Source: Ignavibacteriaceae bacterium (GTDB lineage: Bacteria > Bacteroidota > Ignavibacteria > Ignavibacteriales > Ignavibacteriaceae). Taken from it: a stretch of DNA of 53,584 bases. The notes under the pieces are model-generated. The model was given only the letters and a program-made list of their open reading frames with translations. It was not told where the DNA came from and searched no databases. Below are positions 1 to 53,584 of the stretch, piece by piece (within the stretch, counting starts at the first letter, position 1; every line of letters starts with the position of its first letter). Position numbers and translations under genes: made by a program. Where the stretch lies: positions 1 to 53,584 of the forward strand of contig JARLHC010000006.1 of the NCBI GenBank assembly GCA_031292455.1. The letters are read 5' to 3'.

Positions 1-103
1 AATTATTTTCTAAAATGGAGTAAAACATAGATAATAAATAACTTATTGATTAAATTTAACAAATAAAGATATAAAATCAGGTGTTTTGAAGAGGAAGTGA
101 TTG

Positions 104-1315
104 ATGGATTTCGAATTAGCAGCAGCGCTGTACAACAATTATTTCAATTATAAAGAAAACTCACTAACAGCAAGGTGGATAAGGCATTCTGACATCTCTC
201 CGTTAATAGACAAATTAGACAATAATATATTCAAAGTTTCAGTATGTGGAAATTCTTACTGCGGGAAAGAGATAAGATTAGTAACGACAGGCAGTGGGGA
301 GAAGAGAATCTTCATGTGGTCGCAGATGCATGGAGATGAATCAACTGCTACGATGGCCATATTTGATATATTTAATTTTCTATCGGGAAACGATGGATTT
401 AATAACTTACGGAAGAAGATTTTTAAGGATACAACGTTATACTTTCTACCTATGGTTAATCCTGACGGAGCGGAAGAATATAAAAGGGGCAATTTTCTTG
501 ATATTGATATTAACAGGGATGCCATCAGGATGGAAACTCCTGAAGGAAAAATATTAAGAAATACATTTGATAAGATTAAGGCAGATTTCGGATTTAATTT
601 ACATGATCAGAATGTAAGATATACTGCAGGAGATTCATACAAAAAAGCCACGATATCATTTCTTGCGCCGCCCTTTGATCATAAAGGGATGGTGGATGCT
701 ACTCGTGGAGATGCGATAAAAATGATCAACGGGTTAACCCGAATATTAAACAAATATATTCCAGGGCATATTGCCAAATATGAAGAGGACCATGAACCAA
801 GGTCATTCGGTGATAAATTCCAGGGGTTAGGGACCAGTACGATTTTAATAGAATCGGGGGGATGGAAAGATGACAAAGAGAAACAATACATAAGGAAACT
901 GAATTTCATTATTCTACTATCTGCGATCAACAGCATAATTAATAAAACTTACAGAGACGAAACATTTAAGATTTATGAAAATTTACCATACAATAAAGAA
1001 TCATTATATGACCTTGTTTTAAGAAACCTGAAATTCAAGGAAAGAAACTGTGAGAGTTTAATGGATATAGGGATCAATATTGATGAGATTTATGGTGAAA
1101 ATCCGGAGGTCTTTATCACTAACTCGACAATTGAAGAATTAGGTGATCTTTCCACAAATTATGGAAGTGATGAAATTGATCTACATGGATATGATTATGA
1201 GCTACCGGGAAATTGTTTGAAAATAGGTGATGCGGCTAACTTACAAATTAAAAAAAACGGGGTTTTAAGATATACGATAGATAACGGGACTATAAGGAAT
1301 CCACTCCTTCATTAG
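104..1315 (+). CDS. M14-family zinc carboxypeptidase-like protein
   Basis: Predicted metallocarboxypeptidase-like hydrolase of 403 residues. The M14 landmarks appear in order: HGDE (first two zinc ligands, around residues 76-79), NPDG (about 119-122), INRD (about 136-139), NLHDQ with the third zinc-ligand histidine (about 165-169), and a later ESGG that could supply the catalytic glutamate. About 150 residues after this core show no motif I recognise. There is no signal peptide, so it is probably cytoplasmic, and the substrate cannot be read from the sequence. I chose the ATG at 104 because GAGGAAG at 91-97 lies six bases upstream; the in-frame TTG at 101 is too close to that ribosome binding site. 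It is a single gene, separated by 125 bases from the next gene on the same strand. Related M14 subfamilies include amide hydrolases, so peptidase activity itself is inference. Confidence 0.8.
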   Translation: MDFELAAALYNNYFNYKENSLTARWIRHSDISPLIDKLDNNIFKVSVCGNSYCGKEIRLVTTGSGEKRIFMWSQMHGDESTATMAIFDIFNFLSGNDGFNNLRKKIFKDTTLYFLPMVNPDGAEEYKRGNFLDIDINRDAIRMETPEGKILRNTFDKIKADFGFNLHDQNVRYTAGDSYKKATISFLAPPFDHKGMVDATRGDAIKMINGLTRILNKYIPGHIAKYEEDHEPRSFGDKFQGLGTSTILIESGGWKDDKEKQYIRKLNFIILLSAINSIINKTYRDETFKIYENLPYNKESLYDLVLRNLKFKERNCESLMDIGINIDEIYGENPEVFITNSTIEELGDLSTNYGSDEIDLHGYDYELPGNCLKIGDAANLQIKKNGVLRYTIDNGTIRNPLLH

Positions 1316-1440
1316 TTATTTTCTCAATTTATGCACATTTAATGCTATTAACGGATAATTCGGGACTCAAATAACTTGCTAATAGATAAATATTTTCCTA
1401 AATTTAATGTCTATTTAATCTATTAAAAGGTTATTTTGCA

Positions 1441-1815
1441 ATGGCTAGAATTAAAAATGTTGAAGCTTTTTGTGTTGTATGCAATGGTGTGAGGAAAATG
1501 GAATTAGCCGGAGACGTAAGCGGGCAGGAGAATAAACGCTGGGCTAAATGCAAAAAATGTAAGCAGACCATGGTCATTGACATGACTGAGACTGTAAAAG
1601 AGACAAAACCTTCGCTTGAAGGGATAGAATCAGAAAATTGTTCAGTATATGCTCCCTCGAAATCATTTACAATAGGTGAATCGATCTATCACCAGAACTG
1701 GGATGATTTCGGGAAAGTAGTTTCCAAAGAGATATTATCGAATGGAAGAAGTTCTATAGCCGTAGAATTTCAGAAATCCGGATATAAAAAATTAATTGAA
1801 TCATTAACTATTTAA
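1441..1815 (+). CDS. Zinc-ribbon protein with Tudor-like C-terminal segment
   Basis: Small protein of 124 residues, not a named family that I recognise. The N-terminus carries a four-cysteine zinc ribbon: CVVC at about residues 11-14 and CKKC at about 37-40. The second half (about 70-124) has the pattern F-x-I-G-x-x-I-x-H followed by W-D-D-F-G-K-V, then a hydrophobic stretch ending KKLIESL. It resembles the short beta-rich (Tudor/CarD-like) segment found at the ends of UvrD-type helicases and in many small bacterial proteins, where it contacts nucleic acid or RNA polymerase. The start at 1441 is a clear ATG. It ends 26 bases before rpsU on the same strand and the terminator lies only after rpsU, so the two are probably cotranscribed. 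A role in transcription or translation is inference from domain type and neighbour. Confidence 0.7.
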   Translation: MARIKNVEAFCVVCNGVRKMELAGDVSGQENKRWAKCKKCKQTMVIDMTETVKETKPSLEGIESENCSVYAPSKSFTIGESIYHQNWDDFGKVVSKEILSNGRSSIAVEFQKSGYKKLIESLTI

Positions 1816-1841
1816 ATTACCGTTTAAAGTGAGGTGAAAAC

Positions 1842-2042
1842 TTGGTAGGTATTACTATTGGCGAGAATGAAAATATCGACAAAGCTCTTAAGAGATTTAA
1901 GAAGAAATATGAAAGATCCGGCATCTTAAAGGAATTTAAGAAAAGGACTTTTTTCTTAAAGCCATCAATTAAGAAAAGGATGGAAAGGATAAAAGCTGCA
2001 AGAAGAGCTCACCGCACCGAAACGATGGAACACAGATTTTAG
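1842..2042 (+). CDS. rpsU: 30S ribosomal protein S21
   Basis: Ribosomal protein bS21, a very basic 66-residue protein of the small subunit platform that takes part in initiation. The family signature is visible: an N-terminal ENENIDKALKRFKKKYERSG stretch, then the arginine/lysine-rich tail KRMERIKAARRAHR. Length is normal for bS21. The start is a TTG at 1842, supported by GAGGTG at 1831-1836 five bases upstream; no in-frame ATG is available near this point. It follows the zinc-ribbon gene closely and is followed by a strong terminator at 2077-2105, so the two genes form one transcription unit. Confidence 0.95.
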   Translation: MVGITIGENENIDKALKRFKKKYERSGILKEFKKRTFFLKPSIKKRMERIKAARRAHRTETMEHRF

Positions 2043-2076
2043 TTTTTTAGCTGATTGAATTTTCCACAGAGTAAGT

Positions 2077-2105
2077 AATTCCCACCCAAGGTGGGAATTT
2101 TTTTA
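2077..2105 (+). terminator. Rho-independent terminator after rpsU
   Basis: Perfect inverted repeat AATTCCCACC / GGTGGGAATT with a three-base loop, followed by seven T residues. It ends the zinc-ribbon/rpsU unit and lies just past the stop codon of the convergent LOG-family gene. Confidence 0.9.
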
Positions 2106-2117
2106 TTAATACTGAAA

Positions 2118-2978
2118 TTATTTTAAGGCAATTTTAGGTTCAGTAACCTTCATTTCCTTATCATTAAGATAATAATCTTCAAAGTGACGGGTAATAAGAT
2201 TAAAAGCCTCATCGACTGAATTGCAGAATGAGAAAAGGTCGAGGTCTTCTTTGTTAATCATACCATTGCTATAAAGGTTTTCGAGATTTATTATACTTTT
2301 CCAGTATTTTTCATCATACACAACCATTAACAGTTTCTTTTTAATTTTACCAGTCTGGACTAAGGTCATTATTTCAAAAAATTCATCCATAGTACCAAAC
2401 CCGCCCGGGAAAACGATAAGAGCTTTGGCCAGGTAAGCGAACCAAAATTTCCTCATAAAGAAATAATGGAATTCAAAGCTAAGATCTGGGGAGACATATT
2501 TATTAACGAACTGCTCGAAAGGGATACTAATATTAAGTCCAACTGACAGACCCCCGGCGAGATTAGCGCCTTTATTAGCTGCTTCCATAATACCAGGACC
2601 TCCCCCGGTACAAATAATAAATCTATTCGAAAAGGTTTTAAGACCGAGGGACCACTCAGTCAACATTTGTGAAAGTTTAACCGCATCTTCATAATAATCA
2701 GACATCAGCACAGCGTGCTGGGCAGCTCTAAGTTTTTCAGCAAACCCTTTTACCTTTTTAGGATCCAGGGTATTAAATTTCTTTAGAGCTTTAACGGCCT
2801 GAGCTTTTGGAAGGAGCCTAGCAGAGCCAAAGAAAACGATTGTATCAACTACGTTATGTTTCCGGAATTTGCTTTGAGGCTCAAGAAATTCAGAAAGCAT
2901 TCTGATAATTCTTGCATCTGCTGAATTGAGAAATTCTTCATTCTCGTATGCCTTTTGAAGCGTCTTTTTTTTAACCAT
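2118..2978 (-). CDS. LOG-family protein (TIGR00730-type nucleotide phosphoribohydrolase-like)
   Basis: Rossmann-fold protein of 286 residues of the LOG ('lysine decarboxylase-like') family. Characterised members hydrolyse nucleoside 5'-monophosphates, including cytokinin riboside monophosphates, to free base and ribose phosphate. The diagnostic motifs are GGGPGIMEAANKG in the middle and PGGFGTMDE near residue 210, the nucleotide-binding and catalytic PGGxGTxxE. The protein is longer than the compact LOG enzymes because of roughly 80 extra N-terminal residues with many charged positions, a layout also seen in longer bacterial TIGR00730 proteins. The start ATG at 2978 has an upstream AGGACGGG. 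It stands alone, convergent with rpsU and divergent from dacB. The old 'lysine decarboxylase' label for this family is not supported by the active-site residues. Confidence 0.88.
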   Translation of the reverse strand: MVKKKTLQKAYENEEFLNSADARIIRMLSEFLEPQSKFRKHNVVDTIVFFGSARLLPKAQAVKALKKFNTLDPKKVKGFAEKLRAAQHAVLMSDYYEDAVKLSQMLTEWSLGLKTFSNRFIICTGGGPGIMEAANKGANLAGGLSVGLNISIPFEQFVNKYVSPDLSFEFHYFFMRKFWFAYLAKALIVFPGGFGTMDEFFEIMTLVQTGKIKKKLLMVVYDEKYWKSIINLENLYSNGMINKEDLDLFSFCNSVDEAFNLITRHFEDYYLNDKEMKVTEPKIALK

Positions 2979-3135
2979 TGTTTACCCGTCCTGAAAAAAT
3001 ATTTTTATACTGTTAATTAAGCCTTTTATTTGAAATTTGAACCTTTATATTTCCAATTGGCTTTTCAAATTTTTTGAGTTGCAAATTTAATCATTCTTTA
3101 TAAGAAAACACAAAAAAATCATTATTCTTTTTTAT

Positions 3136-4380
3136 ATGAAAAAAACTCTTATTCTCTTATTATTCTTCATTTCGGTATCTTTTGGAACTTCGAGAGAGGA
3201 AATCAGGGGCATTATATCGAGTATTGTTCAGAGACTTCCGGCAAGTACGAAGGCAGGTATAATAATATATAACCCGCTGACGCAAGATACAATATTCCAG
3301 AAAAATGCATTTGTTTCGATGACACCGGCATCCAATACCAAATTATTTACAACAGCTGCAGCACTATCGATGCTTGGCGGAGATTTTCCACTTTATACAA
3401 AGCTAATTACGAATGATCATAACATTAAGAACGGAGTAATTAATGGGGATCTTTACATAAAGGGATATGGTAATTCGACCTTTACCTCTTCAGACCTTGA
3501 ACGGATGGTAAAGGATTTAGCACATAAAGGGATAAAAAAGATAACGGGACAAATTATCGGTGATGATAATTATTTTGACGATGTATATTTCCGAGCGGAC
3601 TGGATACCGGACGAAGTAACAAACATAAGTCTCCCGCCAATATCCGCATTAGTTATTGACAGGAACAGAGTAGTTACTTATAAAAAAGTAAGACGGAGAA
3701 TGAAGGCATATACCACAAATATAAGCGACCCGCCGTTATTTGCTGCCAAACTATTGAGAGAAAAGCTAATTGCTGAAGGTATATCAGTCGGAACATCATG
3801 TACCAAGGGTGAGGCACCTAAAAACGGAATAATACTTTCTGAATCGAAAATTATTCTCAGAGATTTAATAGCGTTGATTAATAAGCATAGTGATAATTTT
3901 CTGGCAGAATGTTTATTTAAAACGATAGGTGCTGAATCATCCAAACAGAAGGGAAATTCATTTTATTCAACGCAAGCCATAATTAACTTTCTGGAAGAGA
4001 ACGGAGTATATTTAAAGGGATCTTCAGTAGTTGACGGTTCAGGTATTTCGCGGTTTGACCAGGTTACACCGATCTCAATATCCGGAATCCTGGAGAAAAT
4101 GTATTTTGATGTAGCTAATTTTGACAATTATTACAAATCCTTAAGCATTGCCGGAGTTGACGGAACATTAAGATACAGATTTAAGGGAACCAGTGCAGAG
4201 AACAATCTTCATGGAAAAACCGGTACACTTGATGGCATATCTTCCTTATCAGGATATTTGACTACAGCCAGGGGGGATGATCTTATAATAAGCATGATAA
4301 TGGAATTTGATAAGAGGGGGAATAGATTTCATCATGCAATCCAAGACGAGATAGTGAAATTATTAACAGACTGGAAATAA
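3136..4380 (+). CDS. dacB: D-alanyl-D-alanine carboxypeptidase/endopeptidase (PBP4 type)
   Basis: Class C penicillin-binding protein, peptidase family S13, acting in the periplasm on peptidoglycan stem peptides and cross-links. A signal peptide covers about residues 1-17 (MKK followed by a leucine-rich core). The three penicillin-binding motifs are present: SNTK with catalytic Ser66 and Lys69, SDN at 252-254, and KTG at 361-363. The segment between the first two motifs contains the extra domains typical of the family. At 414 residues it is somewhat shorter than the E. coli enzyme (about 477) but complete. It is transcribed alone from the divergent region shared with the LOG gene and ends at a strong hairpin. 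All active-site residues are intact, so activity is likely. Confidence 0.93.
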   Translation: MKKTLILLLFFISVSFGTSREEIRGIISSIVQRLPASTKAGIIIYNPLTQDTIFQKNAFVSMTPASNTKLFTTAAALSMLGGDFPLYTKLITNDHNIKNGVINGDLYIKGYGNSTFTSSDLERMVKDLAHKGIKKITGQIIGDDNYFDDVYFRADWIPDEVTNISLPPISALVIDRNRVVTYKKVRRRMKAYTTNISDPPLFAAKLLREKLIAEGISVGTSCTKGEAPKNGIILSESKIILRDLIALINKHSDNFLAECLFKTIGAESSKQKGNSFYSTQAIINFLEENGVYLKGSSVVDGSGISRFDQVTPISISGILEKMYFDVANFDNYYKSLSIAGVDGTLRYRFKGTSAENNLHGKTGTLDGISSLSGYLTTARGDDLIISMIMEFDKRGNRFHHAIQDEIVKLLTDWK

Positions 4381-4393
4381 AAAACAGATGAAC

Positions 4394-4422
4394 AAAAAAA
4401 GGCTGTTATAACAGCCTTTTTT
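4394..4422 (+). terminator. Bidirectional terminator between dacB and secG
   Basis: The self-complementary core GGCTGTTATAACAGCC has a run of seven A on its left and six T on its right. The hairpin can therefore stop dacB transcripts on the plus strand and secG transcripts arriving on the minus strand. Confidence 0.88.
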
Positions 4423-4437
4423 GAATTTAAACTATTT

Positions 4438-4782
4438 TTATGGTTTACCCGGAGGAACGTTAGGATTCTGTCTAGGAATAGTAGGGGTAGTAGGAACAGT
4501 TTGTCTTCCTGATTTCTGGATAATACTTTCTCTCTGGTTTTCTGAAGATTTGCCAGGAAGAAAGAATAGGTTAATAATCAAAGCCAAAGCAGCCAAACTT
4601 CCACCTAACCACCATGTAGCTTTGCTTAAGAAATCAGCAGTTCTTCTAGTTCCGAACATTGAACCCATATTGCCACCACCGAAGGTTCCAGCTAATCCAC
4701 CTCCCTTACTTGACTGAAGAAGGACCATAATAATCAAGAATACAGAAATAAGTGCACTTATAAGAATTAATAACGAATACAT
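4438..4782 (-). CDS. secG: Preprotein translocase subunit SecG
   Basis: Small membrane subunit of the SecYEG protein-export channel, 114 residues. Two hydrophobic segments are visible, at about residues 2-20 and 55-72. They are joined by the family's conserved cytoplasmic loop, here QSSKGGGLAGTFGG followed by a methionine/phenylalanine-rich stretch and ATWWLG. The C-terminal 40 residues are a polar, proline/threonine-rich tail, common in SecG of the Bacteroidota group. The start ATG at 4782 has AGGAGA six bases upstream (4789-4794). That ribosome binding site lies in the 16-base gap after the CCA end of tRNA-Met, so the tRNA and secG are almost certainly on one primary transcript. The gene ends before a bidirectional terminator. 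Confidence 0.93.
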   Translation of the reverse strand: MYSLLILISALISVFLIIMVLLQSSKGGGLAGTFGGGNMGSMFGTRRTADFLSKATWWLGGSLAALALIINLFFLPGKSSENQRESIIQKSGRQTVPTTPTIPRQNPNVPPGKP

Positions 4783-4798
4783 AATTTATCTCCTAAAT

Positions 4799-4875
4799 TG
4801 GTAGCGGGGGAGGGAGTCGAACCCCCGACACATGGATTATGATTCCATTGCTCTAACCTACTGAGCTACCCCGCC
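4799..4875 (-). tRNA. tRNA-Met (anticodon CAT), elongator type, CCA encoded
   Basis: Read on the minus strand the segment folds into a complete cloverleaf. The acceptor stem is GGCGGGG/CCCCGCT, the D arm begins GCTCAGT, the anticodon stem is ATGGA/TCCAT around the loop ATCATAA with anticodon CAT, the T arm contains GGTTCGACTCC, the discriminator is A and CCA is encoded. The anticodon stem lacks the three consecutive G-C pairs of initiator tRNA, and the first pair of the acceptor stem is G-T, so elongator Met is favoured. A tRNA-Ile that reads ATA after lysidine modification also has a CAT anticodon and is not strictly excluded. Confidence 0.95.
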
Positions 4876-4897
4876 AGTTATCAATATTTAGCTTGTA

Positions 4898-4925
4898 AAT
4901 ATAGAAACAATAGAATTTATTTCAA
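4898..4925 (-). promoter_or_regulatory. Likely sigma-70 promoter for tRNA-Met and secG
   Basis: On the minus strand TTGAAA (4925-4920) is followed after 16 bases by TATATT (4903-4898), which predicts a start about 15 bases before the tRNA 5' end. It sits directly after the obg stop codon, so the tRNA-secG unit need not depend on obg readthrough. Confidence 0.5.
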
Positions 4926-4933
4926 AGAAATTT

Positions 4934-5926
4934 TCACTTACACTTTTGCAGAGTTTTCCACAGAAAATCGATTAGTTCCTGAACTCCCTGTTTAGTTGCA
5001 GATGAAAAGACAAGAGTATTAGAATCAGCATTTTTAATTTTTTTCTTAGCAAGTTTTTTTACCTCCTCTTCGGGAAGCAAATCTGCTTTAGAGAAGGAAA
5101 CAATCTTAATCTTTTTTGCAAGTTCAGGGGAATAACTCTTTAATTCATTAAATAACACGGTAAAATCTTTCTGATGATTTTCAGAAGTAATATCTATAAG
5201 GAAGAGAAGTATCCTAGTTCTTTCGATATGTCTTAGAAATTTAATTCCTAATCCTTTTCCTTCGTGGGCGCCTTCGATAATACCAGGGATATCGGCAACA
5301 GTAAAGCTCTTAAAATCCTTATATTGTACAATACCCAGATTTGGTTCAAGAGTAGTAAAGGGATAATCAGCAATTTTAGGACGGGCAGCTGAAATTGTTG
5401 ATATCAGGGTAGATTTGCCGGAATTTGGAAATCCAACCAAACCAACATCAGCGATTAATTTAAGCTCAAATATTACTTTCTTTTCCTGGCCTTCCCTGCC
5501 CTGTTCTGCATACCGGGGGGCCTGGTTAGTAGGAGTGGCGAAATTGCTATTGCCTTTTCCCCCTCTGCCTCCCTTAGCGATCATAATCTTTTTATTATCC
5601 TGATCAAGATCGAAAAGTAATTTGTGAGAATCAGCGTCTTTAATAATTGTCCCGACGGGAACATTGATTATAATGTCCTCGCCATCCTTACCATGTTTAA
5701 GCGCGGAAGCACCAGGAGCACCTTTTTGAGCTTCATATTTTTTATGATACCTAAAATCAAGAAGAGTAGAAAGGTTATGGAGAGCCTGAACATATACATG
5801 CCCTCCCCTGCCACCATCCCCTCCTGAAGGACCGCCTTTAGGAACATATTTTTCTCTCCGGAAAAGCACAGCCCCATCTCCCCCTCTCCCGGCTTTTATT
5901 TCAACTTCGGCATAGTCAATAAACAT
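4934..5926 (-). CDS. obgE: GTPase Obg/CgtA
   Basis: Essential ribosome-associated GTPase of 330 residues that acts in large-subunit assembly and stress signalling. The N-terminal Obg domain (about 1-157) shows the glycine-rich repeats, for example KGGPSGGDGGRGGH and KGGRGGKGNSNF. The G domain follows, with the P-loop GFPNSGKST, the G3 motif DIPGIIEGA, the switch region GKGLGIKFLRHIERT, and FSKAD as the G4 motif. There is no long C-terminal OCT extension, as in short Obg proteins. The start is an ATG at 5926, only three bases after the stop of the upstream unknown gene, so the two are very probably cotranscribed and translationally linked. tRNA-Met and secG follow on the same strand. Confidence 0.97.
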   Translation of the reverse strand: MFIDYAEVEIKAGRGGDGAVLFRREKYVPKGGPSGGDGGRGGHVYVQALHNLSTLLDFRYHKKYEAQKGAPGASALKHGKDGEDIIINVPVGTIIKDADSHKLLFDLDQDNKKIMIAKGGRGGKGNSNFATPTNQAPRYAEQGREGQEKKVIFELKLIADVGLVGFPNSGKSTLISTISAARPKIADYPFTTLEPNLGIVQYKDFKSFTVADIPGIIEGAHEGKGLGIKFLRHIERTRILLFLIDITSENHQKDFTVLFNELKSYSPELAKKIKIVSFSKADLLPEEEVKKLAKKKIKNADSNTLVFSSATKQGVQELIDFLWKTLQKCK

Positions 5927-5929
5927 CGA

Positions 5930-7474
5930 TTATACCTGATTAAAATAATTAGCTACGGCATTAGTAAGTGCGACGGCATATCTTGAAAAAGGATTTATCC
6001 GATAGGTAAGAAAAACACTTTTCAATATTTCAGTGGCTTCTCCATAGGAAGAACATACAGAAATCCTATCCATAGTAATTGCAAAATCTTCCCTGTCTTC
6101 GTCAAAAACTGAGTTCACTATTTTATCAATCTCCTTATCCTTCAGGTACGAAAGCAAATCATTTGGAAAATTATTTTTTTCTCCCTGCTGCAAATGCAAG
6201 TCGGGTTCAACTTCGAATTCATTTCCCGATTCAGGTAACGGCTCTTTTCCCTCATTAAGTTCAATCTTTTTCTCTTCATTTTCCGAATCAGGAGAAGATT
6301 CATCAATTTCCATGAATTCGTCGTTCAGATCTTTACTGAAATCCTGAATATCCAGAATTTCCTTATCGGTAACATCCAATCTGACTTCATCCTTATCGTT
6401 GCTAATATCGTTTTCCAGTTCTTCAAGGGATAGAAGTTCTTCATCATAAAGTTTAAATGAATTCTCATCTTCAGAGGCAGAAATGATTATTTCCTGGTCA
6501 TCTAATATATTTTCAGGGGAATTCTTATCCGTAATAAAATCGAATGGTTCATTTAATTCATTTAACAAATCCTCAGTTGATATTTCGGGTTGAGGGGTTA
6601 TGTTTTTATCCACAGGCGATTTGGTTTCCGGCAATTTATCTTCAAAAGAAATATTACGAAAATCCTCATCCGAATTTTCCAATTCTTCATGAGTTTCTGA
6701 ACCGAGCGAATCTTTATCTAAAGGGGCAGAAGAATAAATAATTGAACGAATTTCCTCAACAGAATATTTTTGTTTTGCATCGATAGGAAGGGCCCGCCTT
6801 AGTTTAAATAAATATTCTATCAGATTTCTTTCCTTAAAAAATACCTCAACCGACTGCACAGGGACTTTATTACTGTTATTCCCGTTATTCATAAAATCCG
6901 CTATAGAGTAAAGAGCATTATCCACTAATTTAGCAGATTGAAGAGAGAAAAGTTCCTTATCTATTTTATTCAGGAGTACCTCAAATTCAATCAGGCTCAA
7001 TGAAATAGATCTTTTTTTATTCAGATATGATAAAAGGATATTCTTTAAATAATCGTAATAATAGATATAATTAAGTGAAAGTTTTATTTCCTCAATAGGT
7101 TTCTGATCGGCTTCATTAAAGATCAATTTAGTCAATGACCATTTGGGGCGCGCGACGTAATTTACATTAAAAGAGACAGCCTGAGTTATAAGTTTTTTAA
7201 TATCATCAACAGAAATTTTCCTTGTTTTCTTAACCTCTTCGCCAATAAGATTAAAATAGTGAGCAATTTCAGGGCCGGAATAATCAAAAACTGAATTCTG
7301 AATAAGATTTTTCCTGTCTTCAAATATTAAAAAATCTATTTCGGCAGATATATAATGTAAAATAGCAGGATGAACATCCGTAGCGAGTAATTTTTCAAAA
7401 GAGAAGAAAGAACCGAGGGTCTTCACCTTGTTTAATGAAAAATCGACAATAAATTTAATTTCCTTCTCAAACAT
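5930..7474 (-). CDS. Hypothetical protein with acidic central region, upstream of obg
   Basis: I do not recognise a family for this 514-residue protein. It has three visible parts. Residues 1 to about 260 look folded and alpha-helical with mixed charge. About 265-440 is a low-complexity, strongly acidic stretch rich in Asp, Glu and Ser, likely disordered. About 440-514 is a short, more hydrophobic helical module ending ALTNAVANYFNQV. There is no signal peptide, membrane segment or nucleotide-binding motif. Its stop codon lies three bases before the obg start, so it is the leading gene of an obg operon. The ribosome binding site is weak (a GGA upstream of the ATG). A link to ribosome assembly or to division of labour with Obg is inference from position only. 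Confidence 0.75.
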   Translation of the reverse strand: MFEKEIKFIVDFSLNKVKTLGSFFSFEKLLATDVHPAILHYISAEIDFLIFEDRKNLIQNSVFDYSGPEIAHYFNLIGEEVKKTRKISVDDIKKLITQAVSFNVNYVARPKWSLTKLIFNEADQKPIEEIKLSLNYIYYYDYLKNILLSYLNKKRSISLSLIEFEVLLNKIDKELFSLQSAKLVDNALYSIADFMNNGNNSNKVPVQSVEVFFKERNLIEYLFKLRRALPIDAKQKYSVEEIRSIIYSSAPLDKDSLGSETHEELENSDEDFRNISFEDKLPETKSPVDKNITPQPEISTEDLLNELNEPFDFITDKNSPENILDDQEIIISASEDENSFKLYDEELLSLEELENDISNDKDEVRLDVTDKEILDIQDFSKDLNDEFMEIDESSPDSENEEKKIELNEGKEPLPESGNEFEVEPDLHLQQGEKNNFPNDLLSYLKDKEIDKIVNSVFDEDREDFAITMDRISVCSSYGEATEILKSVFLTYRINPFSRYAVALTNAVANYFNQV

Positions 7475-7552
7475 TTATAATTTCCGAAATGTGAGGGATA
7501 AGATAGTCAATTGTTATCAAAATTTCTTATTACCTATCAAGGTATAAATAAG

Positions 7553-7576
7553 AATAGGGCGAATAGACGCCCTATT
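7553..7576 (-). terminator. Hairpin terminator after sdhB
   Basis: Inverted repeat AATAGGGCG / CGCCCTATT with a six-base loop, about 20 bases past the sdhB stop on the minus strand. The following bases are T-rich but not a pure T run, so the strength is uncertain. Confidence 0.6.
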
Positions 7577-7595
7577 TGAAGAATATTATTATATT

Positions 7596-8357
7596 TTAAT
7601 TATTTTCTTGCTTTAGTGAAGCTCTAAAATATTCACGCCGAAGTTCAGCAATAACATCCATAGAAATGCCTTTGGGGCATTCAGCAGAACAAGCTTCGGT
7701 ATTGGTACAAGAGCCAAAGCCTTCTTTTTCCATCTGATTAAGCATTGCGAACACTCTTTTTTCACGTTCCGGTTTTCCCTGAGGCAGGCGAACGAGGTGG
7801 GCAACCTTAGCGCTGACGAAGAGCATAGCAGAGGCATTTTTACAAGCAGCGACACAAGCCCCACATCCGATACACTCTGCAGCATCGAGAGCTTTCTCCG
7901 AATTATGTTTTGGAATAGGGACAGCGTTTGCATCGGGGGCGCCACCTGTATTGACAGCGATAAATCCGCCAGCAGCAATAATTCTATCGAAAGCAGATCT
8001 ATCCACCATAAGATCTTTAAGAACCGGAAAGCCCTTAGCCCGCCAAGGTTCCAAAACAATTGTTTCACCATCCTTAAAATGGCGCATATATAACTGGCAA
8101 GTAGTGATTCTTTTCAGAGGTCCATGGGCTCTGCCATTGATAAATATACCGCAGCACCCGCATACGCCTTCCCTGCAGTCATGTTCGAAAGCTACAGGAT
8201 CGGTACCTTCTTTAATCAGTTTCTCATTTAATACGTCGAGCATTTCCAGAATAGACATTTCAGTTGAAATTCCCTGAATATCATAATCAACAAAACGACC
8301 TTTGTCTTCTTTATTTTTCTGACGCCATACTTTTAGGTGTAAATTCAATTCCGCCAT
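7596..8357 (-). CDS. sdhB: Succinate dehydrogenase/fumarate reductase iron-sulfur subunit
   Basis: Electron-transfer subunit of complex II, 253 residues, carrying electrons from the flavoprotein to the membrane quinone site. All cluster ligands are present. The [2Fe-2S] cysteines are in [10 protein letters not shown] (Cys61, 66, 69) and Cys87. The second domain has CIGCGAC followed by Cys172, then Cys217, CSAEC and Pro for the [4Fe-4S] and [3Fe-4S] clusters. The gene overlaps the end of sdhA by one base (TAATG), giving tight translational coupling, and is the last gene of the sdhC-sdhA-sdhB operon. The order C-A-B with a single membrane gene is the type-B, menaquinone-linked arrangement; direction of catalysis (succinate oxidation or fumarate reduction) cannot be told from sequence. 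Confidence 0.96.
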
Positions 8358-10270
8358 TATTTATAACTCCTTTGCGAAGGTTTTACAAATTCAAATTGGA
8401 GCTGTTCTTTGTGGAGAACTTCAGGTTTATCAGCACCGGAATATTCCCATGCAGCCACATGGGAGCAATTTTCATCATCCCTTTTGGCCTCATTTTCTTC
8501 AGTCTGACTTTCCTCTCTAAAATGACCGCCGCAGGATTCATTTCTTTGTAAAGCATCCTCAGCGATAAGCTCACCAAGTTCAAGGAAGTCGGCAACCCTA
8601 GCAGCTTTTTCAAGTGACTGATTTATTTCTTCATTAGTTCCGATGATTTTAACATTTTTCCAGAAATCATCACGTATATCTTTAATCATTTTTTTAGCTT
8701 TATTGAGACCTTCCGCATTACGAGACATTCCCACATAATCCCACATAACAATACCGAGTTCCCTATGCAATTCATCGACAGTTTTACTTCCATTTATATT
8801 TAACAAACGTTTAATTTTATTGTCTACTTCTTTCTCAGAGTTTTTAAATTCCGGAGCATCGGTAGTGAGCTTATCTTTTTTCAATTGGGCAAGATAGTCG
8901 CTGATACTATATGAAATTATGAAGTAGCCATCTGCAAGCCCCTGCATTAAAGCACTAGCGCCAAGTCGATTAGCGCCATGATCTGAGAAATTGCATTCGC
9001 CCAGGGCAAATAGTCCTGGGATTGTAGTCATTAAATTATAATCAACCCAAAGGCCGCCCATCGTATAATGTGAGGCGGGGTAGATTCTCATAGGTACTTT
9101 ATATGGATCCTCATTAGTTATCTGTTCATACATTTCAAAGAGGTTTCCATATTTTTCAATAATAGTATCTTTACCCAACCGCTGGATAGCTTCAGCGAAA
9201 TCGAGGTAGACAGCTTTACCGGTTAATCCAACGCCCTTGCCATCATCTATCATTTCCTTTGCATTTCTAGAAGCAACATCGCGCGGAACGAGGTTACCGA
9301 AAGAAGGATATTTCCTTTCAAGGAAATAATCCCTTTCGAATTCAGGAATTTCATTTGGAGCACGTTTATCTTTGGGGTCTTTCGGAACCCAAATTCTGCC
9401 ATCATTACGAAGGCTTTCGCTCATCAGCGTTAATTTTGACTGATAGCTACCTGAAACAGGAATGCAAGTAGGATGGATCTGAGTAAAACAGGGATTAGCG
9501 AACAGAGCACCTTTCTTATGTGCACGCCAGATTGCAGTTGCATTACATCCCTTTGCATTAGTAGAGAGATAAAATACATTACCGTAACCGCCGGTAGCGA
9601 GGATAACTGCATCTGCGACATAAGACTGAATTTGCCCGGACACCATATTCCTAAGGACAATACCTCTTGCACGGCCATCGACGACAACTATATCCTGAAT
9701 ATCGCTTCGGGTAAATAATTCAATATTACCCATACCGACCTGACGCATCATAGCGCTATAGGCACCGAGAAGAAGCTGCTGGCCTGTTTCCCCTCTTGCA
9801 TAAAAAGTTCTTGAGACCTGGGCTCCACCGAATGACCTGTTATCAAGAAGTCCACCATACTCTCTGGCAAAGGGAACACCCTGAGCCACGCATTGATCGA
9901 TAATATTTGAACTTACCTCAGCAAGCCGATAGACATTTGCTTCACGGGAACGGTAATCGCCGCCTTTTACAGTATCATAAAAAAGTCTATATACAGAGTC
10001 GCCATCATTCTGATAATTTTTTGAAGCATTTATACCTCCCTGAGCAGCAATACTGTGAGCTCTACGGGGGCTATCCTGATAACAGAAAGCTTTAACTTTA
10101 TAGCCCAATTCAGCAAGAGAAGCGGCAGCAGAAGCACCGGCAAGACCAGTTCCGACGACAATTATTTCATATTTTCTTTTATTAGCAGGATTTACAAGTT
10201 TATAATTAAACTTCTGGTTACTCCACTTTTCAGCCAAGTTGCCAGCTGGGATTTTTGAATCTAATTTCAT
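8357..10270 (-). CDS. sdhA: Succinate dehydrogenase/fumarate reductase flavoprotein subunit
   Basis: Catalytic flavoprotein of complex II that interconverts succinate and fumarate. It has the FAD dinucleotide fold [19 protein letters not shown] near the N-terminus, the covalent-FAD region [13 protein letters not shown], the substrate-loop motif SHYTMGG and the later FALGECN. At 637 residues it has the usual type-B length. I chose the ATG at 10270 over the in-frame ATG at 10288, because the GGGAGG ribosome binding site (about 10276-10281) falls between them and inside the longer reading frame. The gene starts one base after the sdhC stop and ends overlapping the sdhB start, so expression of the three subunits is linked. 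The C-terminus carries a cysteine- and histidine-containing segment typical of this family. Confidence 0.96.
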
Positions 10271-10271
10271 A

Positions 10272-10946
10272 TTAATAACCTCCCGCATTATGAAGATAGA
10301 GGAAATAAACCGGTATTAAAGCAAATCCGGCGCAGATAAGAATGGACAGGATTACTCCGAAACTTTTAAGGAAGGGAGTATATTTATTGTGTCTTAGCCC
10401 CAAAGTTTGAAAGGCACTCTGGAATGCATGGACGAGGTGGAAGGCAAGTAAAATCATAGCAAATATATAGAACCAGGAATAGAGGGGGTTTTCAAAAGTT
10501 TTAACAACACCCTGATACATTGTATCACCCGGATTTCCGAGTCGATAGTTAACGAAAAATGATTTTAGATGTATTACCAGGAAAATAAATATTATGGAAC
10601 CACTTTGAATCATAAAGCGTGAGAAGAAGGAACTATTTTCAGAAGCTCTGTTTACGAGATATGGGATGCCCTTAGCTTTCCTATTAGTCCACCAAAGGCG
10701 AGCTCCATTGATAGAATGGTATAACAGGAAGAAGAAGAGGCCAAACTCAATAATTCTGAGGGGAATATTATAGGAGCTGCCCAGAACCTCAGCATATATC
10801 GTGTAAGCTTCACCATTATCATTATTTAAAAGTAAAAGGTTTGCAATTACGTGCTCGATCAAAAAGAGGTATAAGAATAATCCGGTTAAAGCCATAACCA
10901 GTTTCTTACCAACAGATGAGTCTATAAATTTTAAAAACCAACCCAT
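10272..10946 (-). CDS. sdhC: Succinate dehydrogenase cytochrome b subunit
   Basis: Membrane anchor of complex II, 224 residues, with about five hydrophobic segments. Histidines suited to bind two hemes sit in or next to these helices, for example in [22 protein letters not shown] and [10 protein letters not shown]. This single large anchor that carries diheme cytochrome b is the type-B form that works with menaquinone, matching the Bacteroidota-like setting. GAGGAGA lies a few bases before the ATG at 10946. It is the first gene of sdhC-sdhA-sdhB; the promoter should lie in the region upstream of 10946, which is shared with the divergent cobalamin riboswitch unit. Confidence 0.94.
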
Positions 10947-11132
10947 TAAATTCTCCTCATATAGGTAAGTTCGGAAATTAGGTCAATGAATTAAATTTTT
11001 ATGAATAAAACTTGTGAAACTTATTCAATAGGGGAAAGAAATGCAATATAATAAGGATTAAAATTAAGGTTTTTTTGCTGAAGGATAGGACTGATTGAAT
11101 TTTTCTTATAAGCACATATAACAAAAAACTAT

Positions 11133-11161
11133 TTGAGAGTTCCAGTAGAAAAGATTATTTT
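11133..11161 (+). promoter_or_regulatory. Likely sigma-70 promoter for the cobalamin riboswitch unit
   Basis: TTGAGA at 11133-11138 and TATTTT at 11156-11161 are spaced by 17 bases. Transcription would start near 11168, just ahead of the aptamer. The upstream pair at 11095/11117 is an alternative. Confidence 0.4.
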
Positions 11162-11182
11162 AGAAACAAGTTCTTTTAGGTA

Positions 11183-11287
11183 TTACGGTGTCCCGGGTAG
11201 AACGGGAAAGATAGGGAATCCGGTGGAAATCCGGAGCTGACGCGCAACTGTAAAGATAATAAAATCAAGCCAGGAGACCTGCCGTAA
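11183..11287 (+). promoter_or_regulatory. Cobalamin riboswitch aptamer
   Basis: Contains the conserved cobalamin riboswitch landmarks in order: GGGAATCCGGTGGAAATCC, then GCTGACGCGCAACTGTAA, and the B12 box AAGCCAGGAGACCTGCC at 11267-11283. The ends TTACGG (11183-11188) and CCGTAA (11282-11287) form a perfect P1 helix. It precedes a TonB-dependent receptor gene, the most common target of this riboswitch in Gram-negative bacteria. Binding of adenosylcobalamin or another cobamide is expected to lower expression of the genes downstream. Confidence 0.95.
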
Positions 11288-11302
11288 ATTATTATAAACA
11301 AC

Positions 11303-11339
11303 CTTCGCGGGTGAGGTTGGATTTAGCTTACCCACGAAG
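11303..11339 (+). promoter_or_regulatory. Hairpin after the aptamer (probable P13/expression platform)
   Basis: CTTCGCGGGTGAG (11303-11315) pairs with CTTACCCACGAAG (11327-11339), with one C-A mismatch and one G-T pair, around an 11-base loop. The loop contains GGATTT (11319-11324), complementary to AAATCC (11227-11232) in the L5 part of the aptamer, as needed for a kissing-loop switch. No T run follows, so translational control is more likely than termination. Confidence 0.6.
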
Positions 11340-11376
11340 TTACACCAATAAATAATTATTTCAGGGAGTAACTTCT

Positions 11377-13290
11377 ATGTTCAAATATTTCTATTATACT
11401 TTGTTATTACTGATCTTTCCAATCTGCATATTTCCGCAGAGAAGGGATTCGATTAAAACCTACCAGCTATCAGATATTGTTATTTCGGCAACAAGAACAG
11501 AAAATTCCATTATGGAATTAGCAAATTCCATTACCATAATCGATTCGGCAGAAATTGCAAGAAGGAATAAGACCACAGTATTTGATCTACTGAAAGAGGA
11601 ATACGGATTAAGTTTCACACAGGATGGTGGGGCAAATAAACTGTCATATATTTATACAAGGGGCGCGAACTCAAACCATACATTAGTGTTAATTGACGGA
11701 GTAGAAGCAAACATGCCAAGTGATCCGGGGAACTCATATGATTTCTCTTTTCTGCCTCCGGACAATATAGAAAGAATTGAAATATTGAGAGGACCACAGA
11801 GTCCTCTTTACGGTTCAGATGCAATGGCGGGAGTGATAAATATTATTACCAAGAAAGGAGACGGCGGACCTAATATATTACTCACAAGTGAAGGGGGATC
11901 GTACAGAACATACAGAGGGACAGCCGGATTAAATGGAAGTGCAGATATATTCAACTATTCAGTGAGTTTATCAAGATTTAAGACTATGGGATTTTCATCG
12001 GCATCAACAAGATATGGGAATAGTGAAAGGGACGGATCAGATAATTATAATCTGTCATCACGATTCGGATTAGATCTGGATGATATTTTGAGTTTTAATT
12101 TTTTCTATCGATTTTCGAAAGGGAGTTCTGATTATGATCAATGGGGAGGATTACATGGTGATGATCCCACTTATATATTCAATATGGAGGAAGGAGCTTT
12201 AAGAGGAGAAGCGGCATTGTCGTTATTTGACGGAATATGGAAGCTGACATTGGGAGGATCATTTTTCAGAAATGTAAGGAGATATTCATTTGATTCAACC
12301 ACCTACAATACATATTCTTCAAGAAGCCTTTATGACGGGCGCAAAGTTAATTTAGACTGGCAGAATAATATTCAAGTTAACAGCTGGAATCTTTTTACAT
12401 TAGGGATTGAATCAGTTAATGAAAGTGCTAATTCAGAGTATTATTACGGAACGAATTTGAGTTTATTTCCAGATAAGAGGACCTATACTACAGGAATATA
12501 TTTACAGGACCAGATAAAGACACAATATAATTTCTTTACAACAGTGGGAGTGAGATTTGATAAGCATAATCTTACTGGAGAAGTTACCACATACAGAATA
12601 GCACCAGCATACATAATTCCCGAAACCGGGACCAAATTAAAGCTGACTTACGGTACAGCATTCCACTCCCCTTCCCTATTTAATCTTTATGATCCGGCAT
12701 ATGGGAACCCCTTATTAAAACCAGAACGGAACAAAGGCTGGGATGCCGGAATAGAACAGAATCTTTACCATAATAATATTTCATTAGGGATAACATATTT
12801 TAATAACCAGTTTGAGGATTTATTCGGTTATGACAATAATTTTAAGACTATCAATATTGACAAAGCAGAAACGTACGGTATTGAGTTCTTTTCCACAACT
12901 ATTATTACAGCAAAGGCCAAACTTAAATTTAACTATACATACACAAAAGCCACAGAATTAGAAGGACCGGATAAAGGGGAGCCATTATTACGCAGACCCA
13001 AGGATAAAATAGATTTTATATTATTTTACAATATCAGTCATGAATTAAGCGCAACAGCAGAATTAACATATTTAAGCAAAAGAGATGATGAATATTACCC
13101 TGCTTATGTACCAGTACGGGTAACATTACCCGGGTATGCAATTGTAAATTTATCGGCAAGTTATGATTTATATTCATATATGGAGATATATGGAAGGGTT
13201 GATAATTTATTTAATACATATTATGAAGAAGTTTACGGATATGGAACAGCAGGATTATCAGGGTACCTGGGTTTCAAGCTGAATTTTTAG
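11377..13290 (+). CDS. btuB: TonB-dependent outer-membrane cobalamin receptor (BtuB-like)
   Basis: Outer-membrane receptor of 637 residues for energy-dependent uptake, predicted to import vitamin B12 or related cobamides. A signal peptide covers about residues 1-21, ending near IFPQ. The plug domain follows, with the TonB-box-like region DIVISATRTEN and the plug signatures VLIDGVEAN, RIEILRGPQSPLYGSDAMAG and VINIITKKG. The rest forms a 22-strand barrel and ends in an aromatic residue (GFKLNF), the signal for outer-membrane assembly. The ligand assignment rests mainly on the cobalamin riboswitch immediately upstream; the plug region also resembles BtuB. CAGGGAG upstream of the ATG serves as ribosome binding site. 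A small membrane protein gene follows, before the operon terminator. Confidence 0.92.
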   Translation: MFKYFYYTLLLLIFPICIFPQRRDSIKTYQLSDIVISATRTENSIMELANSITIIDSAEIARRNKTTVFDLLKEEYGLSFTQDGGANKLSYIYTRGANSNHTLVLIDGVEANMPSDPGNSYDFSFLPPDNIERIEILRGPQSPLYGSDAMAGVINIITKKGDGGPNILLTSEGGSYRTYRGTAGLNGSADIFNYSVSLSRFKTMGFSSASTRYGNSERDGSDNYNLSSRFGLDLDDILSFNFFYRFSKGSSDYDQWGGLHGDDPTYIFNMEEGALRGEAALSLFDGIWKLTLGGSFFRNVRRYSFDSTTYNTYSSRSLYDGRKVNLDWQNNIQVNSWNLFTLGIESVNESANSEYYYGTNLSLFPDKRTYTTGIYLQDQIKTQYNFFTTVGVRFDKHNLTGEVTTYRIAPAYIIPETGTKLKLTYGTAFHSPSLFNLYDPAYGNPLLKPERNKGWDAGIEQNLYHNNISLGITYFNNQFEDLFGYDNNFKTINIDKAETYGIEFFSTTIITAKAKLKFNYTYTKATELEGPDKGEPLLRRPKDKIDFILFYNISHELSATAELTYLSKRDDEYYPAYVPVRVTLPGYAIVNLSASYDLYSYMEIYGRVDNLFNTYYEEVYGYGTAGLSGYLGFKLNF

Positions 13291-13373
13291 ATACAGCATG
13301 TTATAAGTTTTTATTATATATTTAATTAATTAGAATGAATAAACTAAAACAGATAATTACTTCAGGAGATAAA

Positions 13374-13904
13374 ATGAATAAGAATATCTTAACCGGAAAG
13401 TTTCTATTAGCAGCCGGATTGATTTTTGCGGCAGCCTTTACGAGGTTAATCCCTCATTATCCTAATTTTACTGCAGTAGGAGCTATAGCATTATTCGGAG
13501 GCACATATTTACCAAACAGGAAACTTGCATTTGCCGTACCATTTATAGCAATGTTACTGACAGACCTGATAATAGGATTCCACCACACGATGTGGGCAGT
13601 ATACTTAAGTTTTGCCCTAATAGTATTGATAGGATTACAGGTTTCAAAGAATAAGAAAGTAACGAATATTTTCCTTGCTACATTATCCTCATCAGTATTA
13701 TTCTTTGTGATAACCAATTTTGCTCAATGGATATCCGATCCCTTTTATGCCAAGACCGGTGCCGGGCTTGCACAATGTTTTACCATGGCGATCCCATTTT
13801 TTACATACACTGCTTTAGGAGATATGTTTTATGTGGCAGTAATATTCGGAGCATATGAACTTGCAAAGACTAGATTTACCATTCCTATCAGAGTTAAAAT
13901 TTAG
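13374..13904 (+). CDS. DUF6580-like integral membrane protein, possible B12-related transporter
   Basis: Hydrophobic protein of 176 residues with about five membrane segments. It begins with the pattern PNFTAVGAIALFGGTYL shortly after the first helix, a feature I associate with the DUF6580 family of putative transport proteins that resemble ECF transporter substrate-binding subunits. I chose the ATG at 13374 because AGGAG at 13364-13368 lies five bases upstream; the ATG at 13335 has no ribosome binding site and would add 13 polar residues. It lies downstream of the cobalamin riboswitch and btuB and ends in a strong terminator, so it is part of a B12-responsive unit. A role in moving cobalamin or a precursor across the inner membrane is inference from this position; no ATPase subunit lies nearby. 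Confidence 0.75.
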   Translation: MNKNILTGKFLLAAGLIFAAAFTRLIPHYPNFTAVGAIALFGGTYLPNRKLAFAVPFIAMLLTDLIIGFHHTMWAVYLSFALIVLIGLQVSKNKKVTNIFLATLSSSVLFFVITNFAQWISDPFYAKTGAGLAQCFTMAIPFFTYTALGDMFYVAVIFGAYELAKTRFTIPIRVKI

Positions 13905-13922
13905 TTCCTAAAATATTACAGA

Positions 13923-13956
13923 AAAGCCGCTAAAGAAATAAATCCTTAGCGGCTTT
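13923..13956 (+). terminator. Terminator of the btuB unit
   Basis: AAAGCCGCTAA (13923-13933) pairs perfectly with TTAGCGGCTTT (13946-13956). The T run after the stem is short, so part of the T tract is inside the stem. Confidence 0.75.
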
Positions 13957-14100
13957 ACATACTTGTGGGGACAAAGTCAAAGTGACAATTTACAAACGAA
14001 ATATTCCACTGACATTTTATTTAAGAAATATATAATAGTGTGTTTTATTATATATTAAGGAATAGAGAAAAAGGAATAATCATTATCCAGGATACAGGAA

Positions 14101-15333
14101 ATGGAACCAAAGAAACTATATAAGACTGTCGAGACAATTGCATCAAAGAATTTTCCATCCAATACTGAGATGCTGATATCAGTAATACGGGAGTTAATAG
14201 AAAACTATGCAATAAATCTAACCGGTGGAAGGCTATGGGAACTAAACACTGATTCCGGTACATACAAATTGATATTCCAGACAGGCAAGGTAGACAAGAT
14301 AGAGGATAATTTTTCAATAAAAATTGATGAGTATCCGATATTTGATCTAATAGCTAAAGAGAGGACAGTAGTAGACAATGAGACTAATATGATATTAAGA
14401 AGCAAGGGTATATTTAAATATTCGGCTTCAGGCGTAGGAGACAGGATAAAATATGACGGAAAGACTTATTATGAATATCTACTTGCACTTAACAGCAATG
14501 ACATAAATGAAGAATTTTTAATTACACTTAATATTATAGCCACTGCATTGACATCCAAGATTAAGTCAAGGAAATATCATTTAAGGGCAAAGGAACTACG
14601 AGCAGATATCGATAAAGCGAGGGAGCTTCAAAAGAGCATATTGCCAGAGCATGAATATAAGTTTCACAATTACGAATTATTCGGAATAACTGATCCTGCT
14701 GAAATAGTGGGGGGAGATTTTTTTGATTATCTTGATATAGGAGGGGACTCGCAGAGACTTGGTGTGACAGTAGGAGATGCTGCGAGCAAAGGGGTAAGCG
14801 CAGCAGCGGAGGCAATGTATATATCGGGAGCATTGCGGATGGCATCAAACTTTGAGATTAATATTTTACCTTTAATGAAACGCATGAACCAATTAGTTAA
14901 TAAGATATTTGCCGATGATAAATTTGCATCACTATTTTACGGTGAGTTAACCAATGATAAAAGCGGATTATTTCTTTATGCGAATGCAGGGCACAATCCC
15001 CCGTTATTCGTAAAGAAAGGAACTGATAAGATAATATTTTTAGACTCAACAGGACCGGTATTAGGACCTGCACCACAGGCAATTTACACTATAGGAAGTA
15101 TAAACTTTGGATTAGGGGATGTGCTACTTATATTTTCAGACGGAGTAACGGAATCGGCGAATTCTGAGTTTGAGCAATATGGAGATGACCGATTGAGAAA
15201 ACTTATTACTGAAATCAGTGATAAATCATCTAAAGAAATAGCATATACAATACTGGAAGATGTTATAAAGTTTTCCAAGAACGGGCAATATTCAGATGAT
15301 AAGACACTAGTAGTGATCAAGAGAGTAAAATAA
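14101..15333 (+). CDS. PP2C-type serine phosphatase, SpoIIE/RsbU family, with N-terminal sensor-like domain
   Basis: Soluble regulator of 410 residues. The C-terminal half (about 170-410) is a SpoIIE/RsbU-type phosphatase domain that typically dephosphorylates an anti-sigma antagonist. It starts with the helical linker ELQKSILPEH and shows the metal-binding motifs VGGDFFDYLD, VGDAASKGVSAA, ANAGHNPPLF and FSDGVTESAN, all with intact aspartates. The N-terminal 160 residues look GAF-like in length and spacing but have no clear ligand motif. CCAGGA lies eight bases before the ATG at 14101. An aldehyde dehydrogenase gene follows after 14 bases with its own AGAGGAAG, so the two are probably cotranscribed. 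No STAS or anti-sigma kinase gene is nearby, so the target is unknown. Confidence 0.9.
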   Translation: MEPKKLYKTVETIASKNFPSNTEMLISVIRELIENYAINLTGGRLWELNTDSGTYKLIFQTGKVDKIEDNFSIKIDEYPIFDLIAKERTVVDNETNMILRSKGIFKYSASGVGDRIKYDGKTYYEYLLALNSNDINEEFLITLNIIATALTSKIKSRKYHLRAKELRADIDKARELQKSILPEHEYKFHNYELFGITDPAEIVGGDFFDYLDIGGDSQRLGVTVGDAASKGVSAAAEAMYISGALRMASNFEINILPLMKRMNQLVNKIFADDKFASLFYGELTNDKSGLFLYANAGHNPPLFVKKGTDKIIFLDSTGPVLGPAPQAIYTIGSINFGLGDVLLIFSDGVTESANSEFEQYGDDRLRKLITEISDKSSKEIAYTILEDVIKFSKNGQYSDDKTLVVIKRVK

Positions 15334-15347
15334 GAGGAAGAATTGAT

Positions 15348-16712
15348 ATGATAAAATCTTTTAACCCAGCAACGGAAGAAGAAATTAAATCATATACAGC
15401 AATGGGGAAAGATGAAACAGACCGCATCATTATTAACGCTGATAATTCATTTGATATATGGAAGAGAACGAGTTTTTCACTAAGAGCAGAAAGAATGAAA
15501 GCTGCGGGAAAAGTATTAAGGCAAAGGAGAGAGAGCTTGTCAATATTAATGACAGCAGAGATGGGAAAACCGATTACACAGTCACGTAGTGAGATAGATA
15601 AATGTGCTTTTGTTTGCTATTACTATGCTGAGAATGCGGAGAGGTTTTTACAAGATGAGACAGTAGAAACCGATGCAACAAAGAGTTTTATAACATACCA
15701 GCCATTGGGGGTAATATTAGCGATAATGCCATGGAATTTTCCTTTCTGGCAAGTATTCCGTTTTGCTGCTCCGAACATAATGGCAGGAAATGCAGGTATA
15801 CTTAAGCATTCTTCAAATGTAACGGGATGCGGATTAGCGATTGAGAATATTTTCAGAGAGGCAGGATTCCCGGAAAACCTATTCAGGACTTTGATTATTG
15901 ATTCCTGCAAAGTTGGAGACATTATCAAGAATGACAGAATAAAGGGGGTAACATTGACAGGGAGTACTGCCGCAGGGAAATCTGTTGCGGCAATTGCAGG
16001 ATCGGTAATAAAGAAATCAGTTCTTGAATTAGGAGGAAGTGATCCCTATATAATTTTAGAAGATGCAGAACTTGAAAAAGCTGCTGAAATATGTGTGAAT
16101 TCGAGATTGATTAATAGCGGACAGAGCTGTATCGCAGCCAAAAGGTTTATAATAGTCAATGAAGTCTACCGGAAATTTGAGGACTTATTTGTTGAGAAGA
16201 TGAAATCCAAAGTTATGGGTGATCCAATGAAAGAGGATACAATTGTTGGGCCACAAGCTAGAAATGATCTCAGAGCAGGTTTACATGAACAGGTAATTAA
16301 GAGTGTTAGATCAGGAGCCAAGGTAATAATAGGGGGAAAAATCCCCGATAATAAAGGAGCATTTTATCCTCCTACAGTACTTACAAATGTTGAACCGGAG
16401 ATGCCAGCGTATAAGGAAGAGTTATTTGGTCCAGTTGCGTGCTTAATAAGAGTAAAGAATGAAGCTGATGCAATAAGGATAGCGAACGATTCAGTTTTCG
16501 GGTTAGGGGGTGCTGTATTCACTCAAGATATAGCACGCGGAGAAAGGATTGCAAGAGAAGAGTTAAATGCGGGGAATTGTTTTGTTAATGAATCAGTAAA
16601 GTCCGATCCACGACTTCCCTTTGGGGGGGTGAAGGAATCGGGATATGGAAGGGAGTTATCCGTATCAGGGATAAAGGAATTTGTTAATATAAAAACTGTG
16701 TACAGGAAATAG
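15348..16712 (+). CDS. Aldehyde dehydrogenase, succinate-semialdehyde dehydrogenase type
   Basis: NAD(P)-dependent aldehyde dehydrogenase of 454 residues. The catalytic cysteine is Cys261 in NSGQSC and the general base is Glu227 in LELGG; GSTAAG is the Rossmann nucleotide loop. The N-terminal signature PWNFPFWQVFRFAAPNIMAG, and the overall length near 455, match the short succinate-semialdehyde dehydrogenase group (Sad/YneI) that converts succinate semialdehyde to succinate. Substrate is not certain because related enzymes act on other semialdehydes. The C-terminal FGGVKESGYGRELS is also typical. It has a good ribosome binding site (AGAGGAAG) 14 bases after the phosphatase gene. It is about 32 kb from the microcompartment shell genes and shows no N-terminal encapsulation-type helix, so it is not an obvious cargo. 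Confidence 0.88.
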   Translation: MIKSFNPATEEEIKSYTAMGKDETDRIIINADNSFDIWKRTSFSLRAERMKAAGKVLRQRRESLSILMTAEMGKPITQSRSEIDKCAFVCYYYAENAERFLQDETVETDATKSFITYQPLGVILAIMPWNFPFWQVFRFAAPNIMAGNAGILKHSSNVTGCGLAIENIFREAGFPENLFRTLIIDSCKVGDIIKNDRIKGVTLTGSTAAGKSVAAIAGSVIKKSVLELGGSDPYIILEDAELEKAAEICVNSRLINSGQSCIAAKRFIIVNEVYRKFEDLFVEKMKSKVMGDPMKEDTIVGPQARNDLRAGLHEQVIKSVRSGAKVIIGGKIPDNKGAFYPPTVLTNVEPEMPAYKEELFGPVACLIRVKNEADAIRIANDSVFGLGGAVFTQDIARGERIAREELNAGNCFVNESVKSDPRLPFGGVKESGYGRELSVSGIKEFVNIKTVYRK

Positions 16713-16763
16713 AGTATTATAAAGCTGCGATTAAAATTTTAGAGTAAATAAATAAAAAAGGAC

Positions 16764-16792
16764 TTGACTAAAAGGCAAACAAATTATATAAT
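16764..16792 (+). promoter_or_regulatory. Near-consensus sigma-70 promoter of an RNA gene
   Basis: TTGACT at 16764-16769, then exactly 17 bases, then the perfect TATAAT at 16787-16792, giving a predicted start at the G near 16799. No open reading frame lies downstream on this strand before the convergent methyltransferase gene. Confidence 0.75.
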
Positions 16793-16798
16793 ATAGGG

Positions 16799-16935
16799 GC
16801 ATATTTAACCTTCCGAAAGCATAATCCCAATGATTTTCAGTGCGCTAAAAGTCGTTAAAAAGCAGGTGAAAGGCCGATACAGAGCGGAAATAGAGTAATA
16901 GCTCATAGGGGGAGGTTACAGACCAGTTATTAAGA
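16799..16935 (+). ncRNA. Candidate structured small RNA, family unknown
   Basis: ORF-free segment that starts at the predicted +1 of a near-consensus promoter. An outer helix joins AACCTTCC (16807-16814) with GGGAGGTT (16910-16917). Inside it, TGATTTT (16831-16837) pairs with AAAAGTCG (16848-16854), with wobble and one end pair, and GAGC (16882-16885) pairs with GCTC (16901-16904). I could not match it to 6S RNA, SRP RNA, tmRNA or RNase P from remembered motifs. Two 11-base stretches, GGTGAAAGGCC and GTAATAGCTCA, also occur in bacterial 23S rRNA domain II, but this may be chance. No convincing terminator is visible, so the 3' end is a guess. Confidence 0.5.
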
Positions 16936-16971
16936 TATATCTTTTGATTGAGGGGAAGGGGGATTGATGAA

Positions 16972-17508
16972 TTATAACTGATCGAAGGTTTTTCTTAAAT
17001 CAAATATAGCGATGCCATAGGCGACAGCTACATTGAGTGATTGTTTAATACCATACTGGGGAATTTCGATTGAGAGATCGCAAAGATCAAGTAAATCCTG
17101 TGACACGCCAGTAATTTCATTTCCAACCACAAGACACAGAGGAAAATTGTTATTTTCCAGCTTATAATATTCACTGCTTGATTCAGTTAATTCCAGTGCG
17201 CAAATCTTAATCCCCTGCTCTTTTAATTTTAATATTACTTCTTTAGGATCCTTTACATATTCCCAGGAGACACTATCGACAGCGCCGAGTGCAGTTTTTA
17301 ATATTTCTTTTTTAGGAGGATGGGGAGTATATCCACAGAGATAGAGTTTTTCGATCATTGCTCCATCGGAAGTTCTGAATATTGAACCGACATTATAATT
17401 ACTACGGATGCTATCAAGCAGAACATATACAGGAAGTTTTTTTACAAGGTGAAGGGTTTCAATGGTACTTCTGTTTTGGGATATTTCGTCGTGAGTTAGT
17501 TTTTTCAT
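16972..17508 (-). CDS. TrmH/SpoU-family RNA 2'-O-methyltransferase
   Basis: SPOUT-class methyltransferase of 178 residues that uses S-adenosylmethionine to methylate a ribose 2'-hydroxyl in tRNA or rRNA. The three SpoU motifs are present: LDSIRSNYNVGSIFRTSDG with the catalytic arginine, LVVGNEITGVS, and the knot motif IPQYGIKQSLNVAVAYGIA. It lacks the N-terminal substrate-binding extension of RlmB-type enzymes, so it resembles compact TrmH-like proteins; the exact RNA target cannot be stated. The start is six bases after the rlmN stop, so it is the second gene of an RNA-modification operon. It converges on the candidate small RNA at 16799-16935. Confidence 0.88.
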   Translation of the reverse strand: MKKLTHDEISQNRSTIETLHLVKKLPVYVLLDSIRSNYNVGSIFRTSDGAMIEKLYLCGYTPHPPKKEILKTALGAVDSVSWEYVKDPKEVILKLKEQGIKICALELTESSSEYYKLENNNFPLCLVVGNEITGVSQDLLDLCDLSIEIPQYGIKQSLNVAVAYGIAIFDLRKTFDQL

Positions 17509-17514
17509 TAGATT

Positions 17515-18582
17515 TCAAGAATAGTTAGTAGCGAGCTGTCCGCATGCAGCGGCAATATCATCGCCCTGTGTATAACGCACGATGACAGTAATATTCCTAT
17601 CGCGGAGACGGGTGACAAAGTCTTCAATTTTACGTTTAGGAGTTGGTTCAAGCTGAGCTGAATAACCTTCAGGGTTCATATGTTTTAATGAATTGAACGG
17701 AATGATATTTATTTTGGAAGGGATTTCAGCGCATAATTTGGCGAGCGCATTTATATCATCCTGGCGGTCGTTAATTCCTTTAAGCATAACATACTCAAAA
17801 GTAACGCGGGTACCTGTTCTTTTAACATAGTATTTGATTGCATCGATATTCTGTTTAAGGGAATATTTCAGATTTACGGGCATAATTTTAGAGCGAGTAT
17901 CCTCAAAGCATGAATGAAGGGAGAGGGCGATTTTAACCTTCAGACCCGAATCAGCGAGTTCAATTATTTTGGGCGCAATACCGGCTGTTGAAACGGTAAT
18001 CTTTTTAAGACTGATACCTGTAGTAAGTTCATCGGCAAATATTTTAAGTGAATTGAGGGTTGCCGAATAATTCAAAAGAGGTTCACCCATACCCATATAA
18101 ACGATGTTGGAAATATTATCTTTCCCATAATCTTTAGCTGCAAGCAAATACTGGTCGAATATTTCACCGGCAGTAAGATTCTTTTTATAGCCCATCAGTC
18201 CTGTAGCGCAGAATTTGCAATCGAGGGGACACCCGATCTGGGTGGAGATGCAAAGGGTAGTTCTATTTTCCTCTGGGATAATAACGGATTCTATTTTATT
18301 ATGCTCAATAGTTTCAAATATAAATTTCTTAGTACCCGAAGAAGCGGATATTTGGGAATCTACAAAATCGAGGGTTTTAATAATTGTATCGTCAGCCAAT
18401 TTACTGCGGAGTAATTTAGGGAGGTTATCCATTTCTCCGAAAAGGGTGGCAAGATGATTATACATCCAATTGAATACCTGTCCTCCTCTGAACTTAGGTT
18501 CACCAATGGAAACGAAATAATTATTAAGCTCTTCGAGGGGCATACCCTTAAGGAGAACTTTCTTTTTAGCAATCTGAATCAT
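17515..18582 (-). CDS. rlmN: 23S rRNA/tRNA (adenine-C2)-methyltransferase RlmN
   Basis: Radical SAM enzyme of 355 residues that methylates C2 of A2503 in 23S rRNA and A37 in some tRNAs. The [4Fe-4S] motif is CKFCATG, in the context QIGCPLDCKFCATGLMG. Other family signatures are YMGMGEPLLNY, the SAM-contacting ALSLHS, and the acceptor cysteine near the C-terminus in GDDIAAACGQL. Length is typical. The ATG at 18582 lacks a good ribosome binding site. The downstream TrmH-type gene is six bases away. Divergent from the acyl-CoA dehydrogenase gene, with about 100 bases between them. A Cfr-type resistance enzyme is the main alternative, but the sequence motifs and genomic setting favour RlmN. Confidence 0.95.
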   Translation of the reverse strand: MIQIAKKKVLLKGMPLEELNNYFVSIGEPKFRGGQVFNWMYNHLATLFGEMDNLPKLLRSKLADDTIIKTLDFVDSQISASSGTKKFIFETIEHNKIESVIIPEENRTTLCISTQIGCPLDCKFCATGLMGYKKNLTAGEIFDQYLLAAKDYGKDNISNIVYMGMGEPLLNYSATLNSLKIFADELTTGISLKKITVSTAGIAPKIIELADSGLKVKIALSLHSCFEDTRSKIMPVNLKYSLKQNIDAIKYYVKRTGTRVTFEYVMLKGINDRQDDINALAKLCAEIPSKINIIPFNSLKHMNPEGYSAQLEPTPKRKIEDFVTRLRDRNITVIVRYTQGDDIAAACGQLATNYS

Positions 18583-18680
18583 GGGGGCAAATATAACAAA
18601 TATTTCCCTATAGGTTCTTTGCTATAATTCTATAATTAGGTTATTTTTCATACACTTTAATAAACAAAGGAAATTCCCAA

Positions 18681-19832
18681 ATGAATTTTGACTTGACAGA
18701 AGAACAGTTAATGATACAGGAGGCAGCAAGGGATTTTGCAGAAGCAGAGATTGCCCCATCAACAATTCAAAGAGATATTAACGCTGAATTTCCGAAGGAC
18801 ATTGTTAAGAAATTAGGGGAGCTTGGATTTTTAGGCATGATGGTACCGCCCGAATACGGAGGGGCAGGATTAGATACTATAAGTTATGTACTTGCCATGA
18901 TTGAAATATCAAAAGTAGATGCCAGTGTAGGGGTAATAATGTCAGTTAATAATTCATTAGTTTGTTACGGACTGGAAGAGTACGGAACTGATTACATCAA
19001 AGAGAAATATTTAGTACCACTTGCGAAGGGGGAAAAGCTCGGAGCATTTGCATTATCGGAACCTGAAGCAGGGAGTGATGCTACAAAGCAGAAGACCACA
19101 GCGGATAAAGATGGAGATTATTATATACTTAACGGTATAAAGAACTGGACAACTAACGGAACTACGGCTGATTATTATATTGTTATTGCTACCACGGATA
19201 AGTCGCTAGGGCACAAAGGAATATCCACATTCATAGTAGAGAAAGGTACACCTGGATTCGAGCATGGCAAGAAGGAAGACAAATTAGGAATCAGAAGTTC
19301 CGACACATGTTCTTTAACATTTGAAGGATGCAGGGTACCTAAAGAGAATCTTGTATGGAGTGAAGGGAAGGGATTCAATTTTGCAATGAATACATTAAAC
19401 GGGGGGCGGATTGGGATTGCAGCGCAAGCGATTGGTATAGCTGAAGCATCCTTAAATGCCGCGATTAAATACTCAAAGGAGAGGAAAGCATTCGGAGCGA
19501 CGATATCGAATTTTCAGGCAATCCAGTTCAAGTTAGCCGACATGGCTGTAAAAGTGGATGCAGCAAAGCTACTGACATTCAAAGCAGCGGCATTGAAGGA
19601 TTCTAAAAAGAAATATTATAATGAAGCGGCGATGGCAAAATTATATTCAAGCAAGATTGCGGTGGAATGTGCATTAGAAGCAATACAGATCCACGGCGGT
19701 TATGGTTATGTAAGAGAGTATCTTGTTGAAAGATATTTACGGGATGCGAAGATAACAGAAATATATGAAGGAACCTCGGAGATCCAGAAGATGGTGATTT
19801 CAAGAGGGTTGATGGATGAGCATAATAAATAA
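18681..19832 (+). CDS. Acyl-CoA dehydrogenase (butyryl/short-chain type)
   Basis: FAD enzyme of 383 residues that introduces the alpha-beta double bond into acyl-CoA. Family signatures include FALSEPEAGSDA (FAD/substrate contact), ERKAFGATISNFQAIQFKLADMA (shown here only as the known FAD-binding region at about 275-297) and the C-terminal LRDAKITEIYEGTSEIQ, whose IYEGTSE carries the catalytic glutamate. The pattern and length match short-chain, butyryl-CoA-type dehydrogenases. AAGGA lies upstream of the ATG. It is not adjacent to electron-transfer flavoprotein genes or other beta-oxidation genes in this window, so its electron acceptor and exact chain length are open. Confidence 0.93.
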   Translation: MNFDLTEEQLMIQEAARDFAEAEIAPSTIQRDINAEFPKDIVKKLGELGFLGMMVPPEYGGAGLDTISYVLAMIEISKVDASVGVIMSVNNSLVCYGLEEYGTDYIKEKYLVPLAKGEKLGAFALSEPEAGSDATKQKTTADKDGDYYILNGIKNWTTNGTTADYYIVIATTDKSLGHKGISTFIVEKGTPGFEHGKKEDKLGIRSSDTCSLTFEGCRVPKENLVWSEGKGFNFAMNTLNGGRIGIAAQAIGIAEASLNAAIKYSKERKAFGATISNFQAIQFKLADMAVKVDAAKLLTFKAAALKDSKKKYYNEAAMAKLYSSKIAVECALEAIQIHGGYGYVREYLVERYLRDAKITEIYEGTSEIQKMVISRGLMDEHNK

Positions 19833-19911
19833 CGGGGAAGAAATCATGGCTGTTAATATCCGGGAGAGACTAAATTAGAGATAAGACAGACGGGGGGATA
19901 AGGAATTAGAT

Positions 19912-20361
19912 ATGATTAAATTATTTGTTTTAATTTGCTTGGGTATGCAGGTTTTATTTGCCCAGACGGATTGGGAGAAATGGGGGAAGGCGGACATTCC
20001 TTATACGATTAATAGCGGGACAGTTTCCAGAAACTACAGTATTGGAAGTGACAACCCGGGACAGATAATATTAAAATCATTGGTTATAGGTTACTGGGTT
20101 ATTATATCTGATGTTGATGGAGATAACTGTCCTTTCAGTCCCACCTGTTCATCATTTTTTCTTCAATCAGTGAAAGAGACGAATATAGTGCAGGGGACGT
20201 TAATGTTTGCGGACCGGTTTACCAGGGACATGAATACTTTCGGAAGGTTATCACACTACCCTATATCAAGGAACAGGCATTTATATGATCCGCCGACATT
20301 ATACACACTGGATAAGGATAAAATAAAATACATCCCGGCAGGGGTTATAGTTAATGAATAG
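19912..20361 (+). CDS. YidD-like small protein with signal peptide
   Basis: 149-residue protein with a signal peptide (about residues 1-18, ending VLFAQ). The middle has CPFSPTCSSFFLQSV followed by a glycine and MFADRFTRD, the pattern of YidD-type 'membrane protein insertion efficiency factor' proteins, where CRFxPSCSxYA precedes a conserved basic helix. Unlike canonical YidD it is longer and apparently exported, so it is better described as YidD-related. It overlaps the next gene by eight bases (ATGAATAG), indicating translational coupling with the TPR protein. YidD normally sits with rnpA and yidC, none of which are here, so a different role is likely. First gene of a three-gene set. Confidence 0.7.
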   Translation: MIKLFVLICLGMQVLFAQTDWEKWGKADIPYTINSGTVSRNYSIGSDNPGQIILKSLVIGYWVIISDVDGDNCPFSPTCSSFFLQSVKETNIVQGTLMFADRFTRDMNTFGRLSHYPISRNRHLYDPPTLYTLDKDKIKYIPAGVIVNE

Positions 20362-21205
20362 CTATTTTCTGAAAAATATACCTCTCCCCTTCCTATTTAT
20401 ATTACTTCTTATTCAAAATAGTTCATTTTCACAGGATACAAATATGTATTCCACAGAAAGCAGGAGACTTTTTGCAGATTATCTTTACTGTCAAAAGGAT
20501 TACCTAAGGGCAATTGATGAATACCAGGAGATAGCAGGGACGGCCGGAAGTGATACTATAAATTTTAAGATAGGGCTTGCATATCTGAAGATCGGAAAGT
20601 ATGAACCGGCGGGGTTAAGTTTTATAAAGATAAAAGAGAATTCATATTATTATAGCAATGCAAGGTTAGAGTTTTTCAAAACTCAATTCCTGCTAAGCAA
20701 TTATGATACATTAGAAAGGAACGGAGACAATCTATTGCCGGTAAAGCAACTAAATGTATTCTCTTATTTACTGGATTACAAAACTTTGCCTGTAAAGAAT
20801 AAATTACTATCTATTTTTGAGGGAGAGGATAGGAGAGCAGTGTCAGATTTTTATGAGAGGAAGCTGAATCCCCCTTATAAAAGTGAATTAACTGCAATTA
20901 TATTATCCACATTGATACCGGGAGCCGGGAAGATATATACAGAAGAATACAGTGACGGAATTATAGCATTTATAGTAACAGGAATAATGGGATATATATC
21001 GTACACTGATTTTAAGGCAGATCATAAATTAAGGGGATGGGTATTTGCGGGACTGTCGACATTTTTTTATGCCGGCAATATATATGGTTCAGCGGCATCG
21101 GCTCAAATATTTAATGCGAAGGTGAATTTCAAACTCAGTACAGACATGAAACTATTTATTGAGAATAAAGATTATTTTATACCAGATTATGAATTCTGTA
21201 AATAA
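20354..21205 (+). CDS. TPR-like envelope protein with C-terminal membrane segments
   Basis: 283-residue protein that I do not recognise by name. A signal peptide or signal anchor covers about residues 1-26 (ending NSSFSQ). It is followed by about 150 residues of tetratricopeptide-like helices, for example LFADYLYCQKDYLRAIDEY and FKIGLAYLKIGKYEPAG. Near residue 190 comes the motif IPGAGKIYTEEYSDG, then two hydrophobic segments. The PGAGxxY pattern before membrane helices recalls DUF5683-like proteins of the Bacteroidota. The next gene has the same layout and motif and appears to be a paralogue. It overlaps the YidD-like gene and the next gene, so all three are likely made together at the envelope. 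Confidence 0.7.
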   Translation: MNSYFLKNIPLPFLFILLLIQNSSFSQDTNMYSTESRRLFADYLYCQKDYLRAIDEYQEIAGTAGSDTINFKIGLAYLKIGKYEPAGLSFIKIKENSYYYSNARLEFFKTQFLLSNYDTLERNGDNLLPVKQLNVFSYLLDYKTLPVKNKLLSIFEGEDRRAVSDFYERKLNPPYKSELTAIILSTLIPGAGKIYTEEYSDGIIAFIVTGIMGYISYTDFKADHKLRGWVFAGLSTFFYAGNIYGSAASAQIFNAKVNFKLSTDMKLFIENKDYFIPDYEFCK

Positions 21206-22025
21206 GATAGTATTCATAATATTGCTTACTGCAAAGGTGATATTACCTCAAGGACAATTGGGAGACCAGTTTAATAAAGCCAAGGAGTTGTATTCAAAGG
21301 GAGAATATTTTAATACAATTACCGAGCTGAAGCGTTTAATATTTTTTGACAGGGATAAAAGGTATGCATACATTTCGAATGAGTTAATTGGTGAATGCTA
21401 TAAGATGGGGGCTAAATTTACAGATGCGCTTAATTATTTTACCCGGGCGGAAATGAGTGCAACATCATCTGAGGATATATATAAATGCAGGATAAATATT
21501 ATTAAGATTAATATTTTAAGGAGGACGACCGGGAGGGCAATATCGTTACTTGATATACTGGAGAAGGATTCACGATTTAACGGTAAAAGAGAGGAAATAG
21601 ATTACTGGAGAGGATGGGCATATATTTTTGCGGATGACTGGGATAAAGCAGCAATTCAGTTTTCAAAAATATCTCCTGATCACGAACTTAAGAAGATGTG
21701 CGACAGTATCGATAATGAGAGGTATAGTGTAACAAAGGCAAAATTATTGTCGTATTTTATTCCGGGGGCGGGCCAAGTATACACAGGACATTATTTAAGC
21801 GGGTTATTATCTCTCGGGTGGAACATTTTATGGGGATATACAACGGTTACGGCATTTCAGGCAGGGAGGATTTTTGATGGAGTGGTTGTAGGGGAATTGC
21901 TCTGGTTCAGGTTTTACAACGGGAATAATCAGAATGCGGAGAAATTTACAATAGAGAGGAACAGAGAGATATCGAACGGGGCGCTATCTTATTTGCAGAA
22001 TGGCTACCGAGGGGAAAAACCGTAA
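21189..22025 (+). CDS. TPR-like envelope protein, paralogue of the preceding gene
   Basis: Protein of 278 residues with the same design as its upstream neighbour. It has a signal peptide (about residues 1-21), a helical-repeat region beginning FNKAKELYSKGEYFNTITEL, and a later IPGAGQVYTGHYLSGLLSLG motif followed by hydrophobic helices. I chose the ATG at 21189, which overlaps the preceding gene by 17 bases; a TTG at 21159 would place extra residues ahead of the signal peptide. Function is unknown. The paired genes suggest either a duplication with divergence or two subunits of one envelope complex. The 131-base gap to lemA has no clear terminator. Confidence 0.7.
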   Translation: MNSVNKIVFIILLTAKVILPQGQLGDQFNKAKELYSKGEYFNTITELKRLIFFDRDKRYAYISNELIGECYKMGAKFTDALNYFTRAEMSATSSEDIYKCRINIIKINILRRTTGRAISLLDILEKDSRFNGKREEIDYWRGWAYIFADDWDKAAIQFSKISPDHELKKMCDSIDNERYSVTKAKLLSYFIPGAGQVYTGHYLSGLLSLGWNILWGYTTVTAFQAGRIFDGVVVGELLWFRFYNGNNQNAEKFTIERNREISNGALSYLQNGYRGEKP

Positions 22026-22156
22026 ATCCATCCAACACAATTCTATTGGATATTCAGCAAAAACATTATAAATTAAAAATTCGGAATTTATGTTTTAGAA
22101 TAATATCCCATTATTGAAGATAAAAACTATTCAATTTTAACAACCCGGAGGTATAA

Positions 22157-22762
22157 ATGAAAAAAGGGATGATAATCGGATTATCGATAGCCGGAGGGAT
22201 CCTGCTTTTAATACTGATAATAGTTATGTGGGGAGTAGGTTCTTATAATAAATTAGTAAACCTGAATGAATCAGTCAATTCAAGCTGGAGTCAAGTAGAG
22301 AATCAATATCAGAGGAGAGCAGATCTTATCCCTAATCTGGTAAATACAGTTAAAGGATATGCTAATTTTGAAAGAGGAGTACTTACCGATGTTACTGAGG
22401 CAAGGGCCAAGGTAAGTCAGATGAATGTAACGAAGGAAGTATTAAATGATCCGCAGGCATTTGCAAAGTTTCAACAGCTGCAAGGGAACTTAAGCAATGC
22501 GCTTTCGCGACTACTTGTAACAGTGGAAAACTATCCAAATCTGAAGGCAAATGAGAATTTTCTTCAATTACAGGCTCAACTTGAGGGGACAGAGAACAGG
22601 ATCTCGGTAGAAAGAAGGAACTTTAATGAGGTGGTACAGCAATATAATGTAAGTATAAGGCGATTCCCAACTGCCATATTTGCCGGGATGTTCGGATTCA
22701 GGTACAAAGAATACTTCAAATCAGCACCAGGAACCGAGACTCCTCCTAAAGTTGAATTTTAG
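22157..22762 (+). CDS. lemA: LemA-family membrane protein
   Basis: 201-residue protein with one N-terminal membrane segment (about 5-27) followed by the conserved LemA helical domain. The segment YNKLVNLNESVNSSWSQVEN leads to QRRADLIPNLVNTVKGYA, the strongest family signature, and RFPTAIFAGMFGFR lies near the end. The family forms a short-anchored coiled bundle; its molecular function is not established. CCGGAGG lies just before the ATG. It is followed after ten bases by a TPM-domain gene, and this lemA-TPM pair is a recurrent arrangement in bacteria, suggesting joint action at the envelope. Confidence 0.95.
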   Translation: MKKGMIIGLSIAGGILLLILIIVMWGVGSYNKLVNLNESVNSSWSQVENQYQRRADLIPNLVNTVKGYANFERGVLTDVTEARAKVSQMNVTKEVLNDPQAFAKFQQLQGNLSNALSRLLVTVENYPNLKANENFLQLQAQLEGTENRISVERRNFNEVVQQYNVSIRRFPTAIFAGMFGFRYKEYFKSAPGTETPPKVEF

Positions 22763-22772
22763 ATAAAAACAG

Positions 22773-23477
22773 ATGAAAACCCTAATTCTATTTCTTTTAA
22801 TTACATGTTCTATTTTTGCACAAAAGCCCGAAATACCCAAGCTTCCGTACTGGGCTAATGATCTGACAGGTACACTTACCACAGAGCAGACGGCGGCCTT
22901 AAATTCAAAGTTAAAGGCGTATGCGGACACTACATCGAATCAGGTAGTTTTTTTGATGGTAGAGACATTAGATGGATATCCATTAGAGGATTACTCATAT
23001 GATGTTGCGAAAGAGAATCAAATAGGGACAAAAAAGAATAACGGAATATTATTATTAGTGGTTAAAAATGACAGAAAGTTAAGAATTGAGGTAGGTTATG
23101 GACTTGAGGGGGTATTTCCTGATGCACTTTCAAGCTCTATAATCAGAAATGTAATAAAACCTTACTTTTTAAGGGAAGATTATTATACGGGGATAAATGC
23201 CGGAATAGATGCAATTTTTGCAACTATTGCGGGAGAGTACAAAGCTGAAAAACAGACTACCAGCAGGAGGCAATTCTCCCCTTTTATTACAATTTTCAGC
23301 ATAATTATCTTTGTTTTATTCTCATTTTTAAGGAGGGGGGGAGGTAGAAGAGGGGGTGGATTCCTTTATTATGGTGGAGGTTCAGGGGGAGGTTTCGGCG
23401 GCGGATTTGGTGGAGGAGGCGGATTCAGCGGTGGAGGAGGAAGTTTCGGTGGTGGTGGATCATCCGGAGGGTGGTAA
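22773..23477 (+). CDS. TPM-domain membrane protein with glycine-rich tail (YgcG-like)
   Basis: Protein of 234 residues. A signal peptide covers about 1-16 (ending CSIFAQ). A TPM domain follows (about 20-150), with the usual opening WANDLTGTLTTEQTAALNSKL and the core segment VEVGYGLEGVFPD-like (here IEVGYGLEGVFPD). A hydrophobic helix at about 170-188 precedes a long glycine/serine/phenylalanine-rich C-terminus, GGGSGGGFGGGFGGG-like, as in many YgcG proteins. TPM domains include the plant thylakoid photosystem II repair protein and some phosphatases; for the bacterial group the activity is unsettled. It is coupled to lemA by a ten-base gap with only a weak ribosome binding site. Confidence 0.92.
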   Translation: MKTLILFLLITCSIFAQKPEIPKLPYWANDLTGTLTTEQTAALNSKLKAYADTTSNQVVFLMVETLDGYPLEDYSYDVAKENQIGTKKNNGILLLVVKNDRKLRIEVGYGLEGVFPDALSSSIIRNVIKPYFLREDYYTGINAGIDAIFATIAGEYKAEKQTTSRRQFSPFITIFSIIIFVLFSFLRRGGGRRGGGFLYYGGGSGGGFGGGFGGGGGFSGGGGSFGGGGSSGGW

Positions 23478-23522
23478 TATTATACAATTAATGAAATGTG
23501 CATTGATGTTTTAATCCACTTT

Positions 23523-23551
23523 TTGTTAATTTGTCACTAGGATATTATAAA
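23523..23551 (+). promoter_or_regulatory. Likely promoter for the first ferredoxin gene
   Basis: TTGTTA (23523-23528) and TATAAA (23546-23551), spaced by 17 bases, lie 43 bases ahead of the start codon of the first ferredoxin. Confidence 0.5.
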
Positions 23552-23594
23552 ATATCAGGGTACTTAGAAATTTAATTTATTATGGAGAAGCCTA

Positions 23595-23927
23595 ATGGCA
23601 ATTAAGATAACTGAAGAATGCATCAACTGTGGAGCATGCGAACCTGAATGCCCCAATACAGCAATTTATGAAGGCGGTGCAACCTGGGAATTATCTGGTA
23701 AATCATATGGAGATGGAGATTCCGCACCATCAGGTGCACAGGGATTTTTCTCTAATGATTTCTTTTATATTGTACCAGATAAATGCACAGAGTGCGTAGG
23801 ATTCCATGATGAACCTCAGTGTGCGGCAGTATGTCCAGTAGATTGTTGTATACCAGACACAGGACATGTAGAGGATAAAGATTCTTTATTGAAGAAGAAA
23901 GAGTATTTAGACAGTTTAGGAAGATAA
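23595..23927 (+). CDS. 2[4Fe-4S] ferredoxin, Alvin-like type (copy 1)
   Basis: Small soluble electron carrier of 110 residues. The first cluster motif is [12 protein letters not shown] at residues 10-21. The second is [18 protein letters not shown], with eight residues between the second and third cysteines, the spacing of Allochromatium-type (YfhL-like) ferredoxins that hold two clusters with very different potentials. About 30 residues separate the two motifs, including a conserved GFFSNDFFY segment, making it longer than clostridial ferredoxins. An extra cysteine occurs in VDCC after the second motif. TGGAGAA supports the start at 23595. It has its own promoter and terminator, and the next gene is a close copy, so the two are probably regulated separately. 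Confidence 0.95.
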
Positions 23928-23932
23928 AAATA

Positions 23933-23960
23933 AGAGGCTGTAAAGCAGCCTCTCATTTTT
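23933..23960 (+). terminator. Terminator after ferredoxin copy 1
   Basis: AGAGGCTG and CAGCCTCT pair perfectly around a TAAAG loop and are followed by CATTTTTC. Confidence 0.8.
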
Positions 23961-24183
23961 CAATGTAGAGTAACAAATAGCCCACCTATTTTCTTATAAA
24001 TGAAAATCCCGATATATAGTTTTTTAACAGCGGTAAATCATATCTATTCATTTCAATAAAATTGATGATTTTTCAATACATATAGAATTTAATGGCTTGG
24101 CATAGAATTCGTGGTACAATAGGAACAAGTAAATGCTGAGAAAATAAACAAACAAGCAAGTAATAAATTAAGGAGACTTAAAA

Positions 24184-24516
24184 ATGGCATATAAGATAAC
24201 CGAGGAATGCATTAATTGCGGAGCCTGTGAACCTGAATGTCCAAATACAGCTATTTATCAAGGAGGAGTTAATTGGGAATTAGCGGGAGTAACATATGGT
24301 GAAGGAGCAGCAGCGCCATCGGGAGCTGAAGGTTTTTATTCTAATGATTTCTTTTATGTAGTTCCAGACAAATGCACAGAATGTTCAGGGTTCCATGATG
24401 CACCACAATGTGTTGAAGTATGCCCTGTAGATGCCTGCGTACATGATTCTAATCATGTTGAAGACAAAGATATGCTACTTAAGAAGAAAGAACATCTGGA
24501 TCAGTTAGGAAGATAA
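24184..24516 (+). CDS. 2[4Fe-4S] ferredoxin, Alvin-like type (copy 2)
   Basis: Also 110 residues and aligned without gaps to the preceding gene, with about 25 differences counted by eye. The cluster motifs [12 protein letters not shown] and [18 protein letters not shown] are intact, so it should bind two [4Fe-4S] clusters. It differs from copy 1 in lacking the extra cysteine after motif two (VDACV here) and in several surface positions around the inter-cluster insertion. AAGGAGA lies seven bases before the ATG, a stronger ribosome binding site than in copy 1. The 256-base gap between the copies holds the first terminator and presumably the promoter of this gene, so it is separately controlled. 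The redox partner is unknown. Confidence 0.95.
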
Positions 24517-24544
24517 ATAGTTCCAAATATTTGGAGAACTTTGA

Positions 24545-24571
24545 GGACACCAACAGGTGTCCTTTTTTTTT
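24545..24571 (+). terminator. Terminator after ferredoxin copy 2
   Basis: GGACACC pairs with GGTGTCC around AACA, followed by nine T residues. Confidence 0.93.
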
Positions 24572-24661
24572 GATCCATTTAACCTCACATAGCGGATAAT
24601 TATCCTTTAACTTCTAATATTTCTTCATTAATTTAGTTTATTAATAATTACAAGAAAAAAG

Positions 24662-25507
24662 ATGCAGATAGGCGACTATAAGTTGACTGCTATAAATTCA
24701 GGTTATTTCAGACTTGACGGTGGTGCAATGTTTGGTATTATCCCTAAACCTTTATGGGAGAGGACAAATCCACCGGACAGTATGAACAGGATAAAGCTAT
24801 CAGCCAGGAACCTGTTACTGCAAAAGAAAGGAAGGAATATACTGATTGATACAGGCATGGGGAATAAATGGGATGAGAAATCGAGATCGATATATGATAT
24901 AGACCAAGGTACAGTATCATTACAAAGTGAGCTTAAGAAAATAGGGCTTTTAGCTGAAGATATAACAGATGTAATACTTACGCATCTTCATTTTGATCAT
25001 ACCGGAGGATCCACAATAGTTGAGAACGGAAAGCTTGTGCCGACTTTTCAATCGGCGAGATATTATGTTCAAAAGCAGAATCTGGATTGGGCAATGAATT
25101 CCACTGAGAAGGATAAAGGGAGTTATATCAAGGATAATTTTATGCCATTAGTGGAATTTGGTGTTTTAGACACGATAAGCGGAGACACCAGATTTGATAA
25201 GGATATAGAATTTATAGTAGTTAACGGACATACATTCGGACAGCAGTTAATAAAAATATCAGATATGGAAAAAACCCTTTTATATTGCTGTGATATGATT
25301 CCGACTGCTTCACACATTCCCCTCCCTTATATTATGGGATATGATCTTCAACCTCTTGTGACCTTATCAGAGAAGAAGAATCTTCTTCAGAAAGCAGCAG
25401 ATGAAAAATGGCTACTCTTCTTTGAACACGATCCCGATACAATTATGGCAACAGTTGCTAAAACGGAAAAGGGATATAAAGCTGAGAATAGATACAATGA
25501 GCTTTAA
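24662..25507 (+). CDS. MBL-fold metallo-hydrolase
   Basis: Metallo-beta-lactamase-fold hydrolase of 281 residues. The metal-binding motif is THLHFDHTGG (HxHxDH), with a further histidine in NGHTFGQ and an aspartate in YCCDMIPT, giving a complete dinuclear site. The N-terminus has the usual INSGYFRLDGGAMFG strand and ILIDTGMGN. The overall pattern resembles lactonase or glyoxalase-II-like members, but MBL-fold activities are diverse and I cannot name a substrate. No signal peptide, so cytoplasmic. The upstream ribosome binding site is poor (AAGAAAAAAG). It is flanked by ferredoxin and queG genes with no evident functional link. Confidence 0.9.
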   Translation: MQIGDYKLTAINSGYFRLDGGAMFGIIPKPLWERTNPPDSMNRIKLSARNLLLQKKGRNILIDTGMGNKWDEKSRSIYDIDQGTVSLQSELKKIGLLAEDITDVILTHLHFDHTGGSTIVENGKLVPTFQSARYYVQKQNLDWAMNSTEKDKGSYIKDNFMPLVEFGVLDTISGDTRFDKDIEFIVVNGHTFGQQLIKISDMEKTLLYCCDMIPTASHIPLPYIMGYDLQPLVTLSEKKNLLQKAADEKWLLFFEHDPDTIMATVAKTEKGYKAENRYNEL

Positions 25508-25628
25508 AATATAGATGCATTCGGTTAGTAGAATTGGCAAGGTGCTAACCAGAACACTGCTCTATGTTATGAAACTATAATAGATAAAGACGAGTACATT
25601 AAGTTAATGAACAAGAACGGAAATAAAG

Positions 25629-26555
25629 ATGCTCAGGAATGAAGATGTAATCCGTATATCTAAAGAGCATAATTTTGATCTGGTTGGTTTTGCAAAAGCG
25701 GAGCTATTGGGGAAGGAGTTTGAGCATTATCTTGCCTGGCTTGAGCATGGTTACCAGGCAGGGATGAAATACATGGAGGAGAACAAGGAAAAGCGAGAGG
25801 ATATAAAAAAGGTACTCGAGGGAGCGAAATCAGTAATATCACTCGGAATAAATTATTACACACAGCAATTCTATTCGGGAGTTAAGACCAACGGTAAAAT
25901 AAGCAAGTATGCCACGGGAAAGGATTACCATCTAGTAATATGGGAGAAACTTTTTCTTTTAATTCAGAAATTAAAGGATATTGATCCATCATTTGAAGCA
26001 ATCTCCTATGTAGATACAGGGCCAATGATGGATAAGGTATGGAGCATGAGATCGGGTATCGGATGGCAAGGGAAGCATTCAAACATTATTAATAAGGAAT
26101 ACGGAAGCTGGTTTTTTATTGCTAATATAATAACCAACAAAGAGTTTGATTATTCGGAACAAATAGAAGATTTCTGTGGAACATGCACTGCGTGCATTGA
26201 TGCTTGTCCCACAAGAGCAATAACAGAGCCCTATGTAGTAGATTCAAACAAATGCATTTCATATCATACAATTGAAAATAAAGGAGAAATACCGAAGGAA
26301 TTAGCGGGTAAATTTGATAACTGGATATTCGGATGTGATATATGCCAGGATGTATGCCCATGGAATATTAAGTTTTCACAGACGACCTTATTGGCAGAGT
26401 TTAACGATCGAAATAATAATAAAGAACTGGAATTGGATAGGGTTATGCAATTAACGGAGGAGGAATTCAAATCCTTATACTCAAAATCTCCTATAAAAAG
26501 AGTTAAATTAAAGGGACTTAAGAGAAACGCTAAATTTCTAAATGAATCCATTTAA
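25629..26555 (+). CDS. queG: Epoxyqueuosine reductase QueG
   Basis: Cobalamin-dependent iron-sulfur enzyme of 308 residues that reduces epoxyqueuosine to queuosine in the tRNA wobble position. The N-terminal B12-binding domain includes SVISLGINYY, YVDTGPMMDKVW and GIGWQGKHSNII. The two-cluster ferredoxin module has CGTCTACIDACP and CDICQDVCPWN. The C-terminal HEAT-like region is short here, as in the shorter QueG proteins (about 300-380 residues in the family). Because it needs cobalamin it ties tRNA modification to the riboswitch-linked B12 uptake unit about 12 kb upstream. The ribosome binding site is weak (GGAAA). Confidence 0.95.
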   Translation: MLRNEDVIRISKEHNFDLVGFAKAELLGKEFEHYLAWLEHGYQAGMKYMEENKEKREDIKKVLEGAKSVISLGINYYTQQFYSGVKTNGKISKYATGKDYHLVIWEKLFLLIQKLKDIDPSFEAISYVDTGPMMDKVWSMRSGIGWQGKHSNIINKEYGSWFFIANIITNKEFDYSEQIEDFCGTCTACIDACPTRAITEPYVVDSNKCISYHTIENKGEIPKELAGKFDNWIFGCDICQDVCPWNIKFSQTTLLAEFNDRNNNKELELDRVMQLTEEEFKSLYSKSPIKRVKLKGLKRNAKFLNESI

Positions 26556-26627
26556 TAAAACCCGAATCAAATAGTTATAATAATTATTTAATTTAGGGGA
26601 ATTGATTTTAATACTATGGAGAATTTA

Positions 26628-27587
26628 ATGTCTGATACAAAGAATAAATCGACACATCATCGTGTTGCGATAATTGGGTCAGGACCAGCAGGATTTACCG
26701 CTGCTTTATATACAGCAAGGGCCAATCTTAAACCGGTGATATTTGAAGGGATGCAACCCGGAGGGCAGTTGACTATTACCACGGAAATAGAGAATTATCC
26801 AGGATTTGAGCATGGTATTCAAGGTCCACAATTAATGGATATAATGCGATTACAGGCACAAAGGTTTGGGGCTCAATCATATTATAAAGAAATAACAGGA
26901 GTTGATTTTTCAAAACGGCCTTTTACAATAAAGACTTATGACTCAATCCATACGGCAGATGCAGTTATTATATCTACCGGAGCATCGGCAAAACTTTTAG
27001 GGATTGAGAGTGAAAAGAAGTATATGGGATTTGGTGTTTCTGCATGTGCAACCTGTGACGGATTTTTCTTTAAAGGACTTAAGATAATAGTTGTAGGGGG
27101 CGGGGACACAGCTATGGAGGAAGCAACTTACCTAACAAAGTTTGCCTCTGAGGTAACGTTAGTTCACAGGAGAAGTGAATTCAGGGCATCAAAGATAATG
27201 ACAGACCGTGCGCATAAAAATTCGAAGATAAAGTTCCTTACCAACAAAGTAGTAAAAGAAGTAGTGGGAAAAGAGGAGAATGGCAGAAAAACCATGACCG
27301 GGGTTATATTAGAGGATACAATGGATCTTTCAACGATGCAATATGATGTTGATGGATTATTCATAGCAATTGGTCATAAACCTAATACAGAACTTTTCAA
27401 AGGAATTCTTGATATGGATGATACAGGATATCTTAAAGTAAAACCCGGTTCAACTTATACAAACATTGCAGGAGTATTTGCTGCAGGAGATGTAGCAGAC
27501 AAGGTTTACAGGCAGGCAGTGACAGCGGCGGGGACAGGATGCATGGCAGCTATTGATACAGAACGATGGCTTGCGGCAAATGAATAA
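26628..27587 (+). CDS. trxB: Thioredoxin-disulfide reductase
   Basis: FAD/NADPH enzyme of 319 residues that reduces thioredoxin. The FAD motif is IGSGPAGFTAALYTARA, the redox-active disulfide is CATCDGF, the NADPH-binding motif is VVGGGDTAMEEA, and the C-terminal FAD motif is GVFAAGDVAD. All are intact and in family order. I chose the ATG at 26628 rather than the in-frame ATG at 26616, since GGAG (26618-26621) lies between them at the right spacing. It is followed by a bidirectional terminator. The redox partner thioredoxin is not in the window. Confidence 0.96.
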   Translation: MSDTKNKSTHHRVAIIGSGPAGFTAALYTARANLKPVIFEGMQPGGQLTITTEIENYPGFEHGIQGPQLMDIMRLQAQRFGAQSYYKEITGVDFSKRPFTIKTYDSIHTADAVIISTGASAKLLGIESEKKYMGFGVSACATCDGFFFKGLKIIVVGGGDTAMEEATYLTKFASEVTLVHRRSEFRASKIMTDRAHKNSKIKFLTNKVVKEVVGKEENGRKTMTGVILEDTMDLSTMQYDVDGLFIAIGHKPNTELFKGILDMDDTGYLKVKPGSTYTNIAGVFAAGDVADKVYRQAVTAAGTGCMAAIDTERWLAANE

Positions 27588-27597
27588 ATATATCATT

Positions 27598-27627
27598 AAA
27601 AAGGCGGTTAATTAAGCCGCTTTTTTA
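27598..27627 (+). terminator. Bidirectional terminator between trxB and the DUF6249 gene
   Basis: AAGGCGGTTA pairs with TAAGCCGCTT (with G-T pairs), with an A run on the left and six T on the right. It can stop transcripts from both convergent genes. Confidence 0.85.
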
Positions 27628-27641
27628 ATAATCAAACCATA

Positions 27642-27998
27642 TCAGGAAACATTCTCTTTTTTCAACATTGATCTGCCGAATATATTGGCTAAAACAAAGC
27701 CCAAGCCTGTAGATACGAACAGAAGGAACGGCACCCAGAATTGCTGGTTGGTATTCTCCTGGAGCATCAGACCAACACCCAAACCGATACCGAAGAAGAG
27801 GCAGATAATCCCAATTTTCATCAGTATAAAGGGATCTTTTTTCTTATCATAAAATGTTTTTATTTCCTCCGATGATAATCCTTTTTCAATCAGCATTTGT
27901 TTTTCTTTTGATCTGAAATAAAAAAATGTTACCATAACTAAACCAGTAACGATAAAGAATATTATGGGTATAAAAACCGCAACAACTTCTTCGTTCAT
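27642..27998 (-). CDS. DUF6249-like small membrane protein
   Basis: Membrane protein of 118 residues with three hydrophobic segments (about 6-28, 57-76 and 88-108). The loop between the first two holds FRSKEKQMLIEKGLSSEEI followed by a basic stretch, the pattern I associate with DUF6249 proteins common in the Bacteroidota and Ignavibacteria. The function of the family is not known. The gene stands alone, convergent with trxB and divergent from the ECF sigma factor. Its start ATG at 27998 has AGGAGTT upstream on the minus strand. Confidence 0.82.
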   Translation of the reverse strand: MNEEVVAVFIPIIFFIVTGLVMVTFFYFRSKEKQMLIEKGLSSEEIKTFYDKKKDPFILMKIGIICLFFGIGLGVGLMLQENTNQQFWVPFLLFVSTGLGFVLANIFGRSMLKKENVS

Positions 27999-28135
27999 GA
28001 TATAACTCCTTTATTTAATACTTTCGACTAATATTTCAGCCGGCCGGTTACAACTTTGATGTTCTTATAGCTTAAGACAAAATTATATCTTCAAAGGTTA
28101 CAGACTTTAGCAATAAAAGTTATTTAAATTAAGAA

Positions 28136-28164
28136 GTAACCTTTTTAAGCTTATTAGAGTCTTA
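28136..28164 (+). promoter_or_regulatory. Possible ECF-type promoter ahead of the sigma factor gene
   Basis: GTAACC (28136-28141) and GTCTTA (28159-28164), spaced by 17 bases, resemble the AAC-containing -35 element of ECF promoters with a short downstream element. Autoregulation of ECF genes is common. The match is short and the start would fall almost on the first codon, so this is tentative. Confidence 0.25.
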
Positions 28165-28171
28165 GTAATTA

Positions 28172-28738
28172 ATGAAAGACTTGTCTGATTTAGAAATCAT
28201 AGAATCCGTAAGGAATGGCAATCATTCTGATTATTCTTTATTAATCGACAGGTACAGAAACAAGGCTTTTTCAATGCTAAGCAGGATGCTTAAGAATGAG
28301 ATGGATGCAGAAGAAGTCCTTCAGGATTCCTTTTTAAGAGGATTCCATGGATTAAAGAATTTCAAGAATGAGGCAAAATTTTCAACCTGGTTTTACAGGA
28401 TAGCATATAACACTGCATTAACGAGGTTATCTGCTAAAAAGAGAAAGATAGAAAGTGAGATGTCATCTATTGAGGATCAACCGGAATTACGAAGTGATTA
28501 TGATTCCGAAATTTCGGACAAAGCAGATCTCAGTAAATTTATAAATATGACTATTGCGCAGCTACCGCCAAAATATTCAGCTGTAATAAACATGTATTAT
28601 ATGGATGGAATGAATTGTGAGGAAATAGGTGAGGTGATGAATTTAACAGTCACAAATGTAAAAGTAATTTTACACAGATCGAGAAACGCATTAAAAGATC
28701 TGTTAATCTCCAGGAACTATATAAAGGAGATTTTATGA
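28172..28738 (+). CDS. ECF-subfamily RNA polymerase sigma factor
   Basis: Alternative sigma factor of 188 residues. Region 2 is visible as LLIDRYRNKAFSMLSRML and DAEEVLQDSFLRGFHGL followed by FSTWFYRIAYNTALTRL. Region 4 shows LPPKYSAVINMYYMDGMN and the helix-turn-helix EEIGEVMNLTVTNVKVILHR (20 residues). Regions 1.1, 3 and any C-terminal extension are absent, as expected of ECF proteins. The stop codon overlaps the start of the next gene (ATGA), and that gene looks like the cognate anti-sigma factor. There is no ribosome binding site before the ATG, which suggests a leaderless or very short leader transcript. The signal sensed is unknown. Confidence 0.94.
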   Translation: MKDLSDLEIIESVRNGNHSDYSLLIDRYRNKAFSMLSRMLKNEMDAEEVLQDSFLRGFHGLKNFKNEAKFSTWFYRIAYNTALTRLSAKKRKIESEMSSIEDQPELRSDYDSEISDKADLSKFINMTIAQLPPKYSAVINMYYMDGMNCEEIGEVMNLTVTNVKVILHRSRNALKDLLISRNYIKEIL

Positions 28739-29247
28739 AAGAATTAAGTGATGATATATTAAATAAATATATAGACGGCGAACTAAGCAGGGATGAAGTA
28801 AAAGAAGCAGAGGGAATAATAATGAATTCCAAAGAAGTAATAATAAGACTGAATGCACTGCGTGAGGCAGACCGTTCATTAAGAAACCTCTCAATAATTG
28901 AGACAAGGTCGAATTTTACTTCTATTATTATGAAGAGGATAGAGCATAGCATAAGATCAAGGAAAGAACAGAAAAAATTCATAATTACTGTTGTTTCGGT
29001 ATTTATAATATTGTGTATAGGCATAGTAGGGATAGCGGGCTTTACGATGATGAAGAATTTTAATCCCGGTACATCGACTGTGGTAAAGGATTCAATTAAA
29101 TATATGGTATCTGCCTCAGAATTAATTTCAAATATTATTAATAGCATGAACATATCGATAGTGGGGGCTATTTTCTCATTAGGCGTGATTATAAGTGCGT
29201 GGTTCTTTTTTGATTATAGTAAGGAACTGAGAAAAGCAGAGAAGTAA
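28735..29247 (+). CDS. Putative membrane anti-sigma factor
   Basis: 170-residue protein translationally coupled to the ECF sigma factor by an ATGA overlap. The N-terminal 45 residues have the anti-sigma shape: LSDDILNKYIDGELSRDE followed by an amphipathic helix. Zinc-binding HxxxCxxC residues of ZAS-type anti-sigmas are missing, so it would be a zinc-independent relative. Two hydrophobic segments (about 80-105 and 135-160) place the middle and C-terminus in or across the membrane. It would keep the sigma factor inactive until an envelope signal arrives. The assignment rests on operon position and domain shape. A terminator follows at 29293. Confidence 0.78.
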   Translation: MKELSDDILNKYIDGELSRDEVKEAEGIIMNSKEVIIRLNALREADRSLRNLSIIETRSNFTSIIMKRIEHSIRSRKEQKKFIITVVSVFIILCIGIVGIAGFTMMKNFNPGTSTVVKDSIKYMVSASELISNIINSMNISIVGAIFSLGVIISAWFFFDYSKELRKAEK

Positions 29248-29292
29248 TTTATATACTAAAAAATTGATCTGAATTCTATAAACTTGATATGT

Positions 29293-29323
29293 AATCGGTT
29301 ATCTTTGTGATAACCGATTTTTG
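29293..29323 (+). terminator. Terminator after the sigma/anti-sigma pair
   Basis: AATCGGTTATC and GATAACCGATT pair perfectly around TTTGT and are followed by TTTTG. Confidence 0.88.
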
Positions 29324-29345
29324 TATTATTTAGTTAGAATCAGAG

Positions 29346-32174
29346 ATGCCCAAATTCCTATTTTTATTAATAATTATATTTCTATTTAGCTCAATTATTG
29401 CATTCCCCAAAAATGCAAACAAGGGATTAAGCAGAATTCAGTCAGATTATAAAGCGGGGAAGATATCCTTTGAATATAAATTACTTCAAAGTTTCTATTA
29501 CAGCTTTGACAAAAGTAAATTAGCTTATAATTATACAGATAACGATGTGACTCCCATTAAGTGCGGGACAGAATTGGTAGCAGAATACAACAATCATAAG
29601 AATGAACTGACACAAAGATCTGTTGAAGAGATCAACAAATATTTAAACAGCCCATTTGAGAAGACTGTGACATCCTCAGTTTATATTTCACCTTCCGGAA
29701 AGTTTGAAATAACATATGATACTTCAGGTAACAATGCGGTTCCAATTGCTGACACTAATGGAAACGGAATACCTGATTATGTAGAATGGATTGGGAGTTA
29801 CTTTGATTATGCCTGGCATGCAGAAATAGATTCATTAGGTTATCTGGCACCGCCGATTGGGACAGGGCATTTCGAGGTTGGATTTGAGAATATGAACTCT
29901 TATGGATATACAGAGTCTACAGGCGGTCAACTTACGCGAATAGTTATACACAGTAATTTTTTAAATTTCCCTCCTAATACTGACCCAGATGGAAATCAGA
30001 AAGGAGCGGCAAAAGTAACGGCGGCACATGAATTCAAACATGCAACTCAGATGATGTATGATAACTGGGTTGAGCCGGTATGGTTCCTGGAAATGGATGC
30101 AACATGGATGGAAGACATAGTTTACAACCAAGTAAATGATTATTACAATTATCTTCCGGTATCGCAGATAGTGGAGCCAGGAAGATCATTTGACAAAGGG
30201 GAAGGATATGAAGACTGTATATGGATGCATTATCTTTCTCAAAAGTTTGGGATACAGATAAACAAGCAAATCTGGGAGAGGAGGAAAGTAACATCGGGTG
30301 AACTTATCTATGATAGTTTCGATAATATACTTGGATTATATTCGTTTTCCTTTATTCAGGGATACAAGGAATATTTTGCATGGAACTATGGATGCGGATC
30401 AAATAATTCATCACTCATAAGATCATACAAGGAAGCGAGCAGTTATCCTACGCCAACAGTATGCGGGACGAATTCAATTCCTGATAGTTTATCAGGATGC
30501 GGGAATTCGGAATTATCTGCCAACTATTTTTATTATTCAAGCATCAACTCTGACAACTTTGTTAATTTTAGCTATTATATTTCTCCGAAGGCAGACCAAT
30601 TGCTTGAGCTGATCATATTGTATAAAAATGGTACTGAAGAAATTAAGGAGACTAGTGCAGATTCAAGCAATATGCTGAGTTATGTTTTACCTGAAAAGTT
30701 AAGCGATATCAGTTCGATTATTGCGATCCCGATAGTTACAACAATAAAATCCGGGAATTATTACATCAGTATAAAAGCTGTATTATTTGGGACAGCCAAA
30801 TTCGCAATTATACCATTAAAGGATATCGAAACACCTATCTCCAGAAATATTAAAATAAATATAATTAGCGAGAATGATATAGTAATTACAGACTCGCTAA
30901 AATTGTTCTATAGAGGAGGTAACAATTCATATACATTAGTAAAAATGATACCTACCGGGATTCCGAATGAATTCAGTGGTACCATTCCGGAGTTTGCTTT
31001 AGGAACTAATGTTTATTATTATGTGAGCATATACGATATGTTCGGGAAGTATACATATTTGCCGGAAACTGCCCCAGATGTACCATTCACATATTATGTC
31101 GGTACAGATATTACTCCTCCGATTATTACACACATTCCTATAGTGCAGAAAACTAAATACGATTTCCCCTTTAGATTGTTTGCAGGAGTAACAGATAATA
31201 TGGGTATCGATTCTGTTTTTTTAGAATACAATTTTAACGGCGGCAGTTATATTAAGAAGACATTAATAAATGACCGTGACAGTATTTATTATACAGACAT
31301 TGCTCCTGATTCCTCAACCATCAATTCCATCACAGATATGTCATACAGAATTACGGCAATTGACAATTCAGAAAGACTGAACAGGCAGACATATCCGGAG
31401 ACGGGTTATCAGCAGGTAAAGGTGTTCCCCGGGTATAAATTTATTTCTTCAAGGACTAAAGCAATTACGGATAATAATCCAACCGGGATAAGTGATACAA
31501 TTAGAATTACAAATGATTTTATAATAAGCGATATTAAAATATTTATACATGCTACACACAGCCGATTCAGTGATTTATCGGCAAGTATCACTCCCCCATT
31601 CTCTTTTGCAAGCGAGTTGTTTCAGAATCCAGGGTTAAGGACCCAGTATGAAAATGGGAAAGATCCAAATATTATTTTAGAGCAGGATGCATATTTGACG
31701 ATGAAGAATTTTGAATACATCGATAGCAATGAAGTAAGCGGTGAGTACAGACCTGATACCGTTAACCTGAACAATTTTTCAAATAATCATACAAAGGGCA
31801 ATTGGGTTTTGAACATAGTGGATAACAGATCAGAGGCAACAGGTTCTCTTCTTGACTGGGGGATGATAATAACTCCTGTGGAGGGATCGGACAAAAGCCT
31901 ACCTGAGCAATTTGATCTTGCACAAAATTTTCCAAACCCATTTAATTCATCAACGAGGATAAGATATTCAGTTCTATACGGTACTAATGTAGAGATAAAA
32001 GTATATGATATTCTAGGGAGAGAAAGAGGAGTACTAATTAATGAATACAAACCAGCGGGAAATTACGAAGTGGAATTTTCAACTTCAGGGAAAGGCTTTC
32101 CCAGCGGGATATATTTTTATAAATTGACGGCAGGAAATTTTTCTTCTGTTAAGAAGTTAATATTATTAAAGTAA
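29346..32174 (+). CDS. Exported metalloprotease (MXAN_6640-like) with P domain and T9SS sorting domain
   Basis: Large protein of 942 residues, predicted secreted. A signal peptide covers about 1-20. Around residue 136 comes a calcium-type DTNGNGIPDYVEW, then the zinc motif HEFKH (228-232) with nearby glutamates at 249 and 256 that could be the third ligand, as in gluzincins. This order matches the MXAN_6640-type putative metalloproteases. Middle regions are beta-rich repeats. About 690-830 resembles a proprotein-convertase P domain (FISDIKIFIHATHSRFSDL, then WVLNIVDN and LLDWGM). The C-terminal 90 residues are a type IX secretion sorting domain with FDLAQNFPNPFNSST, VYDILGRE, and GIYFYKL. Its target after export is the surface or medium. 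The gene lies 13 bases ahead of era. Confidence 0.9.
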   Translation: MPKFLFLLIIIFLFSSIIAFPKNANKGLSRIQSDYKAGKISFEYKLLQSFYYSFDKSKLAYNYTDNDVTPIKCGTELVAEYNNHKNELTQRSVEEINKYLNSPFEKTVTSSVYISPSGKFEITYDTSGNNAVPIADTNGNGIPDYVEWIGSYFDYAWHAEIDSLGYLAPPIGTGHFEVGFENMNSYGYTESTGGQLTRIVIHSNFLNFPPNTDPDGNQKGAAKVTAAHEFKHATQMMYDNWVEPVWFLEMDATWMEDIVYNQVNDYYNYLPVSQIVEPGRSFDKGEGYEDCIWMHYLSQKFGIQINKQIWERRKVTSGELIYDSFDNILGLYSFSFIQGYKEYFAWNYGCGSNNSSLIRSYKEASSYPTPTVCGTNSIPDSLSGCGNSELSANYFYYSSINSDNFVNFSYYISPKADQLLELIILYKNGTEEIKETSADSSNMLSYVLPEKLSDISSIIAIPIVTTIKSGNYYISIKAVLFGTAKFAIIPLKDIETPISRNIKINIISENDIVITDSLKLFYRGGNNSYTLVKMIPTGIPNEFSGTIPEFALGTNVYYYVSIYDMFGKYTYLPETAPDVPFTYYVGTDITPPIITHIPIVQKTKYDFPFRLFAGVTDNMGIDSVFLEYNFNGGSYIKKTLINDRDSIYYTDIAPDSSTINSITDMSYRITAIDNSERLNRQTYPETGYQQVKVFPGYKFISSRTKAITDNNPTGISDTIRITNDFIISDIKIFIHATHSRFSDLSASITPPFSFASELFQNPGLRTQYENGKDPNIILEQDAYLTMKNFEYIDSNEVSGEYRPDTVNLNNFSNNHTKGNWVLNIVDNRSEATGSLLDWGMIITPVEGSDKSLPEQFDLAQNFPNPFNSSTRIRYSVLYGTNVEIKVYDILGRERGVLINEYKPAGNYEVEFSTSGKGFPSGIYFYKLTAGNFSSVKKLILLK

Positions 32175-32187
32175 TATAAAGGAATAA

Positions 32188-33090
32188 ATGAAAGCAGGAT
32201 ATGCAACTATATTAGGTTTGCCTAACGCAGGGAAATCGACACTACTTAATGCAATATTAGGGCAAAAAATCTCCATAACCACTAAAAAGCCACAGACTAC
32301 ACGAAAGAGAATACTGGGCATACATTCGGGAGAGGACTTCCAGATAGTATTTTTAGATACCCCAGGAATACTGAAGCCGATTTATATGTTACAGGAAAGG
32401 ATGATGGAATATGTGAATATATCTGTAAGAGATGCAGATATAATTCTATTATTGATTGACATGGAAAATGATCCTAAGGGGGAAAGATTCTTTAACCATG
32501 AATTTGTAAAGGAACTAATGGAGAGAAACAATGCACAGAAACTTCTGATACTGAACAAGATAGATAAATCTGATGAAGTTGTAATGAAGGATATTACTGC
32601 TTTTTATGAGAAAGATAAAAGGATATCCAAGATTATTCCGATATCGGCTTTATTGAGTGCTAATGTGAATGAAGTGGTTAATTCTATCAAGGAACTGTTG
32701 CCAGAGAATCCGAAATTTTATCCAGAAGATGTTGTATCGGATGCGACTGAAAGATTTTTTGTATCAGAGATAATAAGAGAAAAGATATTTGAACTTTATA
32801 AAGAAGAGATACCCTATAGTGCAGAGGTGCTTATAGCAGATTTTAAGGAACAGGAAAGCAGAAAGGATGTAATAAGCGCGGAAATAGTTGTCGAGAGGGA
32901 GAGTCAGAAAGGGATAATTATTGGGAAGAAGGGGTTAGCCATAAAGAAACTGGGAGAAAGATCCAGAACGGACATTGAGAAATTCCTTGACCGTCCGGTA
33001 TTTCTTGAACTGAGGGTAAAGGTACGGGACAAATGGAGATCAGATGAAAATATGCTAAAATCGTTTGGATACACGAGAGAGAAAGAATAG
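32188..33090 (+). CDS. era: GTPase Era
   Basis: Essential GTPase of 300 residues that binds the 3' end of 16S rRNA and acts in small-subunit assembly. The P-loop is GLPNAGKSTLLNA, with G3 LDTPGI and G4 NKID; the C-terminal KH domain shows ERESQKGIIIGKKGLAIKKLG and the end REKVRDKWR-like segment LRVKVRDKWR. Length and order are those of Era. AAGGAA precedes the ATG. It follows a large secreted protein gene by 13 bases without a terminator, which is an unusual partner. The 119-base gap to the next gene has two copies of ATGCGCTCG but no clear promoter. Confidence 0.97.
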   Translation: MKAGYATILGLPNAGKSTLLNAILGQKISITTKKPQTTRKRILGIHSGEDFQIVFLDTPGILKPIYMLQERMMEYVNISVRDADIILLLIDMENDPKGERFFNHEFVKELMERNNAQKLLILNKIDKSDEVVMKDITAFYEKDKRISKIIPISALLSANVNEVVNSIKELLPENPKFYPEDVVSDATERFFVSEIIREKIFELYKEEIPYSAEVLIADFKEQESRKDVISAEIVVERESQKGIIIGKKGLAIKKLGERSRTDIEKFLDRPVFLELRVKVRDKWRSDENMLKSFGYTREKE

Positions 33091-33209
33091 TAACCTATAT
33101 TCTGTACATTCTCAATTAGAGTGAGACTTCTGTGAGGATATGCGCTCGAAATGCGCTCGGATCAGTATAGAAACCATAATAAGTCCGAAAAATAATCAGC
33201 ATATAATTA

Positions 33210-34103
33210 ATGATAAAAAAATATACAGGAGAATCGGCGCTTTTATTTACAACGGTAATCTGGGGGGGAACATTTGCAATAATCAAGACAGCGTTAGGTT
33301 CAATTTCTCCAATGATGTTCATTTCACTTAGATTTTCTGTGGCAGCAATATTATTGCTTCCTTTTGTATTCAGAAAAATGAAAAAGCTTGATTTGCGATC
33401 GGTCAAGGAGGGAATAATATTAGGGTTATTATATTTTGGCGGGTTTGCCTCACAGACCATTGGGCTTAATTATACAACAGCGACCAAATCAGCATTTATA
33501 ACGGGGACATTTGTAATATTCACACCTATATTCCAGATAATTATTGAAAAAAGACCACCCAGCAAGGGGAATATCCTTGGAATAATATTAGTTGCCGGCG
33601 GGTTAATATTTTTATCGAGCAAAGGGACTAATTTAGCAGCAATAATCCATGAATTGGGAACCAACTTTAATGTGGGGGATTATTTAACACTAATTTGTGC
33701 TGTATTTTATTCGCTTTACATTGTATATCTTGATATTGTTTCAAAGAAGATCGATTATATGCCTCTTACATTCATGCAGATAGCAGTGACAGCTGCTGGA
33801 GGGATAACCGGAGCAATAATATTTCAAGCTACCGGATTAGAAATCAGCAGATTCATTTTGAATAAGGATGTTATTTTTGCAGTAATATATACATCAATAC
33901 TTGCCACAATTTTAACGACAACGATGCAGACAAAATTCCAGAAATATACAACTCCTGCCAAGGCAGGCATAATATTCTCATTTGAGCCAATTTTCGCTTC
34001 CATTGTAGCATTTTTCCTCTTAAGTGAAAAAATCTCAAATTTTGGATTATTTGGTTGTATATTTATTTTCTTCGGATTAATGATTTCTGAAGTAATGGAT
34101 TAA
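33210..34103 (+). CDS. DMT-superfamily transporter (EamA type)
   Basis: Inner-membrane protein of 297 residues with about ten hydrophobic segments in two repeats. The first repeat starts TTVIWGGTFAIIKTALGSISPM followed by a membrane helix, and the second shows an equivalent fold around residues 150-290, with the typical TPAKAGIIFSFEPIFASIVA near its end. EamA transporters export metabolites or amino acids; the substrate cannot be told here. The ATG at 33210 has no convincing ribosome binding site. The gene is followed after four bases by acyP, so it may be part of the same transcript as the acyP-ispF-dedA-lnt cluster. Confidence 0.92.
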   Translation: MIKKYTGESALLFTTVIWGGTFAIIKTALGSISPMMFISLRFSVAAILLLPFVFRKMKKLDLRSVKEGIILGLLYFGGFASQTIGLNYTTATKSAFITGTFVIFTPIFQIIIEKRPPSKGNILGIILVAGGLIFLSSKGTNLAAIIHELGTNFNVGDYLTLICAVFYSLYIVYLDIVSKKIDYMPLTFMQIAVTAAGGITGAIIFQATGLEISRFILNKDVIFAVIYTSILATILTTTMQTKFQKYTTPAKAGIIFSFEPIFASIVAFFLLSEKISNFGLFGCIFIFFGLMISEVMD

Positions 34104-34107
34104 TATA

Positions 34108-34392
34108 ATGGAAAAGGAAAAAGTAAGAGCCGAGATAACAGTAAACGGGTTAGTACAAGGGGTTGGGTTCAGATATTATATCCTAAGGCAGGCGCAAAGT
34201 TTAGGGGTAAATGGAATTGTTAAAAATCTTTATACAGGTGAAGTTTACACTATAGCAGAAGGTAAAAGGGGTATGATAGAAGAACTTATTAAATTGATTA
34301 AATCAGGACCTTTGCACGCATATGTGAAGAACTGTCGTGTAGAGTGGTCCGATTCCAAAGATGAATTCAAAACATTTGAGATAACATTTTGA
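34108..34392 (+). CDS. acyP: Acylphosphatase
   Basis: Small enzyme of 94 residues that hydrolyses acyl phosphates such as acetyl phosphate or carbamoyl phosphate. The catalytic pair is present: the arginine in [10 protein letters not shown] and the asparagine in [11 protein letters not shown]. Length matches the family. It starts four bases after the DMT transporter gene, and its TGA stop overlaps the TTG start of ispF (TTGA), so the genes are translationally linked. Confidence 0.95.
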
Positions 34393-34877
34393 AAGAATCA
34401 TTCAGAACAGGATTTGGTTTTGACGTACATGCCTTTGCCAAAGACCGTAAGTTAATAATAGGCGGCGTAGAGATACCCAATGATAAAGGATTATCCGGGC
34501 ATTCAGATGCGGATGTATTATTACATGCGATATGCGATGCAATGCTGGGTGCTTTATCTTTGGGAGACATCGGAACACATTTCCCAGATACTGAGCTTAG
34601 ATTTAAAGATGCAGACAGCGGAGAGCTTCTGAGTACTGTCTATAAGATGATATTGGAAAAGGGATATGCGCTGGGTAACCTGGATGCAATGTTAGCTATG
34701 GAAAAACCAAAAATCGCAAGCTATATTACAGCAATGAAGAAAAAGATATCAAGCATACTTGACTGTAGCGAAGATCAAGTTTCTATAAAAGCATCCACGA
34801 CAGAAAAGCTAGGATTTATAGGACGAGAAGAAGGGGTAACCGCATTTGCATCAGTACTTCTAAAGAGTATAAAATGA
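34389..34877 (+). CDS. ispF: 2-C-methyl-D-erythritol 2,4-cyclodiphosphate synthase
   Basis: Enzyme of the MEP isoprenoid pathway, 162 residues. The metal and substrate motifs are present: GFGFDVHAF near the N-terminus with the zinc-ligand Asp and His, [20 protein letters not shown], and [15 protein letters not shown] near the C-terminus. The start is a TTG at 34389 that overlaps the acyP stop; no ATG lies close by in frame. Its stop overlaps the start of the DedA gene by four bases (ATGA). Products of this pathway feed the squalene genes hpnC-hpnD-hpnE about 3-6 kb further on the opposite strand. Confidence 0.96.
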
Positions 34878-35497
34878 TAGAGCATATTCTAAGTTGTATT
34901 GCTCAATTGACACCTTTCTGGTTACTGGCTGCGCTAACATTTTTTTCATATTTTGAAAATATATTTCCTCCATCTCCAAGTGATTTAGTAGTAGTAGTAG
35001 GTGGATCACTTATTGGTAAAGGTGTAATCAGTTTTTTACCTACACTTGCATTAACTACAATTGGCAGTGTTGCAGGATTTATGACAATATTTTACATCGG
35101 AACAACTTTAGATAAAAAAGTAATAAAGACACATAAAATAAAATTCATTTCCACAGAAGGAATAGAAAAAGTAGAATCATGGTTTGCTAAATATGGTTTC
35201 TGGATAATAATTGCAAACAGGTTTATGCCCGGAACCAGGTCTGTAATTTCCCTTTTTGCGGGATTGAGCGAGCTAGATGTTAAAAAGACTACAGTTTTTT
35301 GTACATTAAGCGCATTGGGGTGGAATGCAGCAATATTATATCTGGGAATGATTTTTGGGAGCAATGTAAGAAAAGTAGACAGCCTGCTTGTTACATACAG
35401 CAACATAGTTTTTGCGATTACAGCATTGGCAATAATAATTTACCTCATCCGGTTCTTTATCCAAAAAAAGGAAAAGAAAAATTATGAGAATAAATAG
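34874..35497 (+). CDS. DedA-family membrane protein
   Basis: Membrane protein of 207 residues of the DedA/VTT family, associated with lipid (undecaprenyl phosphate or phospholipid) flipping and proton-motive balance. Family signatures are [20 protein letters not shown] near the N-terminus and [16 protein letters not shown], the conserved arginine-containing re-entrant segment. About five hydrophobic stretches are visible. It overlaps ispF by four bases and lnt by fourteen, inside a tightly packed set. The exact substrate is not clear; the known DedA role in lipid carrier recycling would suit neighbours that build the envelope. Confidence 0.93.
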
Positions 35498-37103
35498 ATT
35501 GAACAAGGACAGATTGCTACTGATTGCCTCGGGCATATTGATGGGAATCTCCTTTCCACCATTTCCATTCCCCTTTCAGATATTAATGTTTATTGGGCTT
35601 GTCCCTTACTTTTTGGTATTAGAAAGAAGAGAGAGACTTATTGATCTAAACAGAGCTTCATATTTAATGGGATTTTTTTTCAGTCTTATTACTCTTTACT
35701 GGGTAGGAAGCTGGCAGAAGGAAGCTGACACATTTTTAATGATATCAGGCGGACTACTTATTTTTGTAGAGCCAGTTTTCTTTATGATCCCCACAACTCT
35801 TTTATATTTTTCAAGAGACCTATTTTCAAAGAGTAAAGCGATTTACCTATTCCCAGTATTCTGGATAACATACGAATACCTTTATATGATAACGGACTTA
35901 AGTTTTCCATGGTTAACTCTCGGAAGCGGTCTCTCCCCTTTTAATATATTCATACAGATTGCGGATATAACAGGTGCCCTGGGAATATCTATGGTCATTA
36001 TATACATCAATATATTTATAACTAAAGCAATTCAAGGGAGAACCTTATCTCCCAAAGGGTTCAGGATTAATTTAGCTTTAGCAGTTGGGATATTCATTCT
36101 TATAGTTAGTTACGGAGCTTACAGACTTTCAACATTCAAGATTTCAGAAAAGAAAGTGAAGGTAGGGTTAATTCAACCGAATCTTGATCCATGGGAGAAG
36201 TGGTCAAACACAAACCTAAATGACCTGATTTCAAATTATCTTAATTTATCGCGAGAATCAGTGAAAGAAGGCGCACAAGTGATTTTCTGGCCGGAAACTG
36301 CATTACCAGTATACTTGCGAGACGGAGGCTACAATTATGCTGTTGACTCTATTTATAACTTTTTAGACAAGAATAAGGTTTCGCTTATTTCGGGGATGCC
36401 AGATTTAATATATTATAAAACGGGGAGTAAAATGCCGGAAGATGTTAAATATAACAAGTCAGGCAATTATTATTATGCTACATACAATTCAGTTCTTTTA
36501 TTCTCCCCTTTCGTACTGAATATTGAAAGATATGGAAAATCGAAGCTAGTTCCTTTTGGTGAGAGAGTACCATTTGTTAATGCACTTCCTTTTTTAAGAG
36601 ATTTTATAAAATGGAGTGTTGGAATATCAGATTGGAATGTGGGGGAAGACACGACAGTCTTTAGTGTTCCACTTGTTAATAAAGATACACTAAAGATCAA
36701 CAGTCTTGTTTGTTATGAATCGATTTACCCATATTATGTTACGAGATTTGTAAATAAGGGAGCAGATTTAATATCTGTAGTAACAAATGATAGCTGGTAT
36801 GGAAATTCGAGCGGGCCATACCAACATAAAGAAATAGCAGTATTACGCGCTGTAGAGAACAGAAGAACAGTAATAAGAGCAGCGAATGGCGGAATAAGCT
36901 GTATAATTGATCCAATGGGAAGGATATTAACGGAATCAAAAATGTATACGAGAACAGAGATAACCGGAAATGTTTTTATACAAGAAGATGAAACATTTTT
37001 TTCAAAATATCCCCTTCTACTTCCTGTGATCTCATCAGTATTATCATTATGGGTACTTGGAATATTTATATTAAAGAAATTAAAGATAAGATTAGGATTA
37101 TAA
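35484..37103 (+). CDS. lnt: Apolipoprotein N-acyltransferase
   Basis: Inner-membrane enzyme of 539 residues that adds the third acyl chain to lipoproteins. Six or so N-terminal membrane segments precede a nitrilase-like periplasmic domain. The catalytic triad is visible: glutamate in FWPETALPVY, lysine in GKSKLVPFGERVPF and cysteine in LVCYESIYP. A last hydrophobic helix lies at the C-terminus. It starts inside the dedA gene with a 14-base overlap, implying translational coupling. Its presence supports a diderm cell with lipoprotein sorting. The gene is followed by a 67-base gap and a DUF2231 gene. Confidence 0.96.
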   Translation: MRINRLNKDRLLLIASGILMGISFPPFPFPFQILMFIGLVPYFLVLERRERLIDLNRASYLMGFFFSLITLYWVGSWQKEADTFLMISGGLLIFVEPVFFMIPTTLLYFSRDLFSKSKAIYLFPVFWITYEYLYMITDLSFPWLTLGSGLSPFNIFIQIADITGALGISMVIIYINIFITKAIQGRTLSPKGFRINLALAVGIFILIVSYGAYRLSTFKISEKKVKVGLIQPNLDPWEKWSNTNLNDLISNYLNLSRESVKEGAQVIFWPETALPVYLRDGGYNYAVDSIYNFLDKNKVSLISGMPDLIYYKTGSKMPEDVKYNKSGNYYYATYNSVLLFSPFVLNIERYGKSKLVPFGERVPFVNALPFLRDFIKWSVGISDWNVGEDTTVFSVPLVNKDTLKINSLVCYESIYPYYVTRFVNKGADLISVVTNDSWYGNSSGPYQHKEIAVLRAVENRRTVIRAANGGISCIIDPMGRILTESKMYTRTEITGNVFIQEDETFFSKYPLLLPVISSVLSLWVLGIFILKKLKIRLGL

Positions 37104-37170
37104 ATTTGTCACTGTTAATGTTTGTTTTATACTAAGTAAGAAAACTCGATAAACTTTAATAGGATTTTTA

Positions 37171-37695
37171 ATGGAATTTTTAGCTCAGTTTCATCCTAAA
37201 GTTATTCACTTTCCTATTGCTTTTCTGCTTATATATGTTCTTCTGGAATTAATAGGAGCATCGTTTAAGAAGGATTTTTTTTCAAAGACAGCGCATCTAT
37301 TTCTGCTATTTGGTGTTTTAGGAGCACTGGCTGCAGTACTTACAGGGAGCCAAGCGGAGGATGCATTTGAAGGCTGGAATAAGACAACAAGCGCTATACT
37401 AGCAATACATTCCACTTATGCCAATATTACATTGTGGTACTTTACTGCATTACTTGTAATAAGAACATTTCTTGTTTTAAAGAAGAAATTCAACAATACA
37501 TTCAGGTATATATTTGTTGTATTAGCATTTGCTGGTGCATATTTTGTATATCAAACCGGTGAACATGGCGGGCAAATGGTTTTTCAACATGGAGTTGGGA
37601 CTCAATATCATAATAAAGCTGATGCTACGAGAGATTCGCTGAAAGATATTATAAGTAATCAACAGGACAGAATAGATTCCCTAATTTCCAAATAG
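37171..37695 (+). CDS. DUF2231-like membrane protein
   Basis: Membrane protein of 174 residues with about four hydrophobic helices. The start AQFHPKVIHFPIAFLLIYVL, with conserved histidines in HPKVIHFP, is the signature of the DUF2231 family; more histidines occur at about residues 89 and 131-145 (GEHGGQM, HGVGTQYHN). The C-terminal 30 residues are polar. Some DUF2231 proteins sit with cytochrome or other redox genes and are suspected to bind heme, but function is unproven. AGGA lies six bases before the ATG. Its stop codon is adjacent to the convergent hpnE stop, with no visible terminator between them. Confidence 0.88.
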   Translation: MEFLAQFHPKVIHFPIAFLLIYVLLELIGASFKKDFFSKTAHLFLLFGVLGALAAVLTGSQAEDAFEGWNKTTSAILAIHSTYANITLWYFTALLVIRTFLVLKKKFNNTFRYIFVVLAFAGAYFVYQTGEHGGQMVFQHGVGTQYHNKADATRDSLKDIISNQQDRIDSLISK

Positions 37696-38976
37696 TCAAA
37701 GATTAATTATAGCATCTGCCGCCACCCTTCCACTTTTAACAGCACTTTCGATTGTAGAAGGTAGTCCTGTATCTGTCCAATCCCCCGCCAGGAATAAATT
37801 CTTAAAAGGAGTGCGTGCAGAAGGACGTTTATCGACTACATTATTTGAAGGAATAAAAGCAGCTCTCTTTTCTTTAATAATCTTATAGGCACTAATTTCA
37901 TTTTTTCCCATATGAAAATATTTTTTCATTTCGTTTAAAACTATTTCAATAATTTCAGCCCCAGGTTTTTTAATAAATTTATCCGCATTACTAATTACAA
38001 TTGTGAGATGGGATTGATTATTAAAAACCCATTGGACAGGAGAATCTATAAGTCCGTAAAATGTACGATCAAACCGATTTTGTTTTAGAAACAGGTGTAC
38101 AGTTAAAATAGAAGAATAATCCATTTGCAGATCAGTTAAGAAATTATTTTCATTCATAATTTTCTTGAAAGCATATAGCGGGATGGCAGAGATAACATAA
38201 TCAAATCCGGAGATAGATCTTTTATTCGTAATAATTTCTCTAATAATATTATTTTGAATATTCAGCCTAATAACCTGTTCAGGCAAGAAGAAATCCCCGC
38301 CTTTAGAGGTAATAAACTTTACAGAGTGTTCACAATATGTTTCTGATAAACCTAAAGCCGGCAATATTAAAACCGAAGCATTATTTCCTCTAAAAAAGAT
38401 TTCTTTTAATACTTTAGCGAACACCTTAGCTGAGGCTCTTTTAATATCTATATTCAGCGCTGCAACAGCGAGTATTTCCCAAAATGATTTAATAAGATTT
38501 ACAGTCTGTTTTTCTTTTATCAGCCATTCAAAAACAGTCAGCTTTTTCAGATCATTATTGGAATAAAGATAAATCTTAGTAAAAAATTTAATAAATAATA
38601 ATTTTTCATAAGGTAAGAAGGCAGAATAATTAAGGACAGCCCGAAGTAAATTGAAAGGGTAAAAAGAGCCTGAAGTAGTAAGGGGACATATTTCAAAATT
38701 CTCTTTAACAAAATTTAGGGAGAGGTGAGATTGCACAGACAAATTATGTTCAGCTCCTATGAGCTTAAAAAACTTAAGTGTTTCAAAATAGCATCCCATA
38801 AAGATATGCTGGCCATTGTCAATTGGAATTCCAGATTCCTTATCAGTATATGAATATGCCCTTCCACCTAATTTAGGAGATGCCTCTAATAATTTAATTT
38901 TGAAACCAGAATATGAAAGGAAAGAAGCAGCAGAAAGACCAGCAATACCGCCACCGATAACGACGACTTTTCTCAT
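37696..38976 (-). CDS. hpnE: Hydroxysqualene dehydroxylase HpnE
   Basis: FAD-dependent amine-oxidase-fold enzyme of 426 residues that reduces hydroxysqualene to squalene. The N-terminal dinucleotide motif is VIGGGIAGLSAASFLSYSGF, followed by LLEASPKLGGRAYS, and the C-terminal FAD motif is LFLAGDWTDTGLPSTIESAV (20 residues). Order hpnC-hpnD-hpnE with one- to four-base overlaps makes the assignment more secure than the fold alone, since phytoene-desaturase-like proteins share it. The start ATG overlaps the hpnD stop (TAATG). No squalene-hopene cyclase gene is present in the window, so the end product (hopanoids or other triterpenoids) is not shown. Confidence 0.92.
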   Translation of the reverse strand: MRKVVVIGGGIAGLSAASFLSYSGFKIKLLEASPKLGGRAYSYTDKESGIPIDNGQHIFMGCYFETLKFFKLIGAEHNLSVQSHLSLNFVKENFEICPLTTSGSFYPFNLLRAVLNYSAFLPYEKLLFIKFFTKIYLYSNNDLKKLTVFEWLIKEKQTVNLIKSFWEILAVAALNIDIKRASAKVFAKVLKEIFFRGNNASVLILPALGLSETYCEHSVKFITSKGGDFFLPEQVIRLNIQNNIIREIITNKRSISGFDYVISAIPLYAFKKIMNENNFLTDLQMDYSSILTVHLFLKQNRFDRTFYGLIDSPVQWVFNNQSHLTIVISNADKFIKKPGAEIIEIVLNEMKKYFHMGKNEISAYKIIKEKRAAFIPSNNVVDKRPSARTPFKNLFLAGDWTDTGLPSTIESAVKSGRVAADAIINL

Positions 38977-39818
38977 TAATAAACAAGGCTATATTTCGCC
39001 CAAACTCCTAAAGCGATACCAGCTTTCTCAATCTTATTCACTTTAATATTTTTTTGGAAGACATTATAGTTAGCATCTATAATTTTTTCAAGAAGCTTAT
39101 GGTAGATATGCTGCATAGCTCTTGCTGCAAACATCGATGCTTTATCGTCGAGGTCAAGACAACTGGTAGCGTTATCAAAATATTGTTGTGCCCTGCTTGT
39201 TTCATACACCATAAGGTCGACAAAATTAGCATTATAAGTATTGCTAAGCAGATCAGATTCCGAATATCCAAATTTTTCCAAATCCTGTTGCGGTAGGTAT
39301 ATACGTCCTTTTGCAAAATCTTTTTTAATATCGCGTAAAATGTTGGTTAGTTGTAATGCGATACCAAGGTTCACGGCAAAATCTTTAGTAGATTTATGCT
39401 TATACCCGAATATTTCAATACACATTAAGCCAACGGTAGAAGCGACCCGATAGCAATAAGTAATAAGGTCATCAAATGACAGATACCTTTTATATCTCAG
39501 GTCCATCTCCATCCCCTTGAGCAATTCAAAAAATGGATCAAGAGGTATATTGAATTGTACTATTGTTTTTCCAAGTTTATTAAGCAGAGAATAACCTGAA
39601 TGTCCTACTAAAGCATTTTCTAATTCAATCCTCCATTTTTTGAGTCTTTCATATTTAACTTCTTCAGGATCATTCCCTTCATCAACGATATCATCAGTTT
39701 CCCTACAGAAAGCATAGACGGTATTCATTGCATCTCTTTTCTCATTAGGGAGAAGATTAAATGCATAATAGAAACTACTTTTGCTTTTCTTTGCTATTTC
39801 TTTAGAAAGATCACTCAT
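38976..39818 (-). CDS. hpnD: Presqualene diphosphate synthase HpnD
   Basis: Trans-isoprenyl diphosphate synthase-like enzyme of 280 residues that joins two farnesyl diphosphates into presqualene diphosphate. The two aspartate-rich motifs for magnesium-diphosphate binding are visible as DDIVDEGND and NILRDIKKDFAKGRIYLP. A further signature is YCYRVASTVGLMCIEIFGY. Alone it would be hard to tell from phytoene synthase, but the neighbouring hpnC and hpnE genes make the squalene pathway the better call. It overlaps hpnC by four bases (ATGA) and hpnE by one base. Confidence 0.9.
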   Translation of the reverse strand: MSDLSKEIAKKSKSSFYYAFNLLPNEKRDAMNTVYAFCRETDDIVDEGNDPEEVKYERLKKWRIELENALVGHSGYSLLNKLGKTIVQFNIPLDPFFELLKGMEMDLRYKRYLSFDDLITYCYRVASTVGLMCIEIFGYKHKSTKDFAVNLGIALQLTNILRDIKKDFAKGRIYLPQQDLEKFGYSESDLLSNTYNANFVDLMVYETSRAQQYFDNATSCLDLDDKASMFAARAMQHIYHKLLEKIIDANYNVFQKNIKVNKIEKAGIALGVWAKYSLVY

Positions 39819-40651
39819 ATAAGAGATTTAAAAAGTAAAATTAAGAAATCGGTTTTATTCAATTTAGGCCTAATGAATACATCAAATTCATTTTTCCTTA
39901 TTTTGTTTAGAATCTCCCGCCCGCCAAGGAGAGTCCATTTTATTTCTATTTTTAATTTGCCGGGCAGAAAGTTCAATAAATTTTGACCTTCTGCCAATAA
40001 TTTATCTACCCTATCGAAACTAAATTTCATAAGATTTATAAAATTATGATTTATTTTATTTAACTCAAACATATTTTCTGTTACTGAGAACATGCTCATT
40101 TCATCTAACGGGAAATATATCCGGTTCTTATCGTAATCAATTTTAACATCCTGATAAAAGTTTATCAGCTGAAGAGCAGTGCAAATTTTGTCAGAATATT
40201 CTAAAGCCCTATTATCTCTAATACCATAAAGTTCCAGAATTAACCTACCTACCGGATTTGCAGAATAATTACAGTAATCGAGTAATTCTTTAAAAGACTG
40301 ATATCTTTTTTTCATTAAATCCTGTTTAAAGGCAGCCAGCAAATCATAAAATAATCTATGGGATAGATTCATGGAAATTATAGTATTATACAGAGCAGCT
40401 TCGTTGTCATTTTCAAAGTTTCCCTGAAGTAATGAAGTTAATCGTTTCTCAAAATGGTTTAATCTGGAGATTTTTTCTTCTTCTGGTAGTAATCCTTCAT
40501 CAGCGATATCATCAGCGGTTCTAGCAAACCAATACAATGCAGCGACATGTTTCCTGAATTCTTTTTTAATAAATATTGAGATTACAGGAAAATTTTCATA
40601 ATGTACCTTAGCATATTTTTCAACTGATTTATAGGGTGATGCAGAATCCAT
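39815..40651 (-). CDS. hpnC: Hydroxysqualene synthase HpnC
   Basis: Enzyme of 278 residues that converts presqualene diphosphate to hydroxysqualene. The aspartate motifs are ARTADDIADEG and NFYQDVKIDYDKNRIYFP. YCNYSANPVGRLILELYG matches the family. It is first in the hpnC-hpnD-hpnE operon and divergent from prfC. The start ATG at 40651 has a poor ribosome binding site. The 207-base region between hpnC and prfC must hold both promoters but shows no strong consensus element. Confidence 0.9.
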   Translation of the reverse strand: MDSASPYKSVEKYAKVHYENFPVISIFIKKEFRKHVAALYWFARTADDIADEGLLPEEEKISRLNHFEKRLTSLLQGNFENDNEAALYNTIISMNLSHRLFYDLLAAFKQDLMKKRYQSFKELLDYCNYSANPVGRLILELYGIRDNRALEYSDKICTALQLINFYQDVKIDYDKNRIYFPLDEMSMFSVTENMFELNKINHNFINLMKFSFDRVDKLLAEGQNLLNFLPGKLKIEIKWTLLGGREILNKIRKNEFDVFIRPKLNKTDFLILLFKSLI

Positions 40652-40858
40652 TATTTATATTACCGTTTCATAATATCTTTTTTATACGAGATTAAATTAC
40701 TAAATTTGAACTGTTTAAAAAATCGACAAGTCAAATGATCTTAGTTAACCAATTTGAAAACATCAATAATTTCTTATTCCCATTAGAAATGCCTTTCTTT
40801 TATTAGAGACAGTACCTCTTATTCACAATATTACATTTTTTTACAATAATCACATTTT

Positions 40859-42472
40859 ATGAGTTTAATAAAAGAAATAAAAAGAAGAAGAACATTTGCT
40901 ATAATATCTCACCCAGATGCTGGAAAAACCACGTTAACAGAGAAATTCTTATTATACGGAGGTGCATTACAATTAGCGGGTTCTGTAACAGCGCGAAGGA
41001 ACCAACGTTCATCAACATCTGATTGGATGGAACTGGAGAAGAAAAGAGGAATTTCGATAAGCTCTACTGTCCTCCAGTTCGATTATAAAGGATATAAAAT
41101 TAATCTTCTTGACACACCAGGTCATGAAGATTTTTCAGAAGATACCTACAGAGTACTAACGGCAGTTGATGCAGTTGTAATGGTAATAGACGGAGCGAAA
41201 GGAATAGAAGCGCAAACGAAAAAATTATTTGAAGTTTGCCGCCGGAGATCGATCCCAATATTCACTTTTATCAACAAGCTTGACCGGCCGACACTTGATC
41301 CGCTTGCATTAATTGATGATCTTGAGAATGTACTGGGGATAGGTGCATATCCCATGAACTATCCGTTGGGAACAGGGATTGATTTTAAGGGAGTATATGA
41401 CAGAAGAAATAATCAGATACATCTTTTTGAGAAAACTTCGCGTGGTTCGTATATTGCTCCTGTCTCCATATTGGATATTTCCGATCCTTTCGTAAAAGAA
41501 AGACTGAGTGAAGAAAATTACCGAGTTGTCGTAGAAGAACTTGAAATGTTAGAAATTGCCGGAGAAGAATTTGATGCTTTGTCAGTATTAAATGGTAAGC
41601 AAACACCCGTATTCTTTGGAAGTGCAATGAACAACTTTGGAGTGCAATTGCTATTGGACGGATTTCTTGAATACGCAGTTCCACCTGCTCCCAGATTAAG
41701 TTCCAGAGGTATTATTGAGCCTGAAAATGAAACATTTTCAGGTTTTGTATTTAAGATACAGGCCAATATGGATCCTAAACATAGAGATAGAATAGCTTTT
41801 TTAAGAGTGTGCTCCGGTAAATTTACAAGGGATATGCAAGCAATCCACATTTCAACCAATAAAAAAATAAGACTTTCAAACTCACAGAAAATGTTTGGGC
41901 AGGAGAGGGAAACAGTGGATGAGGCATTTGCAGGAGATATTATAGGATTTGTCGGCAATTCAAATTTTGGTATTGGGGATACAATATCAGAAGATTCTTC
42001 AATTGTTTTTAACGAAATTCCTAAATTTGCTCCAGAATATTTTGTTTTTATGCATAACCCTAATCCTTCTAATTATAAAAAGTTCCGGGATGGACTTGAT
42101 CAATTACTTCAAGAAGGAGTAGTGCAGTGTTTTTATCTAAAAAACTCAATGCAAAAGATACCATTATTGGGAGCAGTAGGCCCATTACAATTTGAAGTAG
42201 TTCAATATCGATTACAAAATGAATATGGAGCAGAATCAAGGTTAGAGCAGACAAACTGGAAAGTTTTAAGGTGGCTAAATCCTTCCATAACTTCAGAACA
42301 AACAAACCAAATTATACTGCCTGCGGGAGCATCGCTTGCATTCGATACAGAAGAAAGAGTAGTGATTCTTTTTACAAGTGAATGGTCGAACAATTACTTT
42401 ATTGAAAAGAATCCGAAAGTTGACTTATCAGACATCCCATTCGTGTTGAAACCAACTTTTAATGAGATTTAA
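40859..42472 (+). CDS. prfC: Peptide chain release factor 3
   Basis: Translation GTPase of 537 residues that recycles RF1/RF2 from the ribosome after termination. G-domain motifs are ISHPDAGKTTLTEKFL (G1), DTPGHEDFSED (G3), and FINKLDRP (G4), with the family-specific QRSSTSDWMELEKKRGISI between them. The later region GPLQFEVVQYRLQNEYG is typical for domain III. Length is that of RF3. The ATG at 40859 has no clear ribosome binding site. It is a single gene. RF3 is not present in all bacteria, so this is a real lineage trait rather than a default. Confidence 0.97.
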   Translation: MSLIKEIKRRRTFAIISHPDAGKTTLTEKFLLYGGALQLAGSVTARRNQRSSTSDWMELEKKRGISISSTVLQFDYKGYKINLLDTPGHEDFSEDTYRVLTAVDAVVMVIDGAKGIEAQTKKLFEVCRRRSIPIFTFINKLDRPTLDPLALIDDLENVLGIGAYPMNYPLGTGIDFKGVYDRRNNQIHLFEKTSRGSYIAPVSILDISDPFVKERLSEENYRVVVEELEMLEIAGEEFDALSVLNGKQTPVFFGSAMNNFGVQLLLDGFLEYAVPPAPRLSSRGIIEPENETFSGFVFKIQANMDPKHRDRIAFLRVCSGKFTRDMQAIHISTNKKIRLSNSQKMFGQERETVDEAFAGDIIGFVGNSNFGIGDTISEDSSIVFNEIPKFAPEYFVFMHNPNPSNYKKFRDGLDQLLQEGVVQCFYLKNSMQKIPLLGAVGPLQFEVVQYRLQNEYGAESRLEQTNWKVLRWLNPSITSEQTNQIILPAGASLAFDTEERVVILFTSEWSNNYFIEKNPKVDLSDIPFVLKPTFNEI

Positions 42473-42614
42473 CCTATCTCTGTGTTAACAGACAATAAGA
42501 AAAATTTAAGGACAATTATATTAATAATCTATGGAAGATAATTAATATAAGAAATGATTTGCTTACATTTGAGTTATATTTTGTAAAAGGGATAAAAGAT
42601 TTTATAGGTAAAAT

Positions 42615-43502
42615 ATGAAATATGATCCTGAAAAAAGTATTGATGTTGCAAATGTACCTGCTCCCAGTTTAATCAAATCAGGTTTTCATAAGCAATATAA
42701 AAGATTTAAAACAGTAAGAAAAAGAATATTTGAAAAATGGTATAGATATAGTAAAAATATAACCTGGTTAAAAAAAACTATAGTTTTTCAACATAGATAT
42801 ATCCCAATACCACTATTCATTTACGATTATTTATTTCGTCTTAATATTACTAAGGTAATATTAAATTTTTACGGATATCATGTTTGGCAATTAAAATATA
42901 ATGAAAGGGCTGGTAGTCATTTAAGCTATTGGAACAGCAAAGAATCATTATACTGGCATTTCTGGCGTCAGACAGATAAAGGCATATATCTTGCTGAGAT
43001 TTTGAAGATACCTCAAATAAAAGCCTGCCTTGAAGATAATGAATTAACTGCATGTGAGCTTGGCTTTGGTTTAGGTAAATATTACCGTCAGCAATGGCAC
43101 AATAATAAATTAAAAAAATATCTGGCCGTTGATACTAATAAATATATATGTGAGTATAATAAAAAATATTACAAAAGACATAAAAATCTTGAAATAATTA
43201 ATTCATCGGCTGAAGATTTTATAAATTCGGAGCAAAGATTTGATATATTAATTTCAAGCGGTGAAGTTTTTGCATATATTAAGCCTATCCTGGTTGACCA
43301 TATAATCCATAAACTGAAGGAAAAAGCGGTAAAGGTTGTCATCATACTAGAAGAAGGGACCATGAACGATGATATTGTTTGGCCTGATGGAACAATCGAG
43401 TATAATTTTAAACAAAGGTTAATGGAAAGCGGCTATAGTGATAAACAATATTACATACAAGAACATGAGAATAGAGTACTAAAGTATATAGTAATGTGTT
43501 AA
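42615..43502 (+). CDS. SAM-dependent methyltransferase-like protein
   Basis: Protein of 295 residues, only loosely assigned. The central part has the class I methyltransferase pattern: CELGFGLGKYYRQQW (motif I-like, glycine-rich) followed by LAVDTNKYICEYNKKYY (acidic residue at the end of strand two), and FDILISSGEVFAY (motif IV-like). The N-terminal 90 residues are basic and rich in tyrosine. The gene appears more A/T-rich than its neighbours and uses many AAA and AAT codons, which suggests it may have arrived by transfer. AGGT lies seven bases before the ATG. It converges directly on bshC with a four-base gap, and no terminator is seen. The substrate is unknown. Confidence 0.72.
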   Translation: MKYDPEKSIDVANVPAPSLIKSGFHKQYKRFKTVRKRIFEKWYRYSKNITWLKKTIVFQHRYIPIPLFIYDYLFRLNITKVILNFYGYHVWQLKYNERAGSHLSYWNSKESLYWHFWRQTDKGIYLAEILKIPQIKACLEDNELTACELGFGLGKYYRQQWHNNKLKKYLAVDTNKYICEYNKKYYKRHKNLEIINSSAEDFINSEQRFDILISSGEVFAYIKPILVDHIIHKLKEKAVKVVIILEEGTMNDDIVWPDGTIEYNFKQRLMESGYSDKQYYIQEHENRVLKYIVMC

Positions 43503-43506
43503 CATA

Positions 43507-45132
43507 TTACAGATAAATTATCTGATGTTCGAACACATTAATTTCTAGTTCTTCTATAATTCTGTCTATAATTTCGAGTCCATACTTATTAGCATAATAG
43601 ATGAAATTAATCTCTCTTTCCTGAAGATTTTTACCAGGATATAAATTCATCGTTATTTTATCGACCTGTCTTAAAGTTATTTCATATTTTTTCTTTTGAG
43701 CTTCAATAGCTTTTACCTTAAGAGAACTCAAGCTATTGAGAGAATTCTGCTTAAACTTATTTCCTGTTTCGCTCATAGTTTTATCGATTTCAAAAAGTTT
43801 CTCCTGCAACCCATCAAAGATAAGCTCCATTTCATAAGCAGATTTCTTAAATAGTTCTTCAATTAATCCTTCAGACAATTTAGAAATTACTTTATCCTTT
43901 AACTTTTCAGGATCAGTAAATATATCATGCCATTTTAGGTCAAATTTTTCTATCAAAGAATTTATATTTTTCTCCACCAAAGATGCTGATGACCGTGGAT
44001 ATATAATAGGAGGGGCAATATTAAAAATAGGGTAAAGGGGCATAACCTGAGCAAAATATGCTATCTCGCTAGGTCCGCCAACATAAAAAGCAGTAGGAAG
44101 TATATAATCCTGGCAAATGGGTCTAAGCAATACATTAGGGCTAAATTTTTCGGGTTCTTTTTCAATAGTGGAATTAAGCTCTTCAAAAGTAAATTTTTTT
44201 CTTTTCCCTCGAAGCCGAAATTCATTGTCGACCGGCTCGATAAGATATCTTCCCTCTTCATAATTATAAAATAAATTAACCGGCCTGATTTTAACCTGGG
44301 CATGATAAAGCTCTTCAAGAGTTGCACTTACATTAACAATTTTTGTCGTATGCTCTCTGAAATCAGCGATTTCTTTTTTAAAAACAGGGATAAGCATATT
44401 CTTAATATTTTTGTCCTGAGGATCAAATATTATAAGTCCCTGCTGATCAAACAACCAAAACAGCAGGTCGAAAAAAGCCTGTTTAAAAGTTCTACCTTCA
44501 GAATAAAAAGATTTGAGGTTTTCCAGTATCTCCTTTTTATAGTCAGTTTTTCTGAGAATCGTATTAATTTCCTCAAAAAAACTGCTTATTGTATTCTGTA
44601 TTTTCTGATACCCCATGCTTCCCCTGTTAACATCTTCGACCGTACTATCTTTGTATTGAATATTTACAAGCTCATTTTCATCATTAATTAGATTAATGCT
44701 GGAGATTTCGTCAAAATCATGATCATCGCCCTCGAGCCAGAAAACCGGAACGAACTCATAATCTTCATATCTTTCAGAGAGATGTTTACTCAGTTTTACA
44801 GCAGTAATAATTTTATAGATAGTATACATAGGTCCCCCTAATATACCGAGCTGCTGTCCTGTAACCACTGCAAGGGTCTTCTTGCTTTTCAATAGTGAGA
44901 TATTCTTCGCAGTTTTAGGAGATATTTTTCTTCCATCATACTGGTTAGTAATAATATCGGGCAAAACTCCGCAAGAAGCGCGAGGTGATTCTGAAATTAC
45001 CTGAAATAATCGAGAATATTCTTCCCTATCCCTGAAATTATATTTATAAAATGATTTTAGGTTATTAAATTCATAAAGATAATCCAGGAAAAGGTTCTGA
45101 TGCCCAGGAATATCACTGAAATTTATAAACAT
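43507..45132 (-). CDS. bshC: Bacillithiol biosynthesis cysteine ligase BshC
   Basis: Enzyme of 541 residues assigned to the last step of bacillithiol synthesis, addition of cysteine to glucosaminyl-malate. Family signatures include VVTGQQLGILGGPMYTIYK near residue 90, the FVPVFWLEGDDHDFDEI segment, and a C-terminal coiled-coil region. Length is typical. GGAG lies before the ATG. It stands downstream of ctpA-like on the minus strand with a 70-base gap. The other pathway genes (bshA, bshB) are not in this window. The presence of bshC suggests that the cell uses bacillithiol as its low-molecular-weight thiol, as known for several Bacteroidota. Confidence 0.94.
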   Translation of the reverse strand: MFINFSDIPGHQNLFLDYLYEFNNLKSFYKYNFRDREEYSRLFQVISESPRASCGVLPDIITNQYDGRKISPKTAKNISLLKSKKTLAVVTGQQLGILGGPMYTIYKIITAVKLSKHLSERYEDYEFVPVFWLEGDDHDFDEISSINLINDENELVNIQYKDSTVEDVNRGSMGYQKIQNTISSFFEEINTILRKTDYKKEILENLKSFYSEGRTFKQAFFDLLFWLFDQQGLIIFDPQDKNIKNMLIPVFKKEIADFREHTTKIVNVSATLEELYHAQVKIRPVNLFYNYEEGRYLIEPVDNEFRLRGKRKKFTFEELNSTIEKEPEKFSPNVLLRPICQDYILPTAFYVGGPSEIAYFAQVMPLYPIFNIAPPIIYPRSSASLVEKNINSLIEKFDLKWHDIFTDPEKLKDKVISKLSEGLIEELFKKSAYEMELIFDGLQEKLFEIDKTMSETGNKFKQNSLNSLSSLKVKAIEAQKKKYEITLRQVDKITMNLYPGKNLQEREINFIYYANKYGLEIIDRIIEELEINVFEHQIIYL

Positions 45133-45202
45133 TATTTCTCCAAAGAGTTGATAAAATAATCTTATATTAGACAGTTAAAATATAAATTGCTTAATTATAA
45201 GT

Positions 45203-46849
45203 TTAATTCTGTTTAAGCAATTTTTTATAAACATTACTCTCATTTAATATTTTTAGAGCCACCTGGAACTGAACATCATTGTTGAGACTTTCCTTAATTC
45301 TACCTTCATTGCCCATATATCTTGAAGCTAATTCGCTTTTTAATTCGCGCACAATCTCTTTTTTATAAATTCTCAATTCACTATTATCAATTTTTTCAAG
45401 TTGAGTTTTTACTTTTTTAATATCGGAGATCAGGCTTTCTTCAAGTTTTTTTGATTGTGCATCCTTCATTAATTTATCAATCTCCACTTCAGCATCAGAT
45501 TTAAAATTGAACTTCTGCTCAGTTAAATATTTTTCAAATACCGAGAATAACAAGTCGTTATTAAATTTTTTATAATCCATTTTAGGATTATTATAATAAT
45601 AGTGATCAGCAAATTTAAAAAATGTACCGTGAGCCAAAAGATCTTTAGTAATATTTCCCTCAATGTTAAAAGCAACAATAGTATCGGGAGTGATCCCACC
45701 CGCGCTATAAACAATTCTCTTATTATCCGTAAGAAACGAGGAAGGCATAAGAGAGTCAGATACAGCAATTACATTATTTTTGCTGGAATAATTTATTTTC
45801 TGAATACATCTTCCACTCGGAGTATAATATTTAGCTGTAGTTATTTTTAAAGAAGTGTTATAACTTAGCGGTGAAATTGTTTGTACCAGTCCTTTTCCAA
45901 ATGATTTACTACCAAGAATCACTCCCCTGTCATGATCCTGAATAGCACCAGCCACGATTTCAGAAGCTGAAGCTGAACCTTCATTAATAAGTAAGACTAA
46001 CGGAGTATTACCAAGCATTGGTTCCTGATTGGCCAAATACTGTTTATCGCCAGTGTCATCTCGTCCCCGAGTTGAAACAATAAGCTTATTTTTTGGAAGG
46101 AAATCATTGCAAATATCAACTGCGACATCAAGGAGACCTCCCGGATTACCTCTTAGGTCGAAAACAATCGAATTAATTTCTTTAATTGCCCTAAGTTCCT
46201 TTAAATCTTTTTTCATTTCATCAGCTGCAGATCGGCTAAAACTAGATAGTTTCAAATAGACATTGTTACTATTTTCAGGATAGAACCCATAGTAGGTTAT
46301 ATTTTTGACAATTACTTCTTCCCTAATCAAATTAAAAGACAGGGTATCAATATTATCACTTCTAATTATTTTGAGTTCAACAGTACTGCCCGGTTCTCCT
46401 TTAACAAGATTTGAAATATCATCAACATTATCTGGAGTAATTTTCTTTCCACCTGCTTCAAACAGGATATCACCGATCCTAATTCCCTGTCTTTGAGCAG
46501 AATAGCCGTCCATAACCTCCACCACAGTAACATCTTTTCCTCTCACCCCGATAGTAATTCCGACACCGCCATATTTACCATTAGTAATAAGTTCAATTTC
46601 ATCTTTTTTATTTTCATCAATAAAATTAGTATATGGATCCAGGGAACCAAGCATTCCCCGAATACCTGCGCGCATGAATTCCTCCGGATTTATAGTATCG
46701 ACATAATTAAAAGATATCTCCTTATATATTCTAGCAAACAAATCTATGTTTTTATTAATCTGAAAATAAGTATCATCCCTACCCGGGAAAAAACCAGTGA
46801 ACAGAATAATAACCATAACTGGAAGGAAAATTTTCCCTAATCTTCTCAT
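45203..46849 (-). CDS. S41-family C-terminal processing protease
   Basis: Periplasmic serine protease of 548 residues. A signal peptide lies at about 1-24 (RRLGKIFLPVMVIILFTGF). Then come an N-terminal helical domain, a PDZ domain (GGVGITIG, then YSAQRQGIRIGDILFEAGG), and the S41 catalytic domain with the serine in EGSASASEIVAGAIQDHDRG and the lysine in SFGKGLVQT, the Ser-Lys dyad. It resembles CtpA/Prc. The C-terminal 120 residues are helical and lysine-rich. AAGGAG precedes the ATG. It lies two bases after tmk, so ybbR-like, tmk and this gene form one operon. Confidence 0.94.
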   Translation of the reverse strand: MRRLGKIFLPVMVIILFTGFFPGRDDTYFQINKNIDLFARIYKEISFNYVDTINPEEFMRAGIRGMLGSLDPYTNFIDENKKDEIELITNGKYGGVGITIGVRGKDVTVVEVMDGYSAQRQGIRIGDILFEAGGKKITPDNVDDISNLVKGEPGSTVELKIIRSDNIDTLSFNLIREEVIVKNITYYGFYPENSNNVYLKLSSFSRSAADEMKKDLKELRAIKEINSIVFDLRGNPGGLLDVAVDICNDFLPKNKLIVSTRGRDDTGDKQYLANQEPMLGNTPLVLLINEGSASASEIVAGAIQDHDRGVILGSKSFGKGLVQTISPLSYNTSLKITTAKYYTPSGRCIQKINYSSKNNVIAVSDSLMPSSFLTDNKRIVYSAGGITPDTIVAFNIEGNITKDLLAHGTFFKFADHYYYNNPKMDYKKFNNDLLFSVFEKYLTEQKFNFKSDAEVEIDKLMKDAQSKKLEESLISDIKKVKTQLEKIDNSELRIYKKEIVRELKSELASRYMGNEGRIKESLNNDVQFQVALKILNESNVYKKLLKQN

Positions 46850-46851
46850 TT

Positions 46852-47478
46852 TTATACAAACTCCTTCTTTTCAAACAAAATCAATTCATTTACAATAATA
46901 TTATGAATTTCTCCGATATTAAGCGTACCGTCGATTACGCGAAATCTTTTCTCCTGTCCAGCAAGCTGCAGGTAACCATTTCTCACCTTTTCATAGAAAT
47001 GATCCTGAGAGATTTCAATCCTATCCAATTCAGCCGGATGCTTTAGATTTTTTCTATTCGCTGAAACGGATACCGGTATATCGATAAAAAAGGTTATATC
47101 GGGGATAGTATTCTCAATAGCGACATGGTTTATATGCAGAACAGATTCCAAAGAAATACCCCTTCCATATCCCTGGTAGGCGGTAGTAGAATCATGAAAC
47201 CTATCAGAAATTACATAATAACCTTCATCTAAAAAAGGACGTATTTTTTCTCTGACTAATTGAGCTCTAGATGCGGAGAAAAGAAGTATTTCTGATTCTA
47301 TAACCATTTTATAGTTTATTTTATCTAAAAGGATATCCCTAATTTTTTCAGAAATTTCAGTTCCACCTGGTTCCCGTATTAAAAGAACTTTTTTACTTAA
47401 ATTCAATAAATAGTTCTTTAAGAGTTCAACCTGGGTCGATTTGCCACAGAAATCAATACCTTCAAATGTTATAAACAT
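46852..47478 (-). CDS. tmk: Thymidylate kinase
   Basis: Enzyme of 208 residues that phosphorylates dTMP to dTDP. The P-loop is FEGIDFCGKSTQ, the DR motif is VISDRFHDSTTAYQG, and the lid region follows. The P-loop has phenylalanine and cysteine where many tmk proteins have Gly-Ala or Gly-Ser, a variant rather than a defect, since the GKST core is intact. It starts one base after the stop of the YbbR-like gene and ends two bases before the protease gene, so all three are cotranscribed. Confidence 0.95.
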   Translation of the reverse strand: MFITFEGIDFCGKSTQVELLKNYLLNLSKKVLLIREPGGTEISEKIRDILLDKINYKMVIESEILLFSASRAQLVREKIRPFLDEGYYVISDRFHDSTTAYQGYGRGISLESVLHINHVAIENTIPDITFFIDIPVSVSANRKNLKHPAELDRIEISQDHFYEKVRNGYLQLAGQEKRFRVIDGTLNIGEIHNIIVNELILFEKKEFV

Positions 47479-47479
47479 A

Positions 47480-48391
47480 TTAATATTTTTTAATTATATA
47501 ACGTAATCTTTCCGGCTTAATATAAGTCATTGATAAATTAGGGGGCATTTGTATATCAGGTGCCACACTACCCAAAGTATCCAAGACAATATTACGATAA
47601 TTCACAGATACTTTAAATTGATCAGGATCAAGTTTACCAAGAAACTCGATGCCACCTTTTATTCCAATAGATATTTTATTAGGGAGAATGATGACATTTC
47701 TATCCGAAGGGATATTGTTAATTCTTACCGGTAAACCGTCAAAATTCATATCTACAATTTTCTGAACATTAAGGAAAAGAACCGCAAAATTTATATCATA
47801 AGAAATTCCCTCTGCCGGGGTCAAATATATTTTATCTTTTATCTTAGAATCGGCATTTAGATAGGATACAAATTCTGTTTGAGCGGAAGATAAATTTCTT
47901 ATGACGCTCCAGGGGCCATAGACAACGGTAGATTCAGGATAAATATAAACCGGCTGAGCCAATCCATAGCCATTTTTAAATGTAATATTCAGATTTGGAG
48001 TAATTTTCAGTTTTTTTGATGCAATTTTTTCAACTCTAAATGAGAGGGTATCAGGATTAATGTTAACTACTTCCAAATCATTAGCAAGCCATCTATTTTC
48101 ACTTAATGAATTATAAAGATTCAGATTTATTTTTCCACTATCATATTTAGCAGATACATAGAAGTCAGGTTCAGCCGATAAGCTTTCGGCTGCAAGTTTC
48201 CATCCCTTTCCCTTCATTTTGATTATTATATTATTGGGAAGTATTGAGCCGGTAGAATATCCATAAGGCAAATCAATAATTTTAAGTTTAACTTTTATTG
48301 AGGTATAATATTCATTGGACAATGAGATTGAAACCCAAAGCACACTGGAGAAAATGAGTGAAATAATAATAATGTTAATTTTCTTATTCAT
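47480..48391 (-). CDS. YbbR/CdaR-like extracytoplasmic protein
   Basis: Protein of 303 residues with one N-terminal membrane helix (about 5-24) followed by repeated beta-rich segments, each with a pattern like PNNIIIKMKGKGW, the layout of YbbR-like (CdaR) domain proteins. In Firmicutes CdaR regulates the cyclic-di-AMP synthase CdaA; no cdaA gene is in this window, so the parallel is not proven. It is first of the ybbR-tmk-protease operon. Its start at 48391 lies only 27 bases beyond the terminator of the microcompartment operon on the same strand, and the ribosome binding site is weak. Confidence 0.8.
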   Translation of the reverse strand: MNKKINIIIISLIFSSVLWVSISLSNEYYTSIKVKLKIIDLPYGYSTGSILPNNIIIKMKGKGWKLAAESLSAEPDFYVSAKYDSGKINLNLYNSLSENRWLANDLEVVNINPDTLSFRVEKIASKKLKITPNLNITFKNGYGLAQPVYIYPESTVVYGPWSVIRNLSSAQTEFVSYLNADSKIKDKIYLTPAEGISYDINFAVLFLNVQKIVDMNFDGLPVRINNIPSDRNVIILPNKISIGIKGGIEFLGKLDPDQFKVSVNYRNIVLDTLGSVAPDIQMPPNLSMTYIKPERLRYIIKKY

Positions 48392-48418
48392 TTATACAAA
48401 TATAAAGCAAAACAGGTA

Positions 48419-48443
48419 TAAAAAAACTCCACCGAAGGTGGAG
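48419..48443 (-). terminator. Terminator of the microcompartment operon
   Basis: On the minus strand CTCCACC pairs with GGTGGAG around a three-base loop and is followed by seven or more T. It closes the two-gene BMC unit 25 bases past the second stop codon. Confidence 0.93.
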
Positions 48444-48468
48444 CACTTTAATTAAAGTATAAAATATA

Positions 48469-49251
48469 CTAAGATTGTTTTCGGAAGAATTCAATTAATT
48501 CCTGACGGTTAGCTTTTGAGATTTCTCTTCCTTTAATGGGGAAATTTTCCGTATCTCTTGCGAGACGACGCAATTGATGTACATTGAGTGATTCGACTTC
48601 TTCAGATTGAGGCCCGTTCATATCTTCTTTTTGAGCCTGAGGAGAGGTCTTTTTTGTTTTACCCAGAGCTTCCTGCCTTAACCTAGAAATTGTATCGTTA
48701 TTTGCAGTAAACAAATTACCGATTGCATTAGAATCATGTTTTACTTCCAATTCAGATTGTATCACTTTGGATTTAACCTTTGGAGTTGCTTCCTTATGAG
48801 AAACTTCAGGAATTATTGCCTTTTGTGGGGAAGCATTCCGTTTAATATGCTCAGAGGGATGTTGTTCAATTTTCTCCTTAATAACTTCCGTATTTATTGA
48901 TAAATCCTGTTCTTCAGTATTGGATATCTGAGGAGTGGTTTGGATCTCATCAGGTTCAACAACCGGAGAATAGTCATCATCAAGTTCAGGAAACAAGGAA
49001 AGCATTTGAATGTCAGGTTGAGGAATAACGTGAACAGAGACTAATTCGCCCACTTTTTGAGCTGCCGCTGCGCCTGCATCTACCGCAGATTTAACGGCAG
49101 CTACATCTCCAACTATTTTTATCGTAATCAGAGCGGGGTTAGTCTGTTCTTTTCCAACAATTTTAACATTAGCTGCCTTAACCATAGCATCGGCAGCTTC
49201 AATTGCGGCAACTAGACCACGAGTTTCGATCAAGCCTAATGCTTTAGGCAT
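48469..49251 (-). CDS. BMC-H shell protein with long linker and C-terminal module
   Basis: Microcompartment shell protein of 260 residues. Residues 1 to about 82 are one BMC (Pfam 00936-type) domain: [20 protein letters not shown], then VGDVAAVKSAVDAGAAAA and [13 protein letters not shown]. The pore loop, usually glycine/serine-rich, reads QTNPA (36-40), so the pore is probably altered. About 83-219 is polar low-complexity sequence, likely disordered. The last 41 residues, with HQLRRLARDTENFPIKGREI and QELIEFFRK, resemble SAP or Rho-N-type helix-loop-helix segments, hinting at nucleic acid or cargo binding. It starts three bases after the partner gene and is followed by a strong terminator. 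It is not a BMC-T, since only one BMC domain is present. Confidence 0.93.
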   Translation of the reverse strand: MPKALGLIETRGLVAAIEAADAMVKAANVKIVGKEQTNPALITIKIVGDVAAVKSAVDAGAAAAQKVGELVSVHVIPQPDIQMLSLFPELDDDYSPVVEPDEIQTTPQISNTEEQDLSINTEVIKEKIEQHPSEHIKRNASPQKAIIPEVSHKEATPKVKSKVIQSELEVKHDSNAIGNLFTANNDTISRLRQEALGKTKKTSPQAQKEDMNGPQSEEVESLNVHQLRRLARDTENFPIKGREISKANRQELIEFFRKQS

Positions 49252-49254
49252 AAA

Positions 49255-49533
49255 TTACTTTCTTTTAGGCAGAATAACTTCTACTTCTGCGTGCGGGCGT
49301 GGGATTACATGAACTGACACCAGTTCCCCAACGCGTTGAGCTGCTGCTGCACCGGCATCAGTAGCTGCTTTTACTGCTCCTACATCTCCTCTGACCATAA
49401 CAGTGACATAACCGCCACCAATGGTTTCTTTTCCAATAAGTTCAACTTTAGCAGCTTTAACCATAGCATCGGCCGCTTCAATAGCACCGACAAGACCTTT
49501 GGTCTCAATCATTCCAAGTGCATCAAGTGTCAT
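49255..49533 (-). CDS. BMC-H microcompartment shell protein (PduA/EutM-like)
   Basis: Single-domain hexameric shell protein of 92 residues, forming the flat facets of bacterial microcompartments. The family motifs are [40 protein letters not shown] and [14 protein letters not shown]. The pore loop is TIGGG (37-41), small and glycine-rich like canonical PduA/EutM. A short basic tail (LPKRK) follows. GGGAG (49541-49545) lies seven bases before the ATG. It is first gene of a two-gene operon with its own promoter (TTGACA-17-TATTTT) and terminator. No pentameric BMC-P, BMC-T or signature enzyme gene lies in the window. Confidence 0.97.
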
Positions 49534-49568
49534 ATAAATGCTCCCAATAATAAATTTTTCTATATCCG

Positions 49569-49597
49569 AAAATAGTTTACCTGTGATTAAATGTCAA
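49569..49597 (-). promoter_or_regulatory. Strong sigma-70 promoter of the microcompartment operon
   Basis: On the minus strand TTGACA (49597-49592, perfect consensus) and TATTTT (49574-49569) are spaced by 17 bases, predicting a start near 49562. The promoter is framed by two copies of ATGCTCCCAA (plus strand 49538-49547 and 49605-49614). Confidence 0.7.
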
Positions 49598-49618
49598 TTA
49601 TTTTATGCTCCCAAAGCA

Positions 49619-50047
49619 TTAATTTAATGAATTAAGGTACTCCTGGAGGATAATTGAGGCAGAGCCCATGTCAATAAGTCCTTTATCTCTTCTTTTTTTC
49701 CTACCCGAGACAGTCTGGATAATAATTTCTTTAGCTTTTTGAGAAGAATTACTTTCATCCCATTCGATAATATCCAAGGCATATCTTTTAAATAATAATT
49801 CTTTGAATTTCAAAATAGCTGGAGCATTTGAAGAAAGATTACCATTTAGCTGGTAGGGTATACCGAGAATAATTTTAACCACTTGTCTTTCTTTGATCAC
49901 CTGATCAAGATTATTCCAAAGCTTATCGTCATTAAGAATAGTTTTATAATTATAGGCGAAAATCAAAAGCGGATCACTAAGAGCAAGACCTATTCTTTTT
50001 GCACCATAATCGATAGCTAAGATTCTTTTAATGTCTTCATCATTCAT
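49619..50047 (-). CDS. ruvX: Putative pre-16S rRNA nuclease / RuvX
   Basis: RNase H-fold nuclease of the YqgF/RuvX family, 142 residues, that takes part in 16S rRNA 5'-end maturation and has been linked to Holliday-junction cleavage. The motifs are ILAIDYGAKRIGLALSD (first catalytic aspartate), ILGIPYQLNG and WDESNSSQKA. DMGSASIILQEYL near the end carries the last acidic residue. It overlaps the end of the relA/spoT gene by one base (TGATG), so it is translated from the same mRNA. There is no clear terminator before the microcompartment promoter. Confidence 0.95.
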   Translation of the reverse strand: MNDEDIKRILAIDYGAKRIGLALSDPLLIFAYNYKTILNDDKLWNNLDQVIKERQVVKIILGIPYQLNGNLSSNAPAILKFKELLFKRYALDIIEWDESNSSQKAKEIIIQTVSGRKKRRDKGLIDMGSASIILQEYLNSLN

Positions 50048-52221
50048 CAGATACTTTGGAACCTTTCAACTGAATATACTCCTTTTATTTTCTTTATTCT
50101 TTCGATAATTCTATTTAAGTGTTCGATATTATGGACATACAATGTAATATTCCCCTCAAAAGTAGAGTCATTAGTATTGATATTTATTGATTTAATATTA
50201 GTATTCTGATAAGAAACGATAGCATGGGACAAATCGTTAAGAATGCCGGGCGAATCCTCTCCAAGAACTGAAAGTCCACCAACGAAGAGAGTACTTTCGG
50301 CCTGTGGCCATTGAACACTAACAAGTTTGCTAGAATCTTTTTCAGAGATTTTAATTAAATTATTACAAGTTTTACGATGAATCTTAATCCCCTCTCCTGT
50401 GGTAATATAACCAATGACAGGATCGCCGGGTATGGGGTTACAGCATTTAGCATACGAGTAAAGAATTCCAGAATCTTTTCCATCTACCAATATTCCGCCG
50501 ATATCAGTCCTAGCAATATTAGCGAATTTATCGAATTCCAGTTCAGGGACACGATCCTTTTTTTCTTCTTTTTCCTCAGTGGCCAGCAGAACCTCGTCAA
50601 GATTTATTTTATCCTGGGCAATAGCTTTATAGAATTGTTTAACAGAATCAAATTTAAGATTAAGAACAAGCTTATTGATTTCGGCCTGATTAAATGAGAG
50701 TTTATGTTTTTTAATTTTTTTGTCCCAGATCTCTTTACCCAGATTTATAAAATCATCTTCCTCCTTATTGATCCATTTTCTAATAACTGCTTTTGCATGG
50801 TGAGTAACGACAAATTTTCCCCAACTTTTATTAGGATGTTGATTCTTGGATGTAATAATCTCAACCTGATCGCCACTATGAAGAACGGAATCGAGGGGGA
50901 CGATCTTACCATTAACTTTTGCACCTATGCAATGGAATCCTACCTTGCTATGGATTTCAAAAGCAAAATCGACAGGAGAGGAGTTAATGGGCAGCCGTTT
51001 AAGATCACCCTTGGGTGTGAATACGTAAATTTCATCCTGGTACAGATTGAGCTTGAAGCTCTCCATCAAGCCTTTACGACCTTCATCTTTAGATGCGTTT
51101 TCAAAAATATCCCTTATCCAGTTAACCCAATTTTCCAGATCTTTATCTGAGGCGGCTTTATTTTCTTTATAACGCCAATGAGCTGCAACGCCTTTTTCAG
51201 CAACCTCATTCATTTTAAGAGTTCTTATCTGAACTTCAACAAGCTTACCGTCCGGGCCGACAACAGTTGTATGAATGGACTGGTAATTATTGTTTTTAGG
51301 AATTGAGATATAATCTTTGAACCTATCGGGCACAGGAATATAAATTTGATTAACAATACCGAGGATGGTATAGCAGTCGAATATATTAGGAGTATCAAGA
51401 ATTATCCTTATTGCGAATAGATCATATATCTCTTCAAAAGGTTTATTACGGCGGACCATTTTGCGATATATGCTGTAAAGATGTTTAGGGCGTCCGATTA
51501 TTTCATATTTAAGTTTATATTCTTCGAGTTTTTCTATAATAGGGTCAGAAAACTTTTTAATATAGTTTTCCCTTTCCCTTCTATTGCTTTTAATTTTTCT
51601 GGCAATTTCCTCATAAGCTTCATTGTTCAGGTATTTAAAAGATAGGTCTTCCAGTTCCCATTTTACACGTCCCAATCCGAACCTGTTGGCAAAGGGTGCA
51701 TAAATTTCGAGAGTTTCCTGAGCTATTCTTCTTTGTTTTTCGGGATTAACAAATTCAAGGGTACGCATATTATGAAGGCGGTCAGCAAACTTAACAAGAA
51801 TGACCCTTACATCTTTTACCATAGAGAGGAGAAGTTTACGATAGTTTTCTGCCTGGGTGATTTCCTGTCCCCTAAAAATCCCACTAATCTTAGTAACACC
51901 ATCGACTATATCTGCGATTTCTTTACTAAATTCTCTTGCGATCAGATCGGTGTTAAAATCAGTATCTTCAACAACATCATGAAGTAAAGCACTAATAACT
52001 GTGGTATCGTCGAGGGGAAATTCCGTTGCAACAATCATGGCCACTTCGAAGGGATGGGTAAAGTATGGCTCACCGGAAGCACGCAGATCATTTTTATGAG
52101 CTTCAATAGAGAACTCAAACGCTCTGATCAGCAATGGTTCATTAACGCTTTGAAGATGCTTTTTACACATATCTAAAAGCTCATCTAACATCTTCTTATG
52201 TTTGGGGTTACTTATACTCAT
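50047..52221 (-). CDS. Bifunctional (p)ppGpp synthetase/hydrolase (Rel/SpoT type)
   Basis: Stringent-response enzyme of 724 residues. The N-terminal HD hydrolase domain is intact: HPFEVAMIVATEF, then ALLHDVVEDTDF with the HD pair and FADRLHNMRTL. The synthetase domain follows (YSIYRKM, FAIRIILDT and the substrate loop near VQIRTLKMNEVAEKGVAAHW, 20 residues). Then come a TGS domain (YVFTPKGDLKRLP, FAFEIHSKVG), a zinc-finger-like region with CCNPIPGDP and an ACT domain at the C-terminus. Both activities are likely. It is the only such gene in the window and its stop overlaps the ruvX start. Divergent from the VWA-domain gene, with 326 bases between them. Confidence 0.96.
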   Translation of the reverse strand: MSISNPKHKKMLDELLDMCKKHLQSVNEPLLIRAFEFSIEAHKNDLRASGEPYFTHPFEVAMIVATEFPLDDTTVISALLHDVVEDTDFNTDLIAREFSKEIADIVDGVTKISGIFRGQEITQAENYRKLLLSMVKDVRVILVKFADRLHNMRTLEFVNPEKQRRIAQETLEIYAPFANRFGLGRVKWELEDLSFKYLNNEAYEEIARKIKSNRRERENYIKKFSDPIIEKLEEYKLKYEIIGRPKHLYSIYRKMVRRNKPFEEIYDLFAIRIILDTPNIFDCYTILGIVNQIYIPVPDRFKDYISIPKNNNYQSIHTTVVGPDGKLVEVQIRTLKMNEVAEKGVAAHWRYKENKAASDKDLENWVNWIRDIFENASKDEGRKGLMESFKLNLYQDEIYVFTPKGDLKRLPINSSPVDFAFEIHSKVGFHCIGAKVNGKIVPLDSVLHSGDQVEIITSKNQHPNKSWGKFVVTHHAKAVIRKWINKEEDDFINLGKEIWDKKIKKHKLSFNQAEINKLVLNLKFDSVKQFYKAIAQDKINLDEVLLATEEKEEKKDRVPELEFDKFANIARTDIGGILVDGKDSGILYSYAKCCNPIPGDPVIGYITTGEGIKIHRKTCNNLIKISEKDSSKLVSVQWPQAESTLFVGGLSVLGEDSPGILNDLSHAIVSYQNTNIKSININTNDSTFEGNITLYVHNIEHLNRIIERIKKIKGVYSVERFQSI

Positions 52222-52547
52222 AATGTAGTTTTAGTTAATACCAAATACACCTTTTGACGGGTTAAAATGTTCTTGTTACAGCCTTAAAACAAAATATTTA
52301 TTCCAATCATAAACTTAATAAAACAAAATAAGAACAGACTTACAAATAATGGATCGGGATATACCTATTGTAAATTAAAAATCGGAAACAGACAAAAGTT
52401 GAAGGATGTGATAGTTGTTGCTTTAAAAAGAATTTATCCCTTTTCCCTGTTTATGATCACTATAAATAGAATAAATCATTGTAAAATAAATGCATTGAAA
52501 TAATGGACTTCCTTAATTTATTTATAATTAAAAAATAAGGGATACAT
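52222..52547. other. Divergent intergenic region between relA/spoT gene and VWA gene
   Basis: 326 bases without a gene, AT-rich. It must contain the promoters of both divergent genes. I see no hairpin followed by T, no riboswitch motif and no convincing sigma-70 pair; TTGTAA near 52480 with TAATGG 16 bases on is only a weak match. Confidence 0.6.
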
Positions 52548-53584
52548 ATGTTAGGAATACGATTTAGTGATTACATACCAGAAATGGGGAATGGCGGAAG
52601 CTTTGAGGAATTATTAAAAATATTCCTTCAGCTATTAACTATCACCTCAGGAGATGTGGCTGAGGCATTGAACTGGATGAACCAGATGGACCAGCGATAT
52701 AACCTTACGGACAATAGCTATGGTATAGGAGATTTTATCCAAGAGCTAAAGGATAAAAAATATATAGAAGAAAATGAACTTAATAAGACAATATCCATCA
52801 CAGCTAAATCCGAACAAGCAATAAGGAAGCAATCGCTAGAAGAAATATTCGGGAAACTTAAGAAGGGATTCAGGGGTGACCATAGAACTACTCATTCAGG
52901 TCTAGGAGACGAGTCAACTTCCGAAAGGAGGGAATATTATTTTGGGGATCAAATGGAACAAATTGATATGACTGATTCCATAAAAAACTCCCAGATCAAC
53001 CATGGAATAGACAACTTTCAACTTACAGAAAATGACTTAGAGGTAGAAGAAAGAGATTTTAAGGCACTAACCTCTACAGTATTAATGATAGATATCTCAC
53101 ATTCAATGATATTGTACGGAGAGGACCGTATAACGCCAGCAAAGAAGGTGGCAATGGCATTATCGGAATTGATTACAACAAAATATCCTAAGGATACATT
53201 AGATATTATTGTATTTGGAAATGATGCATGGCCAATAGAAAAAAAGGACATCCCTTATTTACAAGTTGGACCATACCACACGAACACGGTAGCCGGATTA
53301 GACCTTGCAATTGATATACTAAAGAGAAGAAAGACAAGCAACAAGCAGATATTTATGATAACTGACGGCAAACCGACGTGCTTAAAAGAAGGAATAAAAT
53401 ATTATAAGAACAGTTTCGGACTTGATAAAAAAATAATGAATAAGACATTGGATATGGCTGCAAAAAGCAGACGATTAGGAATTCCAATTACAACATACAT
53501 GATTGCAAAGGATCCATATCTTCAACATTTTGTAAGGGAATTTACAAAAACCAACAATGGAAGAGCATTTTACAGCGACCTTAC
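52548..53584 (+). CDS. VWA-domain protein (3' end beyond window)
   Basis: Open frame from the ATG at 52548 to the window end, at least 345 codons, with AAGG upstream as a possible ribosome binding site. The first 180 residues are polar and helical with repeated charged stretches. The later part is a von Willebrand A domain: the metal-ion-dependent adhesion site begins MIDISHSM (DxSxS), followed by LDIIVFGNDAW, a conserved threonine in the TNTVAGLDLAID segment and FMITDGKP with the last MIDAS aspartate. Cytoplasmic, since no signal peptide. Such proteins often work with an AAA+ ATPase of the MoxR or chelatase type, which could lie just outside the window. The C-terminus is missing. Confidence 0.88.
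   Translation, partial: MLGIRFSDYIPEMGNGGSFEELLKIFLQLLTITSGDVAEALNWMNQMDQRYNLTDNSYGIGDFIQELKDKKYIEENELNKTISITAKSEQAIRKQSLEEIFGKLKKGFRGDHRTTHSGLGDESTSERREYYFGDQMEQIDMTDSIKNSQINHGIDNFQLTENDLEVEERDFKALTSTVLMIDISHSMILYGEDRITPAKKVAMALSELITTKYPKDTLDIIVFGNDAWPIEKKDIPYLQVGPYHTNTVAGLDLAIDILKRRKTSNKQIFMITDGKPTCLKEGIKYYKNSFGLDKKIMNKTLDMAAKSRRLGIPITTYMIAKDPYLQHFVREFTKTNNGRAFYSDL

Follow-up and report, generated by a model that had tools for sequence, protein, structure and literature searches.

The stretch of DNA analysed here, called the window in what follows, is 53,584 nt long and comes from an Ignavibacteriaceae bacterium. The site under study begins with a promoter-like pair on the + strand, the -35 hexamer TTGACT (16764–16769) and the -10 hexamer TATAAT (16787–16792), separated by a spacer of 17 nt. 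Facing it on the - strand is a SpoU/TrmH-type methylase frame (16972–17508), convergent with the promoter, followed by RlmN (17515–18582, also - strand), and the next + strand frame of more than 100 aa starts at 18681. The original prediction had placed here a strong promoter with no gene behind it. This is supported as far as a usual + strand gene is concerned, and TTGAC together with a -10-like hexamer is kept in eight copies in this genome (the window copy and seven others), below termed the G000 copies, a ninth having also been read. The term ‘ORF-free’ does not hold strictly, as the 22-codon ATG frame MIFSALKVVKKQVKGRYRAEIE lies at 16830–16898 (+ strand), although it is probably not a gene. 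The promoter itself is present as described, but it is not uniquely the best in the window: with spacers of 16–18 and both strands counted, 11 of 12 positions match at four sites, and 30 sequences simulated from it by a first-order Markov model have 3.4 such sites on average. Taken alone, the promoter is within chance expectation; it is lifted above chance because it recurs at fixed spacing in its relatives.

The absence of a known RNA family at the site was confirmed by an Rfam 15 covariance search, in which nothing there exceeded the curated cut-off. In the whole window only a cobalamin riboswitch and tRNA did so; the riboswitch (11169–11300) lies upstream of a TonB-dependent receptor gene (11377–13290). 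Rfam includes 23S models, and with E up to 10 the region 16700–17000 gave one chance snoRNA match (E 2.4) and no 23S match.

Two structural claims fared less well. The transcript had been proposed to fold into a closed multi-branch structure, closed by a helix (16807–16917, + strand) with arms at 16807–16814 and 16910–16917. This 8-bp pairing can be drawn and is part of the minimum-energy fold of 16795–16935, but the energy of that fold equals that of shuffled sequences (z 0.02; 97 of 200 dinucleotide shuffles were as good). A longer stretch gives a different fold, and the window leader, when shuffled, found an equally good partner in 8% of 300 trials. We also considered a closing helix between leader and downstream sequence in nine copies and rejected it, shuffled leaders equalling it in 8–99% of trials. 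Furthermore, the 3' arm falls outside the unit shared by the family described below. The other claim was ribosome mimicry, based on two 11-mers, at 16865 and 16895, which that prediction placed in conserved parts of 23S rRNA domain II. One of them, GGTGAAAGGCC, occurs a single time in the assembly, at the window site; the assembly may lack its 23S gene. The second starts near the end of the shared part of the family. Neither is present in the loci of 14 other copies or array places, so 23S-like motifs are not conserved in the family and mimicry is not supported.

We searched the window stretch against its own genome, G000 (171 contigs, 3.36 Mb), and found two further places, one matching at 83% over 42 nt (E 9.5e-6), the other at 79% over 47 nt. 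These and weaker matches contain tandem 10-nt units, GTGCGCTAAA with variants such as GTGTGGTAAA, GTGCGCTTAA and GTGTGCTAAA, and a TTGAC promoter stands before most of them. A tandem-decamer pattern allowing up to three mismatches gives 19 matches at seven G000 loci, and the reversed control pattern gives none. This pattern is how the array loci were first recognised, and in all seven, as in the window copy, TTGAC lies 76–77 nt before the first unit, counted in C7 to its first unit, GTGTGGTAAA. The end of the -10-like hexamer is 47–50 nt from the first unit in the eight G000 copies, and the promoter spacer is 17 in seven of the eight and was scored as 15 in C133. At the window site a single intact decamer, GTGCGCTAAA at 16840–16849 (+ strand), ties the site to the family, a link absent from the original prediction. 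It is followed in phase by degenerate decamers (AGTCGTTAAA AAGCAGGTGA AAGGCCGATA and so on) at 16850–16899 (+ strand), which is about the end of the shared part. The idea that the decamer is an uptake word was rejected, as the window contains 2 matches at up to one mismatch compared to 1.4 expected.

Conservation over the eight aligned sequences, in bits per column without small-sample correction, is 1.78 in the -35 block, 0.75 in the spacer and 0.47 upstream of the promoter; in the leader it is 0.58 in the early part and 1.11 in the last 20 nt, and in the array 1.61 over the first 30 nt, 0.84 at +30 to +59; beyond that it drops to 0.41 at +60 to +89 and 0.36 far downstream. Because conservation falls beyond it, we define the shared unit as reaching from the -35 box to about +60 (window ~16762–16899). 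It includes an ACTTGAC block conserved in the family, TTGAC being present in all eight aligned copies, and the leader (16793–16839, + strand), which is most conserved over its last 20 nt. Stronger conservation of the -35 block than of the spacer is what one would expect of a promoter that has stayed active. From the sequence we infer that a transcript arises from the window promoter and that it starts near 16799, so that ~40 nt of the leader are transcribed.

A sequence-only model built from the eight G000 copies, R1, recovers all eight in G000 plus a ninth copy at C19 (E 4e-4), with TTGACA, TATAGT 15 nt on and worn units ~79 nt from TTGACA. Not every copy has a gene downstream of it: at the window copy and at C32 the frames ahead are convergent. 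No conserved terminator was found, a terminator-like hairpin following one of nine copies (C7) and none being present on the + strand at the window copy. The 6–8-mers shared downstream of the arrays are within the shuffle range, including AAGCCGT in four of nine. No association with a transposase or four-helix-bundle gene was noticed by eye among the frames listed around the copies.

In G001, the sole other genome of the genus, the tandem-decamer pattern gives 11 matches at four loci (reversed control 0). None of 78 other genomes of the family matches, and neither do viral contigs; a class-wide search at up to two mismatches, in a sample that did not include the sister G001, matched one of 294 genomes, the window's own. 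R1 finds C72, C39, C118, C61, C100 and, weakly, C11 (E 0.01) in G001, giving six array places. C39 is a complete copy with promoter, leader and array (R1 E 3.5e-11), and TTGACA precedes the array at two of the six, C39 (at -77) and C118 (at -44). At the other four, C61, C72, C100 and C11, TTGAC is missing from the 140 nt before the array; weak promoter-like pairs with 9 of 12 matches are present at C61 and C11. The R1 search of the genus with E up to 1 returned 28 matches, 14 per genome, of which seven at E 0.4–0.8 were left out of the reading. C19 (G000), C39 and C11 (G001) were accepted as family in that reading, and C57, C65, C120 and C1 of G001 and C103 and C142 of G000 were dropped as plain promoters or unrelated, C57 (E 0.001) being a plain promoter by eye. 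In a family-wide R1 search of 80 genomes with stricter filters, seven of the 78 other genomes gave one match each (E 0.002–0.01), in coding sequence or plain promoters by eye, which we judged to be chance. On these sequence comparisons, the family in the same form is found only in its genus.

Five places could be compared between the two genomes: arrays are present in both at two, G001 is empty at two, and the window place is absent beside a larger deletion. Ten G000 flanks were queried and four match G001 (the two of C133 and one each of C119 and C32); C108, C165 and C32 stayed outside the comparison. The gene after C1 of G000 has a relative behind C39 of G001 and a truncated one beside C118; C1 and C39 are likely the same place in both genomes. 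The protein downstream of C1 (L010 516–1295, - strand) has 259 aa and no Pfam match. C7 of G000 and C61 of G001 both lie behind the same epimerase-type gene, and C61 (L029) suggests that a deletion took out the promoter and leader there: the coding sequence of the epimerase-type gene continues into the decamers and takes its last codons from them. As for the empty places, the gap between plsY and nuoA (names by eye) contains extra DNA in G000 from about -78 to +148 (~226 nt, ends by eye) that is absent in G001, and the C133 flanks are 64 nt apart in G001 compared to ~540 nt in G000. The flanks of the empty sites are too diverged to place exact ends, and hence any target-site duplication. At the window place, the stretch lost from G001 sits between DUF6580 and the TrmH-type gene. 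By eye, G001 has lost the gene for the SpoIIE-type phosphatase, and most of the one for the aldehyde dehydrogenase is missing too, a remnant being left (window 14101–16712; L059). Since these neighbours are gone too, the absence of the element may be part of a larger deletion.

The arrays may also form structure. The unit AGUGCGCU and several unit variants self-pair through G-U, and folding of the arrays gives z between -1.8 and -5.1 in the eight other arrays folded and +0.42 in the window copy, where the hairpin is absent. Such shuffling is unfair to tandem repeats; under the fairer control, in which the decamer is permuted alike in every unit, 1.8–14% of permuted arrays were as stable. The original prediction had pointed to compensatory changes among relatives as a check on structure. 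The consensus fold of the eight-copy alignment pairs unit 1 with unit 3, and none of its eight pairs has a compensatory change. We regard the array hairpin as suggestive, and the arrays are not independent of one another. RRM_1 proteins are encoded at four places in G000 and three in G001.

The best reading of these results is that the family consists of multicopy small RNAs that also behave like a dispersed repeat. More specifically, we consider it close to an even chance, and tentatively prefer, that the site is a diverged member of a multicopy family, restricted to the genus and made up of small non-coding transcription units, which would act through the repeated unit. Transcription would start ~7 nt after the -10 box and yield a short RNA. 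In the well-kept four-unit copies the units would fold as a hairpin, unit 1 with 4 and unit 2 with 3. An RNA-binding protein, plausibly an RRM_1 protein of G000, could dock on the repeated unit, and the RNAs could jointly regulate in a dose-dependent way or serve as a sponge. With a strong promoter and most of its array lost, the window copy is probably a weak or decaying member. The conservation of the promoter in G000 favours the small-RNA interpretation. The terminator-like hairpin at just one of nine copies, the missing array hairpin in the window copy, the lack of compensatory changes and some sign of coding in one frame (below) speak against it.

The absence of the promoter from most array places in G001, where the array persists without it, favours instead a DNA repeat that is, or once was, mobile, in the manner of a MITE or a ‘mobile promoter’, in which promoter and array spread with the DNA and the transcript has no function. 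This is the main rival, somewhat less likely than the small-RNA interpretation. It would account for the two orthologous G001 sites that are empty (plsY–nuoA and C133), for the varying number of units and for worn copies such as the window and C19. It also has a precedent in the BrickBuilt MITE of Porphyromonas gingivalis, an intergenic element with a leader, a tandem repeat and internal promoters, present in 19 copies in one strain (PMC4596501). BrickBuilt shares with the decamer family the leader followed by a tandem repeat, the promoter, the intergenic position, the multiple copies and the variable number of units, but its unit is 23 nt long and its ends are small inverted repeats (PMC4596501), whereas the decamer unit has 10 nt and no inverted ends were seen. 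Indeed, no inverted decamer (up to one substitution) is present within 900 nt of the nine copies, a scan that was shorter where the locus ended (294 nt upstream of C1, 399 nt downstream of C7 and 585 nt downstream of C133). The copies have no similarity at their far ends, so no terminal inverted repeats were seen, no transposase was noticed by eye among the frames listed, and the better conservation of the -35 block than of the spacer also speaks against this reading. The small-RNA and DNA-repeat interpretations may both be true, at different copies.

Arrays of a similar kind exist elsewhere. Arrays of AGTGCCTAA/AGTGCGCTAA occur in MAGs titled Desulfobacterales, Bacteroidales, Flavobacteriales and others (L042, L044, L046, L047, L050, L054, L057, L058, L108, L112 and L116). 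They have the decamer AGTGCGCTAA in tandem in common with the family, but nonamers are mixed in; nonamer pairs are absent from G001. The arrays face each other, inverted as in MITEs, at no fewer than five of the loci that were read (L108, L112, L116, L057 and L058), and over 18 loci a single array has TTGAC 60–95 nt upstream. The counts of AGTGCCTAAAGTGC in ten genomes are 161, 71, 24, 16, 13, 7, 4, 3, 2 and 0, and the reversed control is 0 in all. We found no paper giving the repeat letters or a name for the decamer and nonamer arrays in open-licence PMC text.

A bolder version of the small-RNA interpretation is a new regulatory RNA class of the Ignavibacteriales, with similar promoters, a leader and self-pairing 10-nt units, that would titrate an RRM-type protein and make a CsrB-like global switch out of dispersed repeats; we consider this improbable. 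Sponge RNAs of the CsrB/RsmZ type repeat a short motif along one RNA, GGA in loops. The decamer arrays likewise repeat a short motif, but the motif differs.

A weak rival is that the copies are short genes encoding a small peptide, its core resembling S-A-L-K-V-V-N-L-P-x-K-S-R. An 11-codon core after the last decamer ends in Arg in all nine G000 copies, through five different codons, and its mean pairwise BLOSUM62 score exceeds column permutation with P 0.007 for all columns and 0.009 with the first two codons fixed, in a frame that was chosen after seeing it, without correction for six frames, the other five scoring lower. The unit variant GTGCGCTTAA also takes away a stop in the peptide frame. 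The start, however, is not conserved: three copies (window, C119 and C133) have ATG and the other six GTG at best, and the 10-nt units shift the frame with copy number. In G001, where Ns interrupt C39, each of the five tails read carries a stop two codons ahead of the core, with no start codon following that stop; C61 and C72 have a stop inside the core as well, and Arg is at codon 11 in none of the five. Finally, a chance promoter-like site, strong but ordinary for A+T-rich DNA and without a transcript of interest, would fit the number of 11-of-12 sites (four compared to 3.4 expected) and a fold no better than shuffles, but is very improbable given that the stretch matches other G000 places (83% over 42 nt, E 9.5e-6) with fixed spacing between promoter and decamer.

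For the preferred small-RNA interpretation, the closest analogue is found in Bacteroides thetaiotaomicron, which also belongs to the Bacteroidota. Its FopS sRNAs comprise 14 paralogues in the strain studied and 12–15 across species, scattered over the genome and intergenic in 9 of 14 cases, with canonical promoters, a single-stranded 5' seed and a Rho-independent terminator; their partner RbpB is an RRM-1 protein, and FopS has been deposited in Rfam (PMC11697453). The match-free search of our site in Rfam 15 bears on FopS only if that release holds it. The decamer family is likewise multicopy, scattered and promoter-bearing, in a genome that encodes RRM_1 proteins. As far as the consulted part of the FopS report goes, it describes no tandem array, whereas the decamer family is built on one; FopS has a Rho-independent terminator, compared to a terminator-like hairpin after one of nine decamer copies; and each FopS copy has a canonical promoter, compared to eight of eight copies in G000 and two of six array places in G001. 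Our analysis adds a multicopy, promoter-bearing family of tandem decamers for which we found neither an Rfam family nor, in open-licence PMC text, a paper. If transcribed, it would be a compact system in which to ask whether sRNA genes arise from dispersed repeats, the genomes also encoding RRM proteins.
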